Shown here one piece after another: positions 1 through 64,000 of a stretch of DNA of 64,000 bases. The notes under the pieces are model-generated. The model ran no database searches. It saw only the letters and a program-made list of their open reading frames with translations, and had not been told where the DNA came from. Origin of the DNA: a bacterium (GTDB taxonomy: Bacteria > Zhuqueibacterota > Zhuqueibacteria > Zhuqueibacterales > Geothermadaptataceae); the NCBI GenBank assembly GCA_024275575.1, contig JAJRYV010000134.1, forward strand, positions 140,297-204,296, in the 5' to 3' direction. Within the stretch, counting starts at the first letter, position 1. The number at the start of each line of letters is the position of its first letter. The translations under genes and the position numbers were made by a program.

Positions 1-133
1 TCAGTTTGGTGTGTTGCCCCCAATTTTCCTGCTGCACACCACGAATGCTTCTATTATCTTCATTTTTTTATATTTTAAGCGAAGCATGCTATGGTGTCCT
101 GCGAAATCCGGGGTTTTTTTATCTTTGGAAAAT

Positions 134-211
<78 letters not shown>

Positions 212-223
212 TGCAGGTGAAAT

Positions 224-296
<73 letters not shown>

Positions 297-355
297 CTCA
301 TTTAGAAGCGGTGGCATCAACCCTTGCGATGCAAAATTTCGATCCTTTTTGACTC

Positions 356-429
356 AGGTCTGTAGCACAAGTGGCTAGTGCACCGGTCTCCAAAACCGGG
401 GGTTGGGGGTTCGAGTCCCTCCAGACCTG
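356..429 (+). tRNA. tRNA-Trp (anticodon CCA)
   Basis: Acceptor AGGTCTG/CAGACCT, anticodon arm CCGGT-CTCCAAA-ACCGG, located just upstream of secE as in many bacteria. Confidence 0.95.
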
Positions 430-473
430 CAAACAGTAAAGACCCCGATTTTATTTGGAGACAGACGAACGAA

Positions 474-662
474 ATGGCACTATTTCAAAAACCTTTAAAG
501 TTTATCGAAGAGGTAAAGGTCGAGCTTGCCAAAGTGAGCTGGCCCGATTTTGAGTCGTTGAAAAGCAGCACCTGGGTCGTCATTGCTTTGTCGCTTTTTT
601 TGGCGATTTATATTTTTGCAATCGACAAGGGATTGAGCTATTTAGTTTTCCTGTTGTATTGA
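474..662 (+). CDS. secE: Preprotein translocase subunit SecE
   Basis: MALFQKPLKFIEEVKVELAKVSWP motif plus one TM segment; precedes nusG; start trimmed from ORF 378. Confidence 0.95.
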   Translation: MALFQKPLKFIEEVKVELAKVSWPDFESLKSSTWVVIALSLFLAIYIFAIDKGLSYLVFLLY

Positions 663-681
663 ACCAAGCTAGGAACAAGGC

Positions 682-1245
682 GTGGCGGAAAATATCGAAA
701 ATAATGCTGATACCGAGCTCAAATGGTATGCTTTGCACGTTTTATCGGGCCATGAGCAGAAAGTAAAGGCGCATCTGGAAAACGAAGCCGAGCTGGCTGG
801 TTTATCCGACAAGATCGAGCAGATTCTCATTCCTGCCGAGCAGGTAACGGAAATGCGGCAGGGCAAGAAGAGAACGCGCAATAAAGTTTTCTTCCCAGGA
901 TATATGCTCGTCGAGATGGAGCTGAGCAAGGAAACGCGCCATCTGGTTATTAATACGCCGGGTATCACCAATTTTGTCGGGCCGCGCAATCAACCACAGC
1001 CGCTGCGGCAGGATGAGGTCGAGCGGATACTCGGCCGGGTGGATGAAGCAGGTTCGGAGGAGCGGGTGGAAATTCCGTTCCGTATCGGCGATCCCATTCG
1101 TGTTAACGATGGGCCTTTCACTGATTTTACCGGTTTCATCGAAGAGATTAACGAAGAGAAGAAAAAAGTAAAAGTTAGAGTGAGTATTTTTGGCAGGTCG
1201 ACACCTGTCGAACTTGACTTTCTACAAGTCGAACTTGAAAATTAA
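682..1245 (+). CDS. nusG: Transcription termination/antitermination protein NusG
   Basis: WYALHVLSGHEQKVKAHLE, FPGYMLVEM, KOW region; GTG start. Confidence 0.97.
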   Translation: MAENIENNADTELKWYALHVLSGHEQKVKAHLENEAELAGLSDKIEQILIPAEQVTEMRQGKKRTRNKVFFPGYMLVEMELSKETRHLVINTPGITNFVGPRNQPQPLRQDEVERILGRVDEAGSEERVEIPFRIGDPIRVNDGPFTDFTGFIEEINEEKKKVKVRVSIFGRSTPVELDFLQVELEN

Positions 1246-1263
1246 GCATACGGTGGATAATTC

Positions 1264-1689
1264 ATGGCAAAGAAGATCGTCGGCCTGATTAAATTGCAAA
1301 TCCCTGCAGGTCAGGCCAACCCCTCACCGCCTGTTGGCCCGGCATTAGGCCAGCATGGTGTGAACATCATGGAATTCTGCAAGGCTTTTAACGCGAAAAC
1401 GCAAGATAAAGCCGGGCTGATTATTCCTGTCGTCATCACTGTTTATGCAGATCGCTCCTTCACTTTTATCACCAAAACCCCCCCTGCAGCGGTGTTGCTC
1501 AAAAAAGCCGCCGGTCTGGAAAAAGGTTCAGGTGAGCCTAACCGTAACAAAGTTGGCAAGGTGACTGAAGCGCAGGTCAGAGAAATTGCCGAAGTAAAAA
1601 TGCCTGATCTGAATGCAAACGATGTCGATGCTGCAATGGAGATGATCAAAGGCACAGCGCGTAGCATGGGCCTCGTTGTCGAAGGCTAA
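1264..1689 (+). CDS. rplK: 50S ribosomal protein L11
   Basis: [33 protein letters not shown]. Confidence 0.98.
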
Positions 1690-1716
1690 AACTCATTTTG
1701 ATTTCGGGATGTATAA

Positions 1717-2406
1717 ATGAAACATAGTAAACGGTTTAACGAAGCACAGAAAAAAGTAACCAGTGGTGTTGATTATTCGCTTGAAGATGCAATCAGGCTG
1801 GTTAAAGAAAGCGCGACAGCAAAATTCGACGAAACAATCGAAGTAACGATACGCCTGGGCGTCGACCCACGGCATGCCGATCAGGTCGTTCGTGGGACGG
1901 TAGCTCTGCCGCATGGCACGGGGAAAGATGTGCGGGTGCTCGTCATCGCCAAAGGTGCCAAAGCTAGTGAAGCTGAGGATGCTGGTGCTGATTATGTCGG
2001 GTTTGACGACATGGTCAATAAAATTCAGGGAGGTTGGTACGATTTTGACGTCGTGATCGCAACGCCGGATGTGATGGCACAGGTTGGAAAACTGGGCCGG
2101 GCACTGGGGCCGCGTGGTTTGATGCCGAATCCCAAAGCCGGTACGGTGACGATGGATGTTGCAAGCGCTATCAAGGAAGTCAAAGCCGGGAAGATCGAAT
2201 TTCGTGTCGATAAATACGGTATTTTGCACGTTGGTGTTGGCAAGGCGTCGTTTAATCAAGAAAAACTGGAAGAAAATGTCAAGTCCTTTCTCGAAGTGGT
2301 GCAACGCTTGCGCCCGCCGGCTGCCAAAGGACAGTATATGCGGTCCGTCACTATCGGTAGTACCATGGGGCCCGGAATTCGCATTGATAGAAATTCATTG
2401 GTTTAA
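1717..2406 (+). CDS. rplA: 50S ribosomal protein L1
   Basis: [19 protein letters not shown] motif; order L11-L1-L10-L7/L12. Confidence 0.98.
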
Positions 2407-2433
2407 AGCCGCAGATTGAGGGCGAAAGAAATT

Positions 2434-2973
2434 ATGGAAGCATATGCAAGAGAGCCGCGTCCGGAAAAGGTCGCAGAAGTCGAAAAGCTTTCTGAAAAAC
2501 TCAGCAGTGCAAAAAGCGTCTACCTTACCGATTACAGCGGGTTGAGCGTTGAGCAGATTACTGATCTCAGAAGGCAGTTCACCGAGCAAAAAGTCGAATA
2601 TTTGGTCGTTAAAAATACGCTGGCCCGTTTTGGAGCAAAAAAAGCCGGACAGGATAATCTGATTGAGCATTTTCAGGGCCCAATCGCATTAGCCATCGGC
2701 TACGATGATCCGGCAAGCCCCGCCCGAGTACTCACTGCATTTCTTAAAAAACATCCCAAGCCGGAAGTTAAAGCCTGTATGATCGATGGTGACGTCTTGC
2801 CTGGTAGCGAAGTTGAAAATATTTCGAAATGGCTAACCCGGGAAGAACTGCTCACCAAGCTTGTCGGTAGCCTCAACAGTCCTATTTCCGGGCTTGTCAA
2901 TACGCTTTCCGGCGTTCTGCGTCAGTTTGTAACTGTTCTGGACGCTGTAAGAGAGAAAAAAGAAAATCAATAG
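2434..2973 (+). CDS. rplJ: 50S ribosomal protein L10
   Basis: SSAKSVYLTDYSGLSVEQITDLRRQ; start chosen at internal ATG (ORF opens at TTG 2416). Confidence 0.95.
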   Translation: MEAYAREPRPEKVAEVEKLSEKLSSAKSVYLTDYSGLSVEQITDLRRQFTEQKVEYLVVKNTLARFGAKKAGQDNLIEHFQGPIALAIGYDDPASPARVLTAFLKKHPKPEVKACMIDGDVLPGSEVENISKWLTREELLTKLVGSLNSPISGLVNTLSGVLRQFVTVLDAVREKKENQ

Positions 2974-3050
2974 CTGCACATAAGCAGTATGACAAACAAG
3001 TATTTCCGTATAACTTGCAAACAATTCAATGAGACCAAGGAGGAAACGCC

Positions 3051-3443
3051 GTGGCCGCAGAAACAAATGGTCAACTCGATAATTTCATCGAGTCAATAGA
3101 AAACATGTCTGTAAAAGAGCTGAATGAACTGGTTAAAGCTCTCGAAGACCGCTTTGGTGTAAGTGCTGCTGCTCCGATGATGGCTGTTGCCGGTCCTGCC
3201 GGTGGTGCTACCGCTGAAGCTGCAGAAGAAAAAACCGAATTCGATGTGATCCTGGCTGGCGCCGGGGCGAAAAAAATTCAGGTGATCAAGGTCGTTCGTA
3301 CCATCACCAGCCTGGGCCTGAAAGAAGCCAAAGAGCTGGTCGACTCTGCTCCGAAACCGGTTAAAGAAGCAATATCGAAAGATGAAGCAGAAGACATCAA
3401 AGCCAAACTTGAAGAAGTTGGCGCAACTGTCGAAGTAAAATAA
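3051..3443 (+). CDS. rplL: 50S ribosomal protein L7/L12
   Basis: [42 protein letters not shown] start. Confidence 0.98.
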
Positions 3444-3476
3444 TCTAAAAACCAATTGCCAGAGGATGGTTTTTGC

Positions 3477-6400
3477 ATGACCTACAATGGCCCTTTTAAC
3501 AGGCGAATCTCTTTTTCGAAGCTGAAATCAGTCATCGATCTTCCTGATCTGCTCGATATTCAGTTGCGTTCGTTTGAAGAATTTTTTCAGGCAAACGTAG
3601 CGCCTAATAAAAGAAAGGATCTGGGCCTACAGGCAGTTTTTACAGGTATTTTCCCGATTGTTGACAGTCGGGAAAATTTTCTGCTGGAATTCGTTGAGTA
3701 TTACGTCGAACAACCGAAATCCAGCGTCGCCGAATGCCAGGAGCGTGGCATCACTTACTCCGCCCCGCTCAAAGCCAGGTTACGCCTTTCTGCAAAAGAT
3801 GACTCCGGGTCTGGCGATTACAAGGAAACGACCGAACAAGTCGTTTACCTCGGTAATCTGCCGTATATGACCAACCGGGGGACTTTTGTTATCAACGGCG
3901 CTGAACGTATCATCGTCAGTCAATTACACCGTTCACCCGGTGTCTTTTTTGATGAAGCCGATCACCCCAATGGCACGAAACTGCATTCTGCGCGCATCAT
4001 TCCTTTGCGCGGGTCCTGGGTTGAATTTACTACTGATATCAATGATATACTTTATGTTTATATTGACCGGCGCAAAAAATTTCCCGTAACGACTCTGCTA
4101 CGCGGGCTCGGTTATTCCGATAACCGGCAAATATTAAGGCTGTTTGATCTCATCGAAGAAATCTCCGTCTCCAAGATCAAAGGTAAGAAATATCTTGGCC
4201 GGGTGGTCATCGAAGACGTCATCGACTTTGACACCGGCGAATTGTTGATCGAAGCGCATGAAGTGCTGACCGAGGAAGCGGTAGAAAAAGTTCTTGCCTC
4301 AAGCGTTAAAAAAATATCTTTTCTACTGCATGAATCGTCTCAGGGACCGGAGCTCATCAGCAATACGCTGCGCAAAGACGCGACGCATAATGAAGAAGAA
4401 GCGTTGGAATTTATCTACCGCAACCTGCGTTCTGGTGATCCGCCCGATATCGATACGGCGAGAAATTTCCTCGAGCGTCTGTTTTTTAACGCCAAACGTT
4501 ACGATCTCGGTGAGGTCGGCCGGTACCGGCTGAATAAAAAACTCAATCTCGATGTATCGGTGGATAATGCGGTACTCACGCGGGAAGATTTGATTCAAAT
4601 CATCAATTACCTCATGGAGATGCGTCTCGGCAAACGGTCGAGCGATGATATCGATCACCTCGGCAACAGGCGCATTAAAACGGTCGGTGAGCAGCTTTCC
4701 GCCCAGATGAGTGTCGGGCTCTCACGAATGGCTCGCACCATTAAAGAGCGAATGAACCTGCGTGATAGTGAAAAATTGACGCCGCAGGACCTGGTCAATG
4801 CCCGAACCATTCTTTCGGTCATTAATACATTTTTTGGAACGAGCCAGCTTTCGCAGTTTATGGATCAGACAAATCCGCTGTCTGAGATGACGCATAAAAG
4901 ACGCCTGTCAGCGTTGGGTCCTGGTGGTTTAACACGCGAGCGTGCCGGATTTGAGGTGCGTGATGTGCATTATACCCATTATGGCCGTCTCTGCCCCATC
5001 GAAACGCCGGAAGGTCCGAATATCGGACTTATTTCCTCGCTGACAACTTATGCCAGAATCAATGAATTTGGCTTTATCGAAACGCCTTACCGGCCGGTTA
5101 AAAACGGCAAGGTGCTGAAACAGATCGATTATCTTACTGCTGATGATGAGGACAATTTTATCATTGCGCAGGCCAATGCACCGCTGAAGGAAAATGGAGC
5201 CTTCGCTAATAACCGGGTGAAGGTGCGCGACAAAGGTGATTTCCCCGTCGTCGCACCAAAAGACATCGATTATATCGATGTTTCGCCGAATCAGATTGTC
5301 AGCGCTGCTGCTTCATTAATTCCGTTTCTGGAGCATGACGATGCGAACCGGGCTTTGATGGGTTCGAACATGCAACGCCAGGCCGTGCCGTTGTTGCAAC
5401 CGGATTCCCCGATGGTTGGCACCGGTATGGAAGAGAAGGTCGCACGCGACTCGCGCGCCCTCATCGTCTCCGATGTCGATGGCATCGTTGAAAATGTGTG
5501 TGCTGATGAAATCGTCGTCCGGCAGGATCGTAATGTCGCTGCTGATGACCGTGATAATCTGCTCAGTTTCTCTGAAGATGGTCTGTATCGCTATCCGGCG
5601 ACAAAGTTTATGCGCTCCAATCAGGATACCTGTATCAACCAAAAACCGGTTGTGACACCGGGGCAAAAGGTGGTTAAAGGACAGGTGCTTGCCGATGGCT
5701 TTGCCACACAGGGTGGTGAATTGGCCCTCGGGCGCAACGTGTTGGTGGCGTTTATGCCCTGGCGCGGTTATAACTTTGAAGACGCCATAGTTATTTCAGA
5801 ACGTGTGGTGCGCGACGATGTTTACACCTCGATTCATATCGATGTGTACGAATTGCAAGTACGCGATACCAAACGCGGTGAAGAGGAATTGACGCGGGAA
5901 ATCCCCAATGTCAGCGAAGAAGCGACAAAAAATCTTGATGAAAACGGGATTATTCGTATTGGCGCCGAAGTGCACCCCAGCGATATTCTGGTCGGCAAAG
6001 TCACCCCAAAAGGGGAGACGGACCCAACACCAGAGGAAAAACTTTTAAAGGCGATTTTTGGTGAGAAGGCGGGAGATGTTAAAGACGCCAGCCTGAAAGC
6101 GCCACCGGGGTTGAGCGGAATCGTCATCGATACCAAGCTTTTTTCGCGCAAAAAGAAAGATTCAAAAACTAAAAAACAGGACAAACTCGAGCTTGAAAAT
6201 CTCGATCTCTGGAAAGAGAGAGAGGAAGGACGTGTTAAGAAATTGCTCCGCTCGAAGCTCGATATCGTTCTGCGTGGCCATAAATCTGTCACAATACAGC
6301 ACAAACTGGATGGCAGCGTTCTTCTCAAAGAGAATGTCGTCTTTGACCATGAAGTGATCAGCTCACTCGATTTCGAAAATGCCGATTTGGCCAGCGGATT

Positions 6401-7283
6401 TACCAGCAGTGAAGATGAAAATACGCTGGCTGTAGAAATCATGAAATCGTATTTTGAGAAATTGCAGGACATCAATGAAGAATATGAGCGTAACAAACTC
6501 AAAATCGTCGTTGGTGATGAACTTCCACCGGGAATTGTTCAATTGGCCAAAGTTTATGTGGCAAAAAAACGTAAGCTGCAGGTCGGCGATAAAATGGCCG
6601 GACGCCATGGCAACAAAGGTGTGGTCGCCAAAATCGTACCCATGGAAGATATGCCTTATATGAAAGATGGCACACCAGTCGATATCGTGTTAAATCCGCT
6701 TGGTGTTCCTTCACGAATGAACCTGGGACAAATCTTCGAGACCCAGCTTGGTTGGGCGGCAGGAAAGCTGGGTGTAAAATATGCAACTCCGGTTTTTGAC
6801 GGCGCCAGCTATGATGAAGTTCTCGCAGAAATGCGAAAAGCCGGCCTGCCGGAAAGCGGCAAGGCGCAACTCATCGATGGCCGTTCCGGCGAACCGATCG
6901 AATCTGAAGTTACCGTCGGATATATTTATATCCTTAAGCTTTCCCATCTGGTTGAAGATAAAATCCATGCCCGTTCGATTGGCCCGTATTCTCTCATTAC
7001 GCAGCAGCCTTTGGGTGGAAAAGCCCAGTTCGGCGGCCAGCGCTTTGGTGAGATGGAAGTCTGGGCTCTCGAAGCCTATGGTGCCGCACATACATTGCAG
7101 GAAATATTAACAGTAAAATCCGACGATGTTCGCGGCCGCAGCAAGGTCTATGAAGCAATCGTGAAGGGAGATAACCTTCCTGAACCCGGCCTGCCAGAAT
7201 CATTCAATGTTCTTATTCGGGAATTGCAAGGATTGGGTCTTGATGTAGAACTCATTGAAGAACCAACAAACGGAAATATATAA
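3477..7283 (+). CDS. rpoB: DNA-directed RNA polymerase subunit beta
   Basis: About 1268 aa; [53 protein letters not shown] motifs; start trimmed to ATG 3477. Confidence 0.98.
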
Positions 7284-7294
7284 AGAAATATATA

Positions 7295-7328
7295 GCGGAG
7301 CAGCCATTGTGCTGCTCCGCATTTTTAT
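7295..7328 (+). terminator. Terminator-like hairpin between rpoB and rpoC
   Basis: GCGGAGCAGC-CATTGT-GCTGCTCCGC (10 perfect bp) followed by ATTTTTATTT. Confidence 0.65.
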
Positions 7329-7401
7329 TTGTACAACCAAATAAGAATTACGCTTTCTTCTAACGTGTACACACTCAATCTCTAAGTGTGGAGGTGTAAC
7401 C

Positions 7402-10400
7402 TTGAATTTTTTTCAAAAGCAAGAAAGTGCCTATCGTCGCAATATTAAAGCAATCGGCATTAAACTGGCATCGCCAGATAAAATTCTTGAACGTTCTCAT
7501 GGCGAGGTAACCAAACCTGAGACGATAAATTATCGCAGTTTCAAACCTGAAAAAGATGGCCTGTTCTGCGAAAAAATCTTCGGCCCGGTGCGCGATTATG
7601 AATGCCACTGTGGAAAATACAAACGCATCCGCTATAAAGGCATCATCTGCGACCGCTGCGGTGTCGAGGTCACGACCAAAAGTGTCCGGCGTGAACGCAT
7701 GGGGCATATTTCCCTTGCCGTACCCATCGTTCATATTTGGTTCTGGAAATCGTTACCCTCGAAAATTGGTTACATTTTGGGCATCAGCCCAAAAGACCTC
7801 GAAAGAATTATTTATTACGAATCCTACGTGGTAACCAATCCCGGGCAAACCGAATTGAAACGTGGCGATCTAATTGCTGAAGAAGATTATTATAATTATT
7901 TAACGGAAGCCGAAGCGCAGCCCGAGGATGATGAAAGTGCACGCTTCGAAGCCCGCATCGGTGGCGGCGCAATTCTCGAGCTTTTAAAGAATGTTGATCA
8001 GGAAACGCTGTCGCGTGAGCTGCGGTATGCAGTGCAGACAGAAACTTCAGTTCAACGAAAAAATGATGCTCTGAAACGCCTGAAAGTTGTTGAGTTGTTT
8101 AAAAAGAGCGGCAACAAACCGGAATGGATGGTGATGTCGGTTATTCCGGTCATTCCGCCCGAACTAAGGCCGCTCGTGCCGCTCGAAGGCGGACGATTTG
8201 CAACCAGTGATTTGAACGATCTTTATCGTCGTGTGATCATTCGCAATAACCGCCTCAAAAAGCTGATGGAAATCAAGGCTCCGGAAGTCATTTTACGCAA
8301 TGAGAAACGGATGCTGCAAGAGGCTGTAGATGCGCTGTTTGATAACGGTCGGAAAGCTGCTGCCGTGCGCGGCGATGGCAATCGTCCGTTGAAATCATTA
8401 TCCGATATGCTGCGCGGAAAACAGGGACGTTTTCGTCAAAATTTGCTGGGAAAACGCATCGACTATTCCGGCCGCTCGGTGATCGTCGTCGGCCCGGAAT
8501 TGCGATTGCACGAATGTGGTTTGCCTAAATATATGGCACTCGAGCTTTTCAAACCTTTTGTTATTCGCCGCCTGGTTCAAAACGGCCTGGTCAAAACAGT
8601 AAAAAGTGCCAAAAAACTCGTTGATAAAAAAAGTGCTGAAGTCTGGGATTTGCTCGAAGATATTATCAAAGACCATCCTGTGATGCTCAACCGCGCCCCA
8701 ACCTTGCACCGTCTTGGCATACAGGCCTTTCAGCCGGTTTTGGTTGAAGGAAAAGCAATTCAGGTGCATCCGCTGGTTTGCGCTGCCTTTAACGCGGATT
8801 TTGATGGTGACCAGATGGCGGTTCACTTGCCGCTGTCGAACTATGCGCAAGTCGAAACGCGCTTGCTCATGCTGTCGAGCCATAATATACTTTCACCGGC
8901 GAGCGGCAGACCATTGGCGATTCCGAGCCAGGATATCGTTCTTGGGTTATACTATATCACCAAGCGGAAAAAAGACAGCCTCGGTGAGGGCAAGTTTATG
9001 TCGAGCCCGGAAGAGGCGCTCATCGCTTATAATAATAAAAAACTGAGTTTGCACGCCGGTATCACAGTTCGTTTCGGTACCGAGAAAATCGAAACGACCG
9101 TTGGCCGGATCATCTTCAATCAAATTGTGCCGGAAGGTGTTGGTTATATCAATGAGTTGTTGACGAAAAAACGAATTGAAGAAATTATTTCAACGGTTTA
9201 TAAAAAGTTTGACAACTATGTCTGCGCCAACTTTCTCGATAGTATCAAACGCATGGGTTTTGATTTCGCCATGCTTTCTGGCCTGACTGTCGGCATCGAG
9301 GATGTTAAAATACCTGAAGAAAAGGCGACACTACTCGCAGCAGCGACGGCGGAAGTTGAGAAGATTCAAAAGCAATATGAAATCGGAATCATCACCGATG
9401 GTGAGCGCTATAATAAAATTATCGATATCTGGACGCATGTCACCAGTGATGTTGCCGACCGGCTTTTTACGCACCTCGAGAAAGACCAGGATGGATTCAA
9501 TCCGGTTTATATGATGGCCGACTCCGGCGCTCGTGGGTCGAAAGAACAAATCAGGCAGCTTGCCGGCATGCGCGGCCTGATGGCCAAACCGCAGAAAAAA
9601 ATGACCGGGCAAACGGGCGAAATCATCGAAAACCCCATCACGGCTAATTTCCGTGAAGGCCTCTCGGTACTGGAATATTTTATCTCTACGCACGGTGCCC
9701 GCAAAGGCCTCGCTGATACTGCGCTGAAAACTGCTGACGCAGGCTATTTAACCCGCCGGCTGGTCGATGTGGCGCAGGACGTCATCATCTCGCAGGATGA
9801 TTGCGGGACAATTCTGGGTTTGCGTATCGGTGATTTGAAGGAAGGCGAAGAAGTGATCGAACCGATTCAGGATCGCATTCTCGGCCGCGTTGCCGCCGAA
9901 GATGTTTATAACCCTGAATCCGGTGAAGTTATCGTCGAATCCGGCGAACTGATCGACGAAGATAAATCTGACATGATTTCACGGGCTGGTATCGAAAATG
10001 TTTACATCAGGTCCGTGCTGACCTGTGAATCGGAACGCGGTGTTTGTGCTAAGTGTTATGGTCGCAATCTGGCGACCGGCAATATCACAAACCACGGTGA
10101 AGCTGTTGGAGTAATGGCTGCCCAGTCAATCGGTGAACCGGGGACGCAGCTAACCTTGCGTACTTTTCACATCGGTGGAACAGCATCCCGCATCGCCGCA
10201 CAATCGCACATCACGGCACGGCAGGACGGCAAAATCGTCATCGAAAACCTGAAATCAGTAACGCAAGCTGATTTGACGCAAGTCGCTGTCGGACGTAATG
10301 CCAAGCTCAAACTTATCGATGATAATAATCGCGTCATCTCACAATTTATCGTGCCTTATGGTGCCCTCATCAATGTCAGTGATGGCGACACGGTTAAGAA

Positions 10401-11616
10401 AAATGATGTACTTTTTAACTGGGACCCGTATACCGCCAGCATTATCTCGACGGCAGATGGCTTTATCCGCTATATTGATATCAAAGAAAATGTCACCATG
10501 CGCGAAGAGCTGGACGATACCACCGGATTGAAGCAACGGGTGATTATCGAATCGCGGATGCGGAATCTCAGCCCGACGATTTCGATTGTTGACAGCGAAG
10601 GTGAAAAACTGGCATCCTTTATTCTGCCCACACGGGCGAATTTACAGGTCTCTGACGGCCAGGCTGTCCATGCCGGTGACGTCATTGCAAAAATTGCACG
10701 CAGTATTGCCAAGACGCGCGATATCACGGGTGGTTTGCCGCGAGTTGCGGAGCTTTTCGAAGCCCGCCGTCCGAAAGAGCCGGCTGTTGTCAGTGAAATT
10801 GACGGCACCGTACGCTTCGGCGAAATTCGTCGCGGTATCCGCCGGATTATCGTAACCGCCCGCGATGACCAGGATGAAAGAACCTATCTCATCCCCTATG
10901 GCAAGCACGTTCTGATTCATGATGGTGATGTTGTCGAAGCCGGCGAAAAACTTTGCGAAGGCTCCATTGCACCACATGATATTTTGAACATTCTTGGGCC
11001 AAATAAAGTCCAGGAATACCTGGTGAATGAAATTCAGGAAGTATACAGGCTGCAAGGTGTTCGCATCAACGATAAACATATCGAAACGATCGTCCGCCAA
11101 ATGCTGCAAAAGGTTAAAATCGAAGACCCCGGTGATACGAATTACCTCGAAGGGGATCAGGTTGACAAAATCCGGTTTTTACATGAAAATGAAGCCATCC
11201 GCCATAAAGTCGTCATCACCGACTCCGGTGATAGTGAATTTGCACTGGACGAAGTCGTCGGCAAGGACAATCTTGATGAAGTGAACGCCGAGCTGCGCAA
11301 GAAAAGCAAGAAACCGGCAGAATGTCGCCAGGCCGTTCCGGCAACATTCCAGCCATTGCTGCTGGGCATCACCAAAGCGTCATTGACCACTGAAAGTTTT
11401 ATCTCCGCCGCCTCATTTCAGGAAACGACACGTGTTCTCACAGACGCCGCAATTGCAGGGAAGAAAGATTATCTCTTTGGATTGAAAGAAAACGTCATCA
11501 TGGGTAATCTGATCCCCGCGGGCTCCGGCCTGGCGCGTTATAAAAATGTTCGGGTTAAAAAGAAAAGCGAGTCGCTGGAATACGATGAAAAAAGCACTGA
11601 ATTCATGGTTCAGTAA
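7402..11616 (+). CDS. rpoC: DNA-directed RNA polymerase subunit beta'
   Basis: 1404 aa; [12 protein letters not shown] catalytic motif, [23 protein letters not shown] zinc finger; TTG start. Confidence 0.98.
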
Positions 11617-11653
11617 TGCTGAAAATATTTAAAAACAATTAACGAAAAATTAT

Positions 11654-11682
11654 TTGCATTTAAGGTGATGGTTATATATATT
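11654..11682 (+). promoter_or_regulatory. Candidate sigma70-type promoter upstream of rpsL
   Basis: TTGCAT-N17-TATATT in the rpoC-rpsL gap. Confidence 0.5.
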
Positions 11683-11708
11683 GTAAGTCTGTAACCAAAG
11701 GAGGAGTT

Positions 11709-12080
11709 TTGCCTACAATAAATCAACTTGTTCGTAAAGGTCGCAAGCGGCAGATTAAAAAAACGACTTCTCCCGCTTTGGCTGGATCGCCCCAGCGACG
11801 CGGTGTCTGTACGCGTGTTTACACAACGACGCCCAAGAAACCAAACTCGGCGTTGCGCAAGGTTGCCAGGGTGCGGTTGACCAATGGTTTTGAGGTGACT
11901 GCGTATATTCCCGGTGAAGGGCATAATTTGCAGGAGCACTCCATCGTTTTGATTCGCGGCGGTCGGGTGAAGGACCTTCCAGGTGTGCGTTATCATATCG
12001 TGCGTGGAGTTTATGATACGAGTGGCGTGCAGGACAGAATGCAAGGCCGATCCAAGTATGGTACAAAACTGAAAAAATAA
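11709..12080 (+). CDS. rpsL: 30S ribosomal protein S12
   Basis: [35 protein letters not shown] start. Confidence 0.98.
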
Positions 12081-12088
12081 GAGTTTGA

Positions 12089-12559
<471 letters not shown>

Positions 12560-12593
12560 ATACAGCATAAAAATCAATTTTAGATTTACAGGC

Positions 12594-12626
12594 GGGGAAA
12601 TAAACAGAACTTCTGTTTTTTTCCCC
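12594..12626 (+). promoter_or_regulatory. Hairpin in the rpsG-fusA spacer
   Basis: GGGGAAATAAACAG-AACTT-CTGTTTTTTTCCCC, 14-bp stem with one T/T mismatch. Confidence 0.5.
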
Positions 12627-12676
12627 TTATTTATGAATAAGTGAGACCCTTGCTTTTTTTGAGAAAACCGTAACAC

Positions 12677-14764
12677 ATGTCTAAAAGTAGTTTAGAAAAA
12701 ACACGTAACATCGGTATCATGGCTCACATTGATGCCGGTAAAACGACAACGACTGAACGAATCCTGTATTACACCGGCATCGTGCATCGCATGGGTGAAG
12801 TCCATGAAGGTGGAGCCACGATGGACTGGATGGAGCAGGAAAAAGAACGCGGAATCACCATTACTTCTGCAGCAACGACGACCGAGTGGAAAGATCATAC
12901 CATCAATATTATCGATACACCGGGGCATGTTGATTTTACCGTTGAAGTTGAGCGTTCGCTGCGCGTTCTCGATGGCGCTGTGGCGCTGTTCTGTGCTGTT
13001 GGCGGTGTCGAGCCGCAGTCTGAGACCGTCTGGCGTCAGGCGGATAAATACCGTGTGCCACGTATTGCTTTTATCAATAAAATGGACCGCGTCGGCGCGG
13101 ATTTTAATCATGCCATCGATATGATCCGTGATCGCCTCGGTGCCAATGCGATTCCTTTACAAATTCCCATCGGTGCAGGCGAAATGTTTACCGGCTTGAT
13201 CGATCTGATTAAAATGCATGCCGTCATCTATCGCGAAGATTCATTGGGCGCCTCCTGGGATGAAATGGAAATTCCCGACAGTCTGATTGAAGAGGCCCGT
13301 GAAGCCCGTTCATTTCTGCTGGAATCTATTTCTGATTATGATGATTCTTTGATGGAGAAATACCTCGAGGGACATGAGATTAAGGAAGATGAAATCGTAG
13401 CTGCTATCCGTAAGGCCACGATCGAAGTGAGCATTATTCCAGTTCTTTGCGGTTCGGCATTTAAAAACAAAGGCGTGCAGCGCCTTCTTGATGCGATTAA
13501 TGCTTATCTACCGTCTCCAGTCGATTTACCCCCGGTTTCGGGTGTACATCCCAAAACCAATGAAACTATTGAACGCAAAGCAGATGTCGGTGAACCATTT
13601 TCCGCACTTGCATTCAAGATTATGACGGATCCTTATGTCGGGCGGTTGACTTATTTTCGTGTTTATTCCGGCAGGATCAAATCCGGTTCTTATATCTATA
13701 ATTCAACTTCCGGAAAAAAGGAGCGCGTCGGACGTTTGCTGAAAATGCACGCCAACAAGCGGGAAGAGGTGCAGGAAGCTGGAGCCGGTGATATTCTCGC
13801 TGCAGTCGGCTTGAAAAATACCAAAACCGGCAACACTCTTTGTGCTGAAGATAAACATATCGTGCTCGAAGAAATGGAATTTCCGGAACCGGTTATTCAA
13901 GTAGCCATCGAACCCAGAAGCAAGCAAGATCAGGATAAGTTGAGCGAATCATTAGTGAAACTGGCTGATGAGGACCCAACCTTTAAAGTATCGACACATG
14001 AAGAAACCGGACAAACGCTGATCGCCGGCATGGGTGAGTTGCACCTCGAAATTCTCGTCGACCGGCTTACGAGAGAATTTAAAGTTCAGGCTAACATCGG
14101 TAAACCGCAGGTTTCTTACAAAGAAACCATTCGTGGGAAAGCCGAGGCTGAGGGCAAGTTTGTCCGGCAATCAGGCGGCCGTGGGCAGTATGGTCACTGC
14201 GTCATCACAATCGAACCTGCTGAACCGGGTGTGGGCTTTGTTTTTGAAAATAAAATAGTTGGCGGTGTGATTCCCCGTGAATATATCAAACCGGTCGCAG
14301 ATGGTGTAAAGGATGCGATGACCAATGGTGTGCTCGCCGGTTATCCGCTGATCGATATCAAATGCGAATTGCTCGATGGCTCTTACCACGATGTGGATTC
14401 GTCTGAAATGGCTTTTAAGGTGGCCGGATCGATGGCGCTGAAAGCCGCCTGCAGAAAAGCAAATCCGGTGATTATGGAACCGATAATGGACGTGGAAGTT
14501 ACCGTCCCTGAAGAATATATGGGTGATGTTATGGGTGACCTGAACTCCCGGCGTGGTCGAATTCGAGGCATGATTCCGAGAACCCAGGTTCAAATCATCT
14601 CGGCTTCAGTTCCATTAGCCGAGATGTTCGGTTATGCGACGACTTTGAGAAGTATCACTCAGGGTCGCGCGATTTATTCAATGCAATTTTCTCATTATGA
14701 AGATGTCCCTCGTTCCATAGCTGATACCATTATGGAAAGTGTTAAGGGTGTGCAGTCAGTATAA
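12677..14764 (+). CDS. fusA: Elongation factor G
   Basis: [24 protein letters not shown]; 695 aa. Confidence 0.98.
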
Positions 14765-14815
14765 TTACTTTCGAGTGCAAAAAAATTAATATGCTTCAAA
14801 CCTGGAGGACCAATA

Positions 14816-16006
14816 ATGGCCAAAGAAAAGTTCGAACGAACTAAGCCTCACGTTAATATCGGTACTATCGGTCACGTCGACCATGGCAAGACGACGCTCA
14901 CAGCAGCAATTACCCAAACACTTTCTGCTGCAGGCCTTTCAGAGATTGTGCCTTTCGACCAAATTGATAACGCCCCGGAAGAGCGTGAGCGTGGTATTAC
15001 GATCGCAACAGCTCACGTTGAATATGAAACGGAGAACCGCCACTACGCACACGTCGACTGTCCTGGCCACGCGGATTATGTCAAAAACATGATCACTGGT
15101 GCGGCCCAGATGGATGGTGCGATTCTGGTAGTTAGCGCAGCCGATGGCCCGATGCCGCAAACACGTGAGCATATCCTGCTCGCACGTCAGGTAGGCGTTC
15201 CTTATATTATCGTTTACCTCAACAAAGTTGATATGGTTGATGATGAAGAATTACTCGAACTGGTTGAACTCGAATTGCGTGAATTGCTCGATGAGTATCA
15301 GTTTCCGGGTGATGATATCCCCATCATTCGTGGTTCCGCCCTCGAAGCGCTGGAAAATCCCGGCGATGCTGAAAAAGAAGCCTCGATTCACGAGCTGATG
15401 AAAGCCGTCGATGAAACGATACCGACCCCCCAACGCGATATTGATAAACCTTTTATCATGCCTGTTGAAGATGTGTTCTCTATTACCGGTCGGGGTACGG
15501 TCGCAACCGGCCGTGTTGAACGTGGTGTGGTTAAAGTTGGCGAAGAAGTTGAAATTATCGGCCTGGGCGCTAACCGTAAAACCGTTTGCACCGGGGTTGA
15601 GATGTTCCGTAAACTGCTCGATCAGGGAGAAGCCGGTGATAACGTTGGCTTGTTGCTGCGCGGTGTTGACAAAAACGAAATTCAGCGTGGTATGGTTGTC
15701 GCCAAACCGGGTTCAATTACACCTCACACCAAATTCAAAGGTGAAATTTACGTCCTGAAAAAAGAAGAAGGCGGTCGTCATACACCATTTTTCGGCAACT
15801 ATCGTCCGCAGTTCTATTTCAGAACCACTGACGTCACCGGAGTGGTTAACTTGCCTGAAGGTGTTGAAATGGTTATGCCTGGCGACAATGTCACCATTAC
15901 TGTTGAACTGATCATCCCTATCGCAATGGAGCAAGGTATTCGCTTTGCTATTCGTGAAGGCGGTCGCACAGTCGGTTCAGGTGTCGTTGCCGAAATTATT
16001 GAATAA
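14816..16006 (+). CDS. tuf: Elongation factor Tu
   Basis: [20 protein letters not shown]; 396 aa. Confidence 0.98.
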
Positions 16007-16022
16007 AAATATAATATTTGCC

Positions 16023-16047
16023 GTGTGGGCAGCAAAGCTGCCCACAC
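16023..16047 (+). promoter_or_regulatory. Strong hairpin between tuf and rpsJ
   Basis: GTGTGGGCAGC-AAA-GCTGCCCACAC, 11 perfect bp, no downstream U-tract. Confidence 0.6.
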
Positions 16048-16080
16048 CGATAAATTCTCATCATTCTTGGAGATAGTTTC

Positions 16081-16389
16081 GTGGTTGGTCAAAAGATCAG
16101 AATAAAACTCAAAGCTTATGATTATCGATTAATCGATAAATCAACTGATAAAATTATCAGAACAGCGAAAACAACCGGTGCAGCCATTTCCGGGCCCATA
16201 CCATTACCAACGAAACGTTCTGTTTATACGGTGTTGCGATCTCCCCATGTGAATAAAAAATCGCGTGAACAATTTGAAACGCGCATTCACAAACGCCTGA
16301 TCGATATTCTGAATTCGACACCGAAGACAGTAGATTCTTTAATGAAATTAGAACTACCAGCAGGTGTAGACGTTGAAATAAAAGTCTGA
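16081..16389 (+). CDS. rpsJ: 30S ribosomal protein S10
   Basis: [43 protein letters not shown] start. Confidence 0.98.
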
Positions 16390-16496
16390 CGTTACTATTT
16401 CAGGGCGTTTCCAAAACCGCGGCGCATCGGAGCCGATGCAAAGCCGGTCGTCCTCTGCGTAGTTATTAACTTTAAGCAAGATACTTGGAAATATAG

Positions 16497-17120
16497 ATGA
16501 GTGCAATCATTGGAAAAAAACTGGGGATGACATGCCTTTTCACCGATATCGGTGAGGCCATTCCCGTTACAGTTATAGAAGCGGGTCCTTGTTTTGTCAC
16601 TGGAATTCGAACCAGTGACAAAAACGGCTACGATGCCGTTCAACTCGGTTACGGACCTGCAAAAGAAAAAAATCTTACCAAGCCAGAGTTGGGGCTTTTC
16701 AAAAAGTATAATATTGAACCCCTCCGTCATCTCAAGGAATTTCGTTTTTTCGAAAACTCATCCGAACTCAATATTGGCCAGCAGATCAAAGCAGATATTT
16801 TTGCTGAGGGTGATATTGTTAAAATTACCGGTACTAGCAAAGGTAAGGGATTTCAGGGTGTGCTGAAACGCCATGGTTTTCACGGTTCTCAGCAAACACA
16901 CGGCCAAAAATCAATGCTGCGCTCTCCTGGATCAATAGGACAATCTGCCTCACCGGCGCGTGTTTTAAAGGGCGTTAAAATGCCGGGGCGTACCGGTAAT
17001 CAGACCGTTTCGGTAAAAAATCTTGAAATCGTAAAAGTCGATGCCGAAAAAAATCTTTTAATGGTTAAAGGTGCTGTTCCCGGCGCTAAAAACGGAATCG
17101 TATATATCGCGAGTGAGTAA
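16497..17120 (+). CDS. rplC: 50S ribosomal protein L3
   Basis: IGKKLGMT, GKGFQGVLKRHGFHGSQQTHGQKSMLRSPGSIG. Confidence 0.98.
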   Translation: MSAIIGKKLGMTCLFTDIGEAIPVTVIEAGPCFVTGIRTSDKNGYDAVQLGYGPAKEKNLTKPELGLFKKYNIEPLRHLKEFRFFENSSELNIGQQIKADIFAEGDIVKITGTSKGKGFQGVLKRHGFHGSQQTHGQKSMLRSPGSIGQSASPARVLKGVKMPGRTGNQTVSVKNLEIVKVDAEKNLLMVKGAVPGAKNGIVYIASE

Positions 17121-17124
17121 CCAA

Positions 17125-17751
17125 ATGAAAGCAGAAATTTATAACATAGAAGGACAGGCGACCGGAGAAAAAGTCGATCTCCCGGCAAGTATATTCGAGA
17201 CGCCAAAGCATGAACATGCCGTTTATCTTTGTGTCAAAGCCCAGCTTGCGAATATGCGTCAGGGAACACATGCAACCAAAAATCGTTCTGCCGTCCGTGG
17301 GGGTGGTAAAAAACCCTGGCGTCAGAAAGGCCGCGGCGTTGCCCGGGCCGGTACCATCCGCTCCCCATTGTGGGTTGGTGGTGGTCGTATTTTTGGACCG
17401 CAACCGCGCGATTATTCACAGAAAGTCAACAAGAAATTGAAAAAGCTGGCGCGTCGTTCAGTGCTGGCTGATAAATTTCGTTCCGGCGATCTGAAAATCA
17501 TGCAGGATTTCAGTGTTGAAAGCGGTAAAACCAAGGATTTTATGCCCATCGTTTCTTCACTGGAAATCGGCAAGGACAAAGCACTGTTTTTAACGGCTGA
17601 GCTGGATGCGAATTTGGTGCAAGCCTGCAGTAATGTCCCGCGTATCCGTGCGATGCGTGCTGATCTTGTTTCGACTTATGATTTGATCAACACCAAAAGT
17701 ATCTTCGTACAAAAAGGCGCAATTGCAAAACTTGAAGAGGTGCTGGTATGA
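17125..17751 (+). CDS. rplD: 50S ribosomal protein L4
   Basis: RQGTHATKNRSAVRGGGKKPWRQKGRGVARAGTIRSP; start trimmed to ATG 17125. Confidence 0.97.
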   Translation: MKAEIYNIEGQATGEKVDLPASIFETPKHEHAVYLCVKAQLANMRQGTHATKNRSAVRGGGKKPWRQKGRGVARAGTIRSPLWVGGGRIFGPQPRDYSQKVNKKLKKLARRSVLADKFRSGDLKIMQDFSVESGKTKDFMPIVSSLEIGKDKALFLTAELDANLVQACSNVPRIRAMRADLVSTYDLINTKSIFVQKGAIAKLEEVLV

Positions 17752-18053
17752 AAACAGCAGAACAGGTCATCCGGCATCCATTGCTGACCGAAAAGAATTT
17801 AATCGCTCAGGAAAAATCTAATCAGTATGGCTTTGTCGTTGATAAAAATGCGAACAAACTTGATATCAAAATTGCTGTCGAAATGAAGTTTAATGTACGG
17901 GTAGAACGTGTATCGACTATGTTTGTAAAAGGCAAAAGCAAGAAAATGAATACCCGGCGCGGGCTCACCGTCGGAAAACGCGCTTCATGGAAAAAAGCCA
18001 TCGTCACCTTGCATAAAGATGACAAGATCGATTTTTTCCAGGGAATAGCTTAA
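17748..18053 (+). CDS. rplW: 50S ribosomal protein L23
   Basis: IRHPLLTEKNLIAQEKSNQYGFVVDKNANKLDIK; ATGA overlap with rplD. Confidence 0.97.
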   Translation: MKTAEQVIRHPLLTEKNLIAQEKSNQYGFVVDKNANKLDIKIAVEMKFNVRVERVSTMFVKGKSKKMNTRRGLTVGKRASWKKAIVTLHKDDKIDFFQGIA

Positions 18054-18074
18054 TAGCTGAGGAAGGACAGACGA

Positions 18075-18896
18075 ATGCCAGTCAGATCATTTAGACCTTA
18101 TACACCGACATTGCGATTTAAGAAATTATCAACCTTCGAAGAAGTCACCTGCACGACTCCGGAAAAGAGTTTGCTGGAGCCGCTGAAAAAAACGGGTGGC
18201 CGTAATAATTATGGTCGGGAGACCGCTCGTCATCGTGGCGGTGGTCATAAGCGTAAATATCGCATTATCGATTTCAAACGCAATAAAGATGACATCCCCG
18301 CACGGGTTGCGACCATCGAATACGATCCCAACCGCAGCGCGCGGATTGCCTTGCTGCATTATGCTGACGGTGAAAAAAGATACATCGTCGCGCCGCAGGG
18401 TTTGAAAGTGAACGATACCGTGCTTTCTGGTGAAAACGCCCCCATCAATGTTGGTAATGCGCTGCCGATCAGCAAGATTCCTGTCGGTTCGATCATTCAC
18501 AATATCGAGTTGAAAGCAGGCAAGGGTGCGCAGATGGCGCGCAGCGCCGGCACCTCGGCACAGCTTGTCGCACGGGAAGATAAATATGCACAGATCAAAT
18601 TGCCCTCCGGCGAAGTCCGCATGATTCGCGTCGAGTGCCGCGCTACCCTGGGACAGGTCGGCAATGTTTCACATTTAAATATCGTCAGTGGAAAAGCAGG
18701 CCGGACACGCTGGCTAGGACGACGTCCGCATGTTCGCGGCGTTGCCATGAACCCCGTCGATCACCCTATGGGTGGCGGTGAAGGAAAAAGCTCGGGTGGC
18801 GGTCATCCGGTTTCACCCTGGGGCCAGAAGAGTAAAGGTCTTAAAACAAGAGGCAAAAAACCGTCTGATCGCTTCATCGTCAGAAAAAGAAAGTAA
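18075..18896 (+). CDS. rplB: 50S ribosomal protein L2
   Basis: [46 protein letters not shown]. Confidence 0.98.
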
Positions 18897-18905
18897 GGAT
18901 TTGAT

Positions 18906-19190
18906 ATGCCACGTTCTGTAAAAAAAGGCCCGTATATTGATGAAAGCCTTGCTAAAAAAGTTGAGGCGCTCAATAAAAACAATCAGAAAAAAGTGATTAA
19001 AACCTGGGCACGCCGTTCTACGATAACACCGGATTTTGTCGGGCATACCTTTGCCATACATAACGGGAATAAGTTTATCCCCGTCTTTATTTCTGAAAAT
19101 ATGGTTGGACATAAACTCGGAGAGTTCGCACCCACGAGAACCTACCGGGGCCATATCACCAAATCAGAGAGATCCTCTCGCGTCAGATAA
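18906..19190 (+). CDS. rpsS: 30S ribosomal protein S19
   Basis: [37 protein letters not shown]. Confidence 0.98.
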
Positions 19191-19211
19191 GATTAAGCCT
19201 CAGGAGCAGGA

Positions 19212-19556
19212 ATGGAAGCAAGAGCAAAAGCAAGATATATTCGCATGTCGCCCCGCAAGATGCGGCAGGTTGTCGATCTTATCCGCGGTAAAGGCGTCGA
19301 CGATGCGATCAATGTTTTACATTTTTCCGGCAAACGGGCAGCCACACCGGTTGAAAAAACGCTACGTTCGGCCGTCGCAAATGCCATGAGCAATGAGAAA
19401 CACGGCAAAGTCGACCCGCATGCACTGGTCATTAAAGAGGTGCGCGTCGATATGGGCCCATCATTGAAAAGATTTAAAGCCGGTGCCATGGGCAGGCCGA
19501 TGCGAATCAGAAAACCAACGTGCCATTTAACCTTGGTCGTTTCAGACACTCATTAA
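19212..19556 (+). CDS. rplV: 50S ribosomal protein L22
   Basis: ARYIRMSPRKMRQVVDLIRGK. Confidence 0.98.
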   Translation: MEARAKARYIRMSPRKMRQVVDLIRGKGVDDAINVLHFSGKRAATPVEKTLRSAVANAMSNEKHGKVDPHALVIKEVRVDMGPSLKRFKAGAMGRPMRIRKPTCHLTLVVSDTH

Positions 19557-19571
19557 CTTTCAGGAGGTCCT

Positions 19572-20201
19572 TTGGGTCAGAAAACACATCCAATCGGATT
19601 TCGGCTCGGAATCATTAAAGACTGGGAATCAAACTGGTTCGAAGAAAAAAATTTTTCAAGTCTTCTTTCTGAAGATTTGATGCTTCGCAAATATATCCGC
19701 AGCAGATTGCGCCGCGCCGGTGTTTCCGGTCTGCAAATTGCCCGGACGGCGCAAAAAATCACTTTAACGATCAATACCGCCCGCCCCGGCATCGTCATCG
19801 GACGCAAGGGAACGGAAGTGGATAAATTGAAAGAGGAACTGCAACGGTTGACCAAAAAAGATATTCAACTGAATATCAATGAAATCAAACGGCCTGAGCT
19901 CGATGCTTATCTGGTGGCGGAAAATATCGCCAACCAGCTTACGGCAAAAATCTCCTTTCGCCGTGCGATGAAAAAGGCCCTCATCAGTACTATGCGTATG
20001 GGCGCTGAGGGTATTCGCGTTCAGTGCAGCGGCCGCCTGGGCGGCGCAGAAATGGCACGGACAGAACAATACCGCCAGGGTCGAGTGCCCTTGCACACCT
20101 TGCGTGCTGATATCGATTATGCCATTGCAACCGCGCACACAACCTACGGTGCGATCGGTGTAAAAGTATGGATCTGCCGCGGAGAAGTTCTCGGTTCTTG
20201 A
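19572..20201 (+). CDS. rpsC: 30S ribosomal protein S3
   Basis: [34 protein letters not shown] start. Confidence 0.98.
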
Positions 20202-20234
20202 TTTATTAAGAATACATTGATGGAGTAGGATAAA

Positions 20235-20642
20235 ATGTTAATGCCCAAAAGAGTAAAATATCGCAAAACGCACCGTGGACGTATGCGTGGCAAAGCCGTA
20301 CGTGGCTCGAACATCGCCTTTGGCGAATATGGGCTAAAAGCGCTGGAGCCCGGCTGGATCACCTCGCGGCAGATAGAAGCTGCCCGTATCGCTATGACAC
20401 GGCACATCAAACGTGGCGGCAAGGTCTGGATTCGTATATTCCCCGACAAACCCATCACCGAGAAACCGGCTGAAACACGGATGGGAAAAGGAAAAGGGTC
20501 GCCGGAATATTGGGTTTCCGTGATCAAACCGGGACGGATTATGTTCGAATTAGCGGGCGTAGGCCCTGAGCTGGCAAAAGAAGCGATGCGCCTGGCTGCA
20601 CATAAATTACCGTTGAAAACCAAATTTGTTAGCCAGGATTAG
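20235..20642 (+). CDS. rplP: 50S ribosomal protein L16
   Basis: [41 protein letters not shown]. Confidence 0.98.
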
Positions 20643-20653
20643 GAGAGACTGAA

Positions 20654-20869
20654 ATGAAAATGTGGGAAATCAACCAACTTTCGCGTGCGGATATTGAGCA
20701 GCAATTACTCGATTTGATCGAAGAACATCAAAATCTGCGCTTTCAGCATGCGACAAAGCAACTGGATAATCCCCTGCGCCTGCGCGCTGTCCGTCGTGAT
20801 ATCGCCCGTTTAAAAACTGTATTGAAAGAAATGGATTTAGAAAAAAGACCGGAAAAGGCTACACCTTAA
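20654..20869 (+). CDS. rpmC: 50S ribosomal protein L29
   Basis: HQNLRFQHATKQLDNPLRLRAVRRDIARLKTVL. Confidence 0.95.
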   Translation: MKMWEINQLSRADIEQQLLDLIEEHQNLRFQHATKQLDNPLRLRAVRRDIARLKTVLKEMDLEKRPEKATP

Positions 20870-20902
20870 AAAATTAGAAATAAGTTGCCAAGGAATAAAA
20901 CA

Positions 20903-21157
20903 ATGGAACGTGGTCGTAGAAAGACTCGGGTTGGAACCGTATTAAGTGATAAAATGGATAAAAGTTTTGTCGTCAGTGAGGAGCGTCGCGTCAAGCATCC
21001 GATCTATGGCAAATATTACCGTAAAACATCCAAATTTATGGTTCATGACGAGAATAATGAAGCGAACATCGGCGATAAAGTCCTGATTATGGAGACACGA
21101 CCTCTCAGCAAACGCAAGCGTTGGCGCCTGGTTGAAATTATTGAAAAAGCTAAATAA
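20903..21157 (+). CDS. rpsQ: 30S ribosomal protein S17
   Basis: [39 protein letters not shown]; start trimmed to ATG after AAGGA. Confidence 0.97.
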
Positions 21158-21204
21158 TCGCTTTCGCTGTAGCGGGCGAAATGGCGAATTGATGGAGAAC
21201 TGAA

Positions 21205-21573
21205 ATGATTCAAGAATATACGCGTCTTAACGTTGCTGATAATACGGGCGCTAAATCTGTCATGTGTATCAAAGTTCTTGGTGGAAGCAAGAAACGCTAT
21301 GGACGGATTGGCGATGAGATAGTTGTGGCGATCAAATCGGCGATTCCCGGCGGAACCGTGAAAAAAGGCGAGGTCGCCAAAGCGGTTATCGTGCGCACCA
21401 AAAAAGAAACACGACGTGCGGACGGCACCTATATTCGTTTTGATGAGAATGCTGCTGTTTTGATTAATGAACAGCAGGAACCGCGCGGCACGCGTATCTT
21501 CGGCCCTGTTGCGCGTGAGTTGCGTGAAAAGCAGTATATGAAAATTGTTTCACTTGCACCTGAAGTGCTCTAA
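21205..21573 (+). CDS. rplN: 50S ribosomal protein L14
   Basis: [27 protein letters not shown]. Confidence 0.98.
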
Positions 21574-21599
21574 GCACAGATCGGTAAACGGAGCTTGTA

Positions 21600-21935
21600 A
21601 TGCATATTAAAAAGAACGACCAAGTCGTCGTAATATCCGGAGCCTATAAAAATAAGCGCGGCACCGTGCTCAAGGTTTTTCCGAAAACAAATCGTGTAAT
21701 CGTTGAGGGTGTGGCCCTGATTAAACGGCATATGCGCCCCAGCCAGCAATATCCCAATGGCGGCATCATCGAGAAGGAATCCTCGATTCATGCCTCCAAC
21801 GTGATGGTCATCGCCCCGAACAGCAATGCACCGACACGAATCTCAAAAAAAGTCATGGAGGGCGAAGGAAAGCTCAGCCTTCGACGCGTACGTTACTCCA
21901 AAAAATATGATGAAATTCTTCCTTCGGGTGATTGA
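21600..21935 (+). CDS. rplX: 50S ribosomal protein L24
   Basis: [34 protein letters not shown]. Confidence 0.97.
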
Positions 21936-21937
21936 TA

Positions 21938-22534
21938 ATGGCAAAGAAAGCAAAAAAAAAGAAAACAGAAAAAAAAGAAATTGTGGTCGAGGGCTACATC
22001 CCCAATCTGCAAAAGTATTATAAAGCGAACGTTTTCCCGGCGCTGATGAAACAGTTTAATTACAGCAACGGCATGATGGTACCGCGTCTGGCGAAAATCG
22101 TCATCAATATGGGTGTTGGCGAGGCCGTTGAAGACCGTAAAAATCTCGACAATGCAATCAATGATCTGATTATTATCAGCGGGCAGAAACCACAAATTAC
22201 CAAAGCGAAGAAATCGATTTCAAATTTCAAACTGCGTGAGGGTATGCCCATCGGCTGCCGGACGACGCTGCGTCGCGTACGTATGTGGGAATTCCTGGAA
22301 CGCTTTATTTGTGTTGCTGTTCCACGTATCCGTGACTTTCGCGGACTTTCTGCTAAGCTGGATGGCCGGGGTAATTATTCTGTGGGCATCAAAGAGCAGA
22401 TCATCTTCCCGGAAATTGATTATGATAAAGTGGATAAAATTCGTGGTTTGAACGTCACCTTCGTCACCACGGCGAAAACGGATGAAGAAGCCTCAGCCCT
22501 TTTGGCCGGTTTCGGCATGCCGTTTAAAAAATAA
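21938..22534 (+). CDS. rplE: 50S ribosomal protein L5
   Basis: [38 protein letters not shown]; lysine-rich N-terminus. Confidence 0.97.
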
Positions 22535-22554
22535 ATTGAACTGAGAGGATAACA

Positions 22555-22740
22555 TTGGCTCGTAAGGCACTAATCGAAAAAGCAAACCGCACCCCAAAGT
22601 TTCGCGTGCGAGCATACAACCGCTGTTCGCGCTGCGGGCGTCCAAGAGCTTATCTGAGAAAGTTTGGAATTTGCCGTATCTGCTTTCGTCAATTAGCTCT
22701 TGAAGGCCAGATTCCCGGCGTCAGAAAAGCAAGTTGGTAA
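22555..22740 (+). CDS. rpsN: 30S ribosomal protein S14 (zinc-binding type)
   Basis: 61 aa with [28 protein letters not shown] start. Confidence 0.97.
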
Positions 22741-22771
22741 TGAGGCACGTAAAGAAAGGAACGAAAGTTCG

Positions 22772-23170
22772 ATGAGTATGACAGACCCCATCGCGGATTT
22801 TTTAACGAGAATCCGCAATGCTGCGAAAGCAAATCATCGCAAAGTTGATATTCCAGCATCACGGATGAAAGTTACGCTAACGAAATTGTTGCTAACTTAC
22901 GGATTTATAAAAGATTACTTGCTTATACGCGACAACAAGCAAGGCATCATCCGGATTTATTTGAAATACGATGAAAATGAGAAATGCATCATCAATGGCT
23001 TGAAAAGAATTAGCAAACCGGGACAGCGTAAATACGTTGGTGTCGATGCGATTCCCCGTGTTTATAATAATATTGGCCTGGCTATTCTCAGCACTTCAAA
23101 AGGTGTCATCACCGACCGCGATGCGCGCAAGCTGGCCATCGGCGGCGAAGTGCTTTGTTATGTCTGGTAA
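22772..23170 (+). CDS. rpsH: 30S ribosomal protein S8
   Basis: MTDPIADFLTRIRNAAKANH, GVITDRDARKLAIGGEVLCYVW; start trimmed to ATG 22772. Confidence 0.97.
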   Translation: MSMTDPIADFLTRIRNAAKANHRKVDIPASRMKVTLTKLLLTYGFIKDYLLIRDNKQGIIRIYLKYDENEKCIINGLKRISKPGQRKYVGVDAIPRVYNNIGLAILSTSKGVITDRDARKLAIGGEVLCYVW

Positions 23171-23197
23171 AACATCGAAATCTGAAGGATAAATGCT

Positions 23198-23737
23198 GTG
23201 TCTCGAGTAGGTAAAAAAATTGTCGAATTGCCCGCAGAGGTAACCGTATCTCGCGAAGGTGAAATCGTAAGCGTTAAAGGCCCCAAAGGCGAACTCTCCG
23301 CAGCGATCAATTTGGCCATGGAAGTCAAAATCGATGGCAATCAATTGACCGTTGAACGCCCCTCTGACAGCAAGGAGCACCGATCATTGCATGGATTGTC
23401 ACGCGCACTGATCGCCAATATGGTTGAAGGTGTAACCCGCGGCTTTGAAAAGAAACTGGAAATTCGGGGCATCGGCTATCGCGCGGAAATGCGCGGCGCC
23501 AATGTCTTATTCAACCTCGGCTATTCGCACCCGATTATTTTCATTCCACCCAAATCGGTTTCTGTTAAAGCAGAGGCCAATACGAAAATCACAGTTTCCG
23601 GAATTGATAAAGAGCTGGTCGGGCATGTTGCTGCTAAAATTCGTACATTTCGCAAACCCGAGCCCTATAAAGGCAAAGGAATCCGCTATGTGGGTGAATA
23701 TGTGCGCGAAAAAGCAGGGAAGACTGCAGGAAAATAA
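23198..23737 (+). CDS. rplF: 50S ribosomal protein L6
   Basis: MSRVGKKIVELPAEV, PEPYKGKGIRYVGEYVREKAGKT; GTG start. Confidence 0.98.
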   Translation: MSRVGKKIVELPAEVTVSREGEIVSVKGPKGELSAAINLAMEVKIDGNQLTVERPSDSKEHRSLHGLSRALIANMVEGVTRGFEKKLEIRGIGYRAEMRGANVLFNLGYSHPIIFIPPKSVSVKAEANTKITVSGIDKELVGHVAAKIRTFRKPEPYKGKGIRYVGEYVREKAGKTAGK

Positions 23738-23766
23738 TTGCTGCATTAATTTTATTTTTGTATATT
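23738..23766 (+). promoter_or_regulatory. Candidate internal promoter in the rplF-rplR gap
   Basis: TTGCTG-N17-TATATT in an AT-rich 83-bp spacer. Confidence 0.35.
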
Positions 23767-23820
23767 GGGCGCTATGCTCATTAGCTGACAAGTATCATCT
23801 AATTTATTTGGATTATTCAA

Positions 23821-24195
23821 ATGGGCTTTAAAAAGGTAAATAAAGCAACCGTCAGAGCGCGAAAGCATCGTTCTGTGAGAAAAAAAATCAGAGGGACAAG
23901 CGAGCGTCCACGTCTTCTGGTCTTCCGCAGTGCCAATAATATCTATGCACAGTTGGTCGATGATGTGAATGATAAAACCCTCACCGGTATTTCGACATTG
24001 AGCAGCAGCGTCAAAGCCGATGCAGATAAAGCCGAAGGCAAGATCGCCCGGGCAAAGCTTGTCGGGGCTGCCATTGCAGAAAAAGCAAAAGAACTGAAAA
24101 TTGAAAAAGTCGTTTTTGATCGGGGCGGATACCTGTATCATGGCCGTGTTAAAGCTTTGGCCGATGCCGCTCGTGAAGGCGGTTTAAAGTTTTAA
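23821..24195 (+). CDS. rplR: 50S ribosomal protein L18
   Basis: [35 protein letters not shown]. Confidence 0.98.
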
Positions 24196-24211
24196 ACTGG
24201 AGTTTTGTCAA

Positions 24212-24733
24212 GTGAGCAAAGTTGAAAGATTCTCTCCCGGTGAATTCGATTTAAAGGAAAAAGTCGTCCAGATCAACCGGGTAGCCAAAGTTGTTAAAGG
24301 CGGACGGCGCTTTTCATTTAACGCCATCGTCGTTTGTGGTGATGGAAATGGGCATGTGGGCATCGGGCTTGGAAAAGCCAATGAAGTGGCTGACGCCATC
24401 GCCAAAGGCGCAGAAAACGCCAAGAAAAGTTTGAAAAAGATCCATTTGGTCCATGGCACCATCCCGCATGAGGTCAACGGTAAATATGGCGCCTGTAAAG
24501 TCTTTTTAAAACCGGCGAGCCCGGGTACCGGCGTCATCGCCGGCGGCCCGGTACGTGCGATCATGGAGGCCGCTGGTGTCACGGATATCCTTACAAAATC
24601 TATCGGCTCATCCAACCCACACAACATGGTCAAAGCGACGATGTCCGCTTTGGAGGGATTGTACAATGTTGGTGAGATCGCTCGCAAGCGGGGAATGACC
24701 GTGAGCGAATTATATACGAAAACAACGGTTTGA
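24212..24733 (+). CDS. rpsE: 30S ribosomal protein S5
   Basis: [35 protein letters not shown] start. Confidence 0.98.
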
Positions 24734-24749
24734 GCTACGGAGTCTTGAA

Positions 24750-24941
24750 ATGGCAAAAAAGCAAAAAAAACTGATTATAAAACAGGTGCGCAGCCGGATC
24801 GGCCACAAGCTGAAGCAGAAGCGCACGCTTGAAGCGCTCGGTCTGCGCCGCATCGGCCACGTTGTGGAACAGGTCGATTGTCCGCAAACCCAGGGAATGA
24901 TAAATATTGTCAGGCACCTTGTCACGGTAGATGAAGCATAA
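24750..24941 (+). CDS. rpmD: 50S ribosomal protein L30
   Basis: IIKQVRSRIGHKLKQKRTLEALGLRRIGHVVE. Confidence 0.97.
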   Translation: MAKKQKKLIIKQVRSRIGHKLKQKRTLEALGLRRIGHVVEQVDCPQTQGMINIVRHLVTVDEA

Positions 24942-24952
24942 AAAGGTAAATC

Positions 24953-25396
24953 ATGGATCTCAGTACACTTAAATACGCTAAAAACTCGCGCAAGAATGCC
25001 AAAAAAGTTGGACGCGGTATCGGTTCGGGGCATGGTGGAACATCTTGCCGAGGCCACAAGGGCCAGAAATCACGCTCCGGCGGCAGCATCCCGCCATGGT
25101 TTGAAGGTGGCCAGATGCCTTTACAGCGCCGAGTTCCCAAACGGGGTTTTACGAATATTTTTCGCAAGACTTTTCAGGTCATCAATTTGACTGATCTGGA
25201 ACGCAAATCTGTTGAAGGTGTTGTCGGGCCGGAAAATCTCCTTGAATTGGGTTTGATTAAAAACACACGGGTGCCGGTGAAAGTTCTCGGGAACGGAGAA
25301 GTCTCAAAATCCATCGAGATTTCCGCACATAAATTTAGTCAATCTGCAATCGCGAAAATTGAGAAAGCCGGAGGGAAGGCGATACCGTTATGTTAA
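24953..25396 (+). CDS. rplO: 50S ribosomal protein L15
   Basis: KVGRGIGSGHGGTSCRGHKGQKSRSGG, FEGGQMPLQRRVPKRGF. Confidence 0.98.
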   Translation: MDLSTLKYAKNSRKNAKKVGRGIGSGHGGTSCRGHKGQKSRSGGSIPPWFEGGQMPLQRRVPKRGFTNIFRKTFQVINLTDLERKSVEGVVGPENLLELGLIKNTRVPVKVLGNGEVSKSIEISAHKFSQSAIAKIEKAGGKAIPLC

Positions 25397-26715
25397 GCAG
25401 TCTGCAGAGTGTTTTTAAGATTCACGAACTCAGAACGCGAATTTTCTTTACGTTGGGAATTCTGATCGTCTACCGTATCGGTAGCCATATCACCCTGCCG
25501 AATGTCAATCCTGAAGCGCTTATGAGCTTTTTTGATCAGGCTGGTGGTGGCGGTCTGTTCGGCCTGTATGATATGTTTGTCGGTGGTGTATTCAGCCGGG
25601 CGACTATTTTCGCCCTGGGCATTATGCCTTATATTTCTGCTTCGATTATCATTCAGCTTCTCGGTGCGGTCATGCCCTATTTTCAGCGCCTGCAGAAGCA
25701 GGGGCAGGAAGGGCAGCGCAAAATTACCCAGTATTCACGCTATGGCACAGTGGCGATTTCTCTGATGCAAGCATATGGTGTTAGTGTTTTTATCGAAAGC
25801 ATCACGACCAACCAGGGCTTGCCGGTGGTGCCAAACCCCGGCTGGTCATTTCGTATTATGACGATGATTATCCTCGCAAGTGGAACCGTGCTGATCATGT
25901 GGTTTGGCGAGCAATTGACCGAACGTGGCGTCGGCAACGGTATCAGCCTGATCATTTTTGTTGGCATTATCGCCCGCTTTCCCAACTCGGTTCTCGATGA
26001 ATGGCAACAACTTATCGGTGACAACCGCTCACTCATCGTTGAGGTCGCTCTGCTCGCTGTCATGGTAACGTGTATCGGTTTTGTAACCATGCTAACGCAG
26101 GGCACACGGAAAATTCCGGTGCAATATGCAAAACGTGTTGTCGGGCGTAAAATATACGGCGGGCAGAGCACGCATATTCCCCTTCGCGTCAATACGGCCG
26201 GTGTTATGCCGATCATCTTCGCCCAATCTCTGATGTTTGTGCCGCAGACAATCACCTCTTTTTTCCCGGATAGCGAAATTATGGGATTGGTGAACATCTA
26301 TTTTAATATGAATTCGGGAGTCTATCAGGTTGTCTATGCGTTGCTGATTATTTTCTTTACTTATTTTTATACGGCAATCGCCTTCAATCCTGTCGACGTA
26401 GCCGATAACATGAAAAAACACGGGGGATTTATTCCTGGTGTCCGCCCTGGAAAGAAGACCGCAGAATACATCGATAACATTCTGACGCGAGTGACATTGC
26501 CCGGCTCTTTTTTCCTCGCTCTTGTCGCTGTTCTTCCATACTTCATCATTAAATTTACGAATGTCTCTTATAGCTACGCGTCCTTTTTTGGTGGAACATC
26601 CTTGTTGATTATCGTCGGAGTCGCACTCGATACATTACAGCAAATGGAATCACACCTGCTTATGCGTCACTATGATGGTTTCATGAAGGGTGGGAAAATA
26701 AAAGGCAGACGATAA
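25390..26715 (+). CDS. secY: Preprotein translocase subunit SecY
   Basis: 441 aa polytopic; GIMPYISASIIIQLL, GERGVGNGISLIIF-like segments. Confidence 0.98.
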   Translation: MLSSLQSVFKIHELRTRIFFTLGILIVYRIGSHITLPNVNPEALMSFFDQAGGGGLFGLYDMFVGGVFSRATIFALGIMPYISASIIIQLLGAVMPYFQRLQKQGQEGQRKITQYSRYGTVAISLMQAYGVSVFIESITTNQGLPVVPNPGWSFRIMTMIILASGTVLIMWFGEQLTERGVGNGISLIIFVGIIARFPNSVLDEWQQLIGDNRSLIVEVALLAVMVTCIGFVTMLTQGTRKIPVQYAKRVVGRKIYGGQSTHIPLRVNTAGVMPIIFAQSLMFVPQTITSFFPDSEIMGLVNIYFNMNSGVYQVVYALLIIFFTYFYTAIAFNPVDVADNMKKHGGFIPGVRPGKKTAEYIDNILTRVTLPGSFFLALVAVLPYFIIKFTNVSYSYASFFGGTSLLIIVGVALDTLQQMESHLLMRHYDGFMKGGKIKGRR

Positions 26716-26739
26716 GCACAAATTAAGCATATTGCCCAA

Positions 26740-27405
26740 ATGGAACTCATTTTTATCGGCTATCCAGGGTCGGGAAAAGGAACACAAGCCTCATACCTGG
26801 CAGAAAAATACGGTATACCACAGATCTCAACAGGCGATATCCTGCGGCAGGCTGTCGCCGGGAAAACGCCCCTGGGTGTTGAGGCAAAAAGGGCGATGGA
26901 TGCCGGAGAACTCGTGCCTGATGCCGTGGTGATCGGTATGATCGAGGAAAGGCTGAAAGCGTCCGACGCTCAAAAAGGATTTATCCTTGACGGTTTTCCT
27001 CGCACGATTAAACAGGCGCAGGAATTCGACCGGATTCTGTATAAGATCGACCGTCAAATAAAGGTGGTACTCTCTCTCGAAGTTTCAAAACAACGGATTT
27101 TCAAGCGCCTGACAAGCCGGAGAGTGTGCTCGAATTGCAATCATATTTATAATTTGATATATGATCCGCCGCCGGAAAACGGCGTGTGTATCAGCTGCGG
27201 AAAAGCAGCATCGTTCTTTCAAAGAGATGATGATAAGGAAACAACAGTTCAGCACCGCATGGATGTTTATGAAGAGCTGACCCAGCCTTTGAAAAAATAC
27301 TATGACGGTCAGGGTAAACTCGCAGAGGTTGATGGTTCGTTGAATATTGAAAAAGTTCGCGAACAGATTCTGGCGATTACCGAGGCTGCCGGAAAAGAGA
27401 AATGA
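26740..27405 (+). CDS. adk: Adenylate kinase with Cys4 LID
   Basis: GYPGSGKGTQASYLAEKYGIPQISTGDILR, GFPRTIKQAQ, CSNC...CISC. Confidence 0.97.
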   Translation: MELIFIGYPGSGKGTQASYLAEKYGIPQISTGDILRQAVAGKTPLGVEAKRAMDAGELVPDAVVIGMIEERLKASDAQKGFILDGFPRTIKQAQEFDRILYKIDRQIKVVLSLEVSKQRIFKRLTSRRVCSNCNHIYNLIYDPPPENGVCISCGKAASFFQRDDDKETTVQHRMDVYEELTQPLKKYYDGQGKLAEVDGSLNIEKVREQILAITEAAGKEK

Positions 27406-28151
27406 TTCACATTCGGAATCAAAGCGAAATAGAAAAAATCCGCGAGAGCTGTAAAATTGTTGTCGACTCCATTTTAAAAGCCGGGCAGGCGCTTGAAGAA
27501 GGGATAACTTCGAAAGCCCTGGATACGATTATCGAAAAAACTATCCGCTCTCACGGCGGCGAACCGGCATTCAAAGGCTATCACGGCTTTCCCGCTTCAG
27601 CTTGCATTTCCCTGAATGAAGCTGTCGTACACGGTATCCCGGATGAAGCACCGATTCCATCGGGAACAGTGGTTAAAATCGATGTCGGTGTTAAGAAAAA
27701 CGGTTATTTCGGTGATGCCGCAAAATCGTTTTGCGTCGGCGATGTTTCCGAAGAAACGAAGAAGCTTTTGAATATAACCCGTGAGGCGCTCTATAAAGCA
27801 ATTGATGTCGCCCATTGGGGAAATCGCTTGTCAGATATCTCCCATGCAGTTCAGAGCTATGTTGAAAAGCATGGATATTCCGTCGTCCGCCAGTTGGTGG
27901 GGCATGGCATCGGCACCGAGTTGCATGAGGAACCACAAGTTCCAAACTATGGCAAACCGGGGCGCGGCCCGCGGCTGAAACCGGGAATGATTCTCGCTAT
28001 CGAACCGATGATTAATATCGGCGGCAGCGAAGTTGTCACGGCGGATGATGGGTGGACGGTTGTAACGGCAGATTCATCTATGTCAGCCCATTTCGAACAT
28101 ACAGTTGCTGTTGGCAGGGAATCCGCTGAAATACTAACACAAGGTTTATAA
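27402..28151 (+). CDS. map: Methionine aminopeptidase type I
   Basis: [39 protein letters not shown] overlap with adk. Confidence 0.97.
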
Positions 28152-28156
28152 TACAC

Positions 28157-28375
28157 ATGGCAAAAGAAGAAGCAATAAGGGTTGACGGCACCATTTACGA
28201 AACCTTGCCAAATGCATCTTTTCGTGTCGAGCTTGAAAATGGGCACAAGGTTTTAGCGCATATTTCAGGGAAAATGCGGATGCATTTCATCAAGATTTTA
28301 CCCGGTGATAAAGTAACGGTTGAATTGTCTCCTTATGATCTTTCAAGAGGCCGTATCGTCTATCGCTACAAATAA
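28157..28375 (+). CDS. infA: Translation initiation factor IF-1
   Basis: [45 protein letters not shown]. Confidence 0.98.
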
Positions 28376-28389
28376 GCAGGAAAACGACC

Positions 28390-28503
28390 ATGAAAGTAAG
28401 ATCTTCCGTAAAAAAGATGTGTGATGCGTGCAAAATTATCAAAAGAAAAGGTAAGATTCGCGTCATCTGCAAAAATCCGCGCCATAAGCAGCGCCAGGGA
28501 TAA
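28390..28503 (+). CDS. rpmJ: 50S ribosomal protein L36 (zinc-binding type)
   Basis: 37 aa [37 protein letters not shown]; absent from the supplied ORF track because it is short. Confidence 0.97.
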
Positions 28504-28528
28504 CTAACGAGAATATTGGAGGAGTATC

Positions 28529-28900
28529 TTGGCTCGTATACAAGGCATTGACCTTCCACGTGATAAGAGACTTGAAATCGCATTGACATATATTTATGGT
28601 ATTGGACGCAAGTCAGCCAGAGAAATTCTCACCAAGGCTGATGTCGATCCGAACCTGCGCGTTAAGGATATGTCAAGTGAAGACATCGCACAAATTCGTG
28701 CCGTAATCGGCGCCGAATACAAAGTGGAAGGCGCCCTTCGCACTGAAGTTCAAATGAATATCAAGCGCCTGATGGACATTGGTTGCTATCGCGGCATTCG
28801 CCATCGCCGTGGTTTGCCGGTTCGTGGGCAAAGAACCTCAACCAACGCGCGTACGCGAAAAGGTAAAAAGCGTACTTCTGGAATCGGTAAAAAACGTTAA
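28529..28900 (+). CDS. rpsM: 30S ribosomal protein S13
   Basis: [46 protein letters not shown] start. Confidence 0.98.
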
Positions 28901-28940
28901 GCGGAAATTTTGATTCAAGAATAAACTATGGAGTACTCCA

Positions 28941-29330
28941 TTGGCTAGTTCAAAAGGAAAAAAAACAAAAAAACGTGAAAAGGTCGATACAAATGGCCTG
29001 GCGACAGTCCATGCCACGTTTAACAATACGATCATTTCGCTGAGTGATGTTTACGGCAATACCATCTCCTGGGCATCCGGCGGCAAAGTTGGCTTCAAAG
29101 GCTCGAGAAAATCGACGCCGTTTGCTGCGCAGGTTGCTGCTGAGAATGCCGCAAAAATTGCTATGGATCTCGGCCTGAGGCGGATCGAAGTTTTAATTAA
29201 AGGCCCGGGTGCCGGCCGCGAATCAGCCGTGCGTTCTTTGCAAGCTGCCGGGCTGGAAATAACTGCGATTAAAGATGTAACCCCAATCCCCCACAACGGG
29301 TGTCGTCCTCCCAAACGTCGCAGGGTCTAA
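28941..29330 (+). CDS. rpsK: 30S ribosomal protein S11
   Basis: [55 protein letters not shown] start. Confidence 0.98.
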
Positions 29331-29380
29331 TTTTATAATTCGTTGAAACTCAAATTAATGGGTTGGAGGTTTTAAAATAT

Positions 29381-30010
29381 ATGGCACGCTACACAGGGCC
29401 TGTATGCAAGCTTTGCCGCCGCGAAGCACAAAAATTGTTTCTTAAAGGTGCAAAATGTTCCTCGCCAAAGTGCCCGATTGAAACAAAAAATTTTCCTCCC
29501 GGGCAACACGGACGCGGTCGATTTCAGAAGAAATCTGAATACGGCATCCAGTTGCGGGAGAAACAAAAAATGCGCCGCATGTACGGCTTGCTCGAAGCGC
29601 AGTTTAGAAATTATTATGAAAAAGCCAACAAACAAAGCGGTATTACAGGCGAAAACCTGCTTAAATCGCTTGAACGCCGGCTGGATAACATCGTCTACCG
29701 CCTGGGCTTTGCCCCATCGCGCAAAGCTGCTCGCCAACTGGTGCGGCATCGCCATTTTCTTGTCAATGGACGCCGCGTTGATATCCCCTCATTTCAGGTG
29801 AAACCGGGCGATGAAATCAAAGTTCGCGAAAGCAGTAAAAAACTCGAACTTATCCACCAATCCCTGCGCCGTTTGCGGGAGGGGCGTCAGTTGCCCTGGC
29901 TTGACTTGAACAAACCTCAGCTCACAGGCACATTGCTGGAAATCCCGGCACGGGCTGATATCCCTGTTGAAGTCAATGAATCGTTAATCGTCGAGCTTTA
30001 CTCGAAATAA
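29381..30010 (+). CDS. rpsD: 30S ribosomal protein S4 (zinc-binding type)
   Basis: [34 protein letters not shown]; start trimmed. Confidence 0.98.
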
Positions 30011-30061
30011 GAGTTTGCTTTCTACACTTAGGACTTTTTACAAATATATGGAGATATTTCT

Positions 30062-31048
30062 ATGAATTGGCCTAATCTTCAAATGCCAGATACCGTGGAG
30101 ATTGATGATTCTGTATATTCAACCACATTTGGCCGTTTCATAGTTCAGCCGCTTGAACGTGGATTTGGCACGACGCTGGGCAACGCATTGCGACGCGTTT
30201 TGCTTTCCAGCCTGCCCGGCGCTGCGATTACACAGGTTAAAATTGATGGTGTTCACCATGAATTTTCTACGGTTCCGGGAATGGTTGAGGATGTAGCGGA
30301 CCTCATTCTCAACCTCAAGCAGGTGCGCTTTAAAATGATCAACAAAAAACCGGATAAGGTGGTGATTGAGGCGAATGGCCCGGGCATCATCAAAGCCGGT
30401 GATTTGCAGAACGGCACCACGGATTTTGAAATACTTAACCCTGATCTGCATTTGGCAACTCTCGATAAAGAAGCAAATCTGCGCATGGAATTGCGGATCG
30501 GCCGCGGACACGGCTATGTTCCTTCCGAGGAAAACAAATTGCCCGATCAACCCATCGGAACAATCGCGATCGATGCCATTTTTACACCGGTCATGAATGT
30601 GAGTTATTTTATCGAAAATACACGAGTTGGACAACGAACAGATTATGAAAAACTCATTCTTGAAATAACTACCGACGGCAGTATCACACCTGATGATACA
30701 CTGACTTACGCAAATAAAATACTGCTCGAACATATCCAGATTTTTATTAATTTTGACATCGAACCAGAAGAAGAAGAACCGGATGAAGTGGATGAAGAAG
30801 TTCTGCGTATTCGAAAATTGCTGAAAATGCCCGTCGATGAGCTGGAATTGTCGGTGCGCTCACATAACTGCCTGATGGCTGCCAATATCAAAACAATTGG
30901 TGATCTCGTTTCGAGAGATGAAGCTGTCATGCTGAAATTCAGAAATTTTGGCCGCAAGTCATTACAGGAATTAACGCAGATTCTCGATGAGAAAAACCTT
31001 CATTTTGGGTTTGATGTCGAAAAATACCTCAAGAATGATGAAGAATGA
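30062..31048 (+). CDS. rpoA: DNA-directed RNA polymerase subunit alpha
   Basis: LERGFGTTLGNALRRVLLSSLPGAAIT; alpha-CTD VRSHNCLMAANIKTIGDLV. Confidence 0.98.
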   Translation: MNWPNLQMPDTVEIDDSVYSTTFGRFIVQPLERGFGTTLGNALRRVLLSSLPGAAITQVKIDGVHHEFSTVPGMVEDVADLILNLKQVRFKMINKKPDKVVIEANGPGIIKAGDLQNGTTDFEILNPDLHLATLDKEANLRMELRIGRGHGYVPSEENKLPDQPIGTIAIDAIFTPVMNVSYFIENTRVGQRTDYEKLILEITTDGSITPDDTLTYANKILLEHIQIFINFDIEPEEEEPDEVDEEVLRIRKLLKMPVDELELSVRSHNCLMAANIKTIGDLVSRDEAVMLKFRNFGRKSLQELTQILDEKNLHFGFDVEKYLKNDEE

Positions 31049-31076
31049 TCAAAAATCATAAAAAGGGCTTAATTTT

Positions 31077-31559
31077 ATGCGACACGGCAAAGATCATAAA
31101 AAATTAGGGCGCACTGCAAGTCACCGCCGCGCCATGCTTTCAAATCTGGTTGCTTCGCTTTTTCAACATAAGCAGATTCGTACCACTCTGGCAAAAGCCA
31201 AAGAAGGACGCCGCTATGCAGAACGTTGCATCACTTTTGGCAAAAAAGGCACGGTTGCAGCACGACGCCATGTTTACAAGTTTATCCCGCAACGTAAGAT
31301 AATTCAGCTTCTATTTGATGACATCGCACCTGCCTTTGCAGAACGCGCCGGTGGTTACACACGTATCGTTAAACTTGGCCGCCGGCAAGGCGATGGCGCT
31401 GAAATCGTTATTCTTGAGCTCGTCGGATACGAAGGCGCACAGCTTGAAAAACAGCACCAGGCTGCCGAAAAACGTGCCGAGAGAAAGAAACGCCGGGAAG
31501 AAGACGAAAAAGCTGAAGCAAAATCAGCACCGTCACAGACTGGCGAAGCCACTCAGTAA
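31077..31559 (+). CDS. rplQ: 50S ribosomal protein L17
   Basis: MRHGKDHKKLGRTASHRRAMLSNLVASLF; charged C-terminal tail. Confidence 0.98.
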   Translation: MRHGKDHKKLGRTASHRRAMLSNLVASLFQHKQIRTTLAKAKEGRRYAERCITFGKKGTVAARRHVYKFIPQRKIIQLLFDDIAPAFAERAGGYTRIVKLGRRQGDGAEIVILELVGYEGAQLEKQHQAAEKRAERKKRREEDEKAEAKSAPSQTGEATQ

Positions 31560-31601
31560 GCAATGCCTTTTTGATTCGGTTATGTTTTGATCACCAGGTT
31601 T

Positions 31602-31638
31602 GGCCAAAAGGACAGCGTGTCTTTTTGGCCTTTTTTTT
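31602..31638 (+). terminator. Intrinsic terminator after rplQ
   Basis: GGCCAAAAGGACA-GCG-TGTCTTTTTGGCC followed by TTTTTTTT. Confidence 0.9.
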
Positions 31639-32120
31639 GGCAGACGCTTGAAATCCGGTAGTAGCCAGGAGAACGATCGATGAAAATAGCCATTACCTGA
31701 AATCTGGTTTTAGTTGCATTCAAAAGAATGCTGTTGTAAATTCAGGCTTTTCTGCGGCAAAAAAAGACGGAACAAACTCTGCATTTTGATGGATCCAAAA
31801 TAACGATGCTATCGTTCAACAGCTTGGCCGGGATCAGACATCGTTACAGATGTCATTAATTTTATGGTTGAGCCTTTGGCTTCGCATTTGGGTGGAGCGG
31901 TGTGCCATGCTCGCTGTGGAATAAATTCCGCAGCTCTTAAAAAGCAAACCTGCCTGAAGGCGGCTCAATTAGCAAGCTCGCTTCAGCGAGGTTGAGTTTG
32001 TGCAGCTGCATGTTTGAATATATGCAGCGGACATCTTTTTGCTATCAGATTTAACTGCGGAGCTAAGGCTCCGATCAATAATTTCACATTCTAACCAATT
32101 TGAAATGCATTTGGAGTACC

Positions 32121-33263
32121 ATGATTAAAAAATGTATCGGGTTGTTTTTTCTCGTGTTTTTGCTTTCCTGCACCGAGAAAAGCCCGCTTCCTCTCACTGC
32201 TGATGAAAACATTGGCGAAATTATCGCCAGGGATATCGTTGCAGACCTCAGTCTCGTCAGTGAACCTGAGATCATCAACACCGGCTTTAGTCAATATCTT
32301 TATCTCGGCACAGTTGATCAAAAAAAATCAGCCATTCTCATGCGCTTCGATGACTTGCCGGACAGCTCGGAAATCATTTCCGCAAAACTTGAATTGATAG
32401 CAGTAGACACACTCGTGCGAAATCAGCACCCTTTTGAAGCCGTCATTTATAAATCGCCGCAACATTTTGAATCTCTTGAAGTGACAAGTAAAAATTTTCC
32501 ATTCGGCTCATGGACGGAAGAAATGGCGCGGGCAACAGTTACAACGGCTGATACGGACACAGTGATTTTTGAGTTGAGTCCGACCTGGGTGGAAACCTGG
32601 AAAGATTCTGTCAATAATACCGGGTTTGTGATTACCACAGAGGCGTCGGATGTCGGTCGGCGTTTCGGCTCGACCTCGGATCGCAAGGTTGCACCCGTAC
32701 TAAGGCTTGTTTACAAACAAGTAAACGCGGCTCAAAACGACACCATGCTCACGGTACCGACAGCGGATACATTTATTTACGAATCAGGCCCTGCACTTGT
32801 CGACGGCCCACTTTATGTTGCCACAGGTGAGGAATACCGCTCAATTCTCAAGTTTGATCTCTCCGATATCCCGGCAAATGCCACGATCAACCAGGCAGAG
32901 TTGATATTGACGGTTGACCAGGAAAATTCTTTTCTGTCAAGTGAAGGCATAAGAATCAATGCCTTCCGTCTGAAGGAAACAGCAACCGATCCCTTTGCTG
33001 CCGATATCGACTCTTCTTTCAGTTTAAGCGTATCCGATATATCCATCAGGCCGGGTGTAGAGTCCGTCGATATGATCATGCAATTTATCACCCAGCGATG
33101 GACGCGCCAGGATACCCTGGGCTTCGACAACTACGGCATCTTGTTATTTGCACGTACAAAATATAATATATTTTCCCGGGTTGCGTTTTTCAATGTCGAT
33201 GCCGACAGTGGAAGAGCGCCAAAATTGACCTTGCACTATACAACGCCGCCAAGCTACGAATAG
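32121..33263 (+). CDS. Lipoprotein with DNRLRE-like repeats
   Basis: Signal MIKKCIGLFFLVFLLSC with lipobox; two ILMRFDDLPDSSEIISAKLEL / SILKFDLSDIPANATINQAELIL modules typical of DNRLRE domains. Confidence 0.7.
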   Translation: MIKKCIGLFFLVFLLSCTEKSPLPLTADENIGEIIARDIVADLSLVSEPEIINTGFSQYLYLGTVDQKKSAILMRFDDLPDSSEIISAKLELIAVDTLVRNQHPFEAVIYKSPQHFESLEVTSKNFPFGSWTEEMARATVTTADTDTVIFELSPTWVETWKDSVNNTGFVITTEASDVGRRFGSTSDRKVAPVLRLVYKQVNAAQNDTMLTVPTADTFIYESGPALVDGPLYVATGEEYRSILKFDLSDIPANATINQAELILTVDQENSFLSSEGIRINAFRLKETATDPFAADIDSSFSLSVSDISIRPGVESVDMIMQFITQRWTRQDTLGFDNYGILLFARTKYNIFSRVAFFNVDADSGRAPKLTLHYTTPPSYE

Positions 33264-33264
33264 G

Positions 33265-34482
33265 ATGGATAGAATGACAAAACAGCATCTTTTTAGAATA
33301 ATAAACTTAAGCGTGTTGGCCGGCCTGCTTTTTACTGCTCAAATAGAGGCAAATTCTCTTTACTCCAAGTTTGGCATCGGCATATTGCGTCCCTATGCCG
33401 GCGCATCCTATTTTGGACAGGGCAATATCGGGGTTGCATCGTATAGCCCCATCGCTTTGCAATACTTAAACCCGGCATCTCTCGCATTTTTAAAAAGAAC
33501 CCGTTTTGAAGGCAGTTTCCTTTATGAAAAAGCGGATGTCAAAGCCGGGGGAGCCACCGGGAAATTTACCGATTCCGGGTTTAACACTTTGCATATTGGC
33601 ATTCCAATGACCCGGGGGTATGCGATATCTTTCGGTTTGATGCCGTACAGCGTTGTCGCCAACATCTATGAAGAAGTGGTCGAAGGATCGTATCGCAATG
33701 AGCTCATCGGAACCGGCGGACTGGAACGTGGTTTTTTACGCTTCTCCGGCCGCATCGGCAGCCGTTTCGCTTATGGCGCCGGCCTCGATGTTTATTTCGG
33801 CCGCCTTGAAAAAACGTGGCGGGTATTTTTTGAAAATGCTTCCTATCTGCGGACAGAAGACATCACCTCGACAACTGCTGTCGGGATGGGCGTACATCTC
33901 GGCTTTTTGGCGCGTATCTCAAAAATTCTGGATTTTGGCGCTGTGATTGTCGGGCCGACAACATTGAGCACGAAAACACAGGTTGATTATACTTTTAAAA
34001 ATGAAGCATCGATCACTGAAGGCGAAATAAGACTACCGCTGATACAGACTTATGGTCTTAATTTTCACCCGAATAATAAACTCATCCTGCTCGCGGATTT
34101 TGAAGCAGGCAACTGGGGCAGCCTGAAAGCGAGCAATCTTCTCGGCGCAGAAACGACGAATACAAAACGCTTTGGAGTTGGACTTGAATATGCCCCTTCG
34201 CGAAAATTATACGCCAGTCTATGGAAGAAGATGAGTTACCGCATTGGTTTCAATGTGGGTAATTTGCCCTATCTCAACAATGGAAAAGAGATCAATGAGC
34301 GCTTTTTTACCGCAGGCCTGACTTTGCCCTATAATGCTTTCAACAGCCAGTTGGAAATGGGTATCGAATATGGCAAACGCGGTAACGAAAGCGAGCTCGG
34401 TAGTGAGGAAACCATTTTTCGCTTTGTATTCGGCATCGCCAGTGGTGAAAAATGGTTTAACAGACCGCGTGGCCGTAAATAA
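33265..34482 (+). CDS. Outer-membrane beta-barrel protein (FadL/PorV-like)
   Basis: Signal peptide; SLYSKFGIGILRPYAG start; repeated amphipathic aromatic strands; C-terminal FRFVFGIASG. Confidence 0.6.
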   Translation: MDRMTKQHLFRIINLSVLAGLLFTAQIEANSLYSKFGIGILRPYAGASYFGQGNIGVASYSPIALQYLNPASLAFLKRTRFEGSFLYEKADVKAGGATGKFTDSGFNTLHIGIPMTRGYAISFGLMPYSVVANIYEEVVEGSYRNELIGTGGLERGFLRFSGRIGSRFAYGAGLDVYFGRLEKTWRVFFENASYLRTEDITSTTAVGMGVHLGFLARISKILDFGAVIVGPTTLSTKTQVDYTFKNEASITEGEIRLPLIQTYGLNFHPNNKLILLADFEAGNWGSLKASNLLGAETTNTKRFGVGLEYAPSRKLYASLWKKMSYRIGFNVGNLPYLNNGKEINERFFTAGLTLPYNAFNSQLEMGIEYGKRGNESELGSEETIFRFVFGIASGEKWFNRPRGRK

Positions 34483-34577
34483 GTTTTAAAAGGCTGTAAA
34501 GCTTTGCCGGCGTCGGCAAAAATGAGCACCATTAAGCTGCAACCTGCCGGCTTTCAATCTGTTCAACATTGTTTTAC

Positions 34578-34606
34578 TTGATTTTGCAGTTCAATTTGGC
34601 TATAAT
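34578..34606 (+). promoter_or_regulatory. Candidate promoter of the TPR lipoprotein gene
   Basis: TTGATT-N17-TATAAT. Confidence 0.6.
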
Positions 34607-34682
34607 TCCTCTTTGATTGCGCCCAACTGAACTGAAAAAAATCTAAATAATAGTTTAATGACCGAGGGAGGACGTTAGAAAA

Positions 34683-35982
34683 ATGCGTTCAAAAAATGAG
34701 AGTATTCGAAAAGTTCTGTTAAGTTTGTCATGCCTCGCTTTTGTGTGGTTAGCCCTTTGGGGATGTGCTTCCGGGCCAAAAGTTACTCAGGCAGAATTGG
34801 ATGCGCAAGCCCGCGAAGCGGCTCGCCAGGACTCCATAAAGCTGGATTTTGAATTGAAGAAAAACTGGAGTCTCGGTTATGAAAACTACAAAAATAAAGA
34901 GTACACTCGCGTTGTGCCCTATTTTTGGAAAGTTGTCGAACTAGATAAATACAAGGCATTTCTTCCCGTGTATAATGTTCTCGGCCGGACTTATTTTGAA
35001 CTCGGCAAACCAGATTCGGCTCAGATTGTTTATGAATATGGACTAAAGGAAAACCCTGATAATGTTTTTCTTAATCGCAGCCTCGGACATATTTATTCCA
35101 GTCGCCACATGGATGAGCAGGCAATCGCGGCCTATGAAAAAGTTATCAAACTGGAACCGGGAAAAGAAAATGACCTGGTGGCCCTGGGAACCCTTTATCG
35201 TAAAACGGATAATCTCGACAAAGCCATCGAAGTTTATAAACAATTGAGCAAATTGGCGCCCGACAATCTCGAGTATCGTGAAACATTGAATGGTCTTTAC
35301 AGCCAGACCGGCGATGAAGGTGCCGTTGTTGAAGGCCTGCTGGAAATCATCACCAAAGACCCCAACAATACACAAGCGTTGTGGGATTTGACGAATTATT
35401 ACCGCAACCAGCGGGACTGGCCGAGCGCTATTAAATATTTGAATAAAATTCTGGTAATTTCTCCCGGAGATGTGGGCGCGCGCAAAGAACTTGCCGAACT
35501 GTACAAAACAAATGAGCAGTATCGGTGGGATGGCTTTTTAGAATTATCGTAAAGCTATCGCTGAATATACAATAATTCTAAAAAGCCATCCCACCGATGC
35601 TGAAATTTTGACTGCGCAAGCCGCCTCCTATAAAGAATTGGGCAATTTAAAGAAAGCTCGCAGCATCGCACGCAGAGCCCTACGTGCAGAACGTGGATTC
35701 GGGCAGGCGAACATCGTTATCGCACAGTGCTATGAAGCGACTGTCGATGAATGCCAGCAGGCCGCCGGCCGCGCCGGCGCCAATTTTTATGATAAACTGG
35801 CCTATAAAATGGCGGCAGACGAATACACCAGAGCCATGCGTGACAACAGGGTGGCCGACCGTGCCAGGGCGCTGAGAGAGGCGCTGGCCCCGGTTCTGCC
35901 CTCAAAAGGTGATCTGTTTTTACATAAAAATAAAAAGCTGACCGATAAAGCCGCCGTATGTTACCAATGGATGGTCAAATAA
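34683..35982 (+). pseudogene. TPR-repeat lipoprotein, interrupted (ORFs 34683-35552 and 35608-35982)
   Basis: Lipobox LALWGCASG; TPR units on both sides; frame broken by a 25-nt inverted-copy insertion at 35520-35544. Confidence 0.85.
35521..35598. repeat. 27-bp perfect inverted repeat with 24-nt spacer
   Basis: ATCGGTGGGATGGCTTTTTAGAATTAT (35521-35547) and ATAATTCTAAAAAGCCATCCCACCGAT (35572-35598). Confidence 0.98.
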
Positions 35983-36052
35983 CCCGGTCTTTTCGGTGAT
36001 CATACGTTTCACTTTGTGAACCCGGCACAGGGTTTCGCAAACCCCGGCAAAA

Positions 36053-36081
36053 TTGAGTCACCCATAAAAATTTGTTATAAA
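36053..36081 (+). promoter_or_regulatory. Candidate promoter upstream of glyA
   Basis: TTGAGT-N17-TATAAA. Confidence 0.5.
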
Positions 36082-36142
36082 TGTGCATGACCCGGTTTTG
36101 TCAGCATCCTGTATCAATGCAGGAAAAGAACGAAATTCAATG

Positions 36143-36171
36143 TGCCCGGCACAGTTCCGGGCATTTTTTTT
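36143..36171 (+). terminator. Intrinsic terminator 49 nt before glyA
   Basis: TGCCCGG-CACAGTT-CCGGGCA followed by TTTTTTTT. Confidence 0.85.
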
Positions 36172-36219
36172 GAAAACTGCATTCTCCGTTTGTGAGTGTT
36201 CAATTAAAGGAATGAAAAG

Positions 36220-37506
36220 GTGGAATTTTTAAAGAAATTTGACCCCGAAATTGCACAGTCAATTGAAAGGGAGATCAACCGGCAAAATAATACGCTCGAA
36301 CTCATCGCTTCGGAAAATTTTGTTAGCCGACCGGTGCTGCAAGCGATGGGGCAACCCATGACCAATAAATATGCCGAAGGTTATCCCGGCAAACGATACT
36401 ACGGTGGTTGTGAATATGTGGATACCGCAGAAGAGCTGGCACGCAACCGTGTCAAAAAAATATTTGGCGCCGACCACGCCAACGTACAGCCCCATTCGGG
36501 CTCACAGGCCAACATCGCCGCCTATTTTTCGTTGCTGCAACCCGGTGATACCGTTCTCGGGATGGACCTCGCACATGGCGGCCATCTGACCCACGGCAGC
36601 CCGGTTAATTTTTCCGGCCGCATTTTCCGCATCATTTCCTATGGCGTTGACCGGGAAACCGGCCGCATCGATATGCAGCAATTACGGGAAATTGCCCGCC
36701 GTGAGAAACCGAAAATGATCATCGCCGGCGCCAGCGCTTATTCCCGCGAGATCGACTATAAAATTTTTCGCACAATCGCCGATGAAATTGGCGCCAAATT
36801 GGTCGCCGATATGGCACATCCGGCAGGACTCATCGCTGCAGGTATTTTACAAAGCCCGCTACCCCATTGTCATATCGTGACCTCCACGACGCATAAAACT
36901 TTACGCGGGCCGCGTGGCGGTCTCATTCTCATCGGCAAAGATGGTGAGAATGACATCGGCGTCACTACACCGAAGGGGCGCAAGAAAAAATGGTCGGAAA
37001 TCATCGATTCCAATATTTTTCCAGGATTTCAGGGCGGCCCGCTAATGCATGTCATCGCCTCAAAAGCAGTGGCATTCAAGGAAGTTTTGCAGCCCGAGTT
37101 CAAAACTTATGCAAAACAGGTGGTGCAGAATGCTAAAATACTGGCACAAGAGCTGGTAGACCTGGGTTATGATATCGTTTCCGGCGGTACTGATAACCAT
37201 CTGATGCTGCTCGATTTAAGGTCGCATAAACAAACCGGGAAAAGCGTCGAAGAAACGCTGGAAAACGCCGGTATCACAACCAATAAAAACATGGTGCCTT
37301 TCGACCCGGAAAGCCCGTTCGTTACCAGTGGAATTCGTATCGGTACGGCGGCATTGACCACGCGTGGAATGAACGAGGATGCGATGAAAGAAATCGCTTT
37401 TCTCATCGATACGGTCATCAATAATATGGATAGCAAGAAAACATGTGAAAAAGTGCGCGAACAGGTTCGGGATCTGTGTGAAAGGTTCCCGTTATACACT
37501 TTTTAA
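36220..37506 (+). CDS. glyA: Serine hydroxymethyltransferase
   Basis: [60 protein letters not shown] start. Confidence 0.98.
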
Positions 37507-37521
37507 TTCGGGTGGGAAAAT

Positions 37522-37971
37522 ATGAACTGTCCTTTTTGTGAATATAAAAACAGCAAAGTCCTCGATTCCCGGTCGAGCAGTGAAGGCCGGGTGATTCGCC
37601 GCCGGCGTGAATGTTTATCCTGCAAGCGACGGTTCACAACCAAAGAATTTGTCGAAGAAGTACCGCTGGTGGTCATCAAAGATGATAACCGGCGGGAGGT
37701 TTTTGACCGTGAGAAAATACGCTTCGGTTTACTGTTGGCATGTAAAAAACGTTCAGTTTCAGCAGAACGAATCGAAAGCCTTGTTGATAAAATCGAATTG
37801 CAAATTCGTGATGCACATCAATATGAGGTGATGACGACTGACATCGGCAAAATGGTCATGGATGAATTGCGCGAAATTGATGAAATCGCCTATGTGAGAT
37901 TTGCCTCGGTGTATCGCAAGTTTCAGGATAAAGAAGAATTTATCAACGAGTTGCGCGGCCTTGAAAACTGA
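37522..37971 (+). CDS. nrdR: Transcriptional repressor NrdR
   Basis: MNCPFCEYKNSKVLDSRSSSEGRVIRRRRECLSCKRRFTTKE. Confidence 0.97.
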   Translation: MNCPFCEYKNSKVLDSRSSSEGRVIRRRRECLSCKRRFTTKEFVEEVPLVVIKDDNRREVFDREKIRFGLLLACKKRSVSAERIESLVDKIELQIRDAHQYEVMTTDIGKMVMDELREIDEIAYVRFASVYRKFQDKEEFINELRGLEN

Positions 37972-38183
37972 GTTTGAACAGCATTGGTACATGCTGGTTG
38001 ATATTTCTTTGTGTCCATCCGATTTTTATAATTGCCACGCCGGCCAGGTTTCTGGTGTTTTTCCCTGAACATATAAAATCCAATATTTGAAAAGTGAAAA
38101 ATAGCTGCCAGTCTGCTCATGCTCAAATTATTCTTGTGAAATCGCACTTGCAAATGGGTTATCGAAATTTGTGGATAAAATAA

Positions 38184-39008
38184 ATGGAAGAGAAGCACGA
38201 TAAAAACTCGGAAGAGAAACACAATAGTAGTGAAATGCCATTTCTGCAACATCTTGAAGAATTGCGTTGGCGGCTGATTCGCAGTGTGGTCGCAGTGCTT
38301 GTGGGCGCAATCGTCGCCTTCTTTTTCGCTGAGGAAATTTTGTATTTTCTGCAGGTGCCCTTCGATGCAGCAGTGCGCATGTATGGCGAACAAAGCGGCA
38401 ACGATACGATGAAAAGGGCGACGTTGATTTATCTCGCGCCAACTGAAGGTTTCATGATTCAGATCAAAGTCTCGATTTTTGCCGGGATAATTTTCACACT
38501 GCCTTATATTTTTTATCAAATCTGGCAATTTGTTGCACCTGGGCTGCTGGCAAAAGAGAAACAACTCGTGCCGAAAATCATCGGTGCATCGACGCTGTTT
38601 TTCCTGCTCGGCGCCTATTTTTGCTGGGCGGTCGTGCTGCGCTATGGCCTCGCATTTTTGCTCGGTTTCCAGAGTGAAAGCCTGCAGGCCACGATTACGA
38701 TCAACGAATATATGAGTTTTGTCGTTTTATTGATACTGACATTCGGGTTGGTTTTCGAGCTGCCTATACTGGCCTTTTTTCTCACAAAAATGGGCATAAT
38801 TACCTCACAGACCATGCGTGATAAACGCAGTTACAGTGTTGTTGGAATATTTATCGTGGCGGCACTTGTTACGCCACCTGATATTTTTACCCAAATGGCC
38901 CTGGCAATTCCTTTACTCATTCTCTACGAATTGAGCATTTTTGTCAGTAAAGCTGTGGAAAAAAAGCAAGCGAATAAAGACGTCGATTCGACAGCGGTCA
39001 CTCGCTAA
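38184..39008 (+). CDS. tatC: Sec-independent protein translocase TatC
   Basis: MPFLQHLEELRWRLIRS, six TM segments, VVGIFIVAALVTPPDIFTQMALAIPLLILYE. Confidence 0.95.
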   Translation: MEEKHDKNSEEKHNSSEMPFLQHLEELRWRLIRSVVAVLVGAIVAFFFAEEILYFLQVPFDAAVRMYGEQSGNDTMKRATLIYLAPTEGFMIQIKVSIFAGIIFTLPYIFYQIWQFVAPGLLAKEKQLVPKIIGASTLFFLLGAYFCWAVVLRYGLAFLLGFQSESLQATITINEYMSFVVLLILTFGLVFELPILAFFLTKMGIITSQTMRDKRSYSVVGIFIVAALVTPPDIFTQMALAIPLLILYELSIFVSKAVEKKQANKDVDSTAVTR

Positions 39009-39036
39009 CCGTCTTGAACATACTTGAGTATACCTG

Positions 39037-39897
39037 ATGATAAATTTTAAACCTGTGGCCGACAGCAACGAACGCGCTGATCTGCATATCCATACATCGG
39101 CCAGCGATGGTGATCTGAGCCCGGAGAAAATTGTTGAAAAATGCCTCCGGTTAAAACTCGGGGCCATCGGCATTACCGATCATGATACTGTTTCCGGTGT
39201 CAAAGCTGCGAAAAAAGCTGCGAGAAACAGTGGCATCCGGGTCATTCCCGGAATTGAACTGGGAACACATTCTGATGGCATCGAAATTCATATCCTCGGT
39301 TATTTTATCGATGTTGAAAGCCCTGCCCTGCGGCAATATCTGGTACAAATAAACGAGCAACGCTTGCGCCGTACCGAGCTGATCGTCGAAAGCCTGGCGC
39401 GCAACGGTATCGAAATAAATCTCGATAAAATTATTGATAAAGCCGGCAATGGAACGATCGGCAGGCCGCATATCGCCAAAGCCATGGTTGATGCCGGTGT
39501 GGTGAAATCATATCAGGCGGCATTCAATAAATGGATCGGTGATGGGGCGCCGGCATGTGAGAAAAAATCTATTCAGGCGCCAGGTGAACTCATCGATGTG
39601 ATTCACCAAAGCGGCGGGGTGGCAATTCTCGCTCATCCCGGAGCGGAATGGACGCGTGATGGTATCCGCAAGTTGAAACGGCATGGATTGGATGGTATTG
39701 AAGTCGTGCACCCGCGCCACACAAAAAAAACCGAAGCGATGTATCGCAAGCTGGCTTTTGAATGCAATCTGCTGGTCACCGGCGGCTCTGATTTTCATTC
39801 ACCCCTAAGAAAAATAGACCCTCTCGGTAAGTACACCGTCGACATGACTGTGGTACAGCGACTGGCAAATTATTGTGAAAGGCGGATCAATGCCTGA
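39037..39897 (+). CDS. PHP-domain phosphoesterase (RNase AM/YciV-like)
   Basis: ADLHIHTSASDGDLSPEKIVEKCLRLKLGAIGITDHDTVSGV; GGSDFHSP. Confidence 0.9.
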   Translation: MINFKPVADSNERADLHIHTSASDGDLSPEKIVEKCLRLKLGAIGITDHDTVSGVKAAKKAARNSGIRVIPGIELGTHSDGIEIHILGYFIDVESPALRQYLVQINEQRLRRTELIVESLARNGIEINLDKIIDKAGNGTIGRPHIAKAMVDAGVVKSYQAAFNKWIGDGAPACEKKSIQAPGELIDVIHQSGGVAILAHPGAEWTRDGIRKLKRHGLDGIEVVHPRHTKKTEAMYRKLAFECNLLVTGGSDFHSPLRKIDPLGKYTVDMTVVQRLANYCERRINA

Positions 39898-40519
39898 AAT
39901 TGCGTGGAGGCGTATTCCTGTCGGGCCGCTGGCGATGAACAGCTACATTTTTTCCTGCAAAGCAACCGGTGCCGGAATGATAATCGATCCCGGTGATGAT
40001 GTTGAACATTTGTGGCAAAGCGTGCAGGATATGAATTGTCAACTGTCGCACATCATTTTGACACACGGCCATTTTGATCATATTCTGCAACTGAAAAAAT
40101 TCCAGGAATTGTCCGGTCTCAAAGCCAAAGCCCATGCGGGCGATCAGCATTTATTCGCCAATGTCGATGACATGGCGGCGATGTTCGGGTTGCATTCATC
40201 CGGCCCGGCTGAGGTTGAATTTACCCTGGCTGAGGGCCGGAAGATCGAGTTCGGCGAACTCTCGTTTGAAATTCTTCACACACCTGGACATTCACCGGGT
40301 TCAGTTTCGTTGATTGGTCATGGATTTGCCATTGTCGGCGATGTCCTTTTCCGCGATTCCGTCGGCCGCACCGATTTACCGGGAGGATCGTTCGAAATCC
40401 TAACGCAAAGCATTCGCTCAAAATTGTTTACCTTGCCTGATGAGACCATCGTTTTGAGTGGACACGGGGAGCAGACAACCGTTGGATATGAAAAACGGTA
40501 CAATCCTTTTCTGCGATAA
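39890..40519 (+). CDS. MBL-fold metallo-hydrolase (glyoxalase II-like)
   Basis: IILTHGHFDHILQLK, HTPGHSPGSVSL, LPDETIVLSGHGEQTTVGYEKRYNPF. Confidence 0.92.
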   Translation: MPEIAWRRIPVGPLAMNSYIFSCKATGAGMIIDPGDDVEHLWQSVQDMNCQLSHIILTHGHFDHILQLKKFQELSGLKAKAHAGDQHLFANVDDMAAMFGLHSSGPAEVEFTLAEGRKIEFGELSFEILHTPGHSPGSVSLIGHGFAIVGDVLFRDSVGRTDLPGGSFEILTQSIRSKLFTLPDETIVLSGHGEQTTVGYEKRYNPFLR

Positions 40520-40645
40520 GCACGATGCAGCCGTTTCTGCTGTTTTATTGATCACAAAGAAATATCTTGCATTAGTAGACAGCTTTTATTATTTTTGTCA
40601 TTCATTTTGGGAATTTTCCAACTGAAATTGATGAGCAGCTTAAAG

Positions 40646-40698
40646 AGATTCCCTTCTCTTGTTTTGCTGGCAGGGATCTATGAATCCCTTTTTTATTG
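40646..40698 (+). promoter_or_regulatory. Terminator-like hairpin and alternative pairing in rng leader
   Basis: AGGGAT-CTATGA-ATCCCT then TTTTTTATT; upstream AGATTCCCT can pair with AGGGATCT. Confidence 0.5.
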
Positions 40699-40762
40699 TT
40701 CCTTGAGAATCAGGGCTATTCTTTTAAATCAAAGATAATCGAGAAGTTAAGAAGGTTATTCA

Positions 40763-42295
40763 TTGGCACGAAGAAAAAACAACAGCCCTGTTCGTGAGAT
40801 ATTTATCAATTCGACGATGGCCGAGACACGCATAGCGATTCTCGAAGGGGATACCCTTGTAGAGCTTTTCGTTGAACTTCCCGACAATGAACGCATGGTC
40901 GGCGATATCCATCTGGGCAGGGTTGTGAACGTAGTAAAAGGAATGCGTGCCGCTTTTATCGATATCGGGCAAAAACAGGATGCATTTTTGCATTTCTCTG
41001 ATATCGGTGATAATCTTGCAGAGTACAGCGCTTATATCGATCTTGATTCAGTTATAAAGGATAAGTCTCGACGCACAAAAAGGCCAATACCCGTTGAAGG
41101 ACAGGAAATACTGGTTCAGATAATCAAAGAACCCATCAGCAAGAAGGGCTCTCGAATTACCACGGAACTTTCGATTCCCGGCCGGTTTTTTGTCCTTGTC
41201 CCTAATTCAGACATGATCGGGGTTTCAAAAAAAGTCGTGAGTATTGCTGAAAAAAGACGGCTTAAACACCTGGGGCGCACCATTTGTCCCAAAGGTTTTG
41301 GTTTGATTATCCGCACCGTCGCAGCCGGCAAAGATGAAACTTTACTGCGGCAAGATTTAGCGAATTTACTAAAAACATGGCGCCAGATTGAAAATAAATT
41401 AAAGACATTGCGCCCGCCAAGTTTGGTTTTTAAAGATGTAGGGATGGCATCCAGTGTAATTCGTGATCTGTTCACAACCGATATTAAACGGGTTGTCGTG
41501 GATTCACAAAAACAGTATAAAGAAACTGTTCGTTACATGCGGGATATCGCCCCCCAACTGGTAAATCGCGTCGAGCTTTACAAAGAGCAAAGGCCGCTCT
41601 TTGATGCCTATAATATTGAATCAGAGATTGAAAAGAGCCTTTCACGCAAGGTTTGGACCCGAAGTGGTGGCTACATCCTTTTTGACCACACCGAAGCACT
41701 TGTTGCAATCGATGTCAACAGCGGCAAATTTATCGGCCGGGGAACGCATGATGAAAATTCACTGCGTATCAATCTCGAAGCCGGCCGCGAGATTGCACGG
41801 CAATTAAGACTGCGGGATATCGGCGGCATAATCGTCATCGATTTTATCGACATGATCGATCCTGCGAACAGAAAAAAGCTGTACGATGAGTTCTGCAAAG
41901 AACTCCGTAGCGACCGGGCGCAATCCAGCGTTAGTACAATCAGCGAATTTGGTTTGATTGAAATGACGCGCGAACGAATTCGTCCGAGTCTGATGCACAC
42001 CTATTCCGATCCCTGTCCCATTTGTAATGGCACCGGTCGGATAAATTCGAAAAGCACGATTTTAACACAGATTGAGCGTAGCCTCAGCAGAATTAAAGCG
42101 GAAGGCAAAGAGCGCAATATCCGCCTGAAAGTCAATCCGGAGGTTGCAACTTTCCTCGATGCCGGGCTTCGCAGTCACATTCGTCGTTTGATGTGGCGCC
42201 ACTGGGTTAAAATTGAGGTGGAGGCAGATGACAACTGTGCTCTTGATGAATTTAATATTTTCTCGAAAAAAACCGGGAAAGCAATAAATATTTAA
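40763..42295 (+). CDS. rng: Ribonuclease E/G family
   Basis: GDIHLGRVVNVVKGMRAAFIDIGQKQDAFLH S1 segment; GGIIVIDFIDM; CPICNGTGRI; TTG start. Confidence 0.95.
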   Translation: MARRKNNSPVREIFINSTMAETRIAILEGDTLVELFVELPDNERMVGDIHLGRVVNVVKGMRAAFIDIGQKQDAFLHFSDIGDNLAEYSAYIDLDSVIKDKSRRTKRPIPVEGQEILVQIIKEPISKKGSRITTELSIPGRFFVLVPNSDMIGVSKKVVSIAEKRRLKHLGRTICPKGFGLIIRTVAAGKDETLLRQDLANLLKTWRQIENKLKTLRPPSLVFKDVGMASSVIRDLFTTDIKRVVVDSQKQYKETVRYMRDIAPQLVNRVELYKEQRPLFDAYNIESEIEKSLSRKVWTRSGGYILFDHTEALVAIDVNSGKFIGRGTHDENSLRINLEAGREIARQLRLRDIGGIIVIDFIDMIDPANRKKLYDEFCKELRSDRAQSSVSTISEFGLIEMTRERIRPSLMHTYSDPCPICNGTGRINSKSTILTQIERSLSRIKAEGKERNIRLKVNPEVATFLDAGLRSHIRRLMWRHWVKIEVEADDNCALDEFNIFSKKTGKAINI

Positions 42296-42337
42296 ACCGC
42301 CTTGAATAATTTATTTTGAGGTAAAAGGAGATTTTCG

Positions 42338-42652
42338 ATGTACGCTGTTGTTGAAGTCGGCGGAAAGCAATTTACAGTTACCAAAGATGCAAAAATACTC
42401 ACTGAAAAAGTGGTTGGAAAAACTGGTGATACCATCGAACTCGATCGCGTTTTGATGTGTGTTGATGGCGATGATGTCAAGATCGGAACCCCTCTTGTCG
42501 ATGGCGCTGTTGTTAAAGCGACAATCGAAGATGAATTGCGGACCAGGAAAATCCTGGTTTTTAAAAAGAAACGGCGCAAGGGATACCGGGTAAAGAATGG
42601 TCATCGTCAGCAGCAGATGGCCCTGCGCATCAATGATATTTCTGTTGGATAA
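42338..42652 (+). CDS. rplU: 50S ribosomal protein L21
   Basis: MYAVVEVGGKQFTVTKDA, KKKRRKGYRVKNGHRQQ. Confidence 0.98.
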   Translation: MYAVVEVGGKQFTVTKDAKILTEKVVGKTGDTIELDRVLMCVDGDDVKIGTPLVDGAVVKATIEDELRTRKILVFKKKRRKGYRVKNGHRQQQMALRINDISVG

Positions 42653-42696
42653 AAATTAAAAATTAAAAATTTAAAATTGACACGAAGGAGCGTCTC

Positions 42697-42951
42697 ATGG
42701 CTCATAAAAAAGGTGTGGGTAGTTCGAAAAACGGTCGTGATTCGAATCCCCAATATCTCGGCGTCAAGCGGTTCGACGGTCAGACCGTTACCGCCGGTAG
42801 CATACTCGTCCGTCAGCGCGGCACCCGGATTCATCCCGGTGAAAATGTGAAAAAAGGACGTGACGATACATTGTTCGCCACCATCGACGGCGCGGTCAAG
42901 TTTGAACGCAAAGGCCGCTCACGAAAAGTGGTTAATGTTTTCGAAAAGTAA
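42697..42951 (+). CDS. rpmA: 50S ribosomal protein L27
   Basis: [48 protein letters not shown]. Confidence 0.98.
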
Positions 42952-42959
42952 ATATAGAA

Positions 42960-42990
42960 AGCCAATAGATTCTGATCTGTTGGCTTTTTC
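42960..42990 (+). terminator. Intrinsic terminator after rpmA
   Basis: AGCCAATAGAT-TCTG-ATCTGTTGGCT then TTTTC. Confidence 0.85.
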
Positions 42991-43199
42991 TTTTGGAAAA
43001 TTAATAACTGCTATCGAATAAGTTAATTTGGATTAAACGATTGTTTCGTGTACATTTAGCTCGATTAATAAATATTAGTTCATTATCCTTTAAATTAAAT
43101 TTTCGTTTCTTACATCCCCATTGAGCAGGAAATTTCCTTTATTCCTTCAACATTCGCAAGTAAGAAAATCCACAGAACCGTTCAGGATTAGGAGTTTCT

Positions 43200-44123
43200 A
43201 TGAAAATATCTGTAATTGGCGCAGGGAATGTCGGTGCTACATGTGCCCAGCGTGTCGCCGAAAAAGAATTGGCGAACGAAGTGGTCCTCGTTGATATCAT
43301 TGATGGCGTTCCCCAGGGTAAAGGTTTGGACATGTGGGAATCCGCACCGGTAGAAGGTTTTGATACGCGCATCATCGGTACCAACGGTTATGAAGAAACA
43401 AAAGATTCCAGCATCGTTATCATCACTGCCGGGCTGGCGCGCAAACCGGGAATGAGCCGCGATGATTTGCGCGACAAAAATGCCGGCATCGTGAAAGGTA
43501 TTTCCGAGCAGGTTGCCAGGTTTTCTCCTGATGCCAAAATCATTCTCGTCACCAATCCACTGGACGTGATGACTTATGTCGCCTTCAAAACCACCGGTTT
43601 TGATTCGAAAAATGTTTTTGGCCAGGCAGGCGTGCTCGATACCGCTCGCTACCGTACTTTTCTTTCCATGGAACTGGGCATTTCCGTCAACGATATTCAG
43701 GCCATGGTGCTCGGCGGCCACGGTGACGATATGGTCCCACTGCTCAGTTATACCACCGTCTCGGGTATTCCTATCACCCAACTTGTGCCGCAAGACCGGC
43801 TTGATGCTATCGTCGACCGTACACGCAAAGGCGGCGGTGAAATCGTGAAATTCCTCAAAACCGGCAGCGCTTTTTATGCCCCCTCGGCAGCCGCCGTGGA
43901 AATGGCAGAAGCCGTTGTGCGCGATAAAAAACGCCTGTTACCCTGCAGCGCCTGGTTGAGTGGTGAATTCGGCATTGAAAATACCTACGTCGGTGTACCG
44001 GTCATTCTCGGCAAAGACGGCGTCGAAAAAATCGTTGAAATCGAATTGACCGACGCAGAAAAAGAAATGCTGCACGCCTCGGCAAATTCGGTGAAAAAGA
44101 ATATTTCACAACTCGATATTTGA
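43200..44123 (+). CDS. mdh: Malate dehydrogenase
   Basis: MKISVIGAGNVGATCAQRVAEKELANEVVLVDIIDGVPQGKGLDMWES; MVLGGHGDDMVPL. Confidence 0.97.
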   Translation: MKISVIGAGNVGATCAQRVAEKELANEVVLVDIIDGVPQGKGLDMWESAPVEGFDTRIIGTNGYEETKDSSIVIITAGLARKPGMSRDDLRDKNAGIVKGISEQVARFSPDAKIILVTNPLDVMTYVAFKTTGFDSKNVFGQAGVLDTARYRTFLSMELGISVNDIQAMVLGGHGDDMVPLLSYTTVSGIPITQLVPQDRLDAIVDRTRKGGGEIVKFLKTGSAFYAPSAAAVEMAEAVVRDKKRLLPCSAWLSGEFGIENTYVGVPVILGKDGVEKIVEIELTDAEKEMLHASANSVKKNISQLDI

Positions 44124-44172
44124 TTCAATATTGATTCCGTCGCTGCAAGTGATGGAATCAATCCCCTGACAA

Positions 44173-44251
44173 ACGTGCGTCGCACTTTCCTTTTGAGCGA
44201 ATCGTAATTTCAAAAAGACAACGCACAGAACACGGGAAGTGCGTCGCACGT
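44173..44251. repeat. Pair of REP-like near-palindromes
   Basis: GTGCGTCGCAC at 44175-44185 and 44239-44249, in a wider near-inverted context ACGTGCGTCGCACTT / AAGTGCGTCGCACGT. Confidence 0.7.
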
Positions 44252-44379
44252 GTCTCCTCATAACCAGCCTTCACGTATCAATCATGATCGTTTTTTCCTG
44301 TATTAACCTGATTATTTTCATAGAATATCAACAATTCAAGATTCATTTATAAAACCGATAATGAACCTGGTTCGAAAAA

Positions 44380-44484
44380 ATGACTGAAGACATTCGCTGG
44401 AAACAGCGCTTTGCAAATCACCAAAAAGCCCTGGCTCAATTGCAGAAATTTATCGACAAAGGCGAGTTATCCGAGCTGGAATGA
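44380..44484 (+). pseudogene. Truncated HI0074-like nucleotidyltransferase substrate-binding (HEPN-type) protein
   Basis: MTEDIRWKQRFANHQKALAQLQKFIDKGELSELE* resembles the N-terminus of this family, then stops at 34 aa. Confidence 0.5.
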
Positions 44485-44616
44485 GTGTTTATTATCCGTT
44501 ATTCACATCGTTGAAAAGCAAATTTTTACACAAAAGGCAAATTGGTGTAAAAAACCGGAATTGAAGCGTTTTATTTTTCAACTTCATTTTAAAAAAATAT
44601 CTGAGGTAGGAACAAA

Positions 44617-44832
44617 ATGAAATTAGAACTAACAGCATGCCCGGTTTGTGGATGCAGTATTAACAAAATCCGCGAGGACTGGGATGGAAGTTTTAAAAAC
44701 CAAAAATATGTTGTTCCCGATTTAGAGTATTATCGATGTAAGAACTGTGGCGAGGAGGTCTATCCCCGCGAGGCAATGCAAAAGAATGAGGCTTGTTCAC
44801 CTGCTTTTCGGACATTAACTTCGGCCGAATAG
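44617..44832 (+). CDS. YgiT-type zinc-finger protein
   Basis: CPVCGCSI...YYRCKNCGEEVYPREAMQ, two CxxC pairs. Confidence 0.7.
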   Translation: MKLELTACPVCGCSINKIREDWDGSFKNQKYVVPDLEYYRCKNCGEEVYPREAMQKNEACSPAFRTLTSAE

Positions 44833-44857
44833 TGGGGTTTAAAATTCTGAATGCTCT

Positions 44858-45034
44858 ATAGAAATCGCAGAAGCGATTTTGTATGGTTCTCGCACCAAAG
44901 AGAATTATAAACCTGCTTCAGATATCGATCTTGCTGTTTAGCATCATATTGATAATGGGGATTTAATTATGCATATTGAACGGTTTGGGTTTGTGTTTTA
45001 TAGGGGAAACTTACCTTGCAGAACACTGCAATAA
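44858..45034 (+). pseudogene. MNT-type nucleotidyltransferase remnant
   Basis: AILYGSRTKENYKPASDIDLAV then TAG then HHIDNGDLIMHIERFGFVFYRG: N- and C-terminal motifs of MNT antitoxins abut, middle missing. Confidence 0.7.
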
Positions 45035-45246
45035 ATTAAAATCTTTGGCGCTATTTTAACGCGCATTTCCCGAATAATATTGCTACACTTTGTTATAATT
45101 ACAGCTCCGGGCTTCCTTCATATCAAATGAACGAGAGCTTTATATCGTCAAGAAATTCCGATAAAACGACGATGTACGCTGGTATTTTTTAGTTGATTTT
45201 CTCCTGCTCTTCCAACAAGAACTATGCCACTCACCCTAAAATCGTC

Positions 45247-45275
45247 TTGACATACAATCGGGATTATTCTATATT
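45247..45275 (+). promoter_or_regulatory. Near-consensus promoter upstream of gatC
   Basis: TTGACA-N17-TATATT. Confidence 0.7.
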
Positions 45276-45339
45276 ACGCCTTGTTGAAAATCAACCGGGG
45301 GCAGCGGTTGTACTTTTTTTATCAGAAACGAGCGTAAAA

Positions 45340-45630
45340 ATGAGCATATCCATCGAAGACGTCAAACGTACGGCACAGTTAGCCCGCCTCGAATTTTCTC
45401 AAGAAGAATTGCAAAACATGACGAAAGAAATGGCGGCAATTCTTGCTTATGTTGAAAAACTGGAAGAGCTGGATCTGGACGGTCTGCCGGAAACAGTACA
45501 CGTGCTGCAGCTCACCAATGTTTTTCGTGAAGATATCGTCAAGCCCGGATTATCCAATGTAGAGGCTCTTGCCAATGCGCCGAAAACGAAAAAGGGTTAT
45601 TTTAGTGTGCCCAAGGTCATCGGCGAATGA
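45340..45630 (+). CDS. gatC: Asp/Glu-tRNA amidotransferase subunit C
   Basis: MSISIEDVKRTAQLARLEFSQEELQNMTKEMAAILAYVEKLEELD; start trimmed. Confidence 0.95.
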   Translation: MSISIEDVKRTAQLARLEFSQEELQNMTKEMAAILAYVEKLEELDLDGLPETVHVLQLTNVFREDIVKPGLSNVEALANAPKTKKGYFSVPKVIGE

Positions 45631-46385
45631 GCACAGCTGTCGGCATCATTCCTGCGCGTTATTCCTCGACGCGTTTTCCCGGCAAACCGCTGGCGCAAAT
45701 TGGCAATAAACCGATGATTCAGCATGTTTATGAATGCGCCGGTCAGGCAAAACGGTTGCAAAAAGTGATTGTCGCCACCGATGATGAACGTATCGAACAA
45801 GCCGTCGCAGCGTTCGGTGGTGAATACGTACGCACTCGCGCCGATCACAAAACCGGCAGCGACCGCATCGCCGAGGTCGCGGAAAATTTACCGTTTGATT
45901 TCATCGTTAATATTCAGGGGGACGAACCTTTCGTCGATGCGCAGGCGATCGACAAAACCGTCACGCTGTTAGAAAATTCGCCTGAAGCAGCGATCAGTAC
46001 CCTGGTGGCGCCGATCACTAATGCGGTGGAATTAAGCAACCCTGCTGTTGTAAAAGTTGTGCTCAATCACAAAAATGAAGCGCTTTATTTTTCCCGCGCC
46101 ATCATTCCTTTTAACCGTGATGAAAAAAAGATTGAAAACTGGCCGGTTGGGACAAGCTATTACCAGCACGTGGGCTTCTATGTTTACCGCAAAGAAATTC
46201 TGATGCAGTTTGTCCGTTGGCCGCAGGGCGAACTGGAAAAAATAGAAAATTTGGAGCAACTGCGTTTGTTAGAAAACAACTATAAAATCGTTTGTGCCGA
46301 AGTGCCGGAAACAGCGATATGCGTCGACACACCGGAAGATTTACAGCGTGCGCAACAATACTGGAAGGAATTGCAGCGTGTCTGA
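45627..46385 (+). CDS. kdsB: 3-deoxy-manno-octulosonate cytidylyltransferase
   Basis: GIIPARYSSTRFPGKPLAQIGNKPMIQHVYE, NIQGDEPFV; ATGA overlap with gatC. Confidence 0.97.
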   Translation: MSTAVGIIPARYSSTRFPGKPLAQIGNKPMIQHVYECAGQAKRLQKVIVATDDERIEQAVAAFGGEYVRTRADHKTGSDRIAEVAENLPFDFIVNIQGDEPFVDAQAIDKTVTLLENSPEAAISTLVAPITNAVELSNPAVVKVVLNHKNEALYFSRAIIPFNRDEKKIENWPVGTSYYQHVGFYVYRKEILMQFVRWPQGELEKIENLEQLRLLENNYKIVCAEVPETAICVDTPEDLQRAQQYWKELQRV

Positions 46386-48015
46386 GGATAAAAAGACAAA
46401 ATATATTTTCATCACCGGCGGTGTTGTTTCAGCGTTGGGCAAAGGCATTGCCGCAGCTTCGATCGGCAGCCTGCTGCAGGCTCGCGGCCTGAGCGTAACG
46501 ATGCTTAAATTCGACCCCTATATCAACGTCGATCCCGGTACCATGAGTCCCTATCAACACGGTGAAGTGTACGTCACCAACGATGGCGCTGAAACGGATT
46601 TGGACCTCGGCCACTACGAGCGCTTTCTCGATGTCGATATGACCCAGCGCAATAACGCAACAACAGGGCAGGTCTACAACGAAGTGATCGCCCGGGAACG
46701 CCGCGGCGATTATCTCGGCAAAACAGTGCAGGTCATTCCCCATATCACCAACGAAATCAAGAGCCGTATTCATGCTGCGACAAAAACAGTCGACAATTGC
46801 CAGATTCTCATCGTCGAAGTCGGCGGTACTGTGGGGGATATCGAAAGCTTGCCGTTTGTTGAAGCGATCCGCCAGTTTTGCCTGGAAGAGGGGCAGGAAA
46901 ACGCCTTTATTATTCATCTGACACTTGTTCCCTATGTGAAAACAGCGGGTGAATTCAAAACAAAACCGACGCAGCACAGTGTGATGCGTCTGCGTGAGAT
47001 CGGCCTGCAACCCAATGCACTACTCTGCCGCTGTGAATCGCCGGTGGGAAAAGAATTGCGTGATAAAATCGGCCTGTTCTGCAATGTGAAACCGAGTCAC
47101 GTTATCAGTGCGCCGGATCTTGATTCGATCTACAAAATCCCTCAGCGCTTTGAAAAAAACGGCCTGGGTGAAATTATCGCCAAACATCTCGGCCTTGCCT
47201 GCAAAAGGCCCAATTTAAAATCGTGGGAAAAGCTGGCGCAAAAAATCGAGAATCTAAGCAAAGATGTGGACATCGCAATTTGCGGTAAATACGTCGGATT
47301 GAAAGATTCCTACAAAAGCATAATCGAAGCATTTGTGCATGCGGGGGTTGAAAATGACACGAAAGTTAATTTGCACTGGCTTGACATGGAAGAAATAGAG
47401 AAGCACGGCATCTCCGATCAATTCGACGGCCTTGATGGTATGTTGATCTGCCCGGGTTTCGGCAGCCGCGGCACTGAGGGCAAAATCATGTCGGCTAAAT
47501 TTGCCCGGATTAACAAATTACCGTTTTTGGGTATTTGTCTCGGCCTGCAGTGTGCAACGATCGAATTTGCCCGCAATGTCTGTAATTTGCAGAGCGCCAA
47601 CAGTGTTGAATTCGACGAGGCAAGCCCGCATCCGGTGATCGATTTGATGGAAACACAAATTGATATTTCGCAAATGGGCGGCACTATGCGTCTGGGTGCT
47701 TACGCCTGTGTGTTGTAAAAAGGCTCAAAAGCTCATGCGGCCTACAGGACGAATGAAATCAGCGAGCGCCACCGCCACCGCTATGAGGTGAATAACAAAT
47801 ATCGTGATATTTTGCAAAAACATGGCCTGAAAATGGCCGGAACAAATCCGCAAACCGGGCTTGTCGAGATTATCGAACTCGAAGAGCATCCGTGGTTTAT
47901 CGGTGTGCAGTTTCATCCGGAGCTGAAATCACGGGCTTTGCGGGCGCATCCATTATTTCGTGAATTTGTTGCTGCGGCGCTGCATTATCGGAAGAGAAGA
48001 AGCGTGGCAAAGTGA
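46378..48015 (+). pseudogene. pyrG: CTP synthase interrupted by in-frame TAA (47716-47718)
   Basis: TKYIFITGGVVSALGKGIAAASIGSLLQARG; GICLGLQ nucleophile before the stop; same-frame [22 protein letters not shown] and [11 protein letters not shown] after it. Confidence 0.9.
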
Positions 48016-48893
48016 AAATTATAAAACCGGAAAAGAAAGAATTTATGAAAAACAGCAATAAAACCCGGCTTGTTGAAGTCGGAAATGTCAAAATCGGTGC
48101 AGGAAATCCCATGGTGCTTATCTGTGGGCCGTGTGTCATCGAAGATGCTGAGACCATGCAACGTGCTGCCGACGGCATCTGTGAAATTGCTGCACGCCTG
48201 AATTTGCCACTCATTTTCAAATCATCTTATGTCAAGGATAACCGCTCGAGCGAGCTCAGCTATCAGGGCCCGGGGCTGGAAAAAGGCCTGGAAATTCTCG
48301 CTGCCATCCGGGAAAAATATCAGGTGCCGGTCTTGTCTGATGTGCACACGCCGGAGGAAGCCCGCACTGCTGCCGCCGTATTGGATGTGCTGCAAATTCC
48401 GGCCTATCTTTCGATGCAGACCTCGTTGGCCATCGCCGCTGGAGAGACTGGTAAAGTGGTCAATGTGAAAAAAGGGCAGTTTCTCGACCCTGCCGATATG
48501 GAAAAAGTCATCGGTAAAATCGAGCGCAGCGGCAATAAAAATATTTTACTCACCGAACGCGGTGCGGCATTTGGTTATCACAACCTGGTCGTCGACATGC
48601 GGTCACTGGTGACCATGCGGCAGTTGGGCTATCCGGTGGTCTACGATCCGACACACAGCGTCCGGGTTTACGGCGTTTCATCGGCCGATCCGGCGGGCGG
48701 CAGGCCGGAATTCATCCCGGCTTTAACGCGCGCGGGTGTAGCCACCGGCATCGATGCACTTTTTATCGAAAGCCACCCCTGCGTTTCCGAGGCAAAATGT
48801 GATGCTGCCAGTCAGTGGCCACTGGAGAAGCTGGAAAGTCTGCTGCGCCAGGCTAAAGAAATTGACGCTGTCACCAGAGCACAGGATTATTGA
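48012..48893 (+). CDS. kdsA: 2-dehydro-3-deoxyphosphooctonate aldolase
   Basis: [37 protein letters not shown]; start could be ATG 48045. Confidence 0.97.
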
Positions 48894-49909
48894 AAATGCG
48901 CAACAAAGGTTCGGCAAGACAAGTGGATAAAGCGCCGATGGATAGCCGTGAAAAGAGCATCGATGATGCGCAACGGGTGCTGCGCATCGAGGCAGCCGCT
49001 GTGGCGGCGTTAGAATCGCGTATTGGATCGACTTTTGCTCAAGTCGTCGATTTGATCTACGAATGCGAAGGCCGGGCCATCGTCACCGGTATCGGCAAAA
49101 GCGGCATTATCGGTAAAAAAATAGCAGCCACTATGAGCAGCACCGGCACACCGGCTTTTTTTCTGCATGCCACCGAAGCGTTGCATGGCGATCTCGGCAT
49201 GCTGCGGCCGGAAGATGTCGTGCTCTGTATTTCCAAAAGCGGTAGCAATTCCGAGTTCGATTTTTTGATACCGCAATTCCGCCGTCTCGGCGTGCGCATC
49301 GTGGCGTTTGCCGGTAATATGAAAAGCTACCTGGCGAAAAATGCCGATTTTGTCCTTGATATTTCTGTTGAGGAGGAGGCCTGCCCGTTGGATCTGGCGC
49401 CGACAGCGAGTTCGACTGCGACTTTGGCGATGGGTGATGCCCTGGCAATCGCGTTGCTGGGCAGACGTCATTTTAGCATCGAAGATTTCGCTTTTCGCCA
49501 TCCGGGCGGGGTGCTGGGCCGCCGCCTACTTTTGCGTGTCGACGATCTCATCGATAAGAATCGTATTCCCGTGGTCACGCCGGAAACCGGTTTTGATCAG
49601 GTTTTGGCCGAAATTTCCCACAAACGCTACGGCGCAACCTGTGTCGTCGATGAAACCGGCGCGCTGATCGGTTTCATTACCGATGGTGATCTGCGGCGAA
49701 TTCTACGTAAAAAATCTGATCATTTCAGGATTCGGGCGTGCGATATCATGACTGCAGAACCGAAAACCATGGCCCCGGGAACGATGGCCGTCGAAGCATT
49801 GGCCACGATGGAAGACTTCAGTATTACCCATGTCGTCATTACAGATGAGGTGAAAAGACCGCTGGGTCTGGTGCATATTCACGATCTTATCAAAGCCGGG
49901 ATTGCCTGA
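48890..49909 (+). CDS. kdsD: Arabinose-5-phosphate isomerase (KdsD/KpsF family)
   Basis: GKSGIIGKKIAATMSSTGTPAFFLHATEALHGDLGM SIS domain; two CBS domains. Confidence 0.95.
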   Translation: MKMRNKGSARQVDKAPMDSREKSIDDAQRVLRIEAAAVAALESRIGSTFAQVVDLIYECEGRAIVTGIGKSGIIGKKIAATMSSTGTPAFFLHATEALHGDLGMLRPEDVVLCISKSGSNSEFDFLIPQFRRLGVRIVAFAGNMKSYLAKNADFVLDISVEEEACPLDLAPTASSTATLAMGDALAIALLGRRHFSIEDFAFRHPGGVLGRRLLLRVDDLIDKNRIPVVTPETGFDQVLAEISHKRYGATCVVDETGALIGFITDGDLRRILRKKSDHFRIRACDIMTAEPKTMAPGTMAVEALATMEDFSITHVVITDEVKRPLGLVHIHDLIKAGIA

Positions 49910-49912
49910 AAA

Positions 49913-50824
49913 ATGAAAAGCCGGCGCTGGGTGAAGAAGAGTAAAAACACGCTGATTTTTGTCCTGGTTTTGCTGCTGGTAAAATTCATTCGTGCACTTC
50001 CGGAAAAAACAGCCCAGACTTTTATGCGTTTTATGGGGCGACTGGCATTCCGGGTTGCGGCCGGCGAACGGCAAAAGGTTTTGCGAAATTTGCAACGGGT
50101 TTTCGGTGAAAACCTCGACGAAGTGCAACGCTCTGCCAAAGCGGAGAAAATATTTCAACATATTGCCGTTAACGGCGCTGCTGCCCTGTGGATTCCGAAT
50201 TATATTGCTGATGGTCTGGAAAACCGGGTACATGTCACCGGCATGGAACACCTCGAAGAAGCCCTGGCCCGTGGGAAAGGCGTGCTTGGTTTAACAGGGC
50301 ATATCGGTTCGTGGGAATTGCTGGCAGCGTTTATCGCACAGTCCGGTATTCCACTCGCTGTTGTGGGCAAAAAAATTTATGATAAACGCATCGATAAATT
50401 GCTCGTCGGCTGGCGCAAAGAAGCCGGTATGATCAATATCCCTCGCGATGGCGCTGCCCGCCGCATGCTGCAGTGGCTCAAACAGGGCAAGATGCTTGGT
50501 GTGCTCATCGATCAGGATACCAATGTTGAGAGTGAATTTGTTTCTTTTATGGGACATTTGGCGCGCACACCCATCGCACCGATGTTGCTGGCGCAGCGGA
50601 TGGATTCAGCGATCGTGCCCATGGCGATTAACATGCAGCATGACGGCAGTCATCAAGTGACGATTTTGCCGGAGTTGATGCTCGAACCTGATGATAAAAC
50701 TGTGGAAACGCGGCGAAAAAATCTCGCCCGCTGCAATGCCGCTTTGGAAAAACTAATCGCACTCGACGACAGCCAATGGGTCTGGATGCATGAGCGCTGG
50801 AAATCACAGCCGAAAGCAAAATAA
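49913..50824 (+). CDS. Lysophospholipid/lipid A acyltransferase (LpxL/HtrB-like)
   Basis: GVLGLTGHIGSWELLAAFIAQ, GVLIDQDTNVESEFVSFMGHLARTP. Confidence 0.9.
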   Translation: MKSRRWVKKSKNTLIFVLVLLLVKFIRALPEKTAQTFMRFMGRLAFRVAAGERQKVLRNLQRVFGENLDEVQRSAKAEKIFQHIAVNGAAALWIPNYIADGLENRVHVTGMEHLEEALARGKGVLGLTGHIGSWELLAAFIAQSGIPLAVVGKKIYDKRIDKLLVGWRKEAGMINIPRDGAARRMLQWLKQGKMLGVLIDQDTNVESEFVSFMGHLARTPIAPMLLAQRMDSAIVPMAINMQHDGSHQVTILPELMLEPDDKTVETRRKNLARCNAALEKLIALDDSQWVWMHERWKSQPKAK

Positions 50825-50907
50825 CACTTGAAGATAAGCCCTCTGGTTATCGAGTCAACAGCAAGCGGTAAATATATTATCCATCCGGGCATCGCTGTCA
50901 AATTAAG

Positions 50908-51028
50908 GTAACTATTCAGCGCACCAGGCGGACGCTGAGCTTGCCAAAGCGGGATATTTTCTCAATTGTCCGAAACGTGCTTTCGGCAAGCTCAAGGAAC
51001 GCTTCTCTAGCACACGCTGAATAGTTAC
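50908..51028. repeat. 121-bp nested palindromic element (possible REP/MITE-like)
   Basis: Terminal 14-bp inverted repeats GTAACTATTCAGCG / CGCTGAATAGTTAC plus inner TGAGCTTGCC(AAAGC) / (GCTTTC)GGCAAGCTCA. Confidence 0.85.
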
Positions 51029-51378
51029 AAATTAAGAGCGTAAACTATTTGAAAACAATGATGATAGAATGTCCGCAGCGGAATGAATCCCGCAGCTATT
51101 TTTATATAAACTTAAGAATGCCGAGCAGGTAACTGGATAAGCAGAAATAAGCCCGGTGATTTTTAATGGCTGTTGGTGCGATGGTGCTATTCGATTTTGT
51201 CCCTGTATGCAAAAAATGAACCAAATTTTACTTAGTGATTATCAATATTTTTTTGCATATTCGTGGAATGCCAGCGCGACCAATTTCCGGAATTCCACAG
51301 CAATTCCAAATCATAATATTTGGTTTAATGCAGGATTAGCAAAAATCTCCTGCCTGATGATTTATTAAATAATAGAAA

Positions 51379-52008
51379 ATGTTAAAGATATCGATGACAA
51401 TTCTGCTGCCGGCGCTGTTGCTTGTGGCTTGCGAAGATTTTGGTGGAAACACGGTGCAACGGCCGGCAGAAAAACCCCCTGATCAGGAAGGCTGGGATTC
51501 GGTTATCATATTGACCAATTTAGGCCGACGTACAGCGGTAATCGAATATCAGCATATGACGAAATATCTCAACAAAAAACAAACCCGTTTCGACGACGGT
51601 ATAAAAGTCGACTTCTTTAATAAAGACGGTGAACATGCTTCCCACCTTACAGCAGGCCGTGGGATCGTTTATGACGCCCGCAATAATTTTGACGCCTATG
51701 ATAATGTCATCCTCATTTCCGATAGTGGTTCGGTTTTGCAGACGGAGGAGTTGAAATGGGACAATGCGAGGAAAAAAATCTATTCGAATGTTTTTTCGAC
51801 GTTTACCACTGCGGAGGGTGATACGCTTTACGGTAACAGTTTCGAATCAGATGCGCGCATGCAGAACGTGAAAATCAACCAGCCGCGCGGTATCACCCAC
51901 ACGAGTTTATCGCTTTCAAATGTTGAGAGCGAAGCAGATTCTGCAGCAGACCAAAGCATGGACACGGCAATTGCTGATTCCTCAGCCAATGTTGAGGGCT
52001 CGCAATGA
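51379..52008 (+). CDS. lptC: LptC-like LPS export lipoprotein
   Basis: Lipobox LLVAC; DGIKVDFFNKDGEHASHLTAGRGIVYDARNN; upstream of lptA and lptB. Confidence 0.85.
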   Translation: MLKISMTILLPALLLVACEDFGGNTVQRPAEKPPDQEGWDSVIILTNLGRRTAVIEYQHMTKYLNKKQTRFDDGIKVDFFNKDGEHASHLTAGRGIVYDARNNFDAYDNVILISDSGSVLQTEELKWDNARKKIYSNVFSTFTTAEGDTLYGNSFESDARMQNVKINQPRGITHTSLSLSNVESEADSAADQSMDTAIADSSANVEGSQ

Positions 52009-53138
52009 GAGCTGCGTTTCCTTGTTTTGTCTTTGTGATCTGTTTGCTGCTAATCGTCACAAATGGCGCCGCTCAGCAGGAAAAACAGGAGAGGCTGCAA
52101 CTCAAACATGCCGATCAGGCAGAAAGCTATCTGAAAAATGGCACCCTTGTACGTAAATTCTATGGGAATGTGATGTTTGTCCAGGGAAATATGAACCTGC
52201 GTTGTGATGAGCTGTATAGTTTTACCGGTAAAAAGGAATATCTTTTACGGGGCAGGGTGAAAATACGGGATGCTGAATTCAGATTGGCGGCCGATTCAGC
52301 ACGGTATTTTGCCGATAAAAAGGTATTTCAAGCGTACGGCGATGTCACCCTACTTTCGGACAGTTCACGATTGAACGCCCGCAAAGTCACTTATTTTCAA
52401 AAGGAGAAACGGGTGATTGCAGAAAAAGAGGTGAAGATTGTCGACAGCCGGCAGCATGTGGAGATTACCGGTCAGCGTGCAGAGCTGCAGCGGCGGAAAA
52501 AATATACGAAAATCACCGGCGAGCCGCTCTTCGTGCAATACGATTCGAGCGGCGCAGAGGAGATGCGCATCGTTGGTGAAATGATGGAGTCTTTTGACCA
52601 GGGCAAACATTTTAAAATCAGCAGAAATGTGAAAATAACCCGGGATTCGACTATGGCAACGTGCGAATTTGCCTCTTATTTTGCCGATGCTGAAATTATC
52701 GAGCTGCAGGAGAATCCGGTTGCTATCAATGCCGGCGACAAAATCACCGGTGATAAAATGCAATTGCAGATGCATGATAAAAAATTGCAGAATATTCTGG
52801 TGACCGGAAACTCAAAATTTATCTCACCGGCGGATTCGTTGATTCGCGGCCGGGGCGTGGAAAACTATCTCACCGGCCAGAGCATCCAGCTTTTTTTTGT
52901 TAAAAATGAGATCGATAAAGTACAAGTTAACGGCACGGCCACCAGTGTTTATCATGTGGTTAACGAGCAAGGCATTTATCAGGGACAGAACTGGGCACAG
53001 GGCGATACGATTATTATTTCGCTCGTTAACAAAAGTATCAATCGCATCAAAATTAAAAGTCAACCCGGCAATTCGCGCGGCAAGTTTTCTCCGCCGGAAA
53101 GCCAAAAAGTAGACAGCAGTGCAGTGTTTAAGAAATGA
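52005..53138 (+). CDS. lptA: LptA/OstA-like LPS transport protein
   Basis: Signal peptide; [28 protein letters not shown]; OstA-like repeats; ATGA overlap. Confidence 0.88.
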
Positions 53139-53860
53139 AATTACGCGCAGAAAAATTAGTTAAAATATACGCGAAACGACGGGTGGTCAACGATGTCGAT
53201 ATCGAGGTGAGCCAGGGTGAGATCGTCGGTTTATTGGGGCCGAATGGCGCCGGCAAGACGACGACGTTTTACATGATCACCGGCATGATTGCACCTTCCA
53301 GTGGAAGAATCTCTCTTGAAGATCGGGAAATCACCCGATATCCTATGTATAAACGGGCCCGGCTGGGCATCGGCTATCTGGCGCAGGAAGCTTCGATTTT
53401 TCGTCAGTTGACAGTGGCGGAAAATATCATGGCGATACTTGAAACTTTACCGCTTTCCCGCAAAGAACGTAAAGAGCGTCTGCTGGAATTGCTGGATGAA
53501 TTATCCATCGCGCACCTGGCGAAGAGCAAAGCTTATACACTTTCCGGCGGCGAACGGCGGCGCCTGGAGATTACTCGCTCTTTGGTAACAAATCCGAAGT
53601 TTATCTTGCTCGATGAACCGTTTGCAGGGGTCGATCCCATCGCGGTCGAAGATATTCAAAGTATCGTTCATGGATTAAAAGACAAGGGCATCGGTGTTTT
53701 GATAACGGATCACAATGTACACGAGACCCTTTCGATAACCGACCGTGCTTATCTGCTGTTCGAAGGCAATATTTTGCTCTCCGGCACAGCGGAGCATCTC
53801 GCCAATGACCCGGAGGCACGCAAACTTTATCTCGGAGATAAATTCAAATTGGATCGATAA
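53135..53860 (+). CDS. lptB: LPS export ABC transporter ATPase LptB
   Basis: [54 protein letters not shown]. Confidence 0.97.
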
Positions 53861-53926
53861 TTATCGACAACAGCAGGCATGAAAAGGATTAATTATTAAC
53901 AGGATATTAATTAAGGCTCAGGAACT

Positions 53927-55396
53927 ATGCTTAGTATTCATCAGCGACTGGTACAAAAACAGATACAATCTCCACAGCAGGTTTTGCTTTCCTCGCTGTT
54001 GCAATTGCCGTTGTTGAAGTTTGAGCAACGGTTGAAAATGGAACTCGAAGCCAACCCGATGCTCGAACTCAGCGATGAAATGGAGCAGGAACAGGAAATC
54101 GATGAAAATCAGGAGCAGGAAATCGAGGCCGAAAAAGCTGAGGATGACGATGCCGAATCAGAAGACAGCGGTGAAACTGATAGCGGTGATGCTGTGGAAG
54201 ATATCGATAAACACGAAGATATTGACGATACCGACTGGGAAACCATTTTGGGTGATGACGGCACCATCGATACACGGGCGCCCAAAGACAACAGCGCCGA
54301 GGTTTACGAACGGCCAAACGTGGCGACGACCAACCTGTATGAACATCTGCTGGAGCAACTCCACCTGCTTAAGCTCGATCTTGACGATACGCAAATTGGT
54401 GAATACATTATCTGGAATATCAACGAAATGGGCTACCTCGCATGCGAACTTTCGGTGATCGCCCATAATCTGGATGTCAGCGAAGAAGATGTGGAGCGGG
54501 TTTTGAAATTGATTCAGCATTTCGATCCGGTGAGCATTGGCGCGCGCAATTTGCAGGAATGCCTGCTTATCCAGCTTGAAGATCAGGAGCCGCAGGACAA
54601 ACTCACCATCGAAGTGATCCGCGATCATTTTGAGGATTTTTCCAACAAACGCTATGAACGCATCACCAAAAAAATGGATATGGATTCGGAAGACTTGCGC
54701 GGTATCATCGAAACAATCCGGCATTTGAACCCGAAACCCGGTGAAGGTTACGTGGCTTTCGCGGATTCGGTCATCGTACCGGACCTGGCCATCGTGCGCA
54801 AGGATGATGGCTTCGAAATCGTCATGAACGACTGGAATATTCCCAATCTACGCATCAATAGTTCGTATAAATCCCTGCTGCTCGACAAAAAATCAACCTC
54901 GCGTGAAACCAAAGATTTCGTGCGCAAGCGTCTCGAATCCGCTCGCTGGATGATCAATTCCATCCACCAGCGCCGCATGACCATCCTCAAGGTCGTGGAA
55001 ACGTTAATCGACAAGCAATACGAATTCTTCGACAAAGGCAAAGAATACATCAAACCGATGATTTTAAAAGATATCGCTGATGAAATTCACATGGATATTT
55101 CCACCGTCTCCCGCGTGACGAATGGCAAATATGTGCAAACCGAATGGGGCGTTTTCGAGCTGAAATATTTCTTCAGCGAGGGCATTAAAACCGATTCCGG
55201 CGAAGATGTTTCCAACCGCCGCGTCAAGCAATTGATCAAAGATATTATCGACGAGGAAGATAAAAAGAAACCACTCAACGACCAAAAGATAGCCGAGATG
55301 CTCAACAAACAGGGTTACACATTGGCGCGGCGAACGGTCGCCAAATACCGCGAGCAGATGAATATTCCGGTCTCACGCCTGCGCAAGGGGTTATGA
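53927..55396 (+). CDS. rpoN: RNA polymerase sigma-54 factor
   Basis: QQVLLSSLLQLPLLKFEQRLKMELEANPML; RpoN box ARRTVAKYREQMNIP. Confidence 0.97.
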   Translation: MLSIHQRLVQKQIQSPQQVLLSSLLQLPLLKFEQRLKMELEANPMLELSDEMEQEQEIDENQEQEIEAEKAEDDDAESEDSGETDSGDAVEDIDKHEDIDDTDWETILGDDGTIDTRAPKDNSAEVYERPNVATTNLYEHLLEQLHLLKLDLDDTQIGEYIIWNINEMGYLACELSVIAHNLDVSEEDVERVLKLIQHFDPVSIGARNLQECLLIQLEDQEPQDKLTIEVIRDHFEDFSNKRYERITKKMDMDSEDLRGIIETIRHLNPKPGEGYVAFADSVIVPDLAIVRKDDGFEIVMNDWNIPNLRINSSYKSLLLDKKSTSRETKDFVRKRLESARWMINSIHQRRMTILKVVETLIDKQYEFFDKGKEYIKPMILKDIADEIHMDISTVSRVTNGKYVQTEWGVFELKYFFSEGIKTDSGEDVSNRRVKQLIKDIIDEEDKKKPLNDQKIAEMLNKQGYTLARRTVAKYREQMNIPVSRLRKGL

Positions 55397-55466
55397 CGAG
55401 ATTTTCATGGGCGGGCTAATCGTGGTGGTTTTTTGGGCTATTCAGCCAATCCCCCTGGCCGATTTA

Positions 55467-55495
55467 CTCTGACAGGGTTTTGAACCCTGTCAGAG
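55467..55495. repeat. Perfect 13-bp hairpin in convergent rpoN/icd spacer
   Basis: CTCTGACAGGGTT-TTG-AACCCTGTCAGAG. Confidence 0.9.
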
Positions 55496-55528
55496 ATTTC
55501 AGAGCAATTTCAACAAACCAGACTCTTT

Positions 55529-57757
55529 CTACATCCCATCAATAATCGCATTCAACCTCTTGCTGGGCCGCATGACCTGCTCGGCCAGTTCAGAATCGGG
55601 CATAAAATAACCACCGACATCCACCGGATTCCCCTGTGCTGCGATCAATTCGTCGGCAATTTGTGCTTCGTTCTTTTCGAGTTCTGCAACTATTTTTTCG
55701 AAGCGCGCTTTCATTTCAGGATCGCTGTCCTGCGCTGCCAGCGCTTGCGCCCAGTACATTGTCAGATAAAAAGAGCTGCCGCGGTTATCGATCTCGTTGA
55801 CTTTACGCGATGGCGCTTTGGCATTTTCCAGATATTTGCTGATCGCCTGATCGAGCGTTTCTGCCAGTAAAGTCGCTTTTACATTGCTCGTTTTTTCTGC
55901 AATGAGCTCGAACGAAGGTACCAGGGCGCAATATTCACCGAGGGAATCCCACCGTAGGTGACCTTCTTTTAAAAGCTGCTGTACGTGTTTTGGCGCAGAA
56001 CCGCCGGCGCCGGTTTCGAACAACCCGCCGCCATTGAGCAACGGCACGATTGACAGCATGCGCGCACTGGTGCCCAATTCGAGAATCGGGAAAAGGTCGG
56101 TGAGATAATCCCGCATGACGTTACCGGTTACGGCGATTGTGTCCTCGCCGCGGCGAATACGTTCAAGCGAAAAGCGCATTGCTTCTTGTGGTTTCATGAT
56201 GCGAATATCGAGCCCGTCGGTATCATGATCCGCCAGACAGGTATTCACTTTTTTGATGATTTCCGCATCGTGCCCACGATTTTCATCGAGCCAGAAAATA
56301 GTGGGTGAGCCGGTGGCCCGGGCGCGCGAAACGGCGAGGCGCACCCAGTCACGAATGGCGATATCTTTGGTCTGACACATTCTGAATATGTCACCGGATT
56401 CAACATTTTGCTGCAGAAGCGTGGCGCCCGATTCATCGACGACGCGAATGACACCTTCTGCCGGCGCCTCAAAAGTTTTATCGTGTGAACCATATTCCTC
56501 CGCTTTCTGCGCCATCAATCCGACATTGGCCACGCTGCCCATGGTCGAGGGATCGAACTGTCCGTTTTTTTTCGCATCTTCGAGGATTTCTTTATATATG
56601 GTGGCATAAGAGCGGTCGGGCACCATGGCGATGGTATCTTGCAGTTCATCATCTTTATTCCACATCTTGCCACCGTCACGAATGACGTTGGGCATGGAAG
56701 CGTCGATGATGATATTATTGGGCACATGTAAATTGGTGATGCCCTTGCGTGAATCGACCATGGCGAGGGGCGGCCGGTTTTTATAAGCCGCTTCGATGTC
56801 AGCCTCGATTTCCGCTTTTTTCTCTGCCGGTAATTTTTCAATTTTTTCCAGAATGTCGGCGAGCCCGTTGTTGACATTGGCGCCGATTTTCCTGAGCACC
56901 TCGGCATGTTTTCCCAGAGCATCCTGATAATATACCGAAACGCAATGGCCGAACATAATGGGGTCCGAAACTTTCATCATCGTCGCTTTGAGATGAAGTG
57001 AAAGCAGAACACCGTCAGCTTTTGCTGCTTCAATTTGCTCCGCATAGAATTTTCGCAGGGCTTTGACATGCATACATGAGGTATCGATGACTTCATCCTG
57101 CAGTAGATTGAGATTCTCTTTGAGCCGTGTTTTATTGCCGTCTTTAGCGATGAATTCAATATTCACTTTTTCAGCTTTTGTGATGGTCGTCGAGTTTTCG
57201 CTGCCGTAATAGTCGCCCTCGCTCATGTGCACGACCTGGGCTTTGGACCCCGATTTCGGCCATTCACGCATCATTTTATGGGGATTCTTTTGCGCGAATT
57301 TTTTAACCGAAGTTGCAGCACGGCGATCGGAATTACCCTCACGCAAAACCGGGTTTACGGCTGATCCCAGCACTTTGGCAAAACGGGTCTGCAAAGCTTT
57401 GCCGCCCTCGTCCTGCGGGTCTTCGGGATAGTCGGGGATTTTGTAGCCTTTTTCTTGCAGCTCTTTAATCGCGGCTTGCAACTGAGGAATAGATGCACTG
57501 ATGTTTGGCAGCTTGATAATATTACCGTTGGGGTCTTTTGCCAGCTCACCCAGCAGTGCCAGATTATCGGGAATTTTTTGCTCGTCTGTCAGATTTTCCG
57601 GGAAATTTGCGATAATTCTGCCGGCAAGGGATATGTCGCTCGTTTCAACCCCGATGCCGGAGCCTTTGGTAAAGGATTTGACTACCGGTAACAGAGCGTA
57701 GGTCGCCAGCGCCGGTGCTTCATCGGTTTTCGTCCAGGTAATTTTTGCTGTTGCCAT
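55529..57757 (-). CDS. icd: Isocitrate dehydrogenase, NADP-dependent, monomeric type
   Basis: 742 aa; [46 protein letters not shown]. Confidence 0.95.
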
Positions 57758-58016
57758 TATCCTTCCTTTGTTTTTTTGATTAATAGCTGTACTATGCTAA
57801 AAATAAAGATATCACATGAAGTCATTGATTTTATGCATGTTTTTAAATTAATTAAAAAGATAACGTTTATTTTTCAGCAAGTCAAATGTATCTTGCCAAG
57901 ACAACAGGAATATTGCATAATAATATCAATTCAGGCCGGAATGAAATCTTTTGTCGCAGCTTGATTTATGAGTTCGGTTTGAATTGAAAATCCTTTTGCC
58001 TGAAAGGAGGCACTCC

Positions 58017-59453
58017 GTGCGTCACAAATATCATATGATGTTTTTGGCTGGAATAATCTTGCTACCTTCACTTTTTTCACAGCAGTTGAGCAAATTCGAA
58101 AAATGGCAACAGCCATCATATTTTAAAGGCTTCTGTATCAGCGACTGGAATAATCTGACGGATACGTATGTCGCACAGCAGGAATTTACAGATTTAAAAA
58201 TCACCGGCGCCAATCTCGTTATCATCCAAAGCGGTGGAATCAACGCAGTAACAGCGCCTTATGCAACCAATATCTGGGATGCTGATGGAAGCGACATCAT
58301 CTACTGGCAGGATGTTTTGGATGATATGGTCACATATGCACGCAATGCCGGTTTGCAATATATGATCGCAGTGCGTTCGGGCCCCGGCCGCATCGATGTG
58401 GCCGAAGATGAAGGTGGATCAACGATCTGGACAAACCAGCAGGAACAACGTCTCTACGGCCAAATGTTGAAAAATATCGCGAAACGGTATTTGCCCGATG
58501 ATTTATTCGTCGGGCTGGATTTGACAGTCGAACCCAACCCCCACGGAGAGTTGGCAGGGGAACCGGTTGCCTCGCTGGCAGCAGCGCTGGCGGCAGACGG
58601 CACCGATATGAACGCGATTTATTCGATCTGGATCGACTCCGTGCGCACCGTTGCCCCGAATCTGCCGTTGATGGTGCAAGGTATTCATTGGTCAAACCCG
58701 GCATATTTTTCGTTAGTCAAAAAACAGGCCGATGACAAAATTGTTTACAAAACCCATTGTTACAACCCCTTCGATTACAGCCATGCCGAAAATGCTTTTG
58801 CCGAAAGCTATCCCGCTACTTTTTGGAGCGATGCAACCCAGAATATGGAGTTTTTTAACAAGACTTTCTTTGAAACGATTGTATTTTCTGAAATCAGAAA
58901 AATTCAAACCAAATATGACGTACCTGTCCTGATTGGTGAATTTGGCATCTCCTATCCGCAAAACGGCGGCGAGAATTATTTGTCGGATCTAATGTCCATC
59001 GCAGAAGAAAATGGCTGGCATTTTTCACTCTGGAATTGGAATAATACGCCGGATTTCAACTACGCCTACCTCGATCAGACTTACGGCACCGATTACATGG
59101 ATTCGATTTTGGTACATATCAACAAAAAAACAACAGGTGTGAAATTGAGTAGAACTATCGGGGAAGATTGCACCTTGTACCAGAATTACCCTAATCCGTT
59201 TAATCCTGAAACAACAATTCGCTTTCATCTCTCAGCAGCGGCGAAAGCGCCGGTTCGTGCACAAATATATGTGCTTGATATGCGCGGACGGATGGTGTGC
59301 ACATTGCTCGATGAGAGAAAAGCAGTCGGGACTCACACGGTTTTCTGGGACGGCAAAAACGATAAGGGGCAAATTTTGCCATCGGGTTTATATTTCTATC
59401 AATTAAAGGCCGGAATTTACATGCACATAAAAAAAATGTTATTGCTGAGGTAG
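58017..59453 (+). CDS. Secreted GH5-like (cellulase-type) glycoside hydrolase with C-terminal sorting domain
   Basis: AAAGGAGG then GTG start; KGFCISDWNN, PVLIGEFGISYPQNGG; C-terminal NYPNPFNPETTIRF...GLYFYQL...KKMLLLR. Confidence 0.75.
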   Translation: MRHKYHMMFLAGIILLPSLFSQQLSKFEKWQQPSYFKGFCISDWNNLTDTYVAQQEFTDLKITGANLVIIQSGGINAVTAPYATNIWDADGSDIIYWQDVLDDMVTYARNAGLQYMIAVRSGPGRIDVAEDEGGSTIWTNQQEQRLYGQMLKNIAKRYLPDDLFVGLDLTVEPNPHGELAGEPVASLAAALAADGTDMNAIYSIWIDSVRTVAPNLPLMVQGIHWSNPAYFSLVKKQADDKIVYKTHCYNPFDYSHAENAFAESYPATFWSDATQNMEFFNKTFFETIVFSEIRKIQTKYDVPVLIGEFGISYPQNGGENYLSDLMSIAEENGWHFSLWNWNNTPDFNYAYLDQTYGTDYMDSILVHINKKTTGVKLSRTIGEDCTLYQNYPNPFNPETTIRFHLSAAAKAPVRAQIYVLDMRGRMVCTLLDERKAVGTHTVFWDGKNDKGQILPSGLYFYQLKAGIYMHIKKMLLLR

Positions 59454-59514
59454 GGAAGTTTCTGCTAAGAAGGGGCCACTGTTGGGATGTCGGATAAATA
59501 ATCATTATCCGCAA

Positions 59515-59557
59515 AATGTAGCGCACTCCCGTAATTGCGGCAGGAGTGCACTACATT
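59515..59557. repeat. 15-bp near-perfect hairpin in convergent spacer
   Basis: AATGTAGCGCACTCC / GGAGTGCACTACATT with one C/A mismatch. Confidence 0.85.
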
Positions 59558-59577
59558 GTAATTTAGACAAATCGAGC

Positions 59578-60810
59578 TTATTTCTTGCGCAATTCGGCAG
59601 CCATGGTTTTTATTTCCGTCAGATCTCTTATCATCTCACTCCAACCGTACCACAAAGTGTAATCCGGATTGGCGTGAAAAGCACCTTGGAAAGCACGCAT
59701 ACGGTGTTTCAGATGCATCTCAAAAAGTGTCTGCTCGATGGTCGTGGGCGCATCGTGAAAAGTGAGCAAATCCGGAAACGGTGCAGCATAACTCTCCGGT
59801 TTTTTCAGAATATTATCTTTGTACAAACCGGCAATGATACGAATGGCTTCTGCAAGCAAATGGTCGGCTTTCTGAATCATCTGATCACCTTTTTCCAGTT
59901 CGGCTTTGGCGAAATTGATCGAATGGCACTGGTTGCAGGTTTTGACCATTTTATCGCGCTCCGCTTGCCAGCTTTCCTGCGTCAAACGTGCTACATCCGC
60001 CGCTTTGATAACGTCGAGGCGCGCTGTCGGTTTGCCTTCGAGATCGAGCACACCAAGCGCCTGCAAGATCGTTATCTGGTCAGCTTTCCACTGCGGGTCT
60101 TCAGGAAGCGGCAGACGCACGGCAAGAAACCCCCAGGCGGTGCGAACTTCGTGGTTGCCTTCCTGCATGTGGCAGGTCTGGCAGGTCGGTGCTGCGGTAT
60201 CTGCGTGTAAGGTTCCGTTTTGTTTTAGCAGATAGCGAACGCCATGTTTGGATGAAGAATACATCTCCCACTGCGGGTGATCAAATCCCATGTGACATGT
60301 TTGACAAGCTTGCGGCTGTTGCGCTTCTTTTTTGGAAAAAGTATGTCGTGTATGACAAGCATCACAGGAAGCCACGCCAAAACCGGCGCCATTTTTTTTC
60401 AACTCTTTTATTTCCGCCTCAGATTTCAGGCCGAGTTTATGGCAGCCGCCACAACCTTTCATGCCGTCGTTCAAGGCCATGGGCAGTTGGTGTGTTGTCG
60501 GCATCGCTTTGAAGGAAGCCCAGGCCAGGGCATGTTTCCCTTTTTTGAACTGGGCGACCTGATCTTCGTGGCAATCGGCACAGGTTTCCGGAGTCGGAAT
60601 ATCCACTTTTGCGACATCTTCGGCAGAAGTGTGCTCCTCGCCGTGGCAATCAGCACAGCCCACTTCCTTTTCACTGTGTTTACTGATTTGCCAATCGGTC
60701 ACAATCGCGGGGGTCACTTCTTTATGGCATTTGACACAATCCTGCGCCAGGCCAATCGAAGCGGTAAAAAGAAAGATTGTTAAAAAAAGTGATAGTTTGT
60801 ACATATGCAA
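59578..60810 (-). CDS. Octaheme c-type cytochrome, HAO-like
   Basis: Signal peptide and eight CXXCH motifs (CVKCH, CADCH x2, CGGCH, CDACH, CQTCH x2, CNQCH); SSKHGVRYLLKQNG. Confidence 0.85.
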   Translation of the reverse strand: MHMYKLSLFLTIFLFTASIGLAQDCVKCHKEVTPAIVTDWQISKHSEKEVGCADCHGEEHTSAEDVAKVDIPTPETCADCHEDQVAQFKKGKHALAWASFKAMPTTHQLPMALNDGMKGCGGCHKLGLKSEAEIKELKKNGAGFGVASCDACHTRHTFSKKEAQQPQACQTCHMGFDHPQWEMYSSSKHGVRYLLKQNGTLHADTAAPTCQTCHMQEGNHEVRTAWGFLAVRLPLPEDPQWKADQITILQALGVLDLEGKPTARLDVIKAADVARLTQESWQAERDKMVKTCNQCHSINFAKAELEKGDQMIQKADHLLAEAIRIIAGLYKDNILKKPESYAAPFPDLLTFHDAPTTIEQTLFEMHLKHRMRAFQGAFHANPDYTLWYGWSEMIRDLTEIKTMAAELRKK

Positions 60811-61485
60811 ACTCCTGAGTTTTGTGATGATTCAGACAGCGTAAAACATATTATTAATCGTCTTGGCCAACACCCGGTAAAAGTGGTTTTTATGTGAAAT
60901 TAAAAAAGAACTATCATCCTGTCCCACTGCTTTGATGGTTTGTGTAACTATAATATTTTTAGGCAGTTCAATGCTATATCTGTATGGCCGTTTGCTTCAT
61001 TTTATCCACCGGCAATCTTTCTTGAAAACTTCGTCTCACCAGGGCTTGCAGGCGTATTTACAGAGTATCGGATTCAATAGTTTTTTTTGTTCTCTGTGTC
61101 TAAACTATAATTGAGAAAAAGAACAGAAGCAAGAAATATCTTGCAAAATAGAAAGAAAAATAAAGAAAAGTTTCTTTTTCATTATTTAAAGTCTTTAATT
61201 TGTTTCAATTGTTTACTGCGATTAATATTATAATCTTATTTGCCATCACTGTGACGATTTTTTTAAAGAAATTATAAGTGGGAACCCAAGCAAAGCTTTC
61301 CTTAAAATCCGGCAAATTTTTTACTCGGATTCTTGCTTAATTTTTTTATCTTTCACCCGAAATTGCCGGAATGTTTTTTTACCCGTATTATTCACAAATT
61401 TTTCTCAAACCCTTGATAAAAAACGATTTCGTTGCAGTTTTTCGAAAGCATAGCTGGAGACTTAAATTTTCTATAAAAAAATTAT

Positions 61486-61565
61486 CTCGCCGGGTTTCCA
61501 AGACGCAGCGTATTGTTTTTAAATATTTTATGGTGTTTTAATATGCGTCACTGCAACCCGACGAG
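61486..61565 (+). promoter_or_regulatory. Long imperfect stem in hslV 5' region
   Basis: CTCGCCGGGTT / AACCCGACGAG (10 of 11) enclosing GACGCA / TGCGTC. Confidence 0.45.
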
Positions 61566-61583
61566 AATAGATAGAGGTTGATT

Positions 61584-62123
61584 ATGCAAGAAAACCAATT
61601 TCATGCGACAACAATTTTGGGTGTGCGTCACAGAGGTAAAGTCGTGATGGCCGGTGATGGCCAGGTAACCTGGGGCAGTACAATTTTTAAAGGCCAGGCG
61701 AGGAAAGTGCGTACTATGCACCAGGGCAGGGTCCTGGCCGGTTTTGCCGGTACTGCTGCCGATGCGTTTGCCCTTTTTGAAAAGTTTGAACAATTTCTCG
61801 AATCAGCCCGCGGCAAGCTGGACCGCGCCGCCGTGGCCCTGGCAAAAGAATGGCGCACCGATAAATATCTGCGCCGGCTTGAGGCACAGCTCATCGTTAT
61901 GGACACTGAGAAAACTTTTTTAATATCCGGCAATGGTGACATCATCGAGCCGGATCACGAGGTGATCGCTATCGGCTCGGGCGGTGGTTTTGCCCTGGCA
62001 GCAGGCATCGCTCTCGTGCAGAATTCCGATCTTGACGCCCGCAGCATCGCGGAAAATGCCATGAATATCGCTGCTGATATTTGTATTTACACCAATCACC
62101 ATTTGACAATCGAGGAGCTGTAA
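61584..62123 (+). CDS. hslV: ATP-dependent protease subunit HslV
   Basis: [35 protein letters not shown]; immediately upstream of hslU. Confidence 0.97.
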
Positions 62124-62124
62124 T

Positions 62125-63504
62125 ATGTCAGATTATAAAGAATTGACTCCGGGACAGGTGGTCAAAGAATTGGATAAATTTATCATCGGGCAGGATGGCG
62201 CCAAGAAATCGGTCGCCATCGCCCTGCGCAACCGCTGGCGTCGCTTGCGCGTCGAAGATGAACTGCGCGATGAAATCATGCCCAACAATATCATCATGAT
62301 CGGCCCGACCGGCGTCGGCAAAACCGAAATTGCCCGGCGTTTGGCACGTTTAACGCGGGCGCCCTTCGTCAAAGTGGAAGCGACAAAATTCACCGAAGTC
62401 GGTTACGTCGGCCGCGATGTGGAATCGATGATCCGCGATTTGGTGGAATTCTCCGTCAACATGGTGAAAGCCGAACAATTTGAGGCGGTGCAGGAGCCGG
62501 CACGCAATAATGCAAATGAACGCTTGCTCGATTTACTGGTTCCGCTGGAAAACCAGCGCAGCGATCAGGCAATTCTGATGAATGAAGAAGGTCTCGCCGA
62601 GTTTTCGGCTGAAGAACCGGGCAAGAAAAATACCCGCGATAAATTTCGTGACATGTTGCTCAGCGGCAAGCTGGAAAACCGGGAAGTCGAAGTCGATGTC
62701 CCTGCCGATTCCGGCCCGATGATGCAGATTTTCAGCCCCATGGGTATGGATGAAATGGGTGCTAATCTACAGGATATGCTCGGAAATATGCTGCCGAAAA
62801 AAACCAAGAAACGCAAACTTAAAATTTCTGAAGCACGCGAATTTCTCATGCAGGAAGAAGCATCAAAACTCATCGATTCGGAATCGGTACACCGCGAGGC
62901 GATCGATCGTGTGGAAAATTCCGGTATCGTATTTCTCGACGAGATCGATAAAGTCGCAGCGCGCTCAGACCATGGCGGCCCCGATGTTTCCCGTGAGGGG
63001 GTACAGCGTGATCTTCTGCCGGTGGTCGAAGGCACCAACGTCAGCACAAAGTATGGCACTGTTCGAACAGACCATGTCTTGTTCATCGCTTCCGGCGCCT
63101 TCCATGTTTCCAAACCTTCGGACTTGATTCCTGAATTGCAGGGGCGGTTTCCTATTCGTGTCGAGCTGGTCAACCTGACTGCTGATGACTTCGTGCGTAT
63201 TTTAAAGGAACCGGAGAATGCGCTGATCAAGCAATACACTGCGATGTTAAAAACAGATGGCGTACAGTTAGAGTTTGAGGATGAGGCAATCATAGAAATT
63301 GCCGAAATTGCCTGGCGTGTCAATGAATCGATGGAAAATATCGGCGCCAGACGACTGCATACGGTACTCTCATCTTTACTGGAAGATATACTCTTCGACG
63401 TCCCGGACAAAAGGGTGGGACATGTTAAAATCACGAAAGACCTCGTCCAAACAACTTTGGAAGAAATTCTAAAGGATGAGGATCTGGGTCGTTATGTTTT
63501 ATAA
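62125..63504 (+). CDS. hslU: ATP-dependent protease ATPase subunit HslU
   Basis: [58 protein letters not shown]-terminal GRYVL. Confidence 0.98.
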
Positions 63505-63518
63505 ATTCAGGTGGACTT

Positions 63519-64000
63519 ATGAAAAAAGATTTTATCAGTATCGCTGACTGGACAAAGGATGAAATTCTTGACTTTCTGAACCTGGCGACAGACCTCAAAA
63601 ACAAGCAGCGCAACGGCATCGAACACCACTATTTGAAGGGAAAAACACTGGCGATGTTTTTCATGAAACCTTCGATGCGCACCCGTGTCTCTTTTGAAGT
63701 CGGCATGTATCAACTGGGTGGTCACGCGCTCTTTCTCGGCCCCGCAGAAATCGGGATGGGCAAGCGGGAATCGGTAGAAGATGTGGCGCGGGTCACTTCG
63801 CGCTATTGCGACGGCATCATGGCGCGCGTTTTTGAACATAGCTATGTCGCCGGTTTGGCCGAATGGGCATCGGTGCCGGTGATCAATGGGCTTTCCGACC
63901 TGTTGCACCCCTGCCAGATCATGAGTGATATGTTGACGATTATGGAAGTTAAAGGCCGTTATGAAGGTGTAAAAGTCGCCTGGATCGGCGACGGCAATAA
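63519..64000 (+). CDS. argF: Ornithine carbamoyltransferase (5' part, cut by window end)
   Basis: [37 protein letters not shown]. Confidence 0.9.

Follow-up and report, generated by a model that had tools for sequence, protein, structure and literature searches.

What does the split gene at this locus represent: one gene broken by a real mutation, a gene that is switched on and off, or an error of sequencing or assembly? The locus lies in the window (the whole 64-kb stretch of DNA analysed here, positions 140297–204296 of the 204-kb contig C116), which belongs to the genome of an uncultured Calditrichota bacterium (4.96 Mb, 144 contigs, 97.7% complete). A preliminary description of the sequence had proposed that a TPR lipoprotein gene is broken by 25 nt copied from the opposite strand by an intramolecular template switch with TATCG microhomology, and had offered a mutation, a phase-variable switch and a foldback artefact as possible readings. 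As described below, a real and recent mutation is the best supported of the three. The features of the locus are listed in Table 1.

Table 1. Features of the interrupted TPR lipoprotein gene and its neighbours (positions in the window)
Feature	Positions	Strand	Basis
BamG-family-like outer-membrane protein, upstream conserved neighbour	33265..34482	+	full-length match, below curated cut-off
TPR lipoprotein gene, 5' two thirds, 289 aa (residues 1-279/280 genuine)	34683..35552	+	ORF, orthologues, alignment
Span of outer imperfect repeat CAGTATCG/CGATGCTG (7/8), pre-existing at empty site	35517..35602	+	empty-site comparison
Inserted inverted copy, 25 nt	35520..35544	+	missing from both congeners in alignment
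TATCG direct repeat, copy 1	35520..35524	+	sequence
Left arm of perfect 27-bp inverted repeat	35521..35547	+	repeat scan
TPR lipoprotein gene, 3' third, 145 codons and stop, open, conserved, out of frame with 5' part	35545..35982	+	alignment, orthologue match
TATCG direct repeat, copy 2	35545..35549	+	sequence
Loop, 24 nt, inversion leaves frame broken	35548..35571	+	loop-flip test
Right arm, original of the copied sequence	35572..35598	+	repeat scan and congener alignment
Serine hydroxymethyltransferase GlyA, downstream conserved neighbour	36220..37506	+	neighbourhood comparison

The interrupted gene, which is single-copy in its genome, encodes a conserved outer-membrane lipoprotein with TPR repeats and a lipobox (the latter by inspection). 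Its upstream ORF picks up some foreign residues before an early TAA (35550–35552); downstream, the correct frame is open from the second TATCG copy to the stop codon at 35980–35982. Orthologues are widespread among the 60 genomes searched, and all 29 that were fetched (two from same-genus relatives, the congeners G001 and G002, which are the Calditrichaeota MAGs CLD2 and CLD5, and 27 from more distant genomes) have a single uninterrupted frame of 424–502 aa. Close relatives were compared, as had been suggested as a check: the alignment with the congeners contains exactly 25 extra nt in the window and is otherwise collinear through the stop codon with no other break, and deletion of one 25-nt unit would restore the frame, as had been noted. 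The N part is 79% and 72% identical to the congeners, and the two halves match one G001 ORF in different frames, with 79.4% and 75.9% identity. This rules out that the ORFs encode two separate intact proteins, which had been named as a possible refutation, and annotators should be aware that the two ORFs at this locus are one gene. Another possible refutation, that relatives all carry the palindrome within a functional frame, fails as well, since the palindrome was found in none of the relatives and both congeners are without the 25 nt. As polarised by the relatives, the alignments show that the ancestral gene was intact and that the 25 nt are a later insertion.

The repeat geometry was also as described. 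The left arm (ATCGGTGGGATGGCTTTTTAGAATTAT) is the exact reverse complement of the right arm, so that a perfect 27-bp inverted repeat, its arms 24 nt apart, lies inside the gene; with mismatches allowed, the arms reach 35517–35551 and 35568–35602 (35 nt, 94%). The inserted 25 nt (TATCGGTGGGATGGCTTTTTAGAAT) are the reverse complement of sequence about 50 nt downstream and are bounded by the two copies of TATCG, and because TATCG stands at both ends the placement of the insert is ambiguous by 5 nt (from 35520–35544 to 35525–35549). Among perfect inverted repeats of at least 16 nt within 400 nt, the 27-bp repeat is the sole case in the window, and the longest such repeat in 20 local shuffles of the window was 13 nt. 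By chance, 22 nt that form an inverted copy of the following ~100 nt would be expected with a probability of about 5e-12. The RNA fold of the repeat region has an energy of -58.1 kcal/mol, as compared to -17.9 in shuffles (z -13.1).

With the insert removed, the site reads CAG/TATCG...CCACCGATGCTG, an outer imperfect inverted repeat with 7 of 8 bases paired. CAGTATCG and CAGCATCG match at 7/8 positions, and this imperfect inverted repeat was already in place where the strand switches occurred. While DNA was being synthesised, the growing end ...CAGTATCG would pair with the nearby inverted match CGATGCTG, copy about 20 nt inward on the opposite strand (GTGGGATGGCTTTTTAGAAT), and then regain its own template via the TAT/TATCG microhomology, which would leave 25 additional nt and a 27-bp hairpin. 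With the alternative polarity, the other growing strand would fold back via ATA/TAT and return via CGAT, giving an identical product. The data do not choose between the two polarities; the + strand shows a G-rich skew, which suggests that it is the leading strand. Either way, two strand switches are required (out and back), which is the signature of a quasipalindrome template-switch mutation. A single recent mutation of this type in this strain is the best explanation, to which we assign a probability of about 0.76, because the insertion is exactly 25 nt, is an inverted copy in origin, is accompanied by microhomologies, and is set against intact relatives. The intact ancestral gene and the inverted-copy insert thus support the template switch with TATCG microhomology that had been proposed.

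Quasipalindrome mutations have a published account from the E. coli thyA hotspot and from lacZ QP reporters (PMC7202029). As in the E. coli cases, an imperfect inverted repeat has been made more perfect by a local out-and-back switch that frameshifts a gene, but the lacZ reporters score a 4-bp change, whereas here 25 nt were gained and the stem grew from 7/8 pairs to 27 perfect ones (PMC7202029). Unlike the hotspot and the reporters, the present case is a single one from a natural Calditrichota genome. Four-point template switches create perfect stems in one step (PMC8794818), and our locus resembles them in having a perfect reverse-complement repeat beside its source, from one event; the published cases are microRNA and rRNA hairpins, whereas here a protein gene is broken (PMC8794818). 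The locus offers an unusually clean natural example of a bacterial gene with a long insertion made by template switching: the sequence still shows what the ancestral state was, where the two switches lie and which quasipalindrome was there beforehand. The case is recent and comes from an uncultured phylum, but it reveals no new mechanism.

The main competitor is an artefact of library preparation, amplification or assembly, in which a foldback or hairpin-primed read became part of the consensus where coverage was low. Library-preparation chimeras form at imperfect inverted repeats (PDSM model, PMC10908179), and the empty site is that kind of place; like PDSM chimeras, the insertion is located at an imperfect inverted repeat and joins opposite strands. 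PDSM chimeras, however, are low-frequency reads with one strand change, and here an out-and-back insert is found in the assembled consensus (PMC10908179). A foldback chimera has one junction and continues on the other strand, whereas at this locus the original strand resumes after ~20 nt, which needs a second switch. In addition, the site is interior to the 204-kb contig, and the 7/8 repeat of the empty site is probably too short for a k-mer assembler to have created the copy. When 111 orthologue pairs were compared between this genome and a congener, only this gene was frame-split, which implies a high consensus quality and rules out general poor assembly or general indel error as the explanation. 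In favour of an artefact, the gene and its fixed neighbours are conserved throughout the class, and an intact copy would be expected; losing its last third should therefore be costly, which counts slightly towards a minority variant or an artefact. In this assembly, contig C44 also begins with a perfect 66-bp palindrome (L093:1-132, no spacer), probably a foldback assembly end. On balance we consider an artefact unlikely, while still the most serious of the alternatives, and the mutation appears to have occurred in the cell, not in the tube.

Two further readings would let the gene still be expressed. In reversible phase variation, the 25 nt would be lost and regained between the TATCG repeats, or the loop would be inverted, toggling the lipoprotein. 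In its favour, the locus combines a direct repeat with a hairpin and retains an intact, conserved 3' frame; however, a stop codon remains when the 24-nt loop is flipped, which excludes loop inversion as a rescue and disposes of the suggested phase-variable option in its form of an invertible on-off switch. Moreover, the direct repeat is just 5 nt, the element is carried by no relative, and the repeat scan, which covered fetched stretches totalling 2.08 Mb (42% of the genome), yielded no further matching case, so that phase variation is very improbable. The same low standing applies to a version in which the template switch and a deletion between the TATCG repeats turn a BAM-linked lipoprotein off and on at strain level, both states coexisting in the population; with a 5-nt repeat, such a deletion would restore the frame as an ordinary rare reversion. 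In translational rescue, ribosomes would pass over the insert by hopping from the TAT at 35520 to the one at 35545, or would change frame, and would still produce full-length protein. The matched TAT codons on both sides of the gap and the conserved downstream frame fit this reading, but template switching fully explains the origin of the insert, the insert is in one genome only, recency explains the intact downstream frame equally well, and inspection revealed no known bypass or slippery signal; we regard rescue as the least credible of all.

How long ago the template switch took place can be judged from the decay of the downstream part. At the columns conserved among relatives, the C part in the window shows no greater deviation than its counterparts in G001 and G002. 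In the N part, the window and G001 each have 18 unique amino-acid changes; in the C part, the window has 19 and G001 has 7, an excess that is not significant (p=0.11). An old pseudogene is accordingly not supported. Since the C part has no significant decay and the repeat arms are still identical, the event appears recent on the scale of species divergence.

As to the product, the insert shifts the frame and places a stop ten codons further on. From the sequence, the expected product is a truncated lipoprotein in which the signal peptide/lipobox and the N-terminal TPRs are retained (~280 genuine residues) and the last ~145 residues are missing, and its function is probably reduced. Both orthology and synteny identify the gene as the predicted TPR lipoprotein of a Calditrichota BamG-GlyA neighbourhood: a BamG-like gene is found near it in 26 of the 29 fetched orthologue loci and GlyA in 24 of 29, and several of the loci without a BamG-like or GlyA neighbour are cut by contig ends. 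The BamG-like protein of the window matches NF053685 over the full model with 218.7 bits, below the cut-off of 250. In Bacteroidota, the BamG family is a conserved and essential subunit of BAM, the machine that inserts outer-membrane proteins (PMC12611786). From its position, one might speculate that the TPR lipoprotein works with its BamG-like neighbour, and the Calditrichota BamG counterpart and its TPR partner may merit study.

Apart from this locus, no gene-breaking perfect inverted repeat of at least 22 nt was found in the 2.08 Mb scanned of the same genome, and a congener control (0.4 Mb) contained no perfect in-range repeat longer than 17 nt. The only other notable gene-breaking candidate in the 2.08 Mb is on contig C108 (L105:3315-3400; arms 19 nt, loop 48), where it sits inside an RND-pump gene that is also broken at two other places, and corresponds to a 1-nt deletion as compared to a 60%-identical relative. 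This candidate may represent another quasipalindrome change, in a decaying gene, but it does not match the insertion described here, and the 2.08 Mb thus give no sign of a genome-wide hairpin-insertion process. The idea that the mutation arose because hairpin-cutting or exonuclease genes had been lost was rejected, as SbcD- and ExoVII-like genes are present. A plasmid search gave no match. The pump gene itself (AcrB-type, L105:2743-5644) has three breaks, one of them at the perfect 19-bp inverted repeat. Another palindrome was observed on the contig that includes the window (C116, L035:10543-10584); it is a perfect 21-bp palindrome with no loop, located at the end of an 866-codon open frame, and is probably a bidirectional terminator.
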